A DNA stretch of 40,911 bases from a bacterium (GTDB lineage: Bacteria; Patescibacteriota; Gracilibacteria; JAUYGZ01). Where the stretch lies: positions 1-40,911 of the forward strand of contig JAUYGZ010000015.1 of the NCBI GenBank assembly GCA_030690415.1. Reading direction: 5' to 3'. The notes below the pieces were generated by a model. It did no database searches, was not told the DNA's origin, and worked only from the letters and a program-made list of their open reading frames with translations. The position numbers and the translations under genes are program-made. This document shows positions 1 to 40,911 of the stretch, piece after piece (position 1 is the first letter of the stretch; every line of letters starts with the position of its first letter).

Positions 1-126
1 CCCGCCACGGCGGGAGGCCAGCGTCTAGGGTGGTGGGTTGATCCCGCCACGGCGGGAGGCCAGCGTCTAAGGTGGTGGGTTGATCCCGCCACGGCGGGAG
101 GCCAGCGTCTAAGGTGGTGGGTTGAC
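1..126. repeat. 42-bp tandem repeat, three units, overlapping the tRNA-Lys 3' end
   Basis: Three 42-bp units start at 1, 43 and 85 and are identical except for one a/g difference near unit position 30 and a t/c difference at the last base of the third unit. Each unit begins with CCCGCCACGGCGGG, which folds into a hairpin, and ends with the acceptor-stem and CCA sequence of the adjacent tRNA (ggtggtgggttga on the plus strand). The third unit runs into the real tRNA gene, so the first two units carry extra copies of the tRNA 3' terminus. The repeat meets the window edge, so more units may lie outside. Confidence 0.9.
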
Positions 127-190
127 CGGGACTCGAACCCGGGGCCAGCGGCTTAAGAGGCCGTTGCTCTACCAACTGAGCTATCAACCC
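115..190 (-). tRNA. tRNA-Lys (anticodon CTT)
   Basis: Read on the minus strand, a complete cloverleaf is visible: acceptor stem GGGTTGA/TCAACCC, D arm GCTC..GAGC, anticodon loop CTCTTAA giving CTT, T arm CCGGG-TTCGAGT-CCCGG, and an encoded CCA (complement at 115-117). The outermost anticodon-stem pair appears as an A-C mismatch while the inner four pairs are intact. The 3' end lies inside the 42-bp tandem repeat. The gene points away from the DUF4012 gene. Confidence 0.95.
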
Positions 191-207
191 AAACAATGCG
201 AACCAGA

Positions 208-222
208 GATATGATTCATATC
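208..222. promoter_or_regulatory. Perfect inverted repeat upstream of tRNA-Lys
   Basis: GATATGA and TCATATC form a 7-bp inverted repeat around a single central T. It sits 18 bp upstream of the tRNA-Lys 5' end and about 95 bp upstream of the DUF4012 start, between divergent genes. It could be an operator or an AT-rich part of the tRNA promoter; the sequence alone does not decide. Confidence 0.3.
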
Positions 223-317
223 ATCAGAGGCATTGTAATAAAGAGAGTCTCAAAGTCTAGTAAAAAGGCTGGTTTTGAATGCCAACAAATCGCTATACTG
301 CCGTGGTAACTCATCCT

Positions 318-2036
318 ATGAAGAAAAAAACCAGACTCAAAATTATTCGCATCCTCATCGCCGTAGCATTGGTCCTGATCATAAGCACCGGACTGATCAT
401 CTATCATATTCTCGGCCCAATGCGGAGCTTCTTTTGGAACCTTCCCTACCTGGGTGGATTCCTTGGCTCAAAAACTTACCTGGTCCTCCTGCAAAATAAT
501 AATGAACTGAGACCGACAGGAGGGTTCATTACGGCTGTGGCAGAGGTCGGAACGACCTTCGGCTTTACCTCAGTCAAGGTTTCGGATTCGTATCAGATAC
601 CAGATCCTAGCCAAAAAATACCGGCTCCTGACCCCTTTAATTACTTTATTGGAAAATCTGATCCTTTCTTCGCGGGCTGGACCCTCAGAGACGCCAACTT
701 TTCTCCCGACTTTGCGGTCAGTAGCCGAGACATCATTGAGCTCTATCACAATGCCTATCCTGACAAGACCATCGATGGTATTGTGGCAATTGATTTTTTC
801 GTAATTGAAGAACTTCTCAACCTTTACGGACCCATTACGGTAGAAGATACCGTCTTCACATCGGAAAATTTCTTTATTGAATCACAGCGTGTCTCAAAAA
901 ATATCGACACGCACGACCCAGACCAGCTGGCGGCAAGAAAAGACATCGTGAAACCTTTCATGGAAGCCCTAAAGAGCACCATCCTTCATACCCCCAGCCA
1001 ATACGGAAACTTTTTTCGATTGATCTCTGCATTGGGACAAGAAAAACACGTGATGGCCTACAGCAGTTCTGACTCCTTTCAGGCCAAGCTCGAAGAACAC
1101 GGACTGAGCAATACCCTGCACCATAGCGATCAGCGCTCAGATTTCCTCCACCTCAATATTGCGAACATTGGAGGAAGAAAGGCGGACCGTTACGTCACCA
1201 AAGACATCAAATATCGGGCAGATTTTTCTGATCCCAACAATCACCTTTCTATCTTGACCATCACATTTGATCATCTGGGGAGCTACAATATCCAATCCGA
1301 TATCTATCAAGCTTATGTCAGAGTCTACTCTCCCTTCGGATCACAGCTGGTCGCTTCGTCTGGATCAGGTCTTCAATCGACAAAAGCGTCTACTGACCTC
1401 AATCTGACGGTATTCTCGAATCTCATTCGACTGAGGCCGGGAGAATCCACAACCCTGAGTTACCAGTACCGCTTGCCTGATCTCATCAGTCCATCCGATT
1501 ACCGACTTCACATCGTGAAGCAAGGGGGAATCCAAAACCAGCAGTGGCAAGTGGCAGTGCGGGAAGAAAATGACACCAGTATGAATAACATCACAGCCCT
1601 GAAGGAAGACATCACTCCCCTTATCATTCGGGAAAACCTCGCCCTCTGGAAAGGTGAGTTCATTCAGGACCTGTTCTTTCACGTGGCACAAACAGACGAT
1701 AGCAGCGGGCCCATTGTACTTTGGCAACAGTTTGAAGATCTGAGCACGATCACCATTCGTTTCAATGAGCAAATTGATACCACGACAGCCCTAGATCCCA
1801 ACAATTACCTGATTCTGGACCTCAATGAGGCCAACTCTCAGACAGACGAGGTCACAGTCGAGGCCGTGCGTTTCGGAGGAGATGAACAACGTGATCTCAG
1901 GCTGGAGGTGAGTGGAGTCACCAATCAACCCGAAGAACACTATCAGCTCACCTTGCGAAACATTCAGGACCGTGAAGCCAATCCTACCGAACCCAGTCCC
2001 CTTCTTCGAACCTTAGTCCAACGTATCAGTGAATAA
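318..2036 (+). CDS. DUF4012 domain-containing membrane protein
   Basis: The hallmark motif LLQNNNELRPTGGFI of the DUF4012 family lies about 20 residues after an N-terminal membrane segment, so the long body is probably extracytoplasmic. The last roughly 110 residues (FNEQIDTTTALDPNNYLI onwards) resemble an SbsA-type Ig-like domain. I place the start at the ATG at 318 because it gives a basic MKKKTRLK head before the hydrophobic helix and because a TATACT -10-like element lies at 294-299; an in-frame ATG at 279 is possible and would add 13 residues. The gene overlaps the next one by 8 bp. The family is common in Patescibacteria and Gram-positives; its function is unknown, with a cell-surface role inferred. 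Confidence 0.85.
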   Translation: MKKKTRLKIIRILIAVALVLIISTGLIIYHILGPMRSFFWNLPYLGGFLGSKTYLVLLQNNNELRPTGGFITAVAEVGTTFGFTSVKVSDSYQIPDPSQKIPAPDPFNYFIGKSDPFFAGWTLRDANFSPDFAVSSRDIIELYHNAYPDKTIDGIVAIDFFVIEELLNLYGPITVEDTVFTSENFFIESQRVSKNIDTHDPDQLAARKDIVKPFMEALKSTILHTPSQYGNFFRLISALGQEKHVMAYSSSDSFQAKLEEHGLSNTLHHSDQRSDFLHLNIANIGGRKADRYVTKDIKYRADFSDPNNHLSILTITFDHLGSYNIQSDIYQAYVRVYSPFGSQLVASSGSGLQSTKASTDLNLTVFSNLIRLRPGESTTLSYQYRLPDLISPSDYRLHIVKQGGIQNQQWQVAVREENDTSMNNITALKEDITPLIIRENLALWKGEFIQDLFFHVAQTDDSSGPIVLWQQFEDLSTITIRFNEQIDTTTALDPNNYLILDLNEANSQTDEVTVEAVRFGGDEQRDLRLEVSGVTNQPEEHYQLTLRNIQDREANPTEPSPLLRTLVQRISE

Positions 2037-2967
2037 CACTCCAAGCCAAATAGAGACCCCACTCTGGCAGACAGAGGAATGGGAGCGATTTCAGCACTCC
2101 TTAGGGCACAAGACCGACCGGGTAGGAAGAGGAAAAACACTCATACTCATCTATCCTCTTTTCCTTGGCCTAAGCTATGGGTACTGCCCGAGAGGTCCAA
2201 TCATCACCTCTACCAGTAATTTGGCCGATTTCCTCAGTGGAATCGAGAAAGAGGCAAAAAAAAGAAAACTCATTTTTACCAGGGTAGATCCGGAACAAGA
2301 TCTGAGACTGACGGGTGAGAGCGTACGACTATCCCACTCCACTCAGCCGGAAACAACCCTCGTGCTCGATCTCAGCCTCAGCGAGGCTGATCTGTTGAAA
2401 CAAATGAAAAGAAAGGGACGCTACAACATCTCTTTAGCCGAAAAAAAGGGAATTGAAGTAAAAATGGCAAAAAATGAAGGGGAAAGGAAGGAATTCGTAA
2501 ACATTTTCTACCATTTACTCACAGAAACGACACAAAGAGATAGATTTTCATCCCATTCAGAGGAGTATTATCAGAAAATGCTCAAAAACGTGTCTCAGAG
2601 TGAGATCATGGTTGCCTTCAACGGGTCAGATGCCATCGCGGCGGGTATCTTTACTTATCAAAAACATCGTGTCATCTACTATTATGGTGCATCAAGCAAT
2701 GCAAATCGTGAGCTAATGGCTCCGTACCTACTACAGTGGAGAGCAATACAAGAAGCGAAAATAAGGGGTTGCGGCACCTATGATTTTCTGGGGATAGCCC
2801 CTGAAGACGCAACGAAAAACCACCCCTGGAAGGGCATCACAGAGTTTAAGCAAAAGTTCGGCGGGTCAGTGCTTCAATACCCGCAGGCAAGAGACATTAT
2901 TCACAGACCATTCTGGTATCAGTTTTTCCAATTCGCGAAAACAATTCAAAAACTTATCAGATCATAA
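2029..2967 (+). CDS. FemAB/FmhB-like aminoacyltransferase (peptidoglycan bridge family, GNAT fold)
   Basis: The 312-residue protein carries the C-terminal FemAB/GNAT signature: a KGRYNISLAEKKGIEV segment near residue 125, a YYYGASSNANRELMAPYLLQ segment where these enzymes bind substrate, and GCGTYDFLGIAPED followed by FKQKFGG near the end. Known family members transfer amino acids from aminoacyl-tRNA onto the lipid II stem peptide at the inner face of the membrane. It begins with GTG overlapping the stop of the DUF4012 gene by 8 bp, so the two are probably translationally coupled. The exact amino acid transferred cannot be read from sequence, and relatives of this fold also act as acetyltransferases. 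Confidence 0.82.
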   Translation: MNNTPSQIETPLWQTEEWERFQHSLGHKTDRVGRGKTLILIYPLFLGLSYGYCPRGPIITSTSNLADFLSGIEKEAKKRKLIFTRVDPEQDLRLTGESVRLSHSTQPETTLVLDLSLSEADLLKQMKRKGRYNISLAEKKGIEVKMAKNEGERKEFVNIFYHLLTETTQRDRFSSHSEEYYQKMLKNVSQSEIMVAFNGSDAIAAGIFTYQKHRVIYYYGASSNANRELMAPYLLQWRAIQEAKIRGCGTYDFLGIAPEDATKNHPWKGITEFKQKFGGSVLQYPQARDIIHRPFWYQFFQFAKTIQKLIRS

Positions 2968-3016
2968 TACAAGCTCTTGTCACGAGTGCTGAATCGATAG
3001 GAAAAGCGAAATGCGG

Positions 3017-3038
3017 TATAATATAAGCAGATTATAAT
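3017..3038 (+). promoter_or_regulatory. Two TATAAT -10 boxes upstream of the 3054 gene
   Basis: Perfect TATAAT hexamers occur at 3017-3022 and 3033-3038. No convincing -35 is spaced 16-18 bp from either. The downstream box would place the transcript start about 9 nt before the ATG at 3054, giving an almost leaderless message, in line with the missing Shine-Dalgarno sequence. Confidence 0.5.
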
Positions 3039-3053
3039 CATATTCTGATCCTC

Positions 3054-3608
3054 ATGTCCGACAAAGGAGATTCAATTCCTGTGATCATCAATAAGCGAAT
3101 TGAGGACACAGGACCTATTCACTTCAACGTCCGAGACTCGAAGATTGAGAGAGCCGTGACCCGGGAAGAACACGTCAGCCTGGATAAAATCATAGAAGAC
3201 TCCCAGTCGAGCTTCCTGATCACGGGGAAAAGCACCAAAATACAGCTCATGAACTTCCTGAATCTCATTGACCGCCACGAATTGGCCGATGTGATGGAGG
3301 ATATGAGGAGAGAGGAGATCGTCATTTCGTCCAATCTGATCACGCAAATAGCCACAGCGCCCGTGGTCGACGAAGATGATGAAGACATGAAGTACATCGA
3401 CTCCTTTGCCATCGGGATCTTCTGCTCGGCACTTTTTCTCTCCATCTTCGCACTCATCACCAAAACAGTAGAGGACCTCAGGACCTTTGCCTGGATCCTC
3501 CTCCTCATTTCCCTCTTTTTCTTGGGAAACTACACCTACAGGGGAATTAAATCAGGGCAACTGAAAAAAGTAATTCGAGTCTGTATCAAGAGCCTGTCGA
3601 AGAAGTAG
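3054..3608 (+). CDS. Hypothetical protein with two C-terminal membrane helices
   Basis: I do not recognise this 184-residue protein. Residues 1-110 are soluble, charged and end in an acidic stretch (VVDEDDEDM). Two hydrophobic helices follow at about 117-135 and 144-162, then a basic tail (KSGQLKKVIRVCIKSLSKK), so both termini are likely cytoplasmic. It has its own TATAAT boxes upstream and is separated from FemAB by 86 bp. Its stop directly abuts the stop of the convergent rsmA with no spacer and no terminator hairpin. Confidence 0.65.
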   Translation: MSDKGDSIPVIINKRIEDTGPIHFNVRDSKIERAVTREEHVSLDKIIEDSQSSFLITGKSTKIQLMNFLNLIDRHELADVMEDMRREEIVISSNLITQIATAPVVDEDDEDMKYIDSFAIGIFCSALFLSIFALITKTVEDLRTFAWILLLISLFFLGNYTYRGIKSGQLKKVIRVCIKSLSKK

Positions 3609-4436
3609 TCAAAAGAGAATACCCAATAAATCAGTCCACTGCGCCAGATTCAGTTGATGAGGCCTAAAACGGAGGTCGATATCACACTTTTCAAGAGTGA
3701 TCTCAATATTTTCCTTAGACCACTTACCGACGTTCATCAGATTATTCAGCAGGGTCTTTCTTGGTTGCTTGTAGGCAAGAGACATCAATACAAACAGCGC
3801 GTCCATGTGCTCAGAAGGCAGGAGTGGCTTCGGAAGCATGCGAATTCTCAAAACAGCAGAGTCTACCTTAGGTGAAGGTGAAAACGAACCGGGAGGGACT
3901 CCACAGATGATCTCAGGAGTGCCGAACAATCGAATCTCCCAGCTGAGAAGCGTTGGTTTTTTTGAGTCGCAGATGCGTTGAGCAACTTCCTTCTGGATGA
4001 GCAAAACAATGAGATCGGGACGACGAACCCTCTGGCTTCTCAGAAAGTGCTTAAGAATAGGAGAAGTAATGTAATAAGGAATATTGGCCACCACCTTGTA
4101 GGCCTTGTCCTCGGGGATGAAATCAAGAACATCCTGGTTGAGGATCGAAACATTTTCATACTCCTTCATGATCACCTTCCAGGGGGCAATCATCTGTAGG
4201 TCAATTTCCAAGGAAGTTAATTGAGCAACATGAGGAGCTATTCGTTGGCTCAGGACTCCCGGTCCTGAGCCAATCTCGAGGACAAAATCATGACCAGAAA
4301 GCTCAGCGGATTCGATGATCTGATCCAGTATCCTCGAATCGACCAGAAAATTCTGGCCGAACGACTTCTTCGCAAAAAGTCCGAATCGTGAGAGGAAAGA
4401 CTCTAATTCACCAGGATCCGAAAGGTCATAAGTCAT
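3609..4436 (-). CDS. rsmA: 16S rRNA (adenine-N6,N6)-dimethyltransferase RsmA/KsgA
   Basis: Dimethylates the two adjacent adenines in the terminal helix of 16S rRNA using SAM. Visible motifs are FGQNFLVD (residues 26-33), the SAM-binding EIGSGPG (54-60) and the catalytic NIPYYI (118-123, the NLPY-type motif IV). The start at 4436 gives 275 residues, normal for the family; the frame stays open further upstream but that stretch lies within rpe and has no homology. It overlaps the end of rpe by 11 bp, so it is the last gene of an mraY-rpe-rsmA unit. Confidence 0.95.
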   Translation of the reverse strand: MTYDLSDPGELESFLSRFGLFAKKSFGQNFLVDSRILDQIIESAELSGHDFVLEIGSGPGVLSQRIAPHVAQLTSLEIDLQMIAPWKVIMKEYENVSILNQDVLDFIPEDKAYKVVANIPYYITSPILKHFLRSQRVRRPDLIVLLIQKEVAQRICDSKKPTLLSWEIRLFGTPEIICGVPPGSFSPSPKVDSAVLRIRMLPKPLLPSEHMDALFVLMSLAYKQPRKTLLNNLMNVGKWSKENIEITLEKCDIDLRFRPHQLNLAQWTDLLGILF

Positions 4437-5073
4437 GTTCACAGGATCGTAAAGATTCAACAGCCTTCCGATAGTCCTCCGATCTGAAGATATAGCTCCC
4501 GGAAACCAACATATTGCAACCGGCATGACAGGCCATTTTTCCTGTCTCAGCATTAATTCCCCCATCAATACTGATGTCCTTGTGAGGGTATTTTCCCCTC
4601 AGGTAGCGGACCTTATCCAGTACCTCCTCAATAAAGGACTGCCCTCCCCATCCGGGCTCAACACTCATGATCAAAGCCACATCAGCATAATCCCAAAGAT
4701 CATCGGGGACCGTCTCAACAAAAGTTTTTGGCTTGATTGAAAGACCAGTAAGACAGCCCAAGTTTTTAATTCGCTCAAGTGTCCCAAGGACAGACTTCTG
4801 CTTCGCTTCGTAATGAATGGTCTGGAGATCTGCTCCGGCAGATGCAAAGCCTTCTATCCAATCCTCTGGATCATCGACCATAAGATGAACATCGGTGAAA
4901 AGAGAAAGTTTCAATACCTCAAAATCACTGATACTAAATGTGGTAGGGGGGACAAAACGACCGTCCATCACATCATAATGAATACCATCGACAAAGTCGG
5001 CGACTGAATCAATCGCTGCTTTGACGTTATTATCAGGAACATTCAGAACTGAAGGGAGGATACGAATACTCAT
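4426..5073 (-). CDS. rpe: Ribulose-phosphate 3-epimerase
   Basis: Interconverts ribulose 5-phosphate and xylulose 5-phosphate in the pentose phosphate pathway; a TIM-barrel metalloenzyme. The family motifs are clear: PSVLN at 7-11, HYDVMDGRFVPP at 32-43 with metal ligands H32 and D34, DVHLMVDDP with H63, VEPGWGGQSF, and the phosphate-binding SIDGGIN. The ATG at 5073 gives 215 residues and starts 1 nt after the mraY stop; an upstream in-frame start at 5091 would overlap mraY by 17 bp. It is co-transcribed with mraY and rsmA. Confidence 0.95.
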   Translation of the reverse strand: MSIRILPSVLNVPDNNVKAAIDSVADFVDGIHYDVMDGRFVPPTTFSISDFEVLKLSLFTDVHLMVDDPEDWIEGFASAGADLQTIHYEAKQKSVLGTLERIKNLGCLTGLSIKPKTFVETVPDDLWDYADVALIMSVEPGWGGQSFIEEVLDKVRYLRGKYPHKDISIDGGINAETGKMACHAGCNMLVSGSYIFRSEDYRKAVESLRSCEHDL

Positions 5074-5074
5074 A

Positions 5075-6112
5075 TTAACCGACAAAAGCAAGAATTAGAC
5101 CAAAAACACAGCCAATAGCGCCAATAATCCAAAACCTCATCACGACCATCGTCTCTGGCCATCCAACCTTCTCAAAATGATGATGGAGAGGGGCGATATG
5201 AAATACTTTTTTTCCGTTTCGAAACCTTTTCGAGGTGAGCTGAATAATGACGGAAAGAGTTTCTAAAATGAAAACGGTACTGATGAGTAAAAGAGGAAAT
5301 ATCGAGTTCGTAAGAAGAGCTATCACCCCCAAAGTAGCCCCAAGAGAGAGAGAGCCGAGATCCCCCATGAAAAACTGTGCCGGGTTAATATTGTACCACA
5401 GGAAGGCCGTCAAAGCGCCTACTGTCACGCCGCAAAAGGTCGCCAAGAGAAACATCCCTTCGTGAAAGGCAATCACGCCGAAAACTGAGTACGCCATAAT
5501 AAGTAGACCGGCAGCAAGGCCATCGAGTCCATCGGTGATATTCACCGCATGACCGGAAGCAATAAAAACCAGGACAAAAAAAGCAGGGTACCAATAGCCA
5601 AGGCTCAGTTCGCCCACAAAAGGGATAAAGATTCCCGAAAAACCTAATTTGCTATAGAACCACCAGGCCCCGACGAGAGATAGAATCAAAAGAAAAAGGA
5701 ACTTAGGCTTTACGGGTATACCCTTTTTCCAGAGTCCTTTAAGGTTCAGCCAATCATCCAGACCACCCAAAATCGCACAGCTAACGAGAGTGAATATGGG
5801 GATATAGGTCTCCTTACGGTTCAGCAAAGAGTGGTCAATCCATCCCAGGTAGGAGAGGATACGAGAACCCAGAATCATAAAAAGAATAATTCCAACAACT
5901 ACAGCTCCACCCATGGTAGGAGTTCCCTGCTTCTTGGCGTGAAGTTCAGCAAATAAAACAGCCTTACCTCCTCCGGAAGCGTCTTCACGAATGTTTTTCC
6001 CGATTTTATGATCGCGTAAAAACTGAATGAAGGGCGGACAAAGCAAAAATGCGAAAAAAAAGGCAAGGACGCTGTAGGTCAGTATCAGAGAGATATCTAC
6101 GAGATGATCCAT
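5075..6112 (-). CDS. mraY: Phospho-N-acetylmuramoyl-pentapeptide-transferase MraY
   Basis: Forms lipid I by transferring phospho-MurNAc-pentapeptide to undecaprenyl phosphate at the cytoplasmic face of the membrane. The 345-residue polytopic protein shows KKQGTPTMGG near residue 60, NITDGLDGLA with catalytic aspartates, FMGDLGSLSLG, and IAPLHHHFEKVGWPE, all diagnostic. It is the first gene of an mraY-rpe-rsmA unit rather than part of a dcw cluster. A promoter reading leftward overlaps the promoter of the divergent gene at 6188. Confidence 0.97.
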   Translation of the reverse strand: MDHLVDISLILTYSVLAFFFAFLLCPPFIQFLRDHKIGKNIREDASGGGKAVLFAELHAKKQGTPTMGGAVVVGIILFMILGSRILSYLGWIDHSLLNRKETYIPIFTLVSCAILGGLDDWLNLKGLWKKGIPVKPKFLFLLILSLVGAWWFYSKLGFSGIFIPFVGELSLGYWYPAFFVLVFIASGHAVNITDGLDGLAAGLLIMAYSVFGVIAFHEGMFLLATFCGVTVGALTAFLWYNINPAQFFMGDLGSLSLGATLGVIALLTNSIFPLLLISTVFILETLSVIIQLTSKRFRNGKKVFHIAPLHHHFEKVGWPETMVVMRFWIIGAIGCVFGLILAFVG

Positions 6113-6136
6113 GACTAGAATAAACAGTAATCAAAC

Positions 6137-6165
6137 TTGAGTATAAGGGTGAAAAATGATATAAT
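6137..6165 (+). promoter_or_regulatory. Promoter for the 6188 surface-protein gene
   Basis: TTGAGT at 6137-6142 and TATAAT at 6160-6165 are separated by 17 bp, and the -10 is preceded by TGA as an extended -10. The predicted transcript starts near 6172, 16 nt before the ATG, leaving no room for a normal Shine-Dalgarno site. Confidence 0.75.
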
Positions 6166-6168
6166 GAA
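6140..6168 (-). promoter_or_regulatory. Promoter for mraY
   Basis: On the minus strand a TATACT -10 lies at 6145-6140 and a weak TTCATT -35 at 6168-6163, with a 17-bp spacer. The predicted start near 6133 gives a leader of about 20 nt. It overlaps the rightward promoter at 6137-6165. Confidence 0.55.
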
Positions 6169-6187
6169 GTGAATAATCTTCATCAAT

Positions 6188-7279
6188 ATGAAAAAAATAT
6201 TGTTCGGTATCATCTTTGCGTCTGTGTTGGTTCACAACAGTGTAGGGAACGCTTATGCTGATGCACCTCAAATACTGTTTGACCTGGACTGCACGAGCAC
6301 AAACAAGGACCTGAAGATAGGGTTTGAGTCCGATCCAGCGACACCAGGAAATGGTGCGGAGATTATTGCCTTCAGATTCGTTTTTGATTTGAATCCAGGT
6401 GGAACAACAACAGTAAATGATCTGCTGCAAGCACAAGTGAATCTGAACCCAACATATACGAATGCTTTCGAAGCAAATAAAGAAACCTCGTCCTCTGGAA
6501 GTACCGTGAGTATCACCATAGAAGGAGGATTCACACAGGAAATGGGATACCGAAGTATCGAAGATTTGATGATCCTCTCCGGCATTCAAGAAAAAGCCTA
6601 CACGATTGTGGTGAGAGAAGGTGATCTCATCCCAAAGGGTTCAGTCAATGATGTATACGTGGATACCCCACCCCAGCAATTCCAGGCAGATCCAGGCAGT
6701 TGTCAAACAGGATCCGGAACGACAACAACAGGATCTGCACCAACGATGGGTATAATTCTCGTTGCGGACAAGCCCTCTGCTACGGCAGGCGAGAATGTTG
6801 CCGTCACAGCTACCATCTCTGGAAGAGTTAATGAATCAATTAACTGGTCTCAAACCAGTGGGAGCGCAATTCAACCACAGATCGCAAACCAGGTCTTAGC
6901 AAATGGAGACACTGAGAGTGTGCTGACCTTTAGTATGCCAACAGGTTCGACTGATATTCTCCTCAAGCTCACCGTTGGCGAAATTTCAGAAAACATAAGC
7001 ATTCAGTCTGTCGTAGCGGAAGAGACACACGAGGCGGCGACTGAGACGGACACCACAGGTCAAACTCTGGAAGAGCGACTGGCAGAGCGGCAAGCAGAAC
7101 AGGCCGCTGCAGCTGCTGCCGCAGCTAGTCAAACAACAACAACTGGAAGCGTCGCTACTCAAACGGGCACACTTTCAGAATCAGGACCAGCGGAAAACTC
7201 TCTGCTTATCCTCATCGCAGTTATCGTGCTCTGGATTGGAAAGCATGCTGGGAAAAAGCTAAAAACAATGAAGGCTTAG
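6188..7279 (+). CDS. Secreted protein with cohesin-like N-terminal region and C-terminal sorting-like anchor
   Basis: A signal peptide spans about residues 1-25 (MKKILFGIIFASVLV... NAYADA). The following 150 residues (AFRFVFDLNPGG and VSITIEGGF) look like a cohesin-type beta domain, and a second Ig-like region follows around 190-275 (ADKPSATAGENVAVTATISG). An alanine-, glutamate- and threonine-rich linker then leads to LSESGPAEN, a hydrophobic helix and a basic end (KHAGKKLKTMKA), the layout of a sortase- or exosortase-type sorting signal with a TGP/SGP core rather than LPxTG. It has a strong own promoter. The stop TAG shares TTAG with the convergent jag stop. Function is unknown; a surface protein is inferred. 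Confidence 0.75.
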   Translation: MKKILFGIIFASVLVHNSVGNAYADAPQILFDLDCTSTNKDLKIGFESDPATPGNGAEIIAFRFVFDLNPGGTTTVNDLLQAQVNLNPTYTNAFEANKETSSSGSTVSITIEGGFTQEMGYRSIEDLMILSGIQEKAYTIVVREGDLIPKGSVNDVYVDTPPQQFQADPGSCQTGSGTTTTGSAPTMGIILVADKPSATAGENVAVTATISGRVNESINWSQTSGSAIQPQIANQVLANGDTESVLTFSMPTGSTDILLKLTVGEISENISIQSVVAEETHEAATETDTTGQTLEERLAERQAEQAAAAAAAASQTTTTGSVATQTGTLSESGPAENSLLILIAVIVLWIGKHAGKKLKTMKA

Positions 7280-7800
7280 ATATCCAGGTTAGCATATATA
7301 TCGGAGCTCTCATGAGACTCTTCGGGCTCGTCTGAGTGATTTGCGGCTGTGATACAGACTGATCGATCATTTCCCATTCCGCGACTCTCAGTGGAAAGAG
7401 TCGGATACTTTTCGCAGACATAGAGATGAACAATTCGTCTGAAAAAAGGTGACATAGGGGGTAAAAGCGCACTTCTCCCGGTCATCACAACCTCAGATGC
7501 TCTCTGATCAGCCATATTAAGAACATTTGACTCTTGCCTGAGACGATACGAGTCGACATCAACCTTGATATGTTCACCCTCCTCAGTGATATCCTTGTTT
7601 CGAAAAATGTTCTTGATCAGATACTGAAGGGCAGAGAGCACATCACCGTTTCGACCAATGAGCGATACGGCATCCTGGGCGCTCTGGATATTGATGTACC
7701 ACTCCCCTTCACCTCGGGATTCAACATCGAGTCCGTCTACGGTAAATTGAGCAGTCTCTAAGAGGGTAAGTATGAGTGTTTTTGCCTCTTCGGTCTTCAT
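7276..7800 (-). CDS. jag: Jag/KhpB RNA-binding protein (KH and R3H domains)
   Basis: The 174-residue protein contains a KH domain with the GxxG loop in LIGRNGDVLSALQYLI (47-62) and an R3H domain whose RxxxH motif is at R121-H125 (FFRRIVHLYVCEKYP). The usual Jag_N domain is absent. Homologues bind many transcripts and affect division and sRNA function; in Gram-positives the gene is co-transcribed with the YidC homologue, as here, where it is the last gene of rpmH-rnpA-yidC-jag. The C-terminus is acidic and serine-rich. Confidence 0.92.
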   Translation of the reverse strand: MKTEEAKTLILTLLETAQFTVDGLDVESRGEGEWYINIQSAQDAVSLIGRNGDVLSALQYLIKNIFRNKDITEEGEHIKVDVDSYRLRQESNVLNMADQRASEVVMTGRSALLPPMSPFFRRIVHLYVCEKYPTLSTESRGMGNDRSVCITAANHSDEPEESHESSDIYANLDI

Positions 7801-7824
7801 ACGAAAATGATAAGAATAATCAAA

Positions 7825-9114
7825 CTAAACCTCCTTATTCACGAAGTACTGTTGTACGATCGCGAAGAGTGTTGAAACGGTCAGATAAAGACCAACAGCA
7901 GAAGGTAGTGTAGCTGTCATGAAACCAATCATTAAGGGCATGAAATACGTCATCGTTTTGTTCATGGTCGCCATGGTATTGGGGAGAGTTGTGACTTCCT
8001 TTTTTCTCACATCAAGCGGCTTCCCATCTTCATCGAGTTCGACAACTTCTGTGCCATGGGATGGCTTATGAACAGGTGTCATTTTGGCAAAAGAAAGCTT
8101 CAGCTGGAAGAACTGGAGCAGTCCGACAACAATCGGTAACCATGTTGCGTTTATCTTGCCCAGATCCAATATTCCAAAGAAATTACTATCCACCATGGAG
8201 AGATCTATAGTCTTCTGGAAATCATAAAACATGTGGCCCAGGTAAGGAGAAAATCCAACCTGCACGACATAAAACAAAGCGATCAAAATCGGAAGTTGAA
8301 TAAGGAGAGGAAGGCATCCACCGGCAGGATTGACCTTATGAGTCTTCCACAGTGCGAGGGTCTCACGGGATATTTTTTCCTGATTACCGGCATATTTTTT
8401 CTTGATAGCATCCAGCTCAGGCTGAAGCTTTGACATCGCACGTTGAGACTTCAGAGCTCTTCGACTTGGACCAAGGAGAAGAAATCGGATGACAAGAGTG
8501 AGGGCAATAATCGCCAGTCCAAAATTATAACCGGGCATAATACTCGTCAAAAACCACATAAAGTTGAAAATCGGGCGGAAAAAGAGGTTGTGGGTGACAC
8601 TGGAAAAAAATCCCCGCTCTACCATCTCAAACTCTGTGTTGAAGGACTTTTCAACTCCATCAATGGGAACGTCTAAAATGAGTCGGTATCGACCCAGTGA
8701 AGAAAAAAGCTCATCTTTCCAGGGAGAATAATCGATCGTAATATCAGATTGTGCGGGAAACTCAAGACGGGCTGGCTGTTCAAACAGATGAGCACTGGGA
8801 TCCGGCAATGCGTCCATACTAAGGCAACTCAGATAAAGTCCTTGCATTGAGTGGATTGGTGTCCAGATTCCGTTTGAATAACGTTCGACACTGAGTGGTT
8901 CCGATGGACATGCACTCTCAATAGTCACCGCGTGTTCAAGATGATTAGAGACAGTAAGTAATACTGGATCACCAACATAATACGATCCGTCAGAAGTCTC
9001 TAAGACAAAATCCTCAAAATGACTCTCTTCTGGGGCCTCATGCCCCTGAAAAGTCTGAAGTGCTAGAGTCACTCCGATTAAGATCAGAATCCAAGTGAAA
9101 AATTTTTTTGACAT
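7825..9114 (-). CDS. yidC: Membrane protein insertase YidC with an unusual Ig-like extracytoplasmic domain
   Basis: YidC inserts membrane proteins alone or with SecYEG. The insertase core starts near residue 180: TM2 with groove arginine R210 (LTLVIRFLLLGPSRR), the cytoplasmic QPELDAIKKKY hairpin, NPAGGCLPLLIQLPILIALFY, and two later helices. A first membrane segment at 5-20 is followed by about 130 residues (36-165) that do not resemble the proteobacterial P1 beta-supersandwich; YYVGDPVLLTVSNHLEHAVTI and VERYSNGIWTPI look like a BsuPI/Ig-like beta fold. The cytoplasmic loop after residue 345 contains a charged insertion (VVELDEDGKPLDVRKKEV). The gene starts 3 nt after rnpA. Confidence 0.95.
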   Translation of the reverse strand: MSKKFFTWILILIGVTLALQTFQGHEAPEESHFEDFVLETSDGSYYVGDPVLLTVSNHLEHAVTIESACPSEPLSVERYSNGIWTPIHSMQGLYLSCLSMDALPDPSAHLFEQPARLEFPAQSDITIDYSPWKDELFSSLGRYRLILDVPIDGVEKSFNTEFEMVERGFFSSVTHNLFFRPIFNFMWFLTSIMPGYNFGLAIIALTLVIRFLLLGPSRRALKSQRAMSKLQPELDAIKKKYAGNQEKISRETLALWKTHKVNPAGGCLPLLIQLPILIALFYVVQVGFSPYLGHMFYDFQKTIDLSMVDSNFFGILDLGKINATWLPIVVGLLQFFQLKLSFAKMTPVHKPSHGTEVVELDEDGKPLDVRKKEVTTLPNTMATMNKTMTYFMPLMIGFMTATLPSAVGLYLTVSTLFAIVQQYFVNKEV

Positions 9115-9117
9115 AAT

Positions 9118-9459
9118 CTACTTCAAATGAGACTTACTCATGAGCTCAAGAAAAGCATTCCTAAACTCAGTGCGTTGAGCATGCAGTGCTGGAGTCCTGA
9201 CCAAGATAGCAACTCGTAGGCCATCTGTCCAACGGGAAAAGTGAACTCTGATCAGCTCATTCAAAATCCTCCTCATTTTATTTCGGTTTACCGCGTGAGG
9301 CAAAATTTTTCGAGGGATGACAACAGCAAATTGGGAATACGAACGCTCACTTTTCTTCCAGTTGATTCGAAAATACCGATTTACAACTGTTTCAGCTCTC
9401 CGATCAAAGAGCTCTGAGACCTCTGAAGCACTCAGACTGCGATAATTCTTTTTTAACAT
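9118..9459 (-). CDS. rnpA: Ribonuclease P protein component
   Basis: Protein subunit that helps the RNase P RNA bind pre-tRNA and remove 5' leaders. The 113-residue protein has the family signature HAVNRNKMRRILNELIR (the RNR motif) in its second half and a basic FAVVIPRKI strand before it. It sits 32 bp downstream of rpmH and 3 bp upstream of yidC in the conserved order. No rnpB RNA gene was recognised in the window. Confidence 0.94.
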   Translation of the reverse strand: MLKKNYRSLSASEVSELFDRRAETVVNRYFRINWKKSERSYSQFAVVIPRKILPHAVNRNKMRRILNELIRVHFSRWTDGLRVAILVRTPALHAQRTEFRNAFLELMSKSHLK

Positions 9460-9491
9460 CGGATGGAATCAAAAAAGCGCCATTCGGATGC

Positions 9492-9638
9492 CTATTTCTG
9501 ATACACACTCTTCACAGAAAGCCGTTTACGCCCTTGTGTCCTTCGGCGAGACAAGACTTGTCGTCCTTTCTTCGTCGCCATTCGAGAGCGAAATCCGTGT
9601 TTGTGAGCTCTTTTACGCTTACTGAGTTTACCGAGCAT
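9492..9638 (-). CDS. rpmH: 50S ribosomal protein L34
   Basis: Translating the minus strand from the ATG at 9638 gives 48 residues, [20 protein letters not shown] then [20 protein letters not shown] and SVKSVYQK, which is a clear L34: the [14 protein letters not shown] and [17 protein letters not shown] segments are diagnostic. It precedes rnpA as in most bacteria. The N-terminus has an extra LGKLS-like start in place of the common MKRTYQPS form. dnaA is not upstream; the histone gene is. Confidence 0.95.
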
Positions 9639-9663
9639 AATTCAAAAAAAGGAAAGCCATGAG

Positions 9664-9692
9664 AGTGTATAGAGGATCCTCTGATCTGTCAA
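9664..9692 (-). promoter_or_regulatory. Promoter of the rpmH-rnpA-yidC-jag unit
   Basis: On the minus strand a perfect TTGACA -35 lies at 9692-9687. A TACACT -10 at 9669-9664 is 17 bp away, with TATACA at 15 bp as the alternative. The predicted start is about 19 nt before the rpmH ATG. A 12-bp perfect palindrome, AGAGGATCCTCT at 9671-9682, fills the spacer and could be an operator. Confidence 0.65.
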
Positions 9693-9703
9693 AAATATTG
9701 GCA

Positions 9704-9737
9704 TAAAAAAAGCCCATCGATTTTCATCGAGGGGCTT
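9704..9737 (-). terminator. Intrinsic terminator of the histone-fold gene
   Basis: On the minus strand the stem AAGCCCCTCGAT/ATCGATGGGCTT (one mismatch, loop GAAA) is followed directly by a run of seven T. It lies 16 bp past the stop of the histone-fold gene and is the clearest rho-independent terminator in the window. It also isolates that gene from rpmH. Confidence 0.88.
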
Positions 9738-9752
9738 AAAATGGAGCAAACA

Positions 9753-10118
9753 TTACTTGCACATGACATCAGTACCACGTACGGTTTTTCGTCCATTAGC
9801 CTTTGCACGCTTGCATCCCTGCTCGGCATACCACTTAACCAGAGCGTTCAAACCTCCAACAAAATCACCAGCAGTGTTACAACCCTTTTTTTTGTTAAAT
9901 TCCTTCACCTTTGACCCGACAACATAGGCATTGTCACTTGTCTCCATGCAAGCATCAGTGCCACGAACAGTCTTCCGACCGTTAGCCTTCGCACGCTTAC
10001 AACTTTCATCCATGTGCCATTCGACAACACTACTCAAGACATCAATTAAATCTCCAGCGGTATTGCAACCAGCTTTTTTGATGAGTTCCTTAACCTTGGA
10101 ACCTACGACGTAGCTCAT
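9753..10118 (-). CDS. Tandem histone-fold (doublet) protein
   Basis: The 121-residue protein consists of two histone-like repeats with a 62-residue period: residues 3-55 and 65-117. Each reads YVVGSKVKE, a short alpha1, CNTAGD, a long central helix, then RAKANGRKTVRGTD, matching the alpha2-L2 signature of archaeal and bacterial histones (AGRKT..D in HMf-type proteins). The third helix is very short in repeat 1 and missing in repeat 2, as in minimal bacterial histones. Paired cysteines C18/C80 and C40/C102 are conserved. At DNA level the 16-codon CKRAKANGRKTVRGTD block differs at nine positions between repeats, all third codon positions, indicating purifying selection. A private promoter and strong terminator suggest an independent, possibly abundant product. 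DNA binding is inferred from the family. Confidence 0.85.
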   Translation of the reverse strand: MSYVVGSKVKELIKKAGCNTAGDLIDVLSSVVEWHMDESCKRAKANGRKTVRGTDACMETSDNAYVVGSKVKEFNKKKGCNTAGDFVGGLNALVKWYAEQGCKRAKANGRKTVRGTDVMCK

Positions 10119-10150
10119 AATAAAGAAATTAAAAAATTAAAAGCCAATCC

Positions 10151-10178
10151 ATTGTAGCTCCTAATGCCCTAAAGGCAA
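10151..10178 (-). promoter_or_regulatory. Promoter of the histone-fold gene
   Basis: On the minus strand TTGCCT at 10178-10173 and TACAAT at 10156-10151 are separated by 16 bp. The predicted leader is about 26 nt and almost pure A and T, without a Shine-Dalgarno sequence. Confidence 0.55.
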
Positions 10179-10179
10179 G

Positions 10180-10860
10180 TCATTTCCCGAGTTCACCTGT
10201 TTTAGGTCCTTTTCTCCAGCGAAACAATCTGGGGTTATGATCTAAAAACTTCGTAATAAATCGACCAAACACTGGGAAGTGCACCTTTTTAAGGTAAAAG
10301 TATCCGAGCACAGCTACAAAAAGAGCTCCTATGGCGTTCACAATCATATCCCACATGGTATCTTGAAGACTGTTGTCCTGCATTTTCAGATTCGTAAACT
10401 GATCGAGTACAAATTCAAAAATTTCCCAAATTGCTCCCAAAGCAACAGAAAAGGCAAAAGCGAAAAAGACAGAAAGTATCGGACTTGCGCTGAGTCGTAC
10501 CCGCTGCACGGAATTCATGATATAAATCAGCAAAAACCCAACAATACCCAGGAGGACTCCCGAGGCAGTATGGAGCATGATATCCCACCACCAAAAAGTA
10601 TGGTAGTACTCCAGGACCGAACCCAAAAAAACTGAAGCATAAACAAACACAGCGATAAAGAGCTCCAATTCAATTGGCAAAAAAATTCGAAAGTTCCTCT
10701 TCAAAAAAGCTGGGGTGTAGTTAAGAAAAAGAACCATCAGCGTTAAAAAGGAATTGAACCACTGAAGCCGCACAGTCGAAACCACAAATGCGACAACAAT
10801 GCTCGCATTCAAAAGATTGAAGATTACCAGCTGCACTTTATCCGCTCGATCCATAGCCAT
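10180..10860 (-). CDS. DUF2238 family polytopic membrane protein (YjdF-like)
   Basis: The 226-residue protein has about six hydrophobic helices. The family signature is clear: WWWDIMLHTASGVLLGIVGF in the middle and GAIWEIFEFVLDQ followed by MQDNSLQDTMWDMIVNAIGA towards the end. These conserved H, E and D residues lie at helix ends, suggesting a buried polar or metal site, but no function is established for the family. The C-terminus is basic and cytoplasmic (RWRKGPKTGELGK). The ATG at 10854 is an alternative start. It stands just upstream of the histone gene, on the same strand. Confidence 0.75.
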   Translation of the reverse strand: MAMDRADKVQLVIFNLLNASIVVAFVVSTVRLQWFNSFLTLMVLFLNYTPAFLKRNFRIFLPIELELFIAVFVYASVFLGSVLEYYHTFWWWDIMLHTASGVLLGIVGFLLIYIMNSVQRVRLSASPILSVFFAFAFSVALGAIWEIFEFVLDQFTNLKMQDNSLQDTMWDMIVNAIGALFVAVLGYFYLKKVHFPVFGRFITKFLDHNPRLFRWRKGPKTGELGK

Positions 10861-10913
10861 AGGAAGCTATCAGTGAATAACCTGAGTGTATCAGAGATTA
10901 GAAGGGATTTCAC

Positions 10914-10941
10914 TTGTAGAAGAAAGTTGAGTGATTATAAT
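10914..10941 (+). promoter_or_regulatory. Promoter of tRNA-Ser
   Basis: TTGTAG at 10914-10919 and a perfect TATAAT at 10936-10941 are separated by 16 bp. Transcription would start around 10948, only a few bases before the mature tRNA 5' end at 10951. Confidence 0.7.
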
Positions 10942-10950
10942 AGCCAGGAC

Positions 10951-11040
10951 GGAAGGATGGCAGAGTGGTCGAATGCGGCGGTCTTGAAAACCGTTGGGCC
11001 CTCACGGGTCCCGGGGGTTCGAATCCCTCTCCTTCCGCCA
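10951..11040 (+). tRNA. tRNA-Ser (anticodon TGA)
   Basis: The 90-nt cloverleaf has acceptor stem GGAAGGA/TCCTTCC, anticodon loop CTTGAAA with TGA, the long variable arm typical of serine tRNAs (GGGCCCTCACGGGTCCC region) and T loop TTCGAAT. The CCA end is encoded (11038-11040). The last 19 nt are repeated at 11134-11152 after a palindromic insert. Confidence 0.96.
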
Positions 11041-11152
11041 CCCTTCGACTCGCTAACACTCGCTCAGGGTGACAACCCTCAGCAGAGAGGGATGAGAAGT
11101 TTATCCCGAGCGGCGTGAAACAGAGTCGAGGGAAATCCCTCTCCTTCCGCCA
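11041..11152. repeat. Palindromic REP-like insert with duplicated tRNA-Ser 3' end
   Basis: Directly after the tRNA lies a 93-bp segment (11041-11133) whose ends are inverted: CCCTTCGACTC at the left and GAGTCGAGGGA at the right, with CTCAGGGTGACAA and TTATCCCGAGCGG as inner inverted blocks. It is followed by AATCCCTCTCCTTCCGCCA (11134-11152), an exact copy of the last 19 nt of the tRNA (11022-11040). The arrangement looks like a small palindromic element flanked by a duplicated target. No gene is seen between 11041 and 11210. Confidence 0.8.
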
Positions 11153-11159
11153 TCGAGCC

Positions 11160-11187
11160 TTAACAAAACGCACACAACTGGTAAACT
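11160..11187 (+). promoter_or_regulatory. Candidate promoter of the PurM-like gene
   Basis: TTAACA at 11160-11165 and TAAACT at 11182-11187 are 16 bp apart, giving a leader of about 17 nt before the ATG at 11211. Both hexamers match consensus only partly, but the leader length resembles the other short leaders here. Confidence 0.35.
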
Positions 11188-11210
11188 AACCGTACTCTTA
11201 GCGTTACGTA

Positions 11211-12329
11211 ATGGACCACGTCGACTACGACAGCCTGGATAAAGCAAAAAACGCCTTCATTGATGCCTCCAGGAGGACCTCACGATTCGCCGCGAAGTAC
11301 GGATTCATCCCCGACGATCGGTTCGGAGCGAGCGCGAATGTTTTTTCACTCGACCTCAAGCCATTTCTGTCAGCTGAAGCGGAGGAGCTCTACGTGACTC
11401 TCCTACCGGAAGGCCTGGGAACGGCAGATGATGCCAGACCTGATGACCTTACAGCTGAAGAGGCTGAACAGTTCTGGAGAAATATTGGGATTAAAACGGT
11501 ATCCGTGATGACAAACGATGCAGCGTCAACCGGAATGCAAACGATCCTCATTTCCCTTTATCTCCCATCCAGCTCTCCAGAATTAGTATTCAACGAAACC
11601 TTCATGAAGGGGTTTCTGGATGGCTTCGTGGAGGGCTGCAAAGAAGTTGGTTGTGTCTATTTCTCCGGTGAGACCCCTCAGCTCAAGACCAAAATTTATC
11701 CCGAGAAACTTGATATTGCGGGAGCCCTTTTCGGCATCATGCCTCCACGAAGGGAACCCGTTGACGGATCCCAACTTGCCGCTGGCAACACCATGGTTTT
11801 CGTCCAAAGCACCGGACCCAATGAAAATGGATTTACCTCCCTTCGCGAGCTCGCCAGTCGAATCCCAGGTGGCTACAGGACAAAGCTACCCGGAGGTCAG
11901 GAGTACTGGCAGGCCATCAACAATCCCTCTGTACTGTATACCCCACTAATTCAGGACATCCTACGGCACGACATCCAACCAACTAATATCGAGCCTATTA
12001 CTGGACACGGATGGCAGAAAATCATGCGTTCCAGCAAACCTCTTCGATACGTGGTTGAGCAAATACTCCCTGTTCCAGAGATCTTCCAGTTCGTCCAGGA
12101 ATATTCCAATACATCCCCTGAGGAGATGATCAAAATCTTCAACTATGGTCTCGGCTTGGTTATTTTCACAGAGACGAATGAAGAGGCAAAAAAGATCATC
12201 GAAATTTGCTCAGAGCATCATTTAAATGCGATCATTGGTGGACAAGTGGAAAAAGCTACGAAACGAGAGGTAGTCGTGAAGCCACTCAGAACGACACTCA
12301 GCAGCGAATCATTCCACCTCAAGCAGTAA
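11211..12329 (+). CDS. PurM-superfamily (AIR synthase-related) protein
   Basis: The 372-residue protein aligns by motif with the PurM fold (PurM, PurL, SelD, ThiL, HypE). VMTNDAASTGMQ matches the PurM MCVNDLVVQGA block, EGCKEVGCVYFSGETPQL matches GCSLVGGETAEMP, STGPNENGFTSLREL matches SSGPHSNGYSLVR, PITGHGWQKIMR matches ITGGG..., and IFNYGLGLVIF the later FN.G.G block. The N-terminal ATP-binding loop is divergent (LLPEGLGTADDA in place of TDGVGTKL). True PurM makes aminoimidazole ribotide; the divergence makes that substrate uncertain. It lies 6 bp upstream of a glutamine amidotransferase gene, so an ammonia-using, ATP-dependent pair is plausible. Confidence 0.75.
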   Translation: MDHVDYDSLDKAKNAFIDASRRTSRFAAKYGFIPDDRFGASANVFSLDLKPFLSAEAEELYVTLLPEGLGTADDARPDDLTAEEAEQFWRNIGIKTVSVMTNDAASTGMQTILISLYLPSSSPELVFNETFMKGFLDGFVEGCKEVGCVYFSGETPQLKTKIYPEKLDIAGALFGIMPPRREPVDGSQLAAGNTMVFVQSTGPNENGFTSLRELASRIPGGYRTKLPGGQEYWQAINNPSVLYTPLIQDILRHDIQPTNIEPITGHGWQKIMRSSKPLRYVVEQILPVPEIFQFVQEYSNTSPEEMIKIFNYGLGLVIFTETNEEAKKIIEICSEHHLNAIIGGQVEKATKREVVVKPLRTTLSSESFHLKQ

Positions 12330-12335
12330 CAGCAT

Positions 12336-13049
12336 ATGAACAAACCCCTTCTCATCATCAAAAATGTGTCCCATGAAGGACCGGGGATACTTAGTGAACT
12401 TTTGGAAGAACATTCAATACCCTATAGAATCAAGAACCTCGATAATCATGAAACATTTCCTTCACCGAGGGAATATTCCGGAATAGTGGTGCTGGGCGGA
12501 CCTGATAGTGCAAATGACGACAGCGAGAAAATGAAAGAAGAAATACAGAGAATCACAGAAGTTATTCACCATCAGATCCCCTACCTCGGCATATGCCTCG
12601 GCATGCAAGCTTTGGTAAAAGCAGCCGGGGGAAAAGTCATCAAGAGTCCTATAAAAGAAATCGGTTTTCGAGACCGTGAAGATGATCCCTTCCATGTTGA
12701 CTTCACACTCGCGGGAGAGCAGGATCCCATTTTTTCAGGACTTCGAGAGCCCCTGTCTGTTTTCCAACTTCACGGTGAAACCGTTCAGCTGACAGCGGAC
12801 ATGCAATTATTGGGGACAGGGAAATGGGTGAAAAACCAGGTCATAAAGGTGGGGCGGAACGCCTATGGCATCCAGTGCCATTTCGAACTCACGGAGAGAA
12901 TGTTTGAACACTGGATCCATACTGATCCGGATCTTATGGCCATGAATCAAGATGAGGTAAAACACGACTGGACCGAGATTTGCTCAGAGTACAAGAATAC
13001 AGGCAAACAACTGTTCTCAAACTTCCTCCACATCTCGGGGTTGCTCTAA
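12336..13049 (+). CDS. Class I glutamine amidotransferase (GuaA/PurQ-type domain protein)
   Basis: The 237-residue protein has the catalytic triad of class I amidotransferases: nucleophile C87 in GICLGMQ, then H182 and E184 in YGIQCHFE. The oxyanion GGP motif is at 54-56. The sequence is closest to the free-standing GMP-synthase-like group. Such proteins hydrolyse glutamine and channel ammonia to a partner synthetase; the adjacent PurM-like protein is the obvious candidate. The stop of nadA is not shared; nadA follows after 30 bp. Confidence 0.88.
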   Translation: MNKPLLIIKNVSHEGPGILSELLEEHSIPYRIKNLDNHETFPSPREYSGIVVLGGPDSANDDSEKMKEEIQRITEVIHHQIPYLGICLGMQALVKAAGGKVIKSPIKEIGFRDREDDPFHVDFTLAGEQDPIFSGLREPLSVFQLHGETVQLTADMQLLGTGKWVKNQVIKVGRNAYGIQCHFELTERMFEHWIHTDPDLMAMNQDEVKHDWTEICSEYKNTGKQLFSNFLHISGLL

Positions 13050-13079
13050 ACCTATACAAACTCTCCATCCAATTCAGCT

Positions 13080-14159
13080 ATGACTTTTTCTCCGACCCAG
13101 CTCGAATCAGAAAGAGATCGACTCTTCGATAAGCTTCAGTATGTCGGATGGACATGTAAGGACTGTGAGATCTATGCGCCAATCACGCTGGAAATCAATC
13201 AGCTCAAGAAGGAACAAGATGCCATTATCCTCGCTCATTCATACCAATCTCCTGACATTGTTTACGGAGTTGCCGATTTCGTAGGCGATTCCTATGGATT
13301 GAGTCAAATCGCTGCCGAGCATCCTGCTAAAAAAATCATTTTTTGCTCAGTTTTCTTCATGGGTGAAACCGCCAAGATCCTCAGCCCAAATAAAAAGGTA
13401 TTTGTACCCTCCCGTGCCGGTTGCTCTCTGGCAGATTCCATCACAGCGTCCGATGTTCGCAAACTGAAAGCACAACACCCGGGAGTTCCCATTGCATGCT
13501 ATGTCAACACCTCTGCGGCAGTGAAGGCTGAGTCAGACGTGTGTGTGACCTCATCCAATGTGCTCCAAATCATTGAGGCCCTCCCCGGAAACAAAGTCAT
13601 CTTCATCCCGGACAAATACATGGCAGAGTTTGTTCGCCGGAAGAGCAGAAAAGAGATCATCTCATGGGATGGAGTGTGCATCGTCCACGAAGAATTTACT
13701 GCAGAGCAAATTTTATCGGTTAGGAAACAGTATCCCGGAGTGGAAATCCTCGTACATCCCGAATGCTCCTCCACAGTGATTGACCAGGCAGACCTGGTGG
13801 GAAGTACCACTCAGATGCTGAAACACGTCGAACAATCCAAAAACGATCAATTCATGATCGTAAGCGAATGTGGACTCAGTGATCGGGTCAAATCCGAGTT
13901 TCCCAAAAAAAAAGTGGTTGGGGCCTGCTCAATGTGTCCCTACATGAAGTCCATCATGCTCAAGGATGTCCTCATCGCACTTAAAACCCCAAGACCTGAG
14001 CAACAAGTCACTATTCCACCTGAAATCCTAAAAAGAGCCAGGAAAAGCCTCGAACTCATGTTTGAATTGAGTCATCCCACAAACCATCAACCCCGCAAAC
14101 TTGCCTCATCACCTCAACCTGCTAATCTCATCCGGCAAGAAATTCATCAATCCTCATAA
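13080..14159 (+). CDS. nadA: Quinolinate synthase
   Basis: Condenses iminoaspartate with dihydroxyacetone phosphate to quinolinate in NAD synthesis, using a [4Fe-4S] cluster. Cluster ligands are visible as C115 (SRAGCSLAD), C229 (VHPECS) and C286 (CPYMK). Other family motifs are ILAHSYQSPDIVYGVADFVGDS (first part residues 50-56), IIFCSVFFMGETAKIL and VIFIPDKYM. The 359-residue length fits. Neither nadB nor nadC is in the window, though nadK is at 35118. The coding end overlaps the first 9-bp unit of the repeat before the next gene. Confidence 0.95.
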   Translation: MTFSPTQLESERDRLFDKLQYVGWTCKDCEIYAPITLEINQLKKEQDAIILAHSYQSPDIVYGVADFVGDSYGLSQIAAEHPAKKIIFCSVFFMGETAKILSPNKKVFVPSRAGCSLADSITASDVRKLKAQHPGVPIACYVNTSAAVKAESDVCVTSSNVLQIIEALPGNKVIFIPDKYMAEFVRRKSRKEIISWDGVCIVHEEFTAEQILSVRKQYPGVEILVHPECSSTVIDQADLVGSTTQMLKHVEQSKNDQFMIVSECGLSDRVKSEFPKKKVVGACSMCPYMKSIMLKDVLIALKTPRPEQQVTIPPEILKRARKSLELMFELSHPTNHQPRKLASSPQPANLIRQEIHQSS

Positions 14160-14204
14160 TCCTTATAGTCATTATCGTCCTTATCGTCTTTACCCTCCTT
14201 CCTC
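14152..14204. repeat. Degenerate 9-bp tandem repeat running into the M16 peptidase start codon
   Basis: Units CCTCATAAT, CCTTATAGT, CATTATCGT, CCTTATCGT, CTTTACCCT and CCTTCCTC follow each other without gaps and end exactly at the ATG at 14205. The consensus is CCTTATNNT. The first unit includes the nadA stop codon. A second copy of the same family precedes aspS (36227-36271). Confidence 0.85.
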
Positions 14205-15476
14205 ATGAAATCCTTCACCGAAGCCAAACTCGACAATGGGCTACAAATCATCACTACATCAATACCATCAGATAGCATCACTCTTCTGGTTCTCGTCGGT
14301 GCAGGGTCTAGGTACGAGGAAAAATCAATCAACGGGATCTCACACTTTATCGAACACATGTTCTTCAAGGGAGCCAGTCGCTACAAAAACACGAAAGAAG
14401 TGTCCGAAGCAATCGATAGTGTAGGCGGACAATTCAATGCCTTTACCGGAAAAGAGTACGCCGGCTATTACGTCAAACTCGCTAAAGAAAGCAAGGAAGT
14501 CGCCTTCGATGTGATCTCTGACATGCTCATCAACCCTACTTTCGATCCGGCAGAAATCGAGAAGGAACGAGGAGTCATTATGGAAGAGCTCAACATGTAC
14601 CAGGACACCCCCATGTATCAGATCGGATGGGATTTCGAAAAGCTCCTCTTCGGCTCGCAGCCCATGGGCTGGGACCAGATCGGGACAAAAGAACTGATCA
14701 ATTCAGTAACGAAAGAACAGTTCATGCAGTACCATGACCAGCTCTACAGCTCAACTAATTCCGTCATCTCCGTTGCCGGAAACATTGATCATGATGAGAT
14801 TATGGACCAGATCAATCGATATTTTCAATTCAACATTACTGAAAAGAAGCGCGAATGGGCAGCGTTCGAAGGTTATTCCACAGACAAAAAAGTCATCATG
14901 CAGACCAAAAAAACAGAGCAAGCCCATTTGGTTATCGGCTTTCCGGGGTATAAAACGACACACCCTGACTTCTTTGCGGAAAAACTTCTTTCAATAGTCC
15001 TCGGGGGGAATATGAGCTCGCGCATGTTCCTCAATGTCAGGGAGGCACAAGGGCTCTGTTATTACATTAGTTCTACTGTAGACGATTACAGCGATTGCGG
15101 TCACTTCTCAACAAGTGCCGGGGTAGACGTCAATCGCATCGATCAGGCCGTCACATCAATCGTCAAAGAGTATAAGGACCTTCGAGACAATCCGATGATC
15201 GAAGCAAAAGAACTCGAAAAAGCAAAGTCATACCTCTACGGGAAACTTGTCATCAATCTGGAGGACTCACAGGAAGTAGCTCATTTAGTCGGAAAACAAG
15301 CCTTGTTGCAAGAAGGGGTAAAGACCCTCGATATGATTCACGAGCTCATCAAAAAAGTCAGCCTGGAAGATGTGGCAAGAGTCGCAAGCGACATCATGAG
15401 GCCTGAAAAAATGAAACTGGCCTACATAGGACCGGAAAGAACAGAAGAAAGCTTCACATCACTGATGGACTTTTAA
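14205..15476 (+). CDS. M16 family zinc peptidase (processing peptidase-like)
   Basis: The inverted zinc motif HFIEH is at 47-51 with the distal glutamate in GVIMEELN (127/128), so the active site is intact. The C-terminal half has the R/Y-type substrate-binding region around GLCYYISSTVDDYSDCGHFS. At 423 residues it is a single M16B-type subunit, which would work as a homodimer or with another subunit. The 9-bp repeat tract replaces a normal ribosome-binding site. Substrate is unknown; homologues degrade or process peptides. Confidence 0.9.
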   Translation: MKSFTEAKLDNGLQIITTSIPSDSITLLVLVGAGSRYEEKSINGISHFIEHMFFKGASRYKNTKEVSEAIDSVGGQFNAFTGKEYAGYYVKLAKESKEVAFDVISDMLINPTFDPAEIEKERGVIMEELNMYQDTPMYQIGWDFEKLLFGSQPMGWDQIGTKELINSVTKEQFMQYHDQLYSSTNSVISVAGNIDHDEIMDQINRYFQFNITEKKREWAAFEGYSTDKKVIMQTKKTEQAHLVIGFPGYKTTHPDFFAEKLLSIVLGGNMSSRMFLNVREAQGLCYYISSTVDDYSDCGHFSTSAGVDVNRIDQAVTSIVKEYKDLRDNPMIEAKELEKAKSYLYGKLVINLEDSQEVAHLVGKQALLQEGVKTLDMIHELIKKVSLEDVARVASDIMRPEKMKLAYIGPERTEESFTSLMDF

Positions 15477-15524
15477 GAAAAGACATGGCAAACTTACAAT
15501 CCTACTTCTTGATCACTGTTTTTC

Positions 15525-18071
15525 ATGGAAGAAGAAAGTGATGATTTCGAATCACCCGATAAAGTTCCTCAACAGACTGATATCGGTGATCCAATAGAAC
15601 CCCCTGAAAATATATCCCCCCAACTCGAACCAATCAGTACTGAAGTTGGTCAGATGGTGACAGATGCTATGTCAAACGGCATGGATTCAGACCATTTCAT
15701 GGACATACTTGCTGAAAAAATAAAACACACAATAATCTCACCTGAGTTCGCGCTTCAGCATCTTGAGCGGAAAGAATTTCAGAGAGAATGGCTTAAAATA
15801 ATCAGAGAGGAAAAAACGGGAGACCTGTCAAACTGGTCTGAAAACTTTCGTGAATCGACACTTGTGCAAACAACACTCAGTGAAAAATTCGAACAATACG
15901 AGCAGGAGCACGACAAGGCCATGCACATGAAATTTTCTACCGAACTCAAAGAAGAAATAAGGCTGGGTAAAATCCCACCAGAGATGGCAGAAAAACATCT
16001 GGATGGAGAAGCCTTTCAGAAGGAGTACTTTGAACTGATCCTAAAGGAGGCAAGCCCCGAGTTGAAGGCAGAATTAGGTGAGCATGAGGATCTCGAAAAA
16101 TCATTATTCGGACATTCAAGCGTACAGGAATCACTTAGGGGGAAATTCAAGGATTATGAAAGAGCACATGACGAGGCCATGGAGAAAAAATTTACGGCCG
16201 AGCTAAAAGAAAAAATAGAGCAGGGCAAAATCCCACCAGAGATGGCAGAAAAACATCTGGAGGGAGAAGCCTTTCAGAAGGAGTACTTTGAACTGATCCT
16301 AAAGGAGGCAAGCCCCGAGCTGAAGGCAGAATTGGGAGAGCATGAGGATCTCAGAAAAAAACTCTCAGAAAACAGCCAAGTCAAAGACGCTCTTGGGAAG
16401 AAATTTAACGATTACGAAGAGTCACATGAGAAAAGCATGGAAACACGGTTTTCCATAGAATTATCAAAAAAAATCAACAAGAAAAAAATCTCGCCTGAGG
16501 ACATCAGGAAACACTTCAGCGAAGAACAATTTTCAAAACACATCTTCAAAATAGTTTTGACTGATATTTCACCCCTGCTCAAAGAAGAACTGAACGAGCA
16601 CCAGAATCTAAAAATGCACTTGTTTGAGGCCGAGCTAGTCAAAGGGGAGCTCTTGAAGAAATATGAAAATTATAAAACCGAACATGCGGCCTTTGAACAG
16701 AAAACCATAACAACCGGGCAGACAGAAATACGAGGACAACTCGCGATTAGTTCGGAAGACATCGACAATGACAACTTTCACAATAAAGAAGCATTCCGAA
16801 AGACCATGCTTACACGAATCATCATGGTCATAGAGAAAGCTCCAGAAGACCTTCGTGCACAGCTCTTGGCATATGCAGAAGATCAAATCGTGAAATCGCA
16901 CCAAATCTGGGAAAATCGCCATATGAACTACCACAAACAGGTCATTCGGGAGATGGAAGGAGAACTTGACCAGAAGTTGGTCCTTTCGGAAGAAGACATC
17001 AGGGACAACCGATTCCACGATCAGGGGAACTTCCGCGAACAAATGGGTTTTCGCTGCACCGAAGTCGTGAACAATCTTCCGGAAGATCTGAGAAGCCAGA
17101 CCATAGTCCTGATTGATAGGAAAATCGCGACACTCTATGAGCAGTGGCACATACAGCATGAAAACTTTCATAAAAACACTCTCAATAATGCCCAGGAAGA
17201 GGTGGACGAAGTACTCATCCTGAACCCAAACGACGAAGATGACGACCGCTTCCACGACAAAGGCACCTTCGAAAAGACCATGAGGCTACGCCTTTCATCG
17301 GTCATGGTCCAGGTCCCCGAAGACCTCAGGAGTGGGATTGAATCATATGCGAATACTCAAATCCGTAGCCTATACCAAGAATGGAAGAAGCGCCACGAGA
17401 GCTATCACGATAGAATACTCCGAAGCGCCAGGATTGAGCTGTCAAATGCTCTCGTCTTCAGGCGGGAGGACAAAGAAGATGACCGTTTTCACCACCAGGG
17501 AAAATTTCGTGAAGCCCTGCTCGAAAGAACAATCGAAATCATGGTCAAAGCGCCGGAAGATCTTCGAAACCAGCTGGAATTATCCACCGAGGAGAAAATC
17601 AGGGAACTCTATGATAAATGGCAGAAGGAGCACGAAACATACCATGTCAGGACTCTCCAGGAAGCACGTCGGGAAATCAGCAGAGAGCTCATACTAACAG
17701 CCCATGACAGGGAAAATGAGGATTTCGAAAACCAAAATCTCTTCAAACAACATATGCGGAACAGGGTAGCCGGAATTATGAACCGTCTTCCAGACGACCT
17801 GAAAAAAGACATGGATTTTTATCTGGAAGAGAAGCTCGAAGGACTCTATGAAGAATGGAGGCTCGAAAAATTCATTCTCTCTACCCGGGAACCAAGTCGA
17901 AAAATGGAGCCAAAGGAAAAGACTGAAAAAACCGTTGATCAACTGAGCTCTCTCTATGAGGCTGCAGCTTTGGTCCATGGGAAAGAAGCTCTGGACGGCT
18001 GCTTCATTGCCCGTCGCTCAGGCTCCTCAGGAGGGATCTCAAGGCACAGTTCAACCCCTTTCTTCTCATGA
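15525..18071 (+). CDS. Large unrecognised protein made of two families of tandem helical repeats
   Basis: I do not recognise this 848-residue protein. After an acidic N-terminus it contains about four 86-residue units (roughly residues 55-395) with the core GKIPPEMAEKHLxGEAFQKE, FELILKEASPELKAELGEHE and KFxDYExxHDEAME. Then come five 79-residue units (roughly 396-785) with the core DDRFHDQGxF, APEDLRxQL and LYxxWxxxHExYHxxxL. Both types look helical and strongly charged. No signal peptide or membrane helix is visible. Repeats 2 and 3 of the first kind are nearly identical in DNA as well. The next gene starts inside its stop (ATGA, 4-bp overlap), so the two proteins probably act together. A scaffold or structural role is only a guess. 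Confidence 0.7.
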   Translation: MEEESDDFESPDKVPQQTDIGDPIEPPENISPQLEPISTEVGQMVTDAMSNGMDSDHFMDILAEKIKHTIISPEFALQHLERKEFQREWLKIIREEKTGDLSNWSENFRESTLVQTTLSEKFEQYEQEHDKAMHMKFSTELKEEIRLGKIPPEMAEKHLDGEAFQKEYFELILKEASPELKAELGEHEDLEKSLFGHSSVQESLRGKFKDYERAHDEAMEKKFTAELKEKIEQGKIPPEMAEKHLEGEAFQKEYFELILKEASPELKAELGEHEDLRKKLSENSQVKDALGKKFNDYEESHEKSMETRFSIELSKKINKKKISPEDIRKHFSEEQFSKHIFKIVLTDISPLLKEELNEHQNLKMHLFEAELVKGELLKKYENYKTEHAAFEQKTITTGQTEIRGQLAISSEDIDNDNFHNKEAFRKTMLTRIIMVIEKAPEDLRAQLLAYAEDQIVKSHQIWENRHMNYHKQVIREMEGELDQKLVLSEEDIRDNRFHDQGNFREQMGFRCTEVVNNLPEDLRSQTIVLIDRKIATLYEQWHIQHENFHKNTLNNAQEEVDEVLILNPNDEDDDRFHDKGTFEKTMRLRLSSVMVQVPEDLRSGIESYANTQIRSLYQEWKKRHESYHDRILRSARIELSNALVFRREDKEDDRFHHQGKFREALLERTIEIMVKAPEDLRNQLELSTEEKIRELYDKWQKEHETYHVRTLQEARREISRELILTAHDRENEDFENQNLFKQHMRNRVAGIMNRLPDDLKKDMDFYLEEKLEGLYEEWRLEKFILSTREPSRKMEPKEKTEKTVDQLSSLYEAAALVHGKEALDGCFIARRSGSSGGISRHSSTPFFS
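15969..16319 (+). repeat. Near-identical 93-bp direct repeats within the repeat-protein gene
   Basis: Positions 15969-16061 and 16227-16319 (offset 258 bp, exactly 86 codons) differ at a single base, while the flanking parts of the same protein units have diverged. This patchy identity suggests recent gene conversion or unequal crossing-over. Confidence 0.88.
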
Positions 18072-19309
18072 TGACAGCAATGATCAACCCAAGTGATTTC
18101 AGGAAACTCAGCACGAGTCTTCAGGGAAGCGTCACACCCCCACATGAGATGCTTCAGACTCTCCTGGGCACACACCAGAGACAGCTCAGGGCCCTTCAGA
18201 TTAAACGTCTCTCTCCTGAGGTCTGGAAAGAATTTACAAGAGGGCTCAAAAGGATTCAGATAGTCCCTCAGAATCTCTTCACTAAAGTCAAACCAGGAGA
18301 ACAGGATGAGGGGGTCGGAGAGGAACCTGAGGAAACCGAGGTGGAAGTGACAACTAGCGAATTTGAAGAATCAAGCAGAGAAGAAGCTAAGCAGCCGACG
18401 GAAGAAAATTCAGACAATCAGATCGAATCAGAGGATCAGGGCCCAGAAGCATTGGAAAGCGAAACAGAAGAACCAGAACTCATCGCCGAAACTCAAGAAG
18501 CAGAGAACATTGAAGAGATTACGGGTGAGGATGAGGAAGTAGGCTTCCATGAAAAGGAAGAAGTCCCTGTAGAGCCCGAAACAGCTTATCAGGAAGAAGA
18601 AGAAGAAAATTTACTACTCGAGGAAACAGATCAGGAGGAGGAACAGGATTTTGAAATGAAAAGAAAGTCCGAGGGAGATCCTGAATCACAGATCATTGAA
18701 ACACTCCTAGCAAACTTCCGAGAACTCGAAATCATCGATGTACCGCATCAAATAAAGCCCGATCTGGACTGGCTCAGGGATGAGCTCAGCAAATATATCG
18801 TGATTGGGGCACGATTCCAACCAACAAAGCAATTCTCTAAGCCTGAGAAGGAAGCAGGTAAACAGACACCTTTTCCCGAAGTACCATCCGATGCAGAGGA
18901 GCGAGATTCTAGGACAAGAGAGCAGCTTCAGGATAATTCACAGCTTACTCGATTGGGAGACCTGCTGAATCAACTGATCAAGGTTATCCAAAAACCTCGG
19001 AAAAAACCGTTGGGAATCGAATTGAGCATCGAACAAGAGGTTCTCGACCAATTTATCACACACCCTGAAAAAATTCATCAGGAACTCCTCCAACACTACC
19101 TGGAATACGGCTATCGTAAAAAAGGCCTCCATCGATTGAGTTTTTCCGTGGAACGCCGGATTCAGACAGGGCTTGCCCTTATCTTCAGCATCCACGGAAA
19201 AGAACGAAATACTCTCTGTATGGCCACTATCTGGTGTGAATTGCAAGCAAGCACACAGGCTGCAGATTCTACAGAAAAGAAAAGAGCATCAGGATCTCTT
19301 TTCGCCTGA
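18068..19309 (+). CDS. Unrecognised protein with long acidic central region
   Basis: No family is recognised for this 413-residue protein. Residues 1-75 form a basic, helical N-terminal part (LQTLLGTHQRQLRALQIKRL). Residues about 78-205 are a low-complexity acidic linker dominated by E, Q and S. A conserved-looking C-terminal part from about 215 on contains helices and a stretch LSFSVERRIQTGLALIFSIHG resembling beta strands, with cysteines in LCMATIWCEL. There is no signal peptide or membrane segment. It overlaps the upstream repeat-protein gene by 4 bp and precedes ndk, which has its own -10 box. Confidence 0.65.
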   Translation: MMTAMINPSDFRKLSTSLQGSVTPPHEMLQTLLGTHQRQLRALQIKRLSPEVWKEFTRGLKRIQIVPQNLFTKVKPGEQDEGVGEEPEETEVEVTTSEFEESSREEAKQPTEENSDNQIESEDQGPEALESETEEPELIAETQEAENIEEITGEDEEVGFHEKEEVPVEPETAYQEEEEENLLLEETDQEEEQDFEMKRKSEGDPESQIIETLLANFRELEIIDVPHQIKPDLDWLRDELSKYIVIGARFQPTKQFSKPEKEAGKQTPFPEVPSDAEERDSRTREQLQDNSQLTRLGDLLNQLIKVIQKPRKKPLGIELSIEQEVLDQFITHPEKIHQELLQHYLEYGYRKKGLHRLSFSVERRIQTGLALIFSIHGKERNTLCMATIWCELQASTQAADSTEKKRASGSLFA

Positions 19310-19321
19310 CAAAATCCAGGA

Positions 19322-19327
19322 TATAAT
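19322..19327 (+). promoter_or_regulatory. -10 box upstream of ndk
   Basis: A perfect TATAAT lies 34 bp before the ATG at 19361, immediately after the end of the acidic-protein gene. No good -35 is seen at the normal distance. Confidence 0.4.
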
Positions 19328-19360
19328 TCCGATACATTGAATCTAACCCTCACTGAATCT

Positions 19361-19831
19361 ATGATGCAACGAACTCTCATTATCCTCAAACCGGATACTG
19401 TCCAAAGGGGACTCGTCGGCGAAGTCGTGAGTCGCTTCGAAAGAAAGGGACTTAAACTAGTCGCAAATAAAATGACTCTACTCACCGGTGACATTTTGAA
19501 AGAACACTATGCGCATCTCGTCGATAAGCCATTTTTCCCAGGGATTGAATCCTTCATGAAGTGCTCACCGGTAATCCTCCAAATTTGGGAGGGTTTCGGT
19601 GCCATTGACGTTGTCAGGACAATGTGTGGAGTGACAAACTCCCGTGAAGCCTCACCGGGAACCATCCGCGGTGACCTCTCGTCCTCATATGGGTCGAATA
19701 TCATTCACGCATCCGATTCACCCGAAAACGCTGAGGCAGAAGTGAAACGCTTCTTCAGTGATGAAGAGGTCTTTGACTACAAAAAAGTTATCGACCAATA
19801 CAGCTATTCAGACGACGAAAAGACTCATTAG
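19361..19831 (+). CDS. ndk: Nucleoside diphosphate kinase
   Basis: Transfers the gamma phosphate of ATP to nucleoside diphosphates through a phosphohistidine. The family start TLIILKPDTVQRGLVGEV and the active-site segment SNIIHASDSPENAEAE with catalytic H116 are clear; the usual HGSDS is HASDS here. The ATG at 19361 (or the next codon, 19364) gives about 156 residues, slightly longer than the usual 140-150 because of a tail rich in D, S and E. An upstream in-frame ATG at 19337 adds eight residues without homology. The TAG stop shares TTAG with the convergent gene. Confidence 0.95.
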   Translation: MMQRTLIILKPDTVQRGLVGEVVSRFERKGLKLVANKMTLLTGDILKEHYAHLVDKPFFPGIESFMKCSPVILQIWEGFGAIDVVRTMCGVTNSREASPGTIRGDLSSSYGSNIIHASDSPENAEAEVKRFFSDEEVFDYKKVIDQYSYSDDEKTH

Positions 19832-20376
19832 CAGCAGACAACACGATCAACCAGAACATCATGCTCATCCTTTGGGAGGGCATTTTTTATCTGCTCACGA
19901 AAACAAATGCCTACAGAAACACCCTTAAAGCCAGAAAGGAGTCGGTCATAAAAACCACCACCTCGCCCCAGTCGAAGACCAGAATGAGTGAAGGCAAGAC
20001 CGGGAACAAAGATAAGATCAATCTGATCGACCTTAAACAGCTCGCCCTGAGCAGGGTGAAAAAGACCACGAGAGCTCGTGACAAGGCGAGAGCTGGGAGT
20101 CCATTCGCGGAATTGGATCACCGTGCCCGATAGGTGCCCCTGGTGTTCTGGGACAAACACTCGGATCCCATAAGTCCAGCAATGACGGGCAAGAAAGGTA
20201 GTATCAGGTTCGTCGGGAAGCGAAATAAAAAGTGATATTGTTTGTACATTTTGTAATATTGTTAAAGAGAGAAGCATATCCAAAAGTTCCTGAGATCTTT
20301 TATCACGATGTGAGATCCTCAGTAGAACTGCCTTCAACTCTTGTCGTAAGACATTTTTTTCCAGAACGGAATCCAT
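19828..20376 (-). CDS. 5-formyltetrahydrofolate cyclo-ligase
   Basis: Converts 5-formyl-THF to 5,10-methenyl-THF with ATP. The C-terminal signature DLIFVPGLAFTHSGLRLGRGGGFYDRLL is diagnostic in two parts: VPGLAF and RLGRGGGFYDR. The N-terminal basic helix and the LPDEPDTTFL segment, counterpart of the usual PxExDT motif, are also present. At 182 residues it is of normal size. It follows dnaX after 2 bp and is the last gene of a long minus-strand run. Confidence 0.93.
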   Translation of the reverse strand: MDSVLEKNVLRQELKAVLLRISHRDKRSQELLDMLLSLTILQNVQTISLFISLPDEPDTTFLARHCWTYGIRVFVPEHQGHLSGTVIQFREWTPSSRLVTSSRGLFHPAQGELFKVDQIDLIFVPGLAFTHSGLRLGRGGGFYDRLLSGFKGVSVGICFREQIKNALPKDEHDVLVDRVVCC

Positions 20377-20378
20377 AA

Positions 20379-21827
20379 CTAAAACACTGATTTAAGATCC
20401 TGAGAACGAATCCCTGGGGAAAGCATCCTGTCCAAAGGAGATAATTCTTGAGGTCGAACAACAAAGTGAAGCGAAACGTCCTGACCAAACTGTCCCTGAG
20501 CTGCCTCCATCAGCTGTGACAAGAGTTCCTTCTGTTTCATTTTATTGACCTCAAAGGCGGAACGAGGCTGAATAGTAAGTTGCTGGTCTGAAAAGCTGAG
20601 CTGAGAATACCTGAGCAGAGTCCTCAGTGGAACATGCTGAACAGCATTCAAAAGAGCGTCACGATCGAAGCCGGGGTCACTCTGAGGCAACAATTCATTG
20701 GCATCCTGAGACTGTGCAGGATCCATACCGTGAGGGATTCCTTGAATAGATCCCTGTACAGGGGAGGTTCCTAAAGCCTCAAAAGAAGCGAGAGCAGCGG
20801 TCGAAGTATCCGAGGGGATGGCTGAAGAAAAAGAAAGTGCCTTCAAAACGGCCATTTCAAGAGGGAGCTGAGGGATAATAGGATTGCGAAGCTGATCAAG
20901 AGCATCGTAGAAGACCGCTACCCAATCCAAAAGGAGTCGACAATTCTTGGGATCCTTCAAAAGTCTCAAGCGCAGTTGCTCCAGAAGCGACTGGCAAAAC
21001 TGAGAAAGATCGGCACCCTGCTGGTACAGTTCTTCAACCATATCTAAAGCTTGAGCTGAATCATCGTGAAAGAGGTAATCTAAAAGCCGATGAACTGAGC
21101 TCTCATCCGAAAGCCCTAAAGTACTCATGACTTGCTGAGATGTAAGCTCAGGCATATCGATGACTTGTTCCAGGAGACTCAAAGCGTCGCGAAAGCTCCC
21201 ACGTGCATGCTCTGCCAATACTGCAAGCGCACCTTCATCCGGGTAAACCTTTTCGGCTCCACACACATCCTTCAGGTGAGCAATAACAAGCTGATCGTTC
21301 GCAAGGTGAAAATCAAAGCGCTGGCAGCGAGATTTGATGGTATCAAGTACCTTATGTGATTCAGTAGTGGCCAAAATGAAATGAACATAATCCGGAGGCT
21401 CCTCAATGATTTTCAGAAGAGCGTTAAACGCACTCTTGGAAAGCATGTGAACCTCGTCAATGATGTAAATCTTCTTCCTCGCCTGGGTCGGCATAAAACG
21501 AGCCTGCTCAACAAGCGCCCTAGCGTCATCGACCAATCCGTGGCTTGCGGCGTCAATTTCCACCAAATCAGTCAGGCGCTCCTCAAGAGCCGCTAAACAA
21601 ATCTCGCAAGTATTACAGGGCTCAAATCCATCAACAGGCGACAAACAATTGATCGCTCGTGAAAGAATACGAGCCGTAGAAGTCTTCCCTGTACCACGTG
21701 GACCAGTGAAGAGATAAGCATGTGAAACCCGATCCTTCAAAAGCGCACCCTGAAGCACCTCCCTGACATGATCCTGGCCCAGCAAGGACTGAAAATCTCG
21801 TGGACGATATTTCCGGTAAAGTGACAT
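20379..21827 (-). CDS. dnaX: DNA polymerase III subunit gamma/tau
   Basis: Clamp-loader ATPase of the replisome. From MSLYRKYRPRDF the protein shows Walker A GPRGTGKT (42-49), four zinc-binding cysteines (C61, C71, C74, C77), DEVH (124-127), sensor 1 LATTES and the SRC motif near 167. I use the ATG at 21827 because it starts exactly at the conserved MSLYRKYRP; an open upstream extension reaches 21887 without homology. At 482 residues it resembles a short tau; the C-terminal part from about 360 is degenerate, and no frameshift heptamer was identified. Confidence 0.96.
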   Translation of the reverse strand: MSLYRKYRPRDFQSLLGQDHVREVLQGALLKDRVSHAYLFTGPRGTGKTSTARILSRAINCLSPVDGFEPCNTCEICLAALEERLTDLVEIDAASHGLVDDARALVEQARFMPTQARKKIYIIDEVHMLSKSAFNALLKIIEEPPDYVHFILATTESHKVLDTIKSRCQRFDFHLANDQLVIAHLKDVCGAEKVYPDEGALAVLAEHARGSFRDALSLLEQVIDMPELTSQQVMSTLGLSDESSVHRLLDYLFHDDSAQALDMVEELYQQGADLSQFCQSLLEQLRLRLLKDPKNCRLLLDWVAVFYDALDQLRNPIIPQLPLEMAVLKALSFSSAIPSDTSTAALASFEALGTSPVQGSIQGIPHGMDPAQSQDANELLPQSDPGFDRDALLNAVQHVPLRTLLRYSQLSFSDQQLTIQPRSAFEVNKMKQKELLSQLMEAAQGQFGQDVSLHFVVRPQELSPLDRMLSPGIRSQDLKSVF

Positions 21828-21883
21828 GAAAGCGAAAAGGAGTACCTCCAAACTACTGCAGGGGAAGGAAGGAAACAAGGTAA

Positions 21884-23413
21884 TCATGCCTCCGCTCGGC
21901 GGTACTGGAGAGCTTCCAGGACATCACTCTCACCGATCTGACCTCGCCCCTCCAGATCTGCAATGGTACGAGAAACCTTGAGGACCCGATGATAGCCTCT
22001 CGCAGAAAGATGAAGACGATCTATAGCCTTATCAAGAATCGTACTGACTACTGAGCTAAGGGGACAAAACTCCTGAATAGCTTTAGCGGACATCTCTGTA
22101 TTTACCCTGATGGCACTGCCCTGAAAGCGGTCTAACTGAACCTGACGGGCAAAAAGAACCCTCTCACGAATATCAGTGCTTGATTCCAGGTAATCCGTAC
22201 CGTGAAAATCCCGATAAGGGACGGGAGAAACCGTACAGTAGAGATCGATCCGATCAAGGAGAGGTCCTGAAATCTTCTGCTGATATCGCCGAATCGACCC
22301 AGGAGAGCACTCACAAACCTTCTTTGCATTCGGGACCTGATAGTATCCACACGAGCAAGGATTCATAGCTCCACAGAGAAGAAACTGTGATGGGTAGGTC
22401 AGCGAACCCTGGGTACGGCTAATAGTAATTCGTTTGTCTTCCAAAGGCTGTCTCAGGAGCTCTAAAACACGAGGAGGGAACTCTGCCATTTCATCAAGAA
22501 AAAGGACTCCCCGATGGGCCAGAGTAATCTCCCCGGGCTTTGGGATCTGACCCCCTCCGACAATAGCCGCGCCGGAGGCTGTATGATGAACAACGCGAAA
22601 CGGACGCTCACGAATGAGAAAGTCATTTTCTGGGAGTAGTCCCGAAAGGGAATAAAGCTGGGTGACTTCCAAGGACTCCTCAATCGAAAGAGGAGGCAAA
22701 ATCCCCTGCAGAGCACGAGCCATCATGGTTTTACCGGAACCAGGAGCACCATTCAGAAGAATGTTGTGTCCTCCTGCGGCTGCAATCTCAAGAGCACGCT
22801 TAGCCTGAGCTTGTCCCCTAATGTCCGCGAAATCGATTAAAGAAGGCGTTGCCCGATCAAAATAGGACTTCAGATCTTCAATTCTGACCTGCTCAAGGTC
22901 GAGAGCTCCCTGAAGGTGATCTACCGCTTCATGAAGAGTTCGAATTCCATAAACTTCAATTCCATCGATCAACGCAGCTTCCTCGGCATTCTGGAGGGGG
23001 ACAAAAAAGCGCTTGAAACCCTGATTACGTGCAGCCGCTGCAAGTCCCAGGACTCCTGTGATAGGGCGTAAATCACCATCAAGAGAGAGCTCACCGAGGT
23101 AGATCGACTCCTGGAGGAGATCGAGCTTTAAACCATGACTGAGCGAGATCATGCCAAGGGCAATGGGCAAATCAAAGCAAGGACCGGATTTACGGACGTC
23201 GGCTGGCGCTAAGTTCACCACGACTCTCCCACGAGGATAATAAAGACCACTATTTTTAATTGCGGCACGCACCCGTTCACGACTCTCCTGAACAGCAGTA
23301 TCACCAAGGCCAACAATCACTGTACCCGGCTGACTCTTATAATGATCGACTTCAACTTTGACCAAGTCTGCCTCGAGTCCTCTTGCAGCAAGAGAATAAA
23401 ATGTTGTTTCCAT
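21884..23413 (-). CDS. comM: YifB/ComM family Mg-chelatase-like AAA+ ATPase
   Basis: The N-terminal part (YSLAARGLEADLVKVEVD, GLGDTAVQESRERVRAAI and NLAPADVRKSGP) is the Lon-like fold of the YifB family. It is followed by Walker A GAPGSGKTMMARAL, Walker B LFLDEMAEF and a cysteine-containing insert (CGAMNPCSCGYY...CECSPGSIRRYQQKISGPLLDRID). Family members such as ComM are helicases that aid branch migration in natural transformation. The ATG at 23413 gives 509 residues, the usual size; upstream extension to 23473 lacks homology. It is 56 bp upstream of dnaX. Confidence 0.93.
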   Translation of the reverse strand: METTFYSLAARGLEADLVKVEVDHYKSQPGTVIVGLGDTAVQESRERVRAAIKNSGLYYPRGRVVVNLAPADVRKSGPCFDLPIALGMISLSHGLKLDLLQESIYLGELSLDGDLRPITGVLGLAAAARNQGFKRFFVPLQNAEEAALIDGIEVYGIRTLHEAVDHLQGALDLEQVRIEDLKSYFDRATPSLIDFADIRGQAQAKRALEIAAAGGHNILLNGAPGSGKTMMARALQGILPPLSIEESLEVTQLYSLSGLLPENDFLIRERPFRVVHHTASGAAIVGGGQIPKPGEITLAHRGVLFLDEMAEFPPRVLELLRQPLEDKRITISRTQGSLTYPSQFLLCGAMNPCSCGYYQVPNAKKVCECSPGSIRRYQQKISGPLLDRIDLYCTVSPVPYRDFHGTDYLESSTDIRERVLFARQVQLDRFQGSAIRVNTEMSAKAIQEFCPLSSVVSTILDKAIDRLHLSARGYHRVLKVSRTIADLEGRGQIGESDVLEALQYRRAEA

Positions 23414-23474
23414 ATTCAGATATAAAAGTATATTCATATCCAATATATATGGACGGATGTATTCATCAAACATG

Positions 23475-23486
23475 ACGGCTAGCCGT
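23475..23486. promoter_or_regulatory. 12-bp palindrome between rseP and comM
   Basis: ACGGCTAGCCGT is a perfect palindrome in the 110-bp gap upstream of comM. The surrounding gap is AT-rich and contains a TATACT on the minus strand (23432-23427) that could be the comM -10. It may be an operator; no T-run follows, so a terminator is unlikely. Confidence 0.3.
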
Positions 23487-23523
23487 ATCCGACATTTTAT
23501 TTTATGGTGGTATTCAAAAATAA

Positions 23524-24651
23524 CTATCCGGTGATAAGTCTCAGAATATCATTATAGGTAACCGCTAAAATAAGAATGATGATAATCAAAAACCCAATGG
23601 CGTGAATTCGTGCTTCCCAAGTGGGGTTGGGTCTCTTGCGGGTAATGATTTCAAACACGATCGAAAGAAAACGTCCTCCATCCAAAGCCGGAATTGGAAG
23701 AACATTAATCGCCCCAAGTGAAATCGAGAGTAATGCCATGAGCTTAAGTACTTCCCAAATCCCTCCTGACTGGGTCGCCATATGAGTCAACTGAGCAATG
23801 CCAACAGGTCCTGATATTTGGTCAGAGACCTGGAAGCTGGTGAACAAATCTACAAGGACCTGTACAAAAAGCTTCATGGTCAGAATGGAAAGTCTTCCTA
23901 CTTCATATCCCGCCTGGACAAGTGCCTGAGGAAAGGAGTAGGAAACCTCGTGGATTTCATCGACCCGGGGAGCATCAGAGATGACCACACCAATGTGACC
24001 TTCAGTACTCACCGGAACTGATAGGTTCAATTGACCGCCATCCCTCAAAACGGTAACCAGTACACTTTTCCCAGCATGATCCTGGACAACAGCGACAAAC
24101 TCATCATTTGATCGAACTGGAAGCTGATCAGCTGATAGGATGACATCATTGACAACGAGGCCAGCTTCATCGGCCTGTGAATCTTCCGCAAAATCTGTTA
24201 TCAGAACCTGATCTTCAGCGATAATAACCCCCTGATCTCGATAGTATTGAAAGTCCTCTTGTGTAGCAATAAAGGGCTTCGTGCCAACCGTGAAAAGAAG
24301 GACCAAAATGACGTAGCCCAAAAGAAAATTCATCAGAACACCACCTAGGATAATGATGGTTCTGGCGGGTATACTCTTACTCCCAAAACTCCCCTTCTGC
24401 TTCCACATCTCTTTCTCAGAACTATCCTCTCCAAACATGCGAACAAATCCTCCAAATGGAATCCAATTCAGGCTGTACAAAGTTCCTTTCTTATCGGTCC
24501 AAAGTCCCTTTGCCCGGGGAGGAAGTCCCATCCCAAACTCATCTATCTTCACTCCACATTTACGGGCTGCAAAAAAATGACCGAACTCATGGACGAGAAT
24601 TAATATGGAGAACAAAAGAAGAAAAACGAGAATACTGATCAGATAACTCAT
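23524..24651 (-). CDS. rseP: Site-2 intramembrane zinc protease (RseP/M50 family)
   Basis: The active site HEFGH is at residues 21-25 in the first membrane helix, and the second zinc-site motif NVLPIPALDGGRFL lies near residue 310. A single PDZ-like domain (about 150-220; ADEAGLVVNDVILSADQLPVRS) separates the membrane parts. At 375 residues it fits the one-PDZ type. RseP-type enzymes release anti-sigma factors or clear signal peptides; the substrate here is unknown. It sits between frr and comM; frr-rseP proximity is a frequent bacterial arrangement. Confidence 0.94.
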   Translation of the reverse strand: MSYLISILVFLLLFSILILVHEFGHFFAARKCGVKIDEFGMGLPPRAKGLWTDKKGTLYSLNWIPFGGFVRMFGEDSSEKEMWKQKGSFGSKSIPARTIIILGGVLMNFLLGYVILVLLFTVGTKPFIATQEDFQYYRDQGVIIAEDQVLITDFAEDSQADEAGLVVNDVILSADQLPVRSNDEFVAVVQDHAGKSVLVTVLRDGGQLNLSVPVSTEGHIGVVISDAPRVDEIHEVSYSFPQALVQAGYEVGRLSILTMKLFVQVLVDLFTSFQVSDQISGPVGIAQLTHMATQSGGIWEVLKLMALLSISLGAINVLPIPALDGGRFLSIVFEIITRKRPNPTWEARIHAIGFLIIIILILAVTYNDILRLITG

Positions 24652-24713
24652 AATAATGTGAAATGAAGGAGCAAAACACGATAGCTCCTGAAAGAAATAA
24701 AAAATGTTAAGGA

Positions 24714-25265
24714 TTAGACGGTCATGATATCTTTTTCCTTCGTCTTTGCGAGTTCATCGATTTTCGTATTGGATTTGTTGACACTCTCCTGAAGCTCTTT
24801 CTCCATAGCCTTGGCCTCATCCTCAGAGATTTCCTTATCTTTCAGCTGAGTCTGGATAGTCGAGTGAGCCTTTTGACGTGCGCTTCGAACAGAAATTTTA
24901 GACTCCTCAGCTTTCGCATAGGCAACCCTAACCAATTCCTTACGTCGTTCCTCAGTCGGTTGAGGGATCGTAATCCGGACAACAACCCCATCATTCTGAG
25001 GGTTAAGACCAAGATCAGATTGATCTCGAATAGCCTTTTCAATGGATGCAAGAACTGCTTTATCCCAGGGTTGGATAAGGATCGTTTTGGGATCTGGTGT
25101 CGTGATCGTGGCAAGATTTTTGATAGGTTGGACCATATCATAAGCAGAGACATGCACCCCCTCCACCATTGAGGTACTGGCACGACCGACCTGCATTTTT
25201 GAAAACTCTTCTTCGAGATAAAGAATAGATCCCTGGAAAAGCTTCTCTGCGGATTGAAGATCCAT
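24714..25265 (-). CDS. frr: Ribosome recycling factor
   Basis: Splits post-termination ribosomes together with EF-G. The 183-residue length and motifs are typical: VGRASTSMVEGVHVSAYDM, the central LATITTPDPKTILIQPWDK, IRDQSDLGLNPQNDG (partly VVVRITIPQPTEERRKELV) and the C-terminal long helix. pyrH, the usual neighbour, is absent. On the minus strand a TATACT at 25303-25298 may be its -10, giving a leader of about 26 nt. Confidence 0.97.
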   Translation of the reverse strand: MDLQSAEKLFQGSILYLEEEFSKMQVGRASTSMVEGVHVSAYDMVQPIKNLATITTPDPKTILIQPWDKAVLASIEKAIRDQSDLGLNPQNDGVVVRITIPQPTEERRKELVRVAYAKAEESKISVRSARQKAHSTIQTQLKDKEISEDEAKAMEKELQESVNKSNTKIDELAKTKEKDIMTV

Positions 25266-25370
25266 AAAAGGAATGAGATGAGTGATAAAACGAAAACAGT
25301 ATACCTTGTTCAGAAAAAAATACGAAAGTTCTTCAAACCGGATAACAGAAGGGAGAAATATGGCTGAAAG

Positions 25371-26375
25371 CTAACTCAAAGAGAGCTCACCGGAAAGATC
25401 AGCCTCCATAATCTTTTGAATACGGTCAACCCGGGTTGTCTGACTCAAAACCCACATCAGTTTGGTCAAAGTAGCCTCAGTCGTCATATCATGGGAGGAA
25501 ATAGCACCAGCATTCAATGCCTTATAGCCACCTTCATAAGCACGAAGATTCGTGATCCCCCGCTCCATCTGATTCGCCAAAACGACCGGAATACCGGCAT
25601 CAGTAGCCCTCTCGATCTGAGGGATAATACTCTGCGTCAAAAATGGAACATTTCCAGGACCAAAACCTTCGATCATGATGCCCTTCGCTCCGCGCTCTAT
25701 AACTCGATCTATGATCTCAGGATGAAAGCCCGGAAACATCTTAAGAAGCGAAACATTGGTTTCAAACTCTGGCTGAAAATGAAGGACCCTCTTTCGCCTT
25801 CTTTTTCTCCAGTCAAAAAGTACCGTTGGACGACCCAGCTCACCGAGAAAAGGGAAGTTCGGGGAATGAAAAACATCAACAAATGACTCGTGATGCTTTT
25901 TTGCACGATTACCACGAATGATACGGTTCGCGAAAACAATACACACCTCAGCAATATCCAGAGCAGCAGTAAGACAAGCATAAATCAGGTTATTTCGCCC
26001 GTCAGCCCCCAGCTCGCCCAAAGGAATCAACGATCCTGTCATCACGATGGGCTTACTGAGGTTTTGAAGAGCAAAAGAAAGGGCGGATGCGCTATACGCC
26101 ATGGTATCCGTCCCCTGAGTAATGACAAAGCCATCATAGTGATCATAGAGTTCGAATATATTCTTCGCTAATGTTGTCCAGTCAGGAGGCTCCATATTGG
26201 AGCTGTCGATATTCATCACCATCCGAAAATCCAGCTTGATTTCCTTTTGAAGCTCAGGAATATCACGCAAAAGATCACTGACATGGGTCGCGGGACGAAG
26301 TGCTCCCGTACCAGGGTCCCGAATCATCCCGATCGTACCTCCGGCGAACAAAATACAGATATGTGGTCGAGCCAT
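25371..26375 (-). CDS. ansA: L-asparaginase (type I-like)
   Basis: Hydrolyses asparagine to aspartate and ammonia. The first catalytic threonine T14 is in FAGGTIGM, and the second triad part T89-D90 in ITQGTDTMAYSA; the lysine-equivalent region is GELGADGRNNLIYA. With 334 residues and no signal peptide it is the cytoplasmic type. Possible relation to archaeal GatD cannot be excluded, but no GatE is seen. It is separated by more than 100 bp from both neighbours. Confidence 0.92.
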   Translation of the reverse strand: MARPHICILFAGGTIGMIRDPGTGALRPATHVSDLLRDIPELQKEIKLDFRMVMNIDSSNMEPPDWTTLAKNIFELYDHYDGFVITQGTDTMAYSASALSFALQNLSKPIVMTGSLIPLGELGADGRNNLIYACLTAALDIAEVCIVFANRIIRGNRAKKHHESFVDVFHSPNFPFLGELGRPTVLFDWRKRRRKRVLHFQPEFETNVSLLKMFPGFHPEIIDRVIERGAKGIMIEGFGPGNVPFLTQSIIPQIERATDAGIPVVLANQMERGITNLRAYEGGYKALNAGAISSHDMTTEATLTKLMWVLSQTTRVDRIQKIMEADLSGELSLS

Positions 26376-26498
26376 GAACAGAATGAAAGGACACTCATTC
26401 TACGATCATATTCCTCAGGTGAAAAGAAAATGATGCGAAATAAGAAGGAGATGATTGTCTAGAAAAGCGGATGGCTGATCGGATGGATCTACAACAGA

Positions 26499-27653
26499 TT
26501 ATCCTAAGACCTTCCTCAAGTCTCCAACCCGATTCATCTGCTCCCATGGAAATTCAGCTCGTCCAAAATGACCGTAGGTGGAGGTGGCAGAGTAAATTGG
26601 TCTGAGAAGGTCTAGTTCAATGATGATCCCGGCCGGTGTTAAATCAAAACACTCGCGAATTGCCAGCTCGAGCTTCTTATGATCAACGTTTCCGGTACCA
26701 AAGGTATCGACGAATACAGAAACCGGCTCAGGAAACCCAATCGCGTACGACAGCTGGACTTCGCAGCGATTGGAATATCCCGCCGCCACAATATTTTTCG
26801 CAATATACCGAGCCATGTAAGCGCCTGATCGATCCTGCTTATTTGGATGTTTGCCGGAAAACGCCCCTCCCCCATGTCGACCCATCCCACCATAGGTATC
26901 AACAATAATCTTCCGCCCCGTGAGGCCGGTGTCGCCATGAGGACCGCCGACGACGAACTTCCCTGTTTCATTGACCAGAAATCGTGTCTTCTCATCCAGG
27001 AATTCTCCACATATTGGCCTGATAACCTGCTCAATAATATCCTTCTTAATGTGATCATGAGAAATCCCTTCATGATGCTGTGCTGCGACAACAACGGTGT
27101 CCACTCGTAAGGGCTTGCCCAGTTCGCTGTACTCAATCGTCACCTGAGCCTTCCCATCGGGACGAAGGTATTCAATCTGACGAGAATGACGGACATCAGC
27201 AAGTTTCCGCGTCAATCCATGAGCCAGCATAATGGGCAAGGGCATCAGCTCCGGTGTCTCATCACAGGCGTAGCCAAACATCATCCCCTGATCCCCAGCC
27301 CCCTGGGCTTTGTGAAGACTCAAATCGTTTCGTTCACCCCGGGCAATATCAGGACTCTGCTCATCTATGGCTGAAACCACCGCGCAGCTCTGATAATCAA
27401 TCCCGAAGGCCGGATCAGTGTATCCAATCTTCATCAGCGTGTCTCTGACGATTTTCGTCACATCCACATAAGTCGAAGTCGTAATCTCGCCTCCTACGAC
27501 GACCAATCCCGTCGTTGTAAACACCTCACAGCAACAGGCGCCCTGGGGATCGTCTTTCAAGACAGCATCAAGCACCGCGTCAGAAATCTGATCGCAGATC
27601 TTGTCGGGATGGCCTTCGGTGACGGATTCGGAAGTGAAGAAGTAATTTGGCAT
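26499..27653 (-). CDS. metK: S-adenosylmethionine synthetase
   Basis: Makes SAM from methionine and ATP. The motifs are complete: [17 protein letters not shown] (first half residues 6-18), [12 protein letters not shown], and [19 protein letters not shown]. The ATG at 27653 gives 384 residues, matching the family; the open extension upstream is read-through of heptamer repeats. The start codon is preceded by one base and then by an inverted terminal sequence of the repeat element at 27655-28087, which separates it from ahcY. Confidence 0.97.
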
Positions 27654-27654
27654 A

Positions 27655-28087
27655 GTTTGCTGGTTACTGGTTACTGGTTTCTGGTTATTGGTTGCTGGAA
27701 GTAAGAGTCTGAATAAAGCGGTTGAGCTGTTTCCCAACAATATCATATTCTGAAACAAAATACTGAAATCTTTTTTCTTCCATGAGTTCTGAATCCTTCA
27801 AAAAATCAAGATTAAAAAGAATTTCATCATTAGAACCAATAGCCGTTCTTAAAAAATTAACCTTATCTTTATTGGACTTATTTCTCATAAGGCCTTCTCG
27901 AATATTGGAAGGAATCGAGCGCGATGCTCTTCTCATCTGATCTGAAAGATCATAACGAAGATATGAAGGAAGAGTGAGTGAAAAATGATGGATCTCAATT
28001 GCCAATCGATACGACCGCTGATAAACATCAATTTTCTTTATATCCATATCAATAAAACCAATAACCAGCAACCAAAAACCAGCAAAC
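27655..28087. mobile_element. Candidate IVP-type element: four-helix-bundle gene flanked by inverted heptamer repeats
   Basis: The outer ends are an 11-bp perfect inverted repeat, GTTTGCTGGTT at 27655-27665 and AACCAGCAAAC at 28077-28087. Inside each end run degenerate heptamers (TGGTTAC type to about 27697; AACCAGC type from about 28052), again in inverted orientation. The unit fits exactly between ahcY (4 bp before its stop) and metK (1 bp before its ATG). The internal gene uses a stop codon inside the left heptamers. No target duplication or transposase is visible; mobility is inferred from the symmetry. Confidence 0.6.
27685..28047 (-). CDS. Four-helix-bundle protein (23S rRNA intervening-sequence/S23 family)
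   Basis: The 120-residue protein has the family core [20 protein letters not shown] followed by [19 protein letters not shown]. Members were first seen in intervening sequences of 23S rRNA genes and are related to the Avd protein of diversity-generating retroelements; their function is not established. The start at 28047 (MDIKK) follows heptamer repeats, and the last residues SSNQ and the TAA stop are encoded by the other heptamer tract. It interrupts the adjacent methyl-cycle genes. Confidence 0.85.
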
Positions 28088-28091
28088 CCTC

Positions 28092-29342
28092 TTACGTTCC
28101 CTGTTGCCACAAATCTAGATAGACCACCTGCTCCTTCGTCAACACATCAATACCCACCCCCATCGCCTCCAGCTGCATCTTTGCAATCGTATCATCAATT
28201 TCCGCTGGCAAAACATGAACCCCGGCAGACAATTTTCCCTTGTTGTTCACCAGATACTCGCAGGCTAGGGCTTGACCGCAAAAACTGAGGCTCATGACCT
28301 CACTGGGATGTCCCTCAGCAGAGACCAGATTGACTAAACGCCCCTCCCCGGCAACAAAAATGACCTTGTCAGCAAAGGTATACTCATCCAGATAATGACG
28401 CACACGTCGTTTCGAATTTGCCTTCTCTTCCAATACCTTCAGGTTAATCTCACTGTCAAAATGACCTGAGTTGGCCAGAATCACTCCATCCTTCATCTGC
28501 TCCATATGATGCCCGTCAATGACATGGATATTCCCCGTCACCGTAATGTAAATATCACCCTCCGTCACGGCGTCCATCATCGGCATAACCCGAAATCCAT
28601 CCATTTTCGCCTGCAGAGCAGTGAAACTATCAACCTCCGTCACGATCACGTTTGCTCCCATACCTCTTGCTCTCATGGCAACTCCCTTACCACAGCTCCC
28701 GTATCCCACGACCACCAGCACTTTACCAGCCAACAAGATATTGGTAGATCGCAGCAAACCATCTAAAGTTGACTGACCCGTCCCATAATAATTATCCATG
28801 AGGTGCTTGGTTTTATTATCGTTCACCGCAATCACGGGGAACTTCAAAGCACCATATCGCTCCATGGCTCTCAATCGTTGTATGCCGGTGGTCGTTTCTT
28901 CACATCCTCCGATAACAGTCTTCAGCAAGTGAGGATAGTTCGCATGAAGTTCTGTCACCAGATCACAACCATCATCAATCGTAATATCTGGCTTCTCATC
29001 AAGAACCGACCTTAAAAAAGCATAATACTCCTCATTCGTTTCGCCCTTGTAAGCAAATACTTCAACACCATCTTCCTCTGCTAAAGCCGCGGCGACATCG
29101 TCCTGAGTGGAGAGTGGATTGCAGCCGGTGATGACAACCTTGGCGCCACCATCTCTCAAAGTTCGAACCAAAACAGCGGTTTCCTTCGTCACGTGCAAGG
29201 CCATACCGATCGTGAGGCCCTGAAAAGGCTTCTCGGTAGTGAACCGTTCCCGAACCTTCATCAAAGCGCTCATGTGCCGCTCAGCGAGCTCAATATTCAA
29301 ACGACCTTGATTTACCTGTTCAGGATATCTGACCTGGGACAT
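28092..29342 (-). CDS. ahcY: Adenosylhomocysteinase
   Basis: Reversibly hydrolyses S-adenosylhomocysteine to adenosine and homocysteine with tightly bound NAD. The Rossmann motif GYGSCGKGVAMRARGMGA, the substrate residues in DNYYGTGQST, and NSGHFDSEI are present. At 416 residues it is the shorter form lacking the about 40-residue insertion of many bacterial and eukaryotic enzymes, and it ends in LDLWQQGT without the C-terminal KPxxYRY tail. It lies between the adenosine kinase-like gene and metK, forming a methyl-cycle cluster. Confidence 0.95.
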   Translation of the reverse strand: MSQVRYPEQVNQGRLNIELAERHMSALMKVRERFTTEKPFQGLTIGMALHVTKETAVLVRTLRDGGAKVVITGCNPLSTQDDVAAALAEEDGVEVFAYKGETNEEYYAFLRSVLDEKPDITIDDGCDLVTELHANYPHLLKTVIGGCEETTTGIQRLRAMERYGALKFPVIAVNDNKTKHLMDNYYGTGQSTLDGLLRSTNILLAGKVLVVVGYGSCGKGVAMRARGMGANVIVTEVDSFTALQAKMDGFRVMPMMDAVTEGDIYITVTGNIHVIDGHHMEQMKDGVILANSGHFDSEINLKVLEEKANSKRRVRHYLDEYTFADKVIFVAGEGRLVNLVSAEGHPSEVMSLSFCGQALACEYLVNNKGKLSAGVHVLPAEIDDTIAKMQLEAMGVGIDVLTKEQVVYLDLWQQGT

Positions 29343-29432
29343 AAAGAAAGGAGTGATGGAATTGATCGAGTGTCTACTTTTCCCGATTTGATTGGGAAGT
29401 CAGAGGGATTGTACTTACATAACGAGAAATAA

Positions 29433-30359
29433 TCAACTCATTGAAGTCACCATCCTCTCCTCAACATCATCTATCCTAAACCGATGATTCTGTGTCCCTT
29501 TTTCTTCCACCGCAAACGAAGCCACAGCACATCCGTACCGACAGGACTCGATGATCCCGAGTCCATTTTGCAAACCATACAAAAGTCCAGCCCGAAAAGC
29601 GTCGCCAGCTCCAGTGGGATCAAGAACATTCAACTCTGAAACAGCAGAAACATTTTCAACACCTTCCTGAGACAAGATTTCAACTCCCTTATGACCTTTT
29701 GTGACCAGCACATAAGGAAGAACTCCGAGAATCATCTCCAAATTGAGTCCGGTTTTTTGTTGAAACATTTCCCATTCATAGTCATTCAGCACCAATCCAT
29801 CCGCTCCCCGGATACAGGCGGTAAGTTCATCGCCAGACAAAGCATTCATCGCTTGTCCGGGATCGAACCAAAAATGCCAACCTTGAGCCTGACAGTACTT
29901 CACATGCGAAACCATAGCCTTTGGGTCATCGGGTGAAATCATCACCAAATTCGGTTCAGATGAAACAACGGAAAGTGACTGCTCATGTGCTCTCCCCATC
30001 GCCCCTGGATGAAATGCCGTGATCTGATTATCCTTCACATCAGTCATGATAAAAGCCTGAGCCGTATGTTCATCGCGCAACTGCAAGAGACAATCCGTCT
30101 CCATGCCCCATTCCTGAATCCTCTTCAAATAGGATTCAAAATCATGACCAACCGTGGCCACAATGGTCGGACGCAGCCCAAGCAAGGATAAATTGTAGGC
30201 GATATTCCCCGCCGTACCTCCAAATTCACGTCGCAGTGAATCCACATTGAAGGCCACATTCAGCATGCGCACCTTTTCAGGAAGGATGTGATTCCGAAAT
30301 TCATCACGGAAGACCATGATGTGGTCGAAAGCGAGAGAGCCGGTGAGAACGATGGACAT
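29433..30359 (-). CDS. PfkB-family kinase, probable adenosine kinase
   Basis: The 308-residue protein shows the N-terminal GGTAGNIAYNLSLLG motif and the C-terminal DPTGAGDAFRAGLL with the catalytic aspartate, the PfkB (ribokinase) signatures. Placement directly upstream of ahcY and metK suggests adenosine as substrate, because its removal pulls SAH hydrolysis forward. The FEFGGTAGN-like region (RREFGGTAGN) is typical of the adenosine kinase branch, but sequence alone does not exclude another sugar or nucleoside. Confidence 0.85.
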   Translation of the reverse strand: MSIVLTGSLAFDHIMVFRDEFRNHILPEKVRMLNVAFNVDSLRREFGGTAGNIAYNLSLLGLRPTIVATVGHDFESYLKRIQEWGMETDCLLQLRDEHTAQAFIMTDVKDNQITAFHPGAMGRAHEQSLSVVSSEPNLVMISPDDPKAMVSHVKYCQAQGWHFWFDPGQAMNALSGDELTACIRGADGLVLNDYEWEMFQQKTGLNLEMILGVLPYVLVTKGHKGVEILSQEGVENVSAVSELNVLDPTGAGDAFRAGLLYGLQNGLGIIESCRYGCAVASFAVEEKGTQNHRFRIDDVEERMVTSMS

Positions 30360-30391
30360 AATATCCAGAAAAGAATTCTAGTACACGCACC

Positions 30392-30805
30392 TCATTGCCC
30401 TCCATCCTGCTCATCCAACCACTCCTGAAGAAAATGCTGCGCCGCCAGGGAATCCACATGACCCCGCTGTTCCCTGGCCTTCATCCCCATATCATGAAGC
30501 TTCTGAATGGCCATTTTCGAAGTATAACGTTCATCAATCATCTCGATCGGCAAATCAAAGCGATCCATAAGTTCATCATAAAAATCCATAAGCTCATCAT
30601 GAATAGTCCCGACTTCTCCTCGTTGGCGGTACGGCATACCGAGCAGGATTTGCTCAATCTGATCATGGAGAATGATTTTGCCCACATCCTCGTAAAGAAA
30701 ATCAGTATTCTTCAAAACTGCGCGAGCAAAGGCAATACCCGACTCTGTGGATCCAACAGCCGTACCGATTCGCTTCAGTCCGAAATCAAGTGCTAGAACA
30801 TTCAT
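30392..30805 (-). CDS. ruvX: RuvX/YqgF family RNase H-fold nuclease (putative Holliday junction resolvase / pre-16S rRNA nuclease)
   Basis: The 137-residue protein has the family landmarks: ALDFGLKRIGTAVG at the N-terminus with the first catalytic aspartate, ILLGMPYRQRGEVG, IEMIDERYTSKMA with the acidic E, and GHVDSLAAQHFLQEWL with the last aspartate. Family members process the 5' end of 16S rRNA or cut Holliday junctions. It lies 11 bp downstream of rplI. Confidence 0.93.
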   Translation of the reverse strand: MNVLALDFGLKRIGTAVGSTESGIAFARAVLKNTDFLYEDVGKIILHDQIEQILLGMPYRQRGEVGTIHDELMDFYDELMDRFDLPIEMIDERYTSKMAIQKLHDMGMKAREQRGHVDSLAAQHFLQEWLDEQDGGQ

Positions 30806-30816
30806 GATCAGGAGTA

Positions 30817-31263
30817 CTATTCCCCCTCGAGTGCTACATCAGCCTTGATCTCTACGACCTGACCATCTAACTGCACTCCAATGGCGTGCTCACCAATTTT
30901 TTTGATATGTGCCATGACGATCTGCTCAGGCTCAACCTCAATAGAATACTCTTCCATGATCGCATCAACGACATCCTGCTCCAGTAAGGCCTTAAAGAGC
31001 GTCCCCTTCTCTGAAGCCTTCCCGGAAAGATGGATAACAGCTCCAGAGAGTGCCCTTGCGTGAGCAGAAGCATCACTGGAAGCCATTTTTACAGCCTCAC
31101 GTTTCGCGACAATCGTATTCCTCATGCGATCAATCATTTCAGTGGTAGCCTGCTGAGCCAAGCCTTTAGGCATAAGATAATTTCTGAAGTACCCGGACTT
31201 CACATTAGCCAGACTATTCTTCTGACCAAGGTCAGGGACATCTTGAGTAAGGAGGACGTACAT
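30817..31263 (-). CDS. rplI: 50S ribosomal protein L9
   Basis: The 148-residue protein starts with the L9 signature (VLLTQDVPDLGQKNSLANVKSGYFRNYLMP, first part residues 3-12) and has the linker helix and C-terminal domain (GTLFKALLEQDVVDAIMEE). L9 is missing from some CPR lineages, so its presence helps placement. Its ATG is preceded directly by CTAACTC heptamers, with no Shine-Dalgarno sequence. Confidence 0.96.
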   Translation of the reverse strand: MYVLLTQDVPDLGQKNSLANVKSGYFRNYLMPKGLAQQATTEMIDRMRNTIVAKREAVKMASSDASAHARALSGAVIHLSGKASEKGTLFKALLEQDVVDAIMEEYSIEVEPEQIVMAHIKKIGEHAIGVQLDGQVVEIKADVALEGE

Positions 31264-31290
31264 GGGAGGGGAGTTAGGAGTTAGGAGTGG
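31264..31290. repeat. Heptamer tandem repeat abutting the rplI start
   Basis: Read in the direction of rplI the leader is CCACTC, CTAACTC, CTAACTC and CCCTCCC followed by ATG. The heptamer CTAACTC is the same type as the longer tract at 35057-35116. Confidence 0.75.
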
Positions 31291-31362
31291 AGTAGAGACG
31301 CATTGCTATGCGTCTGTACGAGGAGTTGGGTAGAGACGTTTTGACAAAACGTCTGTACGAGG
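31291..31362. repeat. Two tandem hairpin units upstream of rplI
   Basis: Two 38-bp units share the flanks GTAGAGACG and CGTCTGTACGAGGAG. Each folds: AGACGCAT/ATGCGTCT at 31296-31315 and AGACGTTTT/AAAACGTCT at 31334-31354. The upper stems differ between units but remain self-complementary. No gene lies in the 106-bp gap between rplI and the 31370 gene. Confidence 0.85.
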
Positions 31363-31369
31363 AGAGAAA

Positions 31370-33538
31370 CTAGAAGGTGAAAATCCAGGAAAAGAGCTGA
31401 GAGAAACTAAAGGGTTCTTTGAGGTCATAATCCTCTTTCACATACCAATTGGGGAGATCCGTAAAGCGATCTGAGTGACTGCTGAGCTTCCCCAGCTGAA
31501 CATTCTTAACCGACTTCGCAACAAGGTAATAGTGTGTCGGATTGTAGAGGAAAACAGCAGGCGTGTCATGGGCAATTTCCTTTTTAAGACGATCAAGCAG
31601 TTCCTGCTTCGTTCGCTCATCGAAGGTCCTTCGAATATCAACCAGGAAATTATCAGATTCCAGACTTCTATAATTCGAAAGATTAAGCCCTGTCCCCGAT
31701 TGACTGGAGTGCCAGAATGGGAAAGCATCCAGATTGTAGCCTAAATTCTGTCCAAAGAGCAAGATATCATAATCACGATTTTTAATCTTTTCCTGAAGAT
31801 CCTGAAGAGAATAGGTCTCAATAATGACCTTCGCTCCTGCCTCCAACCACTGCTTTCGAACTAGCTCAGCCACACGAAGAAAACTCGCTGGCTCCTGTGC
31901 CGTCACCAAACGAAGAATCAGACGCTCACCATTGTCGTTAATTCGAACCTTATCCAGCTCTGCAACTTCTTCCCCACTCAACTCTGGCTGAACTTCTAAG
32001 GGAAGATCAGGTTTATCTTCCTCAGCAGGTACTGGCTCCTCCGACGGTTTTGGAGTATCGGAAACGGCTTCAGGAGTCGATGGCGGTGGGGGAAGTAAGG
32101 TTTCATCGACATATTGACTGATCGTTTGTCGATCAAAAACTATATTCCTGACGACCTGGCCAGCGCCACCCAAGGACTTCAGCTGAAGGCCATTCATTTC
32201 TACCTGCAGGCCAGCGGCATTCCCAACCGTGCGGAGCGTCAAAGCAGTCTTTGCAGAAAATTCCTTAGTCTTACCTGCACTCAAAAGGAAGGAAGTCTGA
32301 TCAACTCCATCAACAGCAAGGGAGATCCAGCTATCCTGAGACGCCGTTAAAATAAACTTCAGTTCCGTCGCGTCAGCAATGAGCTGATCAAGCTCGGGTC
32401 CACCTGTACTCTTGGGCTCTTCTTCCTGTTCTTTTCGCGACTCCACCTTGGAGGGGATATTCCACTCAGTGTCAAAAAAAGCGCCTCGGGCACGCTCAAG
32501 ACTAAATTCAATATCCAAATCGAGTTTTGACTCAAGGATCGAAGTATCCACTATCTCCACATCTCCTACCGCATCCCTGATCTCCTCTTTATCAGTCGCC
32601 AGAAGAAGAGCAAATCGAACCATACGATTATTCAAAATATCGGAATCCGTGTTCAGAAAAAGCGAACTGTACTGAGGAAGATGATACGGGAAAATATCAA
32701 AACGACTGGTGTCTCCGAAAACATCCTTGGGGTTCTTATCAGTGCTCAAACGAAAGCCGGTGAGCGTATTCTCAGCGAGTAAGAGAGAATCCTGATCATG
32801 AAATGAACGGAAAATAAGAGTCGTAATCTTCGTGTGGGTGCCATAGTACTGATCATTTCGCTGAAGGGTGACCTCATAAGTATCATTCTTAACCGTCCAG
32901 GTCGCGAATTTGTAGGGGCCAGTCCCCACAGGAGCCTGGTTAATCTCTGACTTGTCAAGATTATCGACAGGTATGAGCTCATAGAGGTGCTTAGGAAGAA
33001 GACCGATCGTCACATTCGCCAGGAAAAAGGAATATGGGTTATCGAGTTGAAACTGAACCGTCCGATCATCGATCTTTTTCACCGTCACATCCGAAAACAT
33101 CTGTCGCAAAGCGACATTGGGAAAGGCCTCATTCTGAATCACCGACTGATAAGTAAAGACCACATCGTCGGCGGAAACAGGCACCCCATTATGCCAGAAT
33201 GCGTCAGGCACAAGGGTAAAGGTATACGTCAGATTATCTTTCGACTTTTCACTGGTCGCGATATCGTCCTCGATGAGTCCGGTATGAGGATTGTAGCGGG
33301 TTAATCCACTAAAAATCACCTGACTGATATCTTTATCAACCGGGTTTCCCATGAGGAGAACGGGATTGAGAAGGAGTGGTCTGCCCACAAGACCCTCTGT
33401 ATAAATCCCCCCGTCCGCGGCAATCAGATTGGAATTATCGCGGATAAAGCGTCCATACAAATAGACACTCGTAGACACTACGATGGCCAGCAAGATCAGA
33501 ATGAGAACCTTCTCAAAAGTGGTGAATATTCGAAACAT
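31370..33538 (-). CDS. Membrane-anchored family 5 extracellular peptide-binding protein with inserted RodZ-C (DUF4115-like) domain
   Basis: An N-terminal helix (residues 10-28) without a lipobox anchors the protein. Residues 40-360 match the SBP_bac_5 fold (TYTFTLVPDAFWHNGVPVSADDVVFTYQ in two halves, PVGTGPYKF), and the fold resumes at about 535-700 (RLILRLVTAQEPASFLRVAELV, YDILLFGQNLGYNLDAFPFWHS). Between them, residues 393-472 (about 32123-32362) read like the C-terminal domain of RodZ: DSWISLAVDG, a TVGNAAGLQVEMNG segment and LGGAGQVVR. It is bordered by charged and proline-rich linkers. The 722-residue length, against about 550 usually, is explained by this insertion. No permease or ATPase genes are adjacent, so transport is not assured. 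Confidence 0.85.
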   Translation of the reverse strand: MFRIFTTFEKVLILILLAIVVSTSVYLYGRFIRDNSNLIAADGGIYTEGLVGRPLLLNPVLLMGNPVDKDISQVIFSGLTRYNPHTGLIEDDIATSEKSKDNLTYTFTLVPDAFWHNGVPVSADDVVFTYQSVIQNEAFPNVALRQMFSDVTVKKIDDRTVQFQLDNPYSFFLANVTIGLLPKHLYELIPVDNLDKSEINQAPVGTGPYKFATWTVKNDTYEVTLQRNDQYYGTHTKITTLIFRSFHDQDSLLLAENTLTGFRLSTDKNPKDVFGDTSRFDIFPYHLPQYSSLFLNTDSDILNNRMVRFALLLATDKEEIRDAVGDVEIVDTSILESKLDLDIEFSLERARGAFFDTEWNIPSKVESRKEQEEEPKSTGGPELDQLIADATELKFILTASQDSWISLAVDGVDQTSFLLSAGKTKEFSAKTALTLRTVGNAAGLQVEMNGLQLKSLGGAGQVVRNIVFDRQTISQYVDETLLPPPPSTPEAVSDTPKPSEEPVPAEEDKPDLPLEVQPELSGEEVAELDKVRINDNGERLILRLVTAQEPASFLRVAELVRKQWLEAGAKVIIETYSLQDLQEKIKNRDYDILLFGQNLGYNLDAFPFWHSSQSGTGLNLSNYRSLESDNFLVDIRRTFDERTKQELLDRLKKEIAHDTPAVFLYNPTHYYLVAKSVKNVQLGKLSSHSDRFTDLPNWYVKEDYDLKEPFSFSQLFSWIFTF

Positions 33539-33547
33539 AAAATGAAC

Positions 33548-33877
33548 TTATTCTTCTCCTCCATCAACATTGATCGTTTGTCCTGGATTCACGGTGATCG
33601 GAGTGCCAGTGGATGAACTGACCGTCGGAGCACCGGGAGCCGTCGCACTATCTGGGATAATCACATAGAGCAAAGCCATAGCTAAGAAAATGACGGCAAG
33701 GATGACAGACAATACGTGAACAACTTGCGCAGCTCCGCGTTGAGTGGCATAAAAGGCAGATCCACCACCTGTCCCACCGAGGGCAGTTCCAAACCCAACT
33801 CCTTTGTCTTGAATGAGGACCATAAGAATGAAGAGTATACCAACGACCGATTGGGTGATCAGAACAAATTCTTGCAT
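33548..33877 (-). CDS. secG: Preprotein translocase subunit SecG
   Basis: Two hydrophobic helices (about 5-21 and 50-72) flank the SecG signature LIQDKGVGFGTALGG and FYATQRGAAQVVH. SecG assists SecYEG-mediated export. The 109-residue length includes a threonine/glycine/proline-rich tail outside the membrane. It lies 24 bp downstream of the holin-like gene and 9 bp upstream of the peptide-binding protein gene. Confidence 0.93.
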   Translation of the reverse strand: MQEFVLITQSVVGILFILMVLIQDKGVGFGTALGGTGGGSAFYATQRGAAQVVHVLSVILAVIFLAMALLYVIIPDSATAPGAPTVSSSTGTPITVNPGQTINVDGGEE

Positions 33878-33901
33878 GGAAAGAGAGAAGGAAATAAAAA
33901 C

Positions 33902-34267
33902 TTATCGGATGAGCTTCTGGAAAAGATAGTTCAGGATTCCAAAAAGAAGAACAGCAACAACATAAGTCCATATGCCGTTAATCGTCAAGGTTACCCCTGA
34001 AATATCTAAAAAGGAAACGAATATCTGAGCCAGCCATAAAATCAAAGCATTGATCAAAATTATAAAAATCCCAACCGTAAGGAAGATAAGAGGGAGGGAA
34101 AGAACCTTTAAAATGGGTTTGACAAAAAGATTGAGCAGTCCAATACAAATACCCACCACAACAAATCCCATGGGACCACCAGTGACCACAAACTGATCTA
34201 ATAAATAGCTAACGAGATAAACGCTCGCAGTATTCAGGGCGATAAAGATGAGAAAGGCTCGAATCAT
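33902..34267 (-). CDS. Small four-helix membrane protein (phage holin 4_2 / PF04020-like)
   Basis: The 121-residue protein has four hydrophobic segments, with the family pattern GLLNLFVKPILKVLSLPLIFLTVGIFIILINALILWL (recognisable in NLFVKPILK and LPLIFLTVG). The family is widespread in bacterial chromosomes and was named for similarity to holins; no lytic function is shown. No phage genes are near, so it is more likely a housekeeping membrane protein. Confidence 0.82.
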   Translation of the reverse strand: MIRAFLIFIALNTASVYLVSYLLDQFVVTGGPMGFVVVGICIGLLNLFVKPILKVLSLPLIFLTVGIFIILINALILWLAQIFVSFLDISGVTLTINGIWTYVVAVLLFGILNYLFQKLIR

Positions 34268-34292
34268 TCAAATTAAAAAGAGCGTAGACAGT

Positions 34293-34787
34293 CTACTCAA
34301 ACCCTCGCAAAGAAGCAAGACCTCCACACCAGGCGACAGCAAGAGCGTCCGCGGCATCATCCGGTCGTGGTATCTCAGTCAGCCGAAACTGTCGCTTAAT
34401 CATCTCCTGAACCTGAAGTTTATCGGCCCTTCCATCTCCTGTGACCGCCAGTTTAATTTCATTGGGCTTCAGAGACCGGGGGGAAAGACCATGAGAAGCC
34501 AAGGTAACCAGGATAACACCCCTGGCCTGCGAAACAGAAAGGGCGGTTTTTACATTGGCGCTAAAAAACAACTCTTCTACAAAAGACTCTTGAGGACGAT
34601 AGCGCAGGATCAGTTCGCTCAGATCATACTGAATCATCAGAAGACGCTCAGCCTCCTCCATACCGGAAGGAGTTTCTATCACGCCCATATCCAGGATTTC
34701 CATCTGACCATCCGAACACCTCAAAAATCCATAGCCGACCGTAGCCAGGCCCGGATCGATACCGAGAATAACACGTTCATGCTCCAT
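34293..34787 (-). CDS. ruvC: Holliday junction resolvase RuvC
   Basis: Cuts Holliday junctions in concert with RuvAB. The start ILGIDPGLATVGYG holds the first catalytic aspartate, SFVEELFFSANVKTALSVSQARG the second acidic residue, and PRPDDAADALAVAWC the last two. The ATG at 34787 gives 164 residues and the standard N-terminus; a GTG at 34802 would overlap the upstream stop as GTGA and add five residues. ruvA and ruvB are not in the window. Confidence 0.95.
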   Translation of the reverse strand: MEHERVILGIDPGLATVGYGFLRCSDGQMEILDMGVIETPSGMEEAERLLMIQYDLSELILRYRPQESFVEELFFSANVKTALSVSQARGVILVTLASHGLSPRSLKPNEIKLAVTGDGRADKLQVQEMIKRQFRLTEIPRPDDAADALAVAWCGGLASLRGFE

Positions 34788-34798
34788 GATCGGGTAAA

Positions 34799-35056
34799 TC
34801 ACTCAACCAATTCGGTATCCACATGCCGGCTGGGAGCATCGGCAGCATCCTCTTCGCCAACAGAAATACTCAAATTCGCATTGGCACTAGATGGCAAAGA
34901 AGCAGCAGGATCAGGATAGATCTCCTCAAGAGGAGGAATGTCTTGGACGACTGGTACAGGCGGAGCGAAATGATAAATCACAGGTGCAAGGGACACTACG
35001 ATCAAGGCTATAACGGCGAGAATGCCGAGAATCTGGAGGAGAAGACGTTTTGACAT
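34799..35056 (-). CDS. Small hypothetical protein with N-terminal membrane anchor
   Basis: The 85-residue protein has a basic start and a hydrophobic segment (LLLQILGILAVIALIVVSLAPVIY, about residues 5-28). It is followed by a proline-, alanine- and acid-rich tail without a recognisable domain, probably outside the cell. It sits between nadK and ruvC and shares bases with the ruvC upstream region. Its ATG is preceded by eight degenerate heptamers. No family is recognised. Confidence 0.55.
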   Translation of the reverse strand: MSKRLLLQILGILAVIALIVVSLAPVIYHFAPPVPVVQDIPPLEEIYPDPAASLPSSANANLSISVGEEDAADAPSRHVDTELVE

Positions 35057-35116
35057 GGGGAGGAGGGAGTTAGGAGATGGGAGTTTGGAGATCGGAGTTC
35101 GGAGATGGGAGATCGG
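35057..35116. repeat. Degenerate heptamer tandem repeat between nadK and the 35056 start codon
   Basis: Read on the minus strand the units are CGATCTC, CCATCTC, CGAACTC, CGATCTC, CAAACTC, CCATCTC, CTAACTC and CCTCCTC, then CCC and the ATG. The tract fills the entire gap between the nadK stop (35118-35120) and the next start codon. Confidence 0.85.
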
Positions 35117-35117
35117 A

Positions 35118-35975
35118 CTATCTCCCCGCCAGATCCGAGCCCCAGTGTAGCTTTTTGCGGAGGGTCTGAAAATAGGAATTTTTGGTGAAACGAATCAACT
35201 TAAGACTTTTGGAAGATCGCTTGATTTTAACCAGGTCATTATCCTTCAAATGAAAACCATGCTGTCCGTCCATGGTGAGGTAAACCCGATCTTCACTGGT
35301 TGAAATATGAATCTTCACGGCGCTCGAAGGAGGCAAAACGATCGGCTTTTGAGTAAAGGAATGAGGCGAAATGGGAGTCAAAATGATGCTGTCGACAGAT
35401 GGGGAAATGACCGGACCACCTGCGGAAAGAGAGTATCCCGTGGATCCCGTAGGAGTCCCGACAATGAGACCGTCCGCGACGTAGGTCGTCAGCTTCAGAT
35501 CGTCGACCGTGGTCTTCAGAGCAACCATACGCGCCAAAGCATCACGGGCAATAGTGACCTCATTGAGGGAGCGTTTACTGAAGACTCTCTTATCCTTCCT
35601 CATGACCGTACAGCGCAAAAGCATTCGTTGATCCAGGTGATACTTCTTTTTCAGGAGCTTCTCAATAATTTTCTTGTAATCTCGGCCCACGCCTTCAGAG
35701 AAAAATCCAAGCCGACCCATATTGATGGCAAGCACAGGGCACTCAAAATTTCTCATAAACTGGAGCGTGCGAAGAAGAGTGCCATCACCACCGAACACAA
35801 TGAGAATATCGTAGGGCTTGTGAAAATCCAGCGCCGGTTTATGTCCGGGCACAAGACGGCAGGTACCGGGACAGAGATCGACTTTTACTCCCGCCTTTTT
35901 CAGGAGCTCAATTGACTTGTGAAGATAATGATGAGGATCTTTTAACTCCGATTTAGTGGTAATGCCGATGGTCAT
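35118..35975 (-). CDS. nadK: NAD kinase
   Basis: Phosphorylates NAD to NADP. Signatures are VFGGDGTLLRTLQ with the catalytic aspartate, INMGRLGFFSE, the NE motif in SLNEVTIARD, and GLIVGTPTGSTGYSLSAGGP. The 285-residue length is normal. In coding direction the leader ends in CACCTCCT directly before the ATG, a pyrimidine-rich stretch rather than a Shine-Dalgarno sequence. Confidence 0.95.
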   Translation of the reverse strand: MTIGITTKSELKDPHHYLHKSIELLKKAGVKVDLCPGTCRLVPGHKPALDFHKPYDILIVFGGDGTLLRTLQFMRNFECPVLAINMGRLGFFSEGVGRDYKKIIEKLLKKKYHLDQRMLLRCTVMRKDKRVFSKRSLNEVTIARDALARMVALKTTVDDLKLTTYVADGLIVGTPTGSTGYSLSAGGPVISPSVDSIILTPISPHSFTQKPIVLPPSSAVKIHISTSEDRVYLTMDGQHGFHLKDNDLVKIKRSSKSLKLIRFTKNSYFQTLRKKLHWGSDLAGR

Positions 35976-36226
35976 AGGAGGTGCTAGGAGTGTTTGAGAA
36001 AAAAAAGAAAAAAGAAAGTACTAAAATCATATCATTTCATTCGGAAGAGACCAATAAACCCACTGGATCCCCACTCTTTTCATTGATAAACAGTAATATC
36101 CATTTTGAATTGATAACAGCTTCGGATAGTATTCCTTTGGAAAAAGAAAACTGTTTTTTTAAGGGATTTCTCCGCTTCGTCCTCCCCACTCCCTCTCAAC
36201 TCCGATCGAAATGACAAAAGAGCCAT
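35976..36226. other. Intergenic region between divergent nadK and aspS
   Basis: I see no gene here. It holds a purine-rich tract (about 35996-36020) and AT-rich sequence that should contain the divergent promoters, but no consensus pair stands out. The segment 36181-36206 contains CACTCCC and CAACTCC units similar to the heptamer tracts elsewhere. The 9-bp repeat tract begins at 36227. Confidence 0.4.
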
Positions 36227-36271
36227 CCTTATCATCTTTATAGTCCTTATCCTCCTTATACTCCTTCCCCC
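36227..36271. repeat. Five 9-bp tandem repeats running into the aspS start codon
   Basis: CCTTATCAT, CTTTATAGT, CCTTATCCT, CCTTATACT and CCTTCCCCC are contiguous and end at base 36271, immediately before the ATG. Consensus CCTTATNNT and the CCTTCC end match the tract before the M16 peptidase gene. Confidence 0.88.
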
Positions 36272-38035
36272 ATGTATCGAACACACCTCAATAATCAGCT
36301 CCGCTCATCAGACTTGGATCTGGAAGTCACTTTAGCAGGTTGGGTACACCGACGTCGGGACCATGGAGGCCTCATCTTCATCGACCTCCGGGACCGCTAT
36401 GGCCTAACTCAAATCGTTTTCGATCCCCAGCACGAGAAGAAAACACACGAACACGCGGAATCTCTCCGATCCGAGTACGTCATCCAGGTCAGCGGAAAAG
36501 TCCGAAAACGGCCTGAAGGGATGACCAATACCGATCTGGAAAGCGGTGAAATAGAAGTCATCGTAGACACGCTGGTCGTCTTAAATGAAGCCAAAACCCC
36601 ACCTTTTGAAATCGATCAGGACAAAATGGTGGGAGAGGAGATCCGACTGCAGTACCGGTACCTGGATCTCCGACGGCAGCGCATGAAAAGCAACATTATT
36701 TTGCGTCATGAAGTCATCAGCTTCATTCGTCATTACATGAGCGAAAAAGGCTTCATCGAAGTGGAGACCCCCATGCTGGTCAAGGGAACGCCGGAAGGAT
36801 CACGGGAGTACCTGGTACCGGCCCGTCTTTACCATGGCAGCTTTTACGTGCTTCCACAGTCGCCACAGCAGATGAAACAGCTGCTCATGGTCGCGGGATT
36901 CGACAAATACTTCCAGATCGCCCGTTGCTTTCGCGATGAAGACCAGAGGGGAGACCGACAGCCGGAATTTACGCAGCTGGACATGGAAATGAGCTTCGTG
37001 GAGCAGGAAGACATCAGGGCTCTGAATGAAGGTCTGGCAATCGCGTTGACAGAGAAATTCATGCCCCAAAAAGCTATCTTGCACAAACCCTTTCCCGTCA
37101 TCAGTTTCCATGATGCCATGAACAGGTACGGATCAGACAAACCGGACATCCGATTCGAAATGGAAATGCAGGACATCACCGCGCTGGTCAAAGACTGTGA
37201 TTTCAAGGTCTTCGCCGAAGCAGAGTGCGTCAAAGCGTTGAAAGTGGAAAACTATGCCGACAAGCCCCGCGCTTACTTTGAAACCAAGCTCACCGACTTT
37301 GTGAAAGAGCACGGAGCCAAAGGCCTGGCCTACTTCATCTACACCGAAGAAGGACCGAAAGCGCCCATCCTCAAATTCCTTGATGAAAAAACGGTGCAGG
37401 CCATTACCGACACAGTAGAAGCCAAAACCGGAGACGTGGTGTTTTTCGCCGCTGACCGCTGGAGCACCGCCTGCGAAGCCCTGGGAGCGCTGCGAAAACG
37501 CGTTGCCGAAGAAGAAGGTCGTATCCCAAAAGACAAGATCGCCTTTTGCTGGGTCAATGACTTCCCTATGTTCGAGATGAGCAAGGAAAGCGGGGCTATA
37601 GGGGCTGTTCACCACCCCTTCACACGGCCTAAAAAAGGACACGAAGACATGATCTCGACCGAGCCGCTCAACGCTCTCTCCAACGCTTACGACCTCGTCA
37701 TGGACGGGAACGAAATCGGCGGAGGATCTATCCGAATCCACGAGCAGGCACTCCAGGCCCAGATTTTCGAAACTTTGCAAATCTCGCCTGAAGACACCCA
37801 AACCAGATTTGGACACATGCTCAGGGCCTTCGAGTACGGCGCGCCACCCCATGGAGGCATCGCCTGGGGCATTGACCGACTCATCATGATCTTTGCCAAC
37901 GAACCCAACATCCGCGAAGTGATCGCCTTCCCAAAAGATCAGAAAGCCAAAGACCTGATGTTCGGCGCGCCGAGTCCTATGCCGGCTGAGCAGGTCGCTG
38001 AGGCGGGCGTAAGGATTGTTGAGGAGGGGAAGTGA
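36272..38035 (+). CDS. aspS: Aspartyl-tRNA synthetase (bacterial type)
   Basis: Charges tRNA-Asp (or tRNA-Asp/Asn in the non-discriminating form). The N-terminal anticodon-binding OB fold shows AGWVHRRRDHGGLIFIDLRDR in two parts, class II motif 2 reads ARCFRDEDQRGDRQPEFTQLD (first part), the bacterial GAD insertion lies around 285-420, HHPFTRP is present, and motif 3 is GIDRLIMIF. The 587-residue length is typical of bacterial AspRS. No gatCAB genes are in the window, so the specificity cannot be settled. Several long open frames on the opposite strand are shadows of its GC-richer codons. Confidence 0.97.
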   Translation: MYRTHLNNQLRSSDLDLEVTLAGWVHRRRDHGGLIFIDLRDRYGLTQIVFDPQHEKKTHEHAESLRSEYVIQVSGKVRKRPEGMTNTDLESGEIEVIVDTLVVLNEAKTPPFEIDQDKMVGEEIRLQYRYLDLRRQRMKSNIILRHEVISFIRHYMSEKGFIEVETPMLVKGTPEGSREYLVPARLYHGSFYVLPQSPQQMKQLLMVAGFDKYFQIARCFRDEDQRGDRQPEFTQLDMEMSFVEQEDIRALNEGLAIALTEKFMPQKAILHKPFPVISFHDAMNRYGSDKPDIRFEMEMQDITALVKDCDFKVFAEAECVKALKVENYADKPRAYFETKLTDFVKEHGAKGLAYFIYTEEGPKAPILKFLDEKTVQAITDTVEAKTGDVVFFAADRWSTACEALGALRKRVAEEEGRIPKDKIAFCWVNDFPMFEMSKESGAIGAVHHPFTRPKKGHEDMISTEPLNALSNAYDLVMDGNEIGGGSIRIHEQALQAQIFETLQISPEDTQTRFGHMLRAFEYGAPPHGGIAWGIDRLIMIFANEPNIREVIAFPKDQKAKDLMFGAPSPMPAEQVAEAGVRIVEEGK

Positions 38036-38074
38036 GACTCATTGAAAGGGGTGTTGGAACACCCACAGGGATGT

Positions 38075-38102
38075 TTGTTATGATACAGATCCATGATATA
38101 AT
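38075..38102 (+). promoter_or_regulatory. Promoter of the toxin-antitoxin pair, with repeated ATTATTATG
   Basis: TTGTTA at 38075-38080 and TATAAT at 38097-38102 are 16 bp apart, with TGA in front of the -10. Just downstream ATTATTATG occurs twice (38101-38109 and 38111-38119), a plausible operator for an autoregulating antitoxin. Confidence 0.65.
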
Positions 38103-38129
38103 TATTATGTATTATTATGAAAATTTATT

Positions 38130-38396
38130 ATGGCCCACACCACTATCTCCGTCGACAAATCCATATTTACGAGAACAGCAAAGCGAGCCAAACAACAGCA
38201 CCTTTCAGTCTCGGCGATTGCGAGAATGCTGCTCGATGCCTACGCCAGCGGAAGAATAAATGTGATTGCCATTCAAACAGAAGAACCGATCGAGCTTCGA
38301 GAACTTTCCAAATCCGAAATCACGCCGGAAATGCGAAAAAAAGCTGATAGGGTCTACAAGATGAACCGATCTCAGCTGATTAATATTCGCGCATGA
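38130..38396 (+). CDS. Antitoxin-like protein (RelB/DinJ-type)
   Basis: The 88-residue protein starts with a short strand (TTISVDKSIF) and two helices typical of ribbon-helix-helix DNA-binding antitoxins (AKRAKQQHLSVSAIARMLLDAYASG in overlapping parts). The C-terminal half is charged and would wrap the toxin. It overlaps the next gene by 4 bp and has its own promoter, matching a type II toxin-antitoxin operon. Assignment rests on fold pattern and context. Confidence 0.72.
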   Translation: MAHTTISVDKSIFTRTAKRAKQQHLSVSAIARMLLDAYASGRINVIAIQTEEPIELRELSKSEITPEMRKKADRVYKMNRSQLINIRA

Positions 38397-38638
38397 TGCT
38401 CACAAGTATTTTTGAAACCGAGGATATCCTGGAATACCTGACTGCACGACAACTCCTGAAACAATACGAGAAAGCAAAGGGATTTCTCCTACAGGGATAT
38501 TTCAGGCAGGTTAACTTCAAACTCAAACAGCCAAAAGAAAAGGGAATATATTCATTCCGAATCAATAAACAATTCCGCGCACATTGCGTGTATAAATCCG
38601 GAGAATTATTGGTATTTGAAATATACAATCATCAATAA
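38393..38638 (+). CDS. RelE/ParE-family toxin
   Basis: The 81-residue protein shows the RelE-like core: two N-terminal helices, FRQVNFKLKQPKEKGIYSFRINKQFRAHC, and a final VFEIYNHQ strand. The pattern R-I-N-K-Q-F-R-A matches the conserved YRV...RI-type core, and the C-terminal histidine is typical of this group. RelE members cleave mRNA on the ribosome; ParE members poison gyrase, and the two cannot be separated here. It begins within the antitoxin stop. Confidence 0.75.
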   Translation: MMLTSIFETEDILEYLTARQLLKQYEKAKGFLLQGYFRQVNFKLKQPKEKGIYSFRINKQFRAHCVYKSGELLVFEIYNHQ

Positions 38639-38691
38639 TGTCAGAGAGGCCGCCTAACTAAACTCAAAAAATTTACAAATCTCATGAATCC

Positions 38692-39003
38692 TCACTTCTT
38701 CCGATAAATCACCACCCCCACCCGATCGATATGATCAAGGAGATCTTTATTGGAGATTTCGTGATAATTAAGCACATCGAAAAAATAAGGAAGCGAGATT
38801 TCCTCTTCTAGCAAACCATGAATTTGACCAATTATTTCACGAGTGAGTGTATTTCCCTTAAGGGCTATATCCACATCTGAAGATACTTTTGCATTTCCCT
38901 TAGCGCGCGAGCCAAAAACTATTGCCTCCTCTACATCAGGGAACCGACCAAAGACCTGAAGAAGTTCATCCTGCTCGCTTTGGCTCAATAATACAGAATT
39001 CAT
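38692..39003 (-). CDS. MNT-type nucleotidyltransferase (HI0073/MntA-like)
   Basis: The 103-residue protein has the minimal nucleotidyltransferase motif GSRAKGNAKVSSDVDIAL, with G-S and the DxD pair required for catalysis. Such proteins pair with HI0074/HepT-like helical proteins; MntA antitoxins AMPylate the HepT toxin. It overlaps its partner by 4 bp and is the second gene of the pair. Confidence 0.87.
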   Translation of the reverse strand: MNSVLLSQSEQDELLQVFGRFPDVEEAIVFGSRAKGNAKVSSDVDIALKGNTLTREIIGQIHGLLEEEISLPYFFDVLNYHEISNKDLLDHIDRVGVVIYRKK

Positions 39004-39398
39004 TTAAGATTTTGAAAATACTTATAGAGCTGGTCAATAAGTGGAAAATAATACTGACGAATATCCTGAAGAATTCCAAGAGCTACTTCTTCATCGTAGA
39101 TATGAGTCGAGAGATTTCGTTTTTCCAAAGCATCTATCCATCGATGACCATCCTGGATTACACCTGCCTGAAAAGCTTGTTTTAAAGCCTCTCTCGGACT
39201 ATTAGCAATAAAACCCTGGGTTTCAAGATAATCCTTCATTATCTTCCAGGATAACTCAAAAGCGAGCTCAAAAAACTGAATAATCCCTCCTCTTTCGACC
39301 TCACTTGGAGACTGAATCAATAAGCTTTGCTCTAAAACATGATGTGCTTTTTCAAAATTCTGAAAACGTTGCTCAAAACGAATATCCTTAGTAATCAT
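39000..39398 (-). CDS. HI0074-family helical partner (HepT-like)
   Basis: The 132-residue, mainly helical protein contains GGIIQFFELAFELSWKIMKDYL in two parts and RNLSTHIYDEEVA, which fits the RX4HXY motif of HepT toxins. This family is annotated as nucleotidyltransferase substrate-binding; in HepT/MntA systems it is the RNase-like toxin. The gene order (partner first, nucleotidyltransferase second, 4-bp overlap) fits a toxin-antitoxin unit. Confidence 0.85.
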   Translation of the reverse strand: MITKDIRFEQRFQNFEKAHHVLEQSLLIQSPSEVERGGIIQFFELAFELSWKIMKDYLETQGFIANSPREALKQAFQAGVIQDGHRWIDALEKRNLSTHIYDEEVALGILQDIRQYYFPLIDQLYKYFQNLK

Positions 39399-39428
39399 AA
39401 AACGAAATCAAATAGCACAAGGAGTATA

Positions 39429-40253
39429 TCACAAGGGACTCTCAATCCGCACCAAGGACTGATTCGAAACCTGAGTATAAATCTGTGTCGTCCGAATATT
39501 GGAATGACCCAGGAGAGACTGAACATAGCGAAGGTTCGTCCCCCTCTCAATGAGGTGTGTCGCGAAACTATGTCGAAGAGCATGAAATCCAACAGTCTTC
39601 CGAATTCCAGCGGATTCCACAGCTCTGGAAAAGACTTTTTGAAGAGTTCGGGTAGTCAGTCTCCCGGCTCGTTCACTCTCAAAGACAACGTCAGAAAAGT
39701 GTTTCCGATTCGTATAAAGCAAGAGTTCATCCTTCAATCGTGCCGGCAACAGCGTCTGACGATCCTTAGCGCCCTTTGATTGAACAATCCGAATCAAGTT
39801 TCTCTCAAAATCCAAATCCCCTCCTCTCAGTTTCACCACTTCGCTGACTCGTAGACCAGCCCCATACGCCAGAGCGATCATAAGCCGATGCTTGCGATTC
39901 CGAATCTGATCTAAAATACGGCTGATTTCAGGATGTGACAAAACTACAGGGAGCCTTACCGCGCGCTTCGCGCTCGGGATTTCAACCTTGACGGAACGAT
40001 TTAAGACCAGCTTCGCAAAAGACTCAAACGACATTTTATAAATTCTCAAAGTAGAAGCGGCATAGTTCAGCTCAAGATGCCTCCTCAAGACAAAAGTACG
40101 GAGCAGCTCCGGGACAAACTCCTGGATATCATGAACTCTCAAAAATGCCCTGACACAAGTCAGATAAGCTCGAACAGTCTTGGGGCTCTTCTTCCTAAAC
40201 AACAATTCCTCACGAAATTTCTTCTCACACTCTTCATTCATCATAGTATTCAT
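39429..40253 (-). CDS. Tyrosine recombinase (XerC/XerD-like)
   Basis: All catalytic positions are visible: R in GAGLRVSEVVKL, K in KGAKDRQTLL, H-x-x-R in HALRHSFATHL, H in LLGHSNIRTTQ and the nucleophile Y in IYTQVSNQ. An N-terminal SAM-like core-binding domain precedes the catalytic domain. The ATG at 40253 is chosen; ATGs at 40244 and 40241 are possible. At about 274 residues it is slightly shorter than XerD. It could be the chromosome dimer-resolution recombinase or an island integrase; no dif-like site was found in the window. Confidence 0.9.
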   Translation of the reverse strand: MNTMMNEECEKKFREELLFRKKSPKTVRAYLTCVRAFLRVHDIQEFVPELLRTFVLRRHLELNYAASTLRIYKMSFESFAKLVLNRSVKVEIPSAKRAVRLPVVLSHPEISRILDQIRNRKHRLMIALAYGAGLRVSEVVKLRGGDLDFERNLIRIVQSKGAKDRQTLLPARLKDELLLYTNRKHFSDVVFESERAGRLTTRTLQKVFSRAVESAGIRKTVGFHALRHSFATHLIERGTNLRYVQSLLGHSNIRTTQIYTQVSNQSLVRIESPL

Positions 40254-40286
40254 CAAAAAACACAAATCGATTTTCTTTTACGCCGG

Positions 40287-40338
40287 GTTCAGATATCATG
40301 CAAGTAATGAGTGTTGACAGGAAGAGAGTTCAGATATC
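40287..40338. repeat. Direct repeat GTTCAGATATC upstream of the recombinase gene
   Basis: GTTCAGATATC occurs at 40287-40297 and 40328-40338 (41-bp offset, about four helical turns), with TTGACA at 40314-40319 between them. The repeats may be operator sites for the recombinase promoter or for a rightward transcript. Confidence 0.5.
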
Positions 40339-40453
40339 CAGGAGATCTGTGACATCCGCCTTCTTCTTTTTTGTATTTTTTACTCTGCTTTTTAAGGGTG
40401 CAATAAGGAATTTTGGACAGGATTTTTTCTTATTTATATGAGGGTTTTTTGGA

Positions 40454-40495
40454 TTTCACTCGCTCACCGAAAACGCGAGTGAAAGGCTTTTTCTT
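40454..40495 (+). terminator. Strong hairpin with T-rich tail in the gap before the type IIG gene
   Basis: TTTCACTCGC (40454-40463) pairs with GCGAGTGAAA (40475-40484) around an 11-nt loop and is followed by GGCTTTTTCTT, so it would terminate rightward transcription. No coding gene on the plus strand precedes it in the 40254-40592 gap. The gap otherwise holds T-rich sequence, the GTTCAGATATC repeats and a TATGAT (40571-40576) that may be the -10 of the next gene. Confidence 0.6.
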
Positions 40496-40592
40496 ATTTT
40501 CAGAAGTTAATGGTACTCAACTAGAGAAAATTAAGAAATAATTAACAATAGCTTTTCATTTCCCAATCGTTATGATGGGAATGCTTTTTTGA

Positions 40593-40911
40593 ATGAATAT
40601 GAGCACTTTGGCAGTAAAACCAGATTCCCAGCAGGGAGTTGCTTCGTATGTGACAGCTTTGGTAAACAAATTCAGCACGGAACATGCTCGTGAGCATGCA
40701 TATCGACCAGCATTTGAGGATCTCATAAAAGTCATCGATCCCTTGCTCCAGTCCATAAATGATCCGAAGAAATCTGAACATGGCGCTCCGGATTTCATTT
40801 TTATGCGAAAGCAGCTCATTGCTGGATATGCTGAAACAAAAGATGTGAATATCAACCTTGATAAGGTAGAAAAAAGCGAACAGCTAGAACGATACTTTGG
40901 ATATTCAAATC
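40593..40911 (+). CDS. Type IIG restriction-modification enzyme, N-terminal fragment (cut by window end)
   Basis: The frame is open from ATG 40593 (or 40599) to the window end, about 106 codons. AYRPAFEDLIKVI, then GAPDFIFMRKQLIAGYAETKD, and LDKVEKSEQLERYF correspond to the N-terminal PD-(D/E)xK nuclease part of Eco57I-like fused restriction-methylation enzymes; the catalytic residues are PD and E-T-K. The methyltransferase and specificity parts would lie beyond the window. A TGA stop precedes the ATG at once, fixing the start. It shares the accessory end with toxin-antitoxin pairs and a recombinase. Confidence 0.85.
   Translation, partial: MNMSTLAVKPDSQQGVASYVTALVNKFSTEHAREHAYRPAFEDLIKVIDPLLQSINDPKKSEHGAPDFIFMRKQLIAGYAETKDVNINLDKVEKSEQLERYFGYSN

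Follow-up and report, generated by a model that had tools for sequence, protein, structure and literature searches.

Does a bacterium of the candidate phyla radiation (CPR) encode two histone folds in a single chain and, if so, what would such a protein do and where did it come from? The question is raised by a 121-aa reading frame with an ATG start at positions 9753-10118 (minus strand) of the 40,911-nucleotide stretch of DNA analysed here, called the window, which is the whole contig (C6) of its host genome. A preliminary description, made from the letters alone, had taken the frame for a tandem histone doublet in a probable CPR bacterium. The host is indeed a Patescibacteria genome from the class of Peregrinibacteria/Peribacteria, and the gene is present as a single copy in this genome (1.45 Mb, 98.8% complete). 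Its assignment was based on the open reading frame and translation (MSYVVGSKVKELIKKAGCNTAGDLIDVLSSVVEWHMDESCKRAKANGRKTVRGTDACMETSDNAYVVGSKVKEFNKKKGCNTAGDFVGGLNALVKWYAEQGCKRAKANGRKTVRGTDVMCK), PDB sequence search, AlphaFold2 and Foldseek.

Repeat architecture and fold

The two tandem repeats of 62 residues seen in the preliminary description were confirmed: the period is exactly 62 aa, and the alignment of the halves is gapless (37 identical residues over about 54-56 aligned, 69%; BLASTP 82 bits, E 2e-28). Fold 1 comprises residues 1-55 (9954-10118, minus strand; A1 profile E 4.2e-32) and fold 2 residues 63-118 (9765-9932, minus strand; E 1.1e-29), both delimited with DSSP of the model. Between the aligned domains, sequence and model leave a stretch of seven residues, 56-62, ACMETSD (9933-9953, minus strand). 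The 16-codon block CKRAKANGRKTVRGTD at 9768-9815 and 9954-10001 differs at nine sites, all of them third positions and all synonymous, exactly as had been claimed. With dS saturated and dN at 0.25 between the halves, the protein repeat is under purifying selection, also as proposed, and is no echo of the assembly. The cysteines had been counted as four in pairs; the protein contains six (18, 40, 57, 80, 102, 120). The statement that a basic tail is missing holds for the N-terminus, but the protein as a whole is nonetheless basic, with a pI of 9.5 and a charge of about +9.5.

AlphaFold2, supplied with an 11-row alignment of the window and locus proteins, returned two complete histone folds with a pLDDT of 92.5 and a pTM of 0.83. 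The model places helices at residues 6-15, 24-45 and 53-56 in fold 1 and at 68-77, 86-107 and 115-118 in fold 2, that is 10 + 22 + 4 residues per half. The layout alpha1-L1-long alpha2-L2-alpha3 that characterises the histone fold thus occurs twice, and the four-residue third helix of both halves, anticipated as nearly absent, agrees with the definition of alpha3 histones (alpha3 of 3-4 residues, shortened alpha2; Schwab 2024, PMC11390915). Foldseek with the whole chain gave the Methanopyrus double histone 1F1E as best match (E 1e-5, TM 0.65, 141 columns) and also found Marseillevirus doublets; one half superimposed on DNA-bound HLp (9qt1) with 0.6 A over 55 residues at 42% identity. Based on the 1F1E match and the pTM, the two folds of the chain are predicted to pack as a handshake pseudodimer.

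Sequence searches point in the same direction. By phmmer against the PDB the protein matches HLp (9qt0, 1.4e-7), Bd0055 (8fvx/8cmp, 1.6e-7) and HTkC (9f2c, 6e-4); HLp aligns best with half 2 and Bd0055 with half 1. Pfam yielded nothing above cut-off, the histone model reaching only E 0.031, and DUF1931 (PF09123) gave no match at E up to 10, while NCBIfam archaea_histone scored 3.8e-6, below the family cut-off. In the absence of a Pfam match above cut-off, family membership rests on the PDB phmmer matches, NCBIfam archaea_histone and the structure, and profile surveys that apply gathering thresholds may miss the gene. Sequence and fold searches alike return histones and no unrelated family; among solved structures, the protein is closest to the alpha3 histones HLp, Bd0055 and HTkC rather than to DUF1931 doublets.

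The gene is followed by the intrinsic terminator AAGCCCcTCGATgaaaATCGAtGGGCTTTTTTT at about 9704-9738 (minus strand; -18.6 kcal/mol, z -4.4), the top-ranking candidate when both strands were scanned for a hairpin plus T-run, which bears out the description of it as the best terminator in the window. The promoter that had been ascribed to the gene is weakly founded: a promoter-like TTGCCT-16-TACAAT lies at 10151-10178 (minus strand; consensus scan, 9/12 matches), but with 12 such hits in the region against 8.4 +/- 2.7 expected the candidate site is no better than chance. Directly upstream, at 10180-10860 (minus strand), there is a gene for a 226-aa membrane-protein-like product that belongs to no Pfam family. 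Elsewhere in the window, 31370-33538 (minus strand) encodes a family-5 solute-binding protein with an internal match to the RodZ C-terminal domain (residues 397-465), an unusual combination.

Ring and DNA-contact residues

In the HLp ring, contacts run from R49, S52 and N53 of one chain to F63, T61 and R55 of the chain opposite. A13, S14, K15, K17, K21, T27, G29, T56 and T57 contact DNA, and in simulations the contacts of K54 and R59 persist (PMC12701072). Both halves of the doublet keep R49, N53, R55, T61, S14, K15, K17, K21, T27, G29, T57, R59 and D62 (HLp numbering). Both also carry S52 to A, K54 to G and T56 to K, and the F63 position, after D62, is occupied by A or V. With positions 52, 54 and 63 changed, the ring interfaces of the doublet and HLp are not identical. 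Across 120 histone domains compared, N53, R55, T57 and D62 are invariant, and R49 is changed in three sequences only. Face-to-face (FtF) histones are defined by the positions R48/N52 (PMC11390915), which correspond to R49/N53 of HLp; this pair, together with RxTxxxxD, is found as RAKANGRKTVRGTD in both halves. Bacterial dimer histones lack the pair, and DUF1931 pseudodimers lack the DNA-binding signature whose RKT is present here. By the PMC11390915 criteria the doublet is, on its sequence, FtF-type and neither of the bacterial-dimer type nor a DUF1931 protein.

From these residues and the charge we infer that the doublet binds or coats DNA and shapes the nucleoid. In our preferred reading, to which we assign a probability of roughly 0.7, the gene encodes a nucleoid protein, a covalently tethered FtF alpha3 histone that was duplicated in place and whose two-chain ring bends or wraps DNA beside HU. 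The two halves would shake hands within one chain to give an obligate pseudodimer, two chains would join face to face via both ends to close a ring of four folds resembling the HLp or HTkC tetramer, and DNA would be bent or wrapped around it; tethering would free dimerisation from its dependence on protein concentration. HU is encoded in the same genome (G000:C1:37975-38244) and was found in all but one of the 60 genomes searched, so that the histone would add to HU rather than replace it. The one exception, G007 (histone locus L006; 99% complete), carries a histone singlet with HU not found; it may depend on the histone, or HU may fall into a gap of the assembly.

The altered contacts S52 and F63 would also suit a different assembly, in which the protein binds DNA only as a pseudodimer with bending similar to Bd0055/HBb, or in which folds are swapped between chains to give bridging or open chains and no closed ring. 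HBb, a close sequence relative, acts as a dimer (PMC11390915). It lacks, however, the first two of the residues R49, N53 and R55 that both halves of the doublet retain, and all tandem histone pairs characterised so far fold intramolecularly (PMC13088155), which makes this assembly unlikely. That the gene is decaying, or that its product, as in the DUF1931 doublets, has a histone fold but no affinity for DNA, is hardly credible. Non-chromatin roles do exist for some histone folds (PMC10627809) and the scores below the Pfam and NCBIfam cut-offs would fit, but the failure to match DUF1931, the conserved DNA-contact residues in both halves, the net positive charge and the purely synonymous divergence of the L2 block between the halves argue against it.

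Probable origin at a singlet locus

The tethered ring histone proposed here has a single-domain counterpart in G001, a genome of the window's family. There, a singlet (MSCVVMSKAKEK...NGRKTVRATDF) lies directly upstream of rpmH-rnpA-yidC-jag and is likewise followed, by eye, by a terminator-like hairpin and T-run. In the window the same cluster is found directly downstream of the doublet (7276-9638, minus strand; Pfam hits and synteny), which makes the two loci orthologous. Conserved genes flank the histone locus on both sides in the two genomes; the membrane-protein-like gene next to the doublet has no match at the G001 locus. Since G001 has a singlet at the same place, the doublet either replaced a singlet there or grew from it. 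Most likely it arose by internal tandem duplication of the singlet at the locus, after the split from G001; that this singlet was vertically inherited is likely, short of proof. A genome whose contig ends inside yidC (G002) was not scored as a histone loss, its absence being uninformative for this reason.

The tree introduces a complication, as it places both halves of the window protein closer to histones of the Diapherotrites type than to the singlets of the class (branch support 98/90). The gene could accordingly have been transferred from a Diapherotrites-like DPANN archaeon, replacing the resident histone, with the duplication before or after the move. In addition to the position of both halves on the Diapherotrites side of this branch, half 1 has 66% identity to the archaeal L037/L039, with GCNTAGD and VVGSK in common. 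Against this, the gene sits exactly at the locus of the G001 singlet, the protein begins with MSYVV as the class's singlets do, and the AU test does not reject a tree in which the window halves stay with the class (p 0.39). We consider such a transfer rather unlikely, though to be taken seriously; it concerns the origin and does not conflict with the proposed mechanism. An alignment of 56 columns offers little resolution, and the tests of archaeal transfer and of a shared doublet origin are therefore only partly conclusive.

A search for homologues in Peregrinibacteria-like genomes, as had been suggested, showed that 72 of 353 genomes of the class match the histone profile; one family (f6) accounts for 68 of these. 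Nearly all f6 histones read are singlets starting with MSYVVAS. Several f6 genomes (G207-G209, G226-G228, G190-G191) contain a far more divergent histone, with about 50 instead of about 105 bits (L136, L138), that falls elsewhere in the tree. Four doublets were observed in the class, namely that of the window, which occurs in one genome only, and those of G045, G212 and G243 from f6; G186 was rejected as a second doublet, its two hits being pieces at contig ends. A single-sequence scan of genome contigs found no relatives; these came from the profile scan. The histone search of viral contigs yielded one singlet only. Other Patescibacteria families (f36, f43, f73; L134, L135, L137, L139-L145) possess FtF singlets resembling HLp, which in the tree form a group with the Leptospira protein (96/98). 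At L049 3986-4357 a third kind of alpha3 doublet was observed. The MAG in question (Guaymas) bears the label Euryarchaeota, and the two halves of the doublet are placed close to histones of Bdellovibrionota/Myxococcota, possibly through bin contamination or transfer.

The f6 doublets (L120 6939-7295, L118 3943-4299, L119 5782-6138) are FtF-type proteins of 119 aa, and the second AlphaFold2 model reached a pLDDT of 93.5. In all three the downstream neighbour is the gene that also adjoins the G214 singlet; with this singlet their halves group (support 100/96, 99/91), and two of the three lie near an upstream gene common to other singlet genomes. A single ancestral fusion behind all doublets of the class would be consistent with the occurrence of both lineages in that class, and the AU test, on few columns, does not reject a single clade comprising all doublet halves (p 0.105). 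Such a fusion requires, however, first halves together and second halves together across the two lineages, and both groupings are rejected (p 0.044 and p 0.009). Moreover, each doublet locus holds a singlet in a relative, and the linkers are unlike (ACMETSDN vs LAFTPGK). We therefore regard one fusion as very unlikely and two separate duplications as the best reading, with gene conversion as the escape.

The first halves of the three f6 doublets carry R49 to A and are the only such domains among the 120, whereas the window's doublet keeps R49 in both halves. After tethering, one copy of the ring residue may have become dispensable, or its removal may give a one-sided particle. As a tentative generalisation, to which we would give somewhat less than even odds, FtF singlets of this class became tethered doublets in place at least twice, and one lineage then lost the ring arginine in one half, giving an asymmetric, heterotypic bacterial particle that would parallel the proposed tethered origin of the obligate histone heterodimers of eukaryotes.

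Comparison with known histones

Histone doublets are reported to have arisen several times in archaea and bacteria (PMC10919886), and the preliminary view of known bacterial histones as singlets and, in some cases, pseudodimers agrees with the literature (PMC10627809, PMC12701072). Those bacterial doublets for which detailed descriptions exist are DUF1931 proteins, which lack DNA-binding residues (PMC12701072, PMC13088155); these, with the nucleosomal doublets of archaea and viruses, are the nearest published classes. Bacterial FtF histones have been reported mainly from Spirochaetota, Planctomycetota, Bdellovibrionota and Myxococcota (PMC11390915). CPR bacteria are not named among these main carriers, yet 68 genomes of a single family match the profile. 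Open-access text searches found no paper on histones in Patescibacteria or Peregrinibacteria, and the open-access literature yielded no FtF-type doublet from a CPR bacterium, though one may sit unremarked in the supplementary tables of surveys. Doublets and FtF histones are thus each already published; their combination in a CPR bacterium is new as far as we found. A relative carries a singlet at the orthologous locus, so the transition from a one-fold to a tethered histone is caught here, and a separate family of bacteria seems to have made this step independently. As the same class offers singlets, a symmetric doublet and asymmetric doublets, this step of histone evolution becomes directly testable.

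HLp (Leptospira perolatii, PDB 9QT0-9QT2) resembles the doublet in the alpha3 fold, in R49/N53/R55 and in the DNA-contact residues, but has only one domain and an N-terminal tail, whereas the window protein joins two domains in one tailless chain. HTkC (9F2C) and the archaeal FtF histones, above all the Diapherotrites singlets, share the tailless alpha3 form and the RxxxNxRxT signature, and differ in being archaeal singlets. Bd0055/HBb from Bdellovibrio has a truncated alpha3, the RKTV loop and a similar phmmer score, but is a singlet in which R and N of the FtF interface are missing. The DUF1931 pseudodimers (Thermus 1WWI, Aquifex 1R4V) are likewise bacterial proteins with two histone folds in tandem; they are longer (148 residues in 1WWI). 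The tandem pseudodimer arrangement is shared as well by Methanopyrus 1F1E, HstA of halophiles and the Marseillevirus doublets; their folds are of the nucleosomal type, and the identity of the window protein to 1F1E and the viral proteins is 14-18%. Closest in kind are the f6 doublets, FtF-type and predicted with equal confidence, which differ from the window's by a separate duplication, another locus and the loss of R49 from half 1.

Follow-up and report, generated by a model that had tools for sequence, protein, structure and literature searches.

A RodZ C-terminal domain inserted in a secG-linked family-5 substrate-binding protein of Gracilibacteria

We analyzed a stretch of 40,911 nucleotides (the window; contig JAUYGZ010000015.1 of assembly GCA_030690415.1, from a gracilibacterial genome, G000) and found that it encodes a 722-aa protein which, on sequence grounds, is confirmed as a family-5 substrate-binding protein (SBP) with a genuine RodZ C-terminal domain (RodZ_C, PF13464, equal to DUF4115) inserted in its second lobe. 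The SBP_bac_5 family (PF00496) matched this protein in two stretches, with an E-value of 3.9e-52 and a score of 178 bits against a cut-off of 32.4, and the Pfam analysis detected SBP_bac_5 and RodZ_C but no other domains, HTH_25 being absent. The features of the protein and its neighborhood are the following.

31370..33538, minus strand: CDS of 722 aa, SBP_bac_5 protein with RodZ_C insert, probably membrane-anchored (ORF and Pfam)
33437..33520, minus strand: N-terminal hydrophobic helix, residues 7-34 (sequence and low-confidence model)
32561..33268, minus strand: first part of SBP_bac_5, residues 91-326 (Pfam)
31946..32440, minus strand: whole insert with linkers, residues 367-531 (comparison with insert-less orthologues)
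32141..32350, minus strand: RodZ_C domain (PF13464), about residues 397-466 (Pfam, RodZ profile and model)
31424..31945, minus strand: second part of SBP_bac_5, residues 532-705, closest to Bacillus subtilis AppA (1xoc)
31700..31753, minus strand: conserved motif GQNLGYNLDAFPFWHSSQ, residues 596-613, with the AppA counterpart GWSLSTFPDQYDIFHSSQ
31373..31423, minus strand: C-terminal tail, residues 706-722, aromatic, possibly an amphipathic helix
33548..33877, minus strand: secG, ending 9 bases before the SBP start codon (Pfam)
33902..34267, minus strand: small membrane protein of the PF04020 (Phage_holin_4_2) family, upstream, kept in L033
30817..31263, minus strand: ribosomal protein L9, downstream, also in L033 (Pfam)
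30392..30805, minus strand: RuvX, downstream, also in L033 (Pfam)

The insert was identified with two profiles. Pfam placed RodZ_C at residues 397-465 (E-value 1e-11), scoring 39.9 bits when the whole protein was searched and 44.6 bits with just the insert, both above the curated cut-off of 23.9. An independent profile, for which 22 ordinary RodZ proteins of the phylum and the class were the sole input, gave 57.2 bits for the window protein and 43.0 and 39.5 bits for two further fusion proteins found among its relatives. By comparison, none of 1000 shuffled inserts exceeded 10.3 bits, and no other SBP of the class exceeded 5.7. The match ran beyond the short Pfam model through an LG-x-x-G-x-V-x-R-N stretch that is typical of Patescibacteria RodZ ends, and the other hallmarks of the domain, W, GNA, and NG, were also kept. 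The original prediction, which had recognized a DUF4115-like RodZ domain flanked by linkers within a peptide-binding protein, was thus correct in both respects: a charged linker of about 26 residues precedes RodZ_C, and a P/E-rich one of about 60 residues follows it. Upstream of the insert lies A-x-x-x-F-F-D-T-E-W (residues 349-359), and the SBP restarts at about residue 532 with R-x-N-x-x-G-E-x-L-x-L-R-L-V-T; insert-less orthologues have only some 20-37 residues across this point, and their SBP is continuous. Chance similarity was excluded by the profile scores, the shuffles, and the conservation in three genera, and an assembly artefact by the identical architecture, in one open frame, of the two other fusions (G001 and G003). 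A misreading of the Ig-like insert of other orthologues as RodZ_C was excluded as well, as the profile-profile comparison of the two gave no match.

When the insert was modelled alone, the prediction was an all-beta domain of eight strands (pLDDT 82, pTM 0.71, from two sequences only). For the periplasmic part of B. subtilis RodZ, a folded domain with nine strands, predicted from NMR data, is cited in the literature (PMC6946637). The fold search with the insert returned only weak CBM60-, MmpS5-, and SpyCatcher-like matches, CBM60 (Foldseek E 2.2e-3, VIA-align Z 6.0) being within the range of common arrangements, and no solved structure related to the insert by sequence was found. The full-length model, from two sequence rows and with a pLDDT of 36, was too poor for placing the insert. 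From knowledge of the family, we take the site to lie inside the second lobe and not between the two lobes, and its position relative to the cleft is presumed in the same way. The N-terminal hydrophobic helix of the original prediction was confirmed in the sequence and also appeared in the full-length model at low confidence, and no lipobox was visible in the N-terminal sequence. Its hydrophobicity and the N-termini of relatives, such as L090 with its long basic N-terminal extension, suggest that the helix is likely an uncleaved anchor with a cytoplasmic N-terminus. The aromatic C-terminal tail was present in all the insert-bearing class orthologues examined, and most insert-less ones were devoid of it (family f7 is an exception).

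The survey of related genomes found the fusion in two of the three other genomes of the order, so that, with the window's genome, it is present in three genera; the fourth genome (G002, 88% complete, in 170 contigs) gave neither an SBP nor a secG match. Outside the order, no fusion was detected in the searched samples of 242 class and 286 phylum genomes. The three fusions formed one clade with 100% support in the SBP core tree, whose deep nodes were weak, and their inserts shared 36.8-51.2% identity. RodZ_C was above the cut-off in only 6 of the 242 class genomes, in three SBPs, two true RodZ proteins (G015 and G033; HTH_25, Glucodextran_B, RodZ_C), and one penicillin-binding protein (PBP), and the insert is the sole such match in the window's genome. 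At the phylum level, the profile search found the domain in 62 of 286 genomes, and the listed frames other than that of the window were 230-481 aa long, nearly all of them 308-360 aa, the size of an ordinary RodZ. In the domain tree (about 80 columns, for which weak support is expected), the SBP copies adjoined the class's own RodZ (L034, L036), which is suggestive, for so short a domain, of capture from a local RodZ. In the PBP, of class A and encoded in G005 (L035/L055, C6 around 130103-130288), RodZ_C lies between the transglycosylase and transpeptidase domains, and a Big_7 domain is also present.

As read from the alignments, the insertion site is a "port" that is filled differently by lineage. 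In the class alignment, the same point holds nothing (for example in L020, L022, L025, L026, L030, and L031), a roughly 90-residue Ig-like domain (many families, e.g., L007, L012, L013, L024, and L049), another beta-rich stretch (family f6), or RodZ_C. Over its full length, the Ig-like insert could be aligned with the Ig-like domain preceding RodZ_C in the true RodZ of G015, with an E-value of 2e-4 and a probability of 45% from small alignments; the assignment rests on 12 sequences in the profile comparison and, for the remaining inserts, on inspection by eye, and Pfam gave no match above the cut-off for these inserts. In the simplest reading, on which the tree does not decide, RodZ_C would have taken the place of an Ig-like insert. 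Outside the class, position comparison showed the peptidoglycan-binding domain PG_binding_1 at this point in 2 of 145 phylum genomes (G282 and G299; L089 and L092), whose SBPs likewise follow secG and have the same core, but differ from the window protein in the nature of the insert and in having no C-terminal tail.

The protein is also tied by position to secG, a linkage found across the class and the phylum that is new here and was missed by the earlier work on this DNA. The gene order on the minus strand is PF04020 protein, secG, SBP, ribosomal protein L9, and RuvX, and the G001 contig (L033, from a MAG titled 'Candidatus Gracilibacteria bacterium') has the PF04020 protein, SBP, L9, and RuvX in the same order, with secG 60 nt ahead of the SBP match. 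The SBP was directly downstream of secG in all 36 class genomes with both matches, with gaps of 25-144 nt between them, and at the same place a diverged frame of 711-742 aa occurs in three more genomes, in which TGA codes for an amino acid. Among the recoded genomes, the secG-linked SBPs of G023 and G012 (L048 and L054) have long C-terminal extensions and no HSSQ stretch. SBP_bac_5 was present in 132 of 145 phylum-sample genomes, as a single copy in 122; secG could also be located in 129 of them, and in 119 of these the two genes were linked; in some of the non-linked cases, the two genes lie on different contigs of fragmented assemblies. In the literature searched, mostly sources other than subscription journals and preprints, neither the pairing of secG with an SBP in Patescibacteria nor an SBP carrying RodZ_C was found described. 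In Nanosynbacter lyticus TM7x, secG (TM7x_02710) and a 'peptide transporter' (TM7x_02705) were both at higher levels during the first encounter with the host (PMC10768705); from the adjacent-looking tags, TM7x_02705 may be the same secG-linked SBP. The window's genome has in addition a second, very diverged SBP_bac_5 match (G000:C26:6839-7819; L086:797-3214), C-terminal in an 806-aa frame whose long N-terminal region has no Pfam match.

From the SBP fold, the anchor helix, the missing permease, the secG neighborhood, and the exchangeable envelope-type insert, we infer a function: the protein may be a Sec-linked, membrane-tethered binder of peptides or unfolded segments rather than one that feeds an ABC importer, with the insert docking it to the wall. 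This is the reading that we favor, tentatively, as its chances fall somewhat short of even. Outside the membrane and close to the Sec translocon, the two SBP lobes would hold peptides or stretches of unfolded polypeptide, acting like a holdase or a peptide receptor. The insert would be an interchangeable module that attaches this clamp to the cell wall or its enzymes; in this order, the docking would have passed to RodZ_C after, or without, MreB. The reading is supported by the identity and consistent fold of RodZ_C in a monophyletic fusion of three genera, by the secG adjacency in class and phylum together with the absence of a permease from 38 of 40 class relatives, by PG_binding_1 or Ig-like domains at the same site and RodZ_C inside the G005 PBP, and by the kept AppA-like HSSQ motif and the chaperone-like activity reported in vitro for the SBPs OppA, DppA, and MalE (PMC7442780). 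Several points count against it: adjacency is not proof of a joint function of secG and the SBP; linkers and inserts change rapidly in evolution and are missing from some orthologues, so that docking is not essential to the core function; Escherichia coli RodZ is described as largely able to do without its periplasmic domain for rod shape (PMC6946637); and the full-length model does not show where the insert lies. A wider form of the proposal, in which the core is a permease-free clamp or holdase of Patescibacteria at the translocon exit, tethered to the wall through an exchangeable module in one port, with RodZ_C, PG_binding_1, and the RodZ-type Ig domain as alternative tethers and RodZ ectodomain parts recycled in MreB-less lineages, is speculative and, in our judgment, unlikely to hold in full.

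The insert could instead be a neutral or stabilizing beta-sandwich spacer, shuffled onto a permissive surface loop and without any docking, in which case only the SBP core would matter. Several orthologues without any insert fit this explanation, and so do the unrelated contents that the site accepts, among them the charged, probably helical stretches of G361, G348, and G374, and the lower conservation of the insert (51% identity between G000 and G001, against 62-74% for the core). However, the fillings that can be named are all envelope modules (RodZ_C, PG_binding_1, and the RodZ-type Ig-like domain), and the hallmarks of RodZ_C have been retained, so that we regard a mere spacer as somewhat unlikely.

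With regard to the ligand, the best solved match to the C-terminal half of the SBP was B. subtilis AppA (1xoc, 2e-10), which was also among the best for the first half, and both proteins have an xDxYxxxHSSQ stretch; oligopeptide binding by the window SBP is putative. It differs from AppA and typical SBP_bac_5 proteins in its probable uncleaved anchor, the secG linkage, the RodZ_C insert in lobe II, and the C-terminal tail, and in lacking a permease in the genome. A further lead for the ligand, by analogy, may be E. coli MppA, a member of the same SBP_bac_5 family that binds the cell-wall (murein) tripeptide (PMC6022919), but is soluble in the periplasm and delivers to Opp. The AppA-like binding half and the conserved motif would also be expected of a scavenger or receptor that takes peptides from the host or the environment, either to hand them to a non-ABC importer or to set off a response. 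A surface protein that binds peptides would also fit a genome so small and presumably dependent on a host. Nevertheless, no import partner or signaling domain is present in the protein or next to it, and the recoded G012 and G023 have lost the motif yet keep the gene position, which makes this explanation improbable.

The original prediction had further proposed a tie to cell-wall or division machinery, or a putative sensor role. A wall or envelope role is favored because PG_binding_1 occupies this site in two further lineages of Patescibacteria, but a tie to the MreB machinery found no support. Of 40 relatives, just two, G015 and G033, have a genuine MreB (>400 bits; 468-471 bits in these), and no other family of the class sample has one; both have an ordinary RodZ and an SBP without insert; at L051 and L052, mreB, a PF04020-like membrane protein, secG, and the SBP lie in a row. 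The three fusion genomes have neither MreB nor an ordinary RodZ, and their matches to the MreB model, of 52 bits or less (51.9 bits in a 651-aa frame as the best in G000), fall in long frames of DnaK or FtsA/PilM size. Several families lack both MreB and the insert, so there is no strict replacement rule. A link of the fusion protein to MreB is unlikely because the window's genome has no MreB and no other RodZ_C. The architecture differs from that of Patescibacteria RodZ (HTH_25, TM, Glucodextran_B, RodZ_C; L034 and L036): the two share RodZ_C, including the LG-x-x-G-x-V-x-R-N tail, and one membrane helix, but the window protein has no HTH_25 and no MreB partner, and its RodZ_C is internal and fused to an SBP. 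Although the insert is homologous to the RodZ ectodomain and nearest to the class's own RodZ, and mreB stands just upstream of secG-SBP where it exists, a tie to the MreB/Rod elongation complex or the divisome is very improbable, as the MreB-bearing genomes are those with insert-less SBPs. A putative link to PBPs or to FtsZ-type division is possible.

The earlier observation that no transporter genes lie beside the SBP was extended to the whole genome: a genome-wide profile search found no BPD_transp_1 permease (PF00528) in G000, and it was missing from 38 of 40 class relatives, with the same search positive in 14 of 14 controls. A component of an ABC importer would be expected to have a cognate permease in the genome, and none was detected here. 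SBP_bac_5 proteins usually partner Opp/Dpp permeases, and an ordinary peptide ABC importer with its permease elsewhere or too diverged to detect would agree with this, but given these searches, and the complete Dpp-type operon of G035, which stands apart with its own SBP, it is hardly credible.

A single-copy gene beside secG across a huge group of ultrasmall bacteria, from a family always read as an importer, may point to an undescribed envelope function; if this is true, models of the nutrition of these organisms are led astray by the automatic label 'peptide ABC transporter substrate-binding protein'. The fusion is, moreover, a natural experiment on the RodZ ectodomain without MreB, a poorly understood point.

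Other coding regions were also recorded. Positions 279-2967 of the window encode a DUF4012 protein followed directly by a FemAB-family protein, and 15525-18071 and 18068-19309 are large ORFs (848 and 413 aa) with overlapping ends and no Pfam match. Elsewhere in the window's genome, an open frame of 10041 aa encodes a giant protein (G000:C18:13905; L002).
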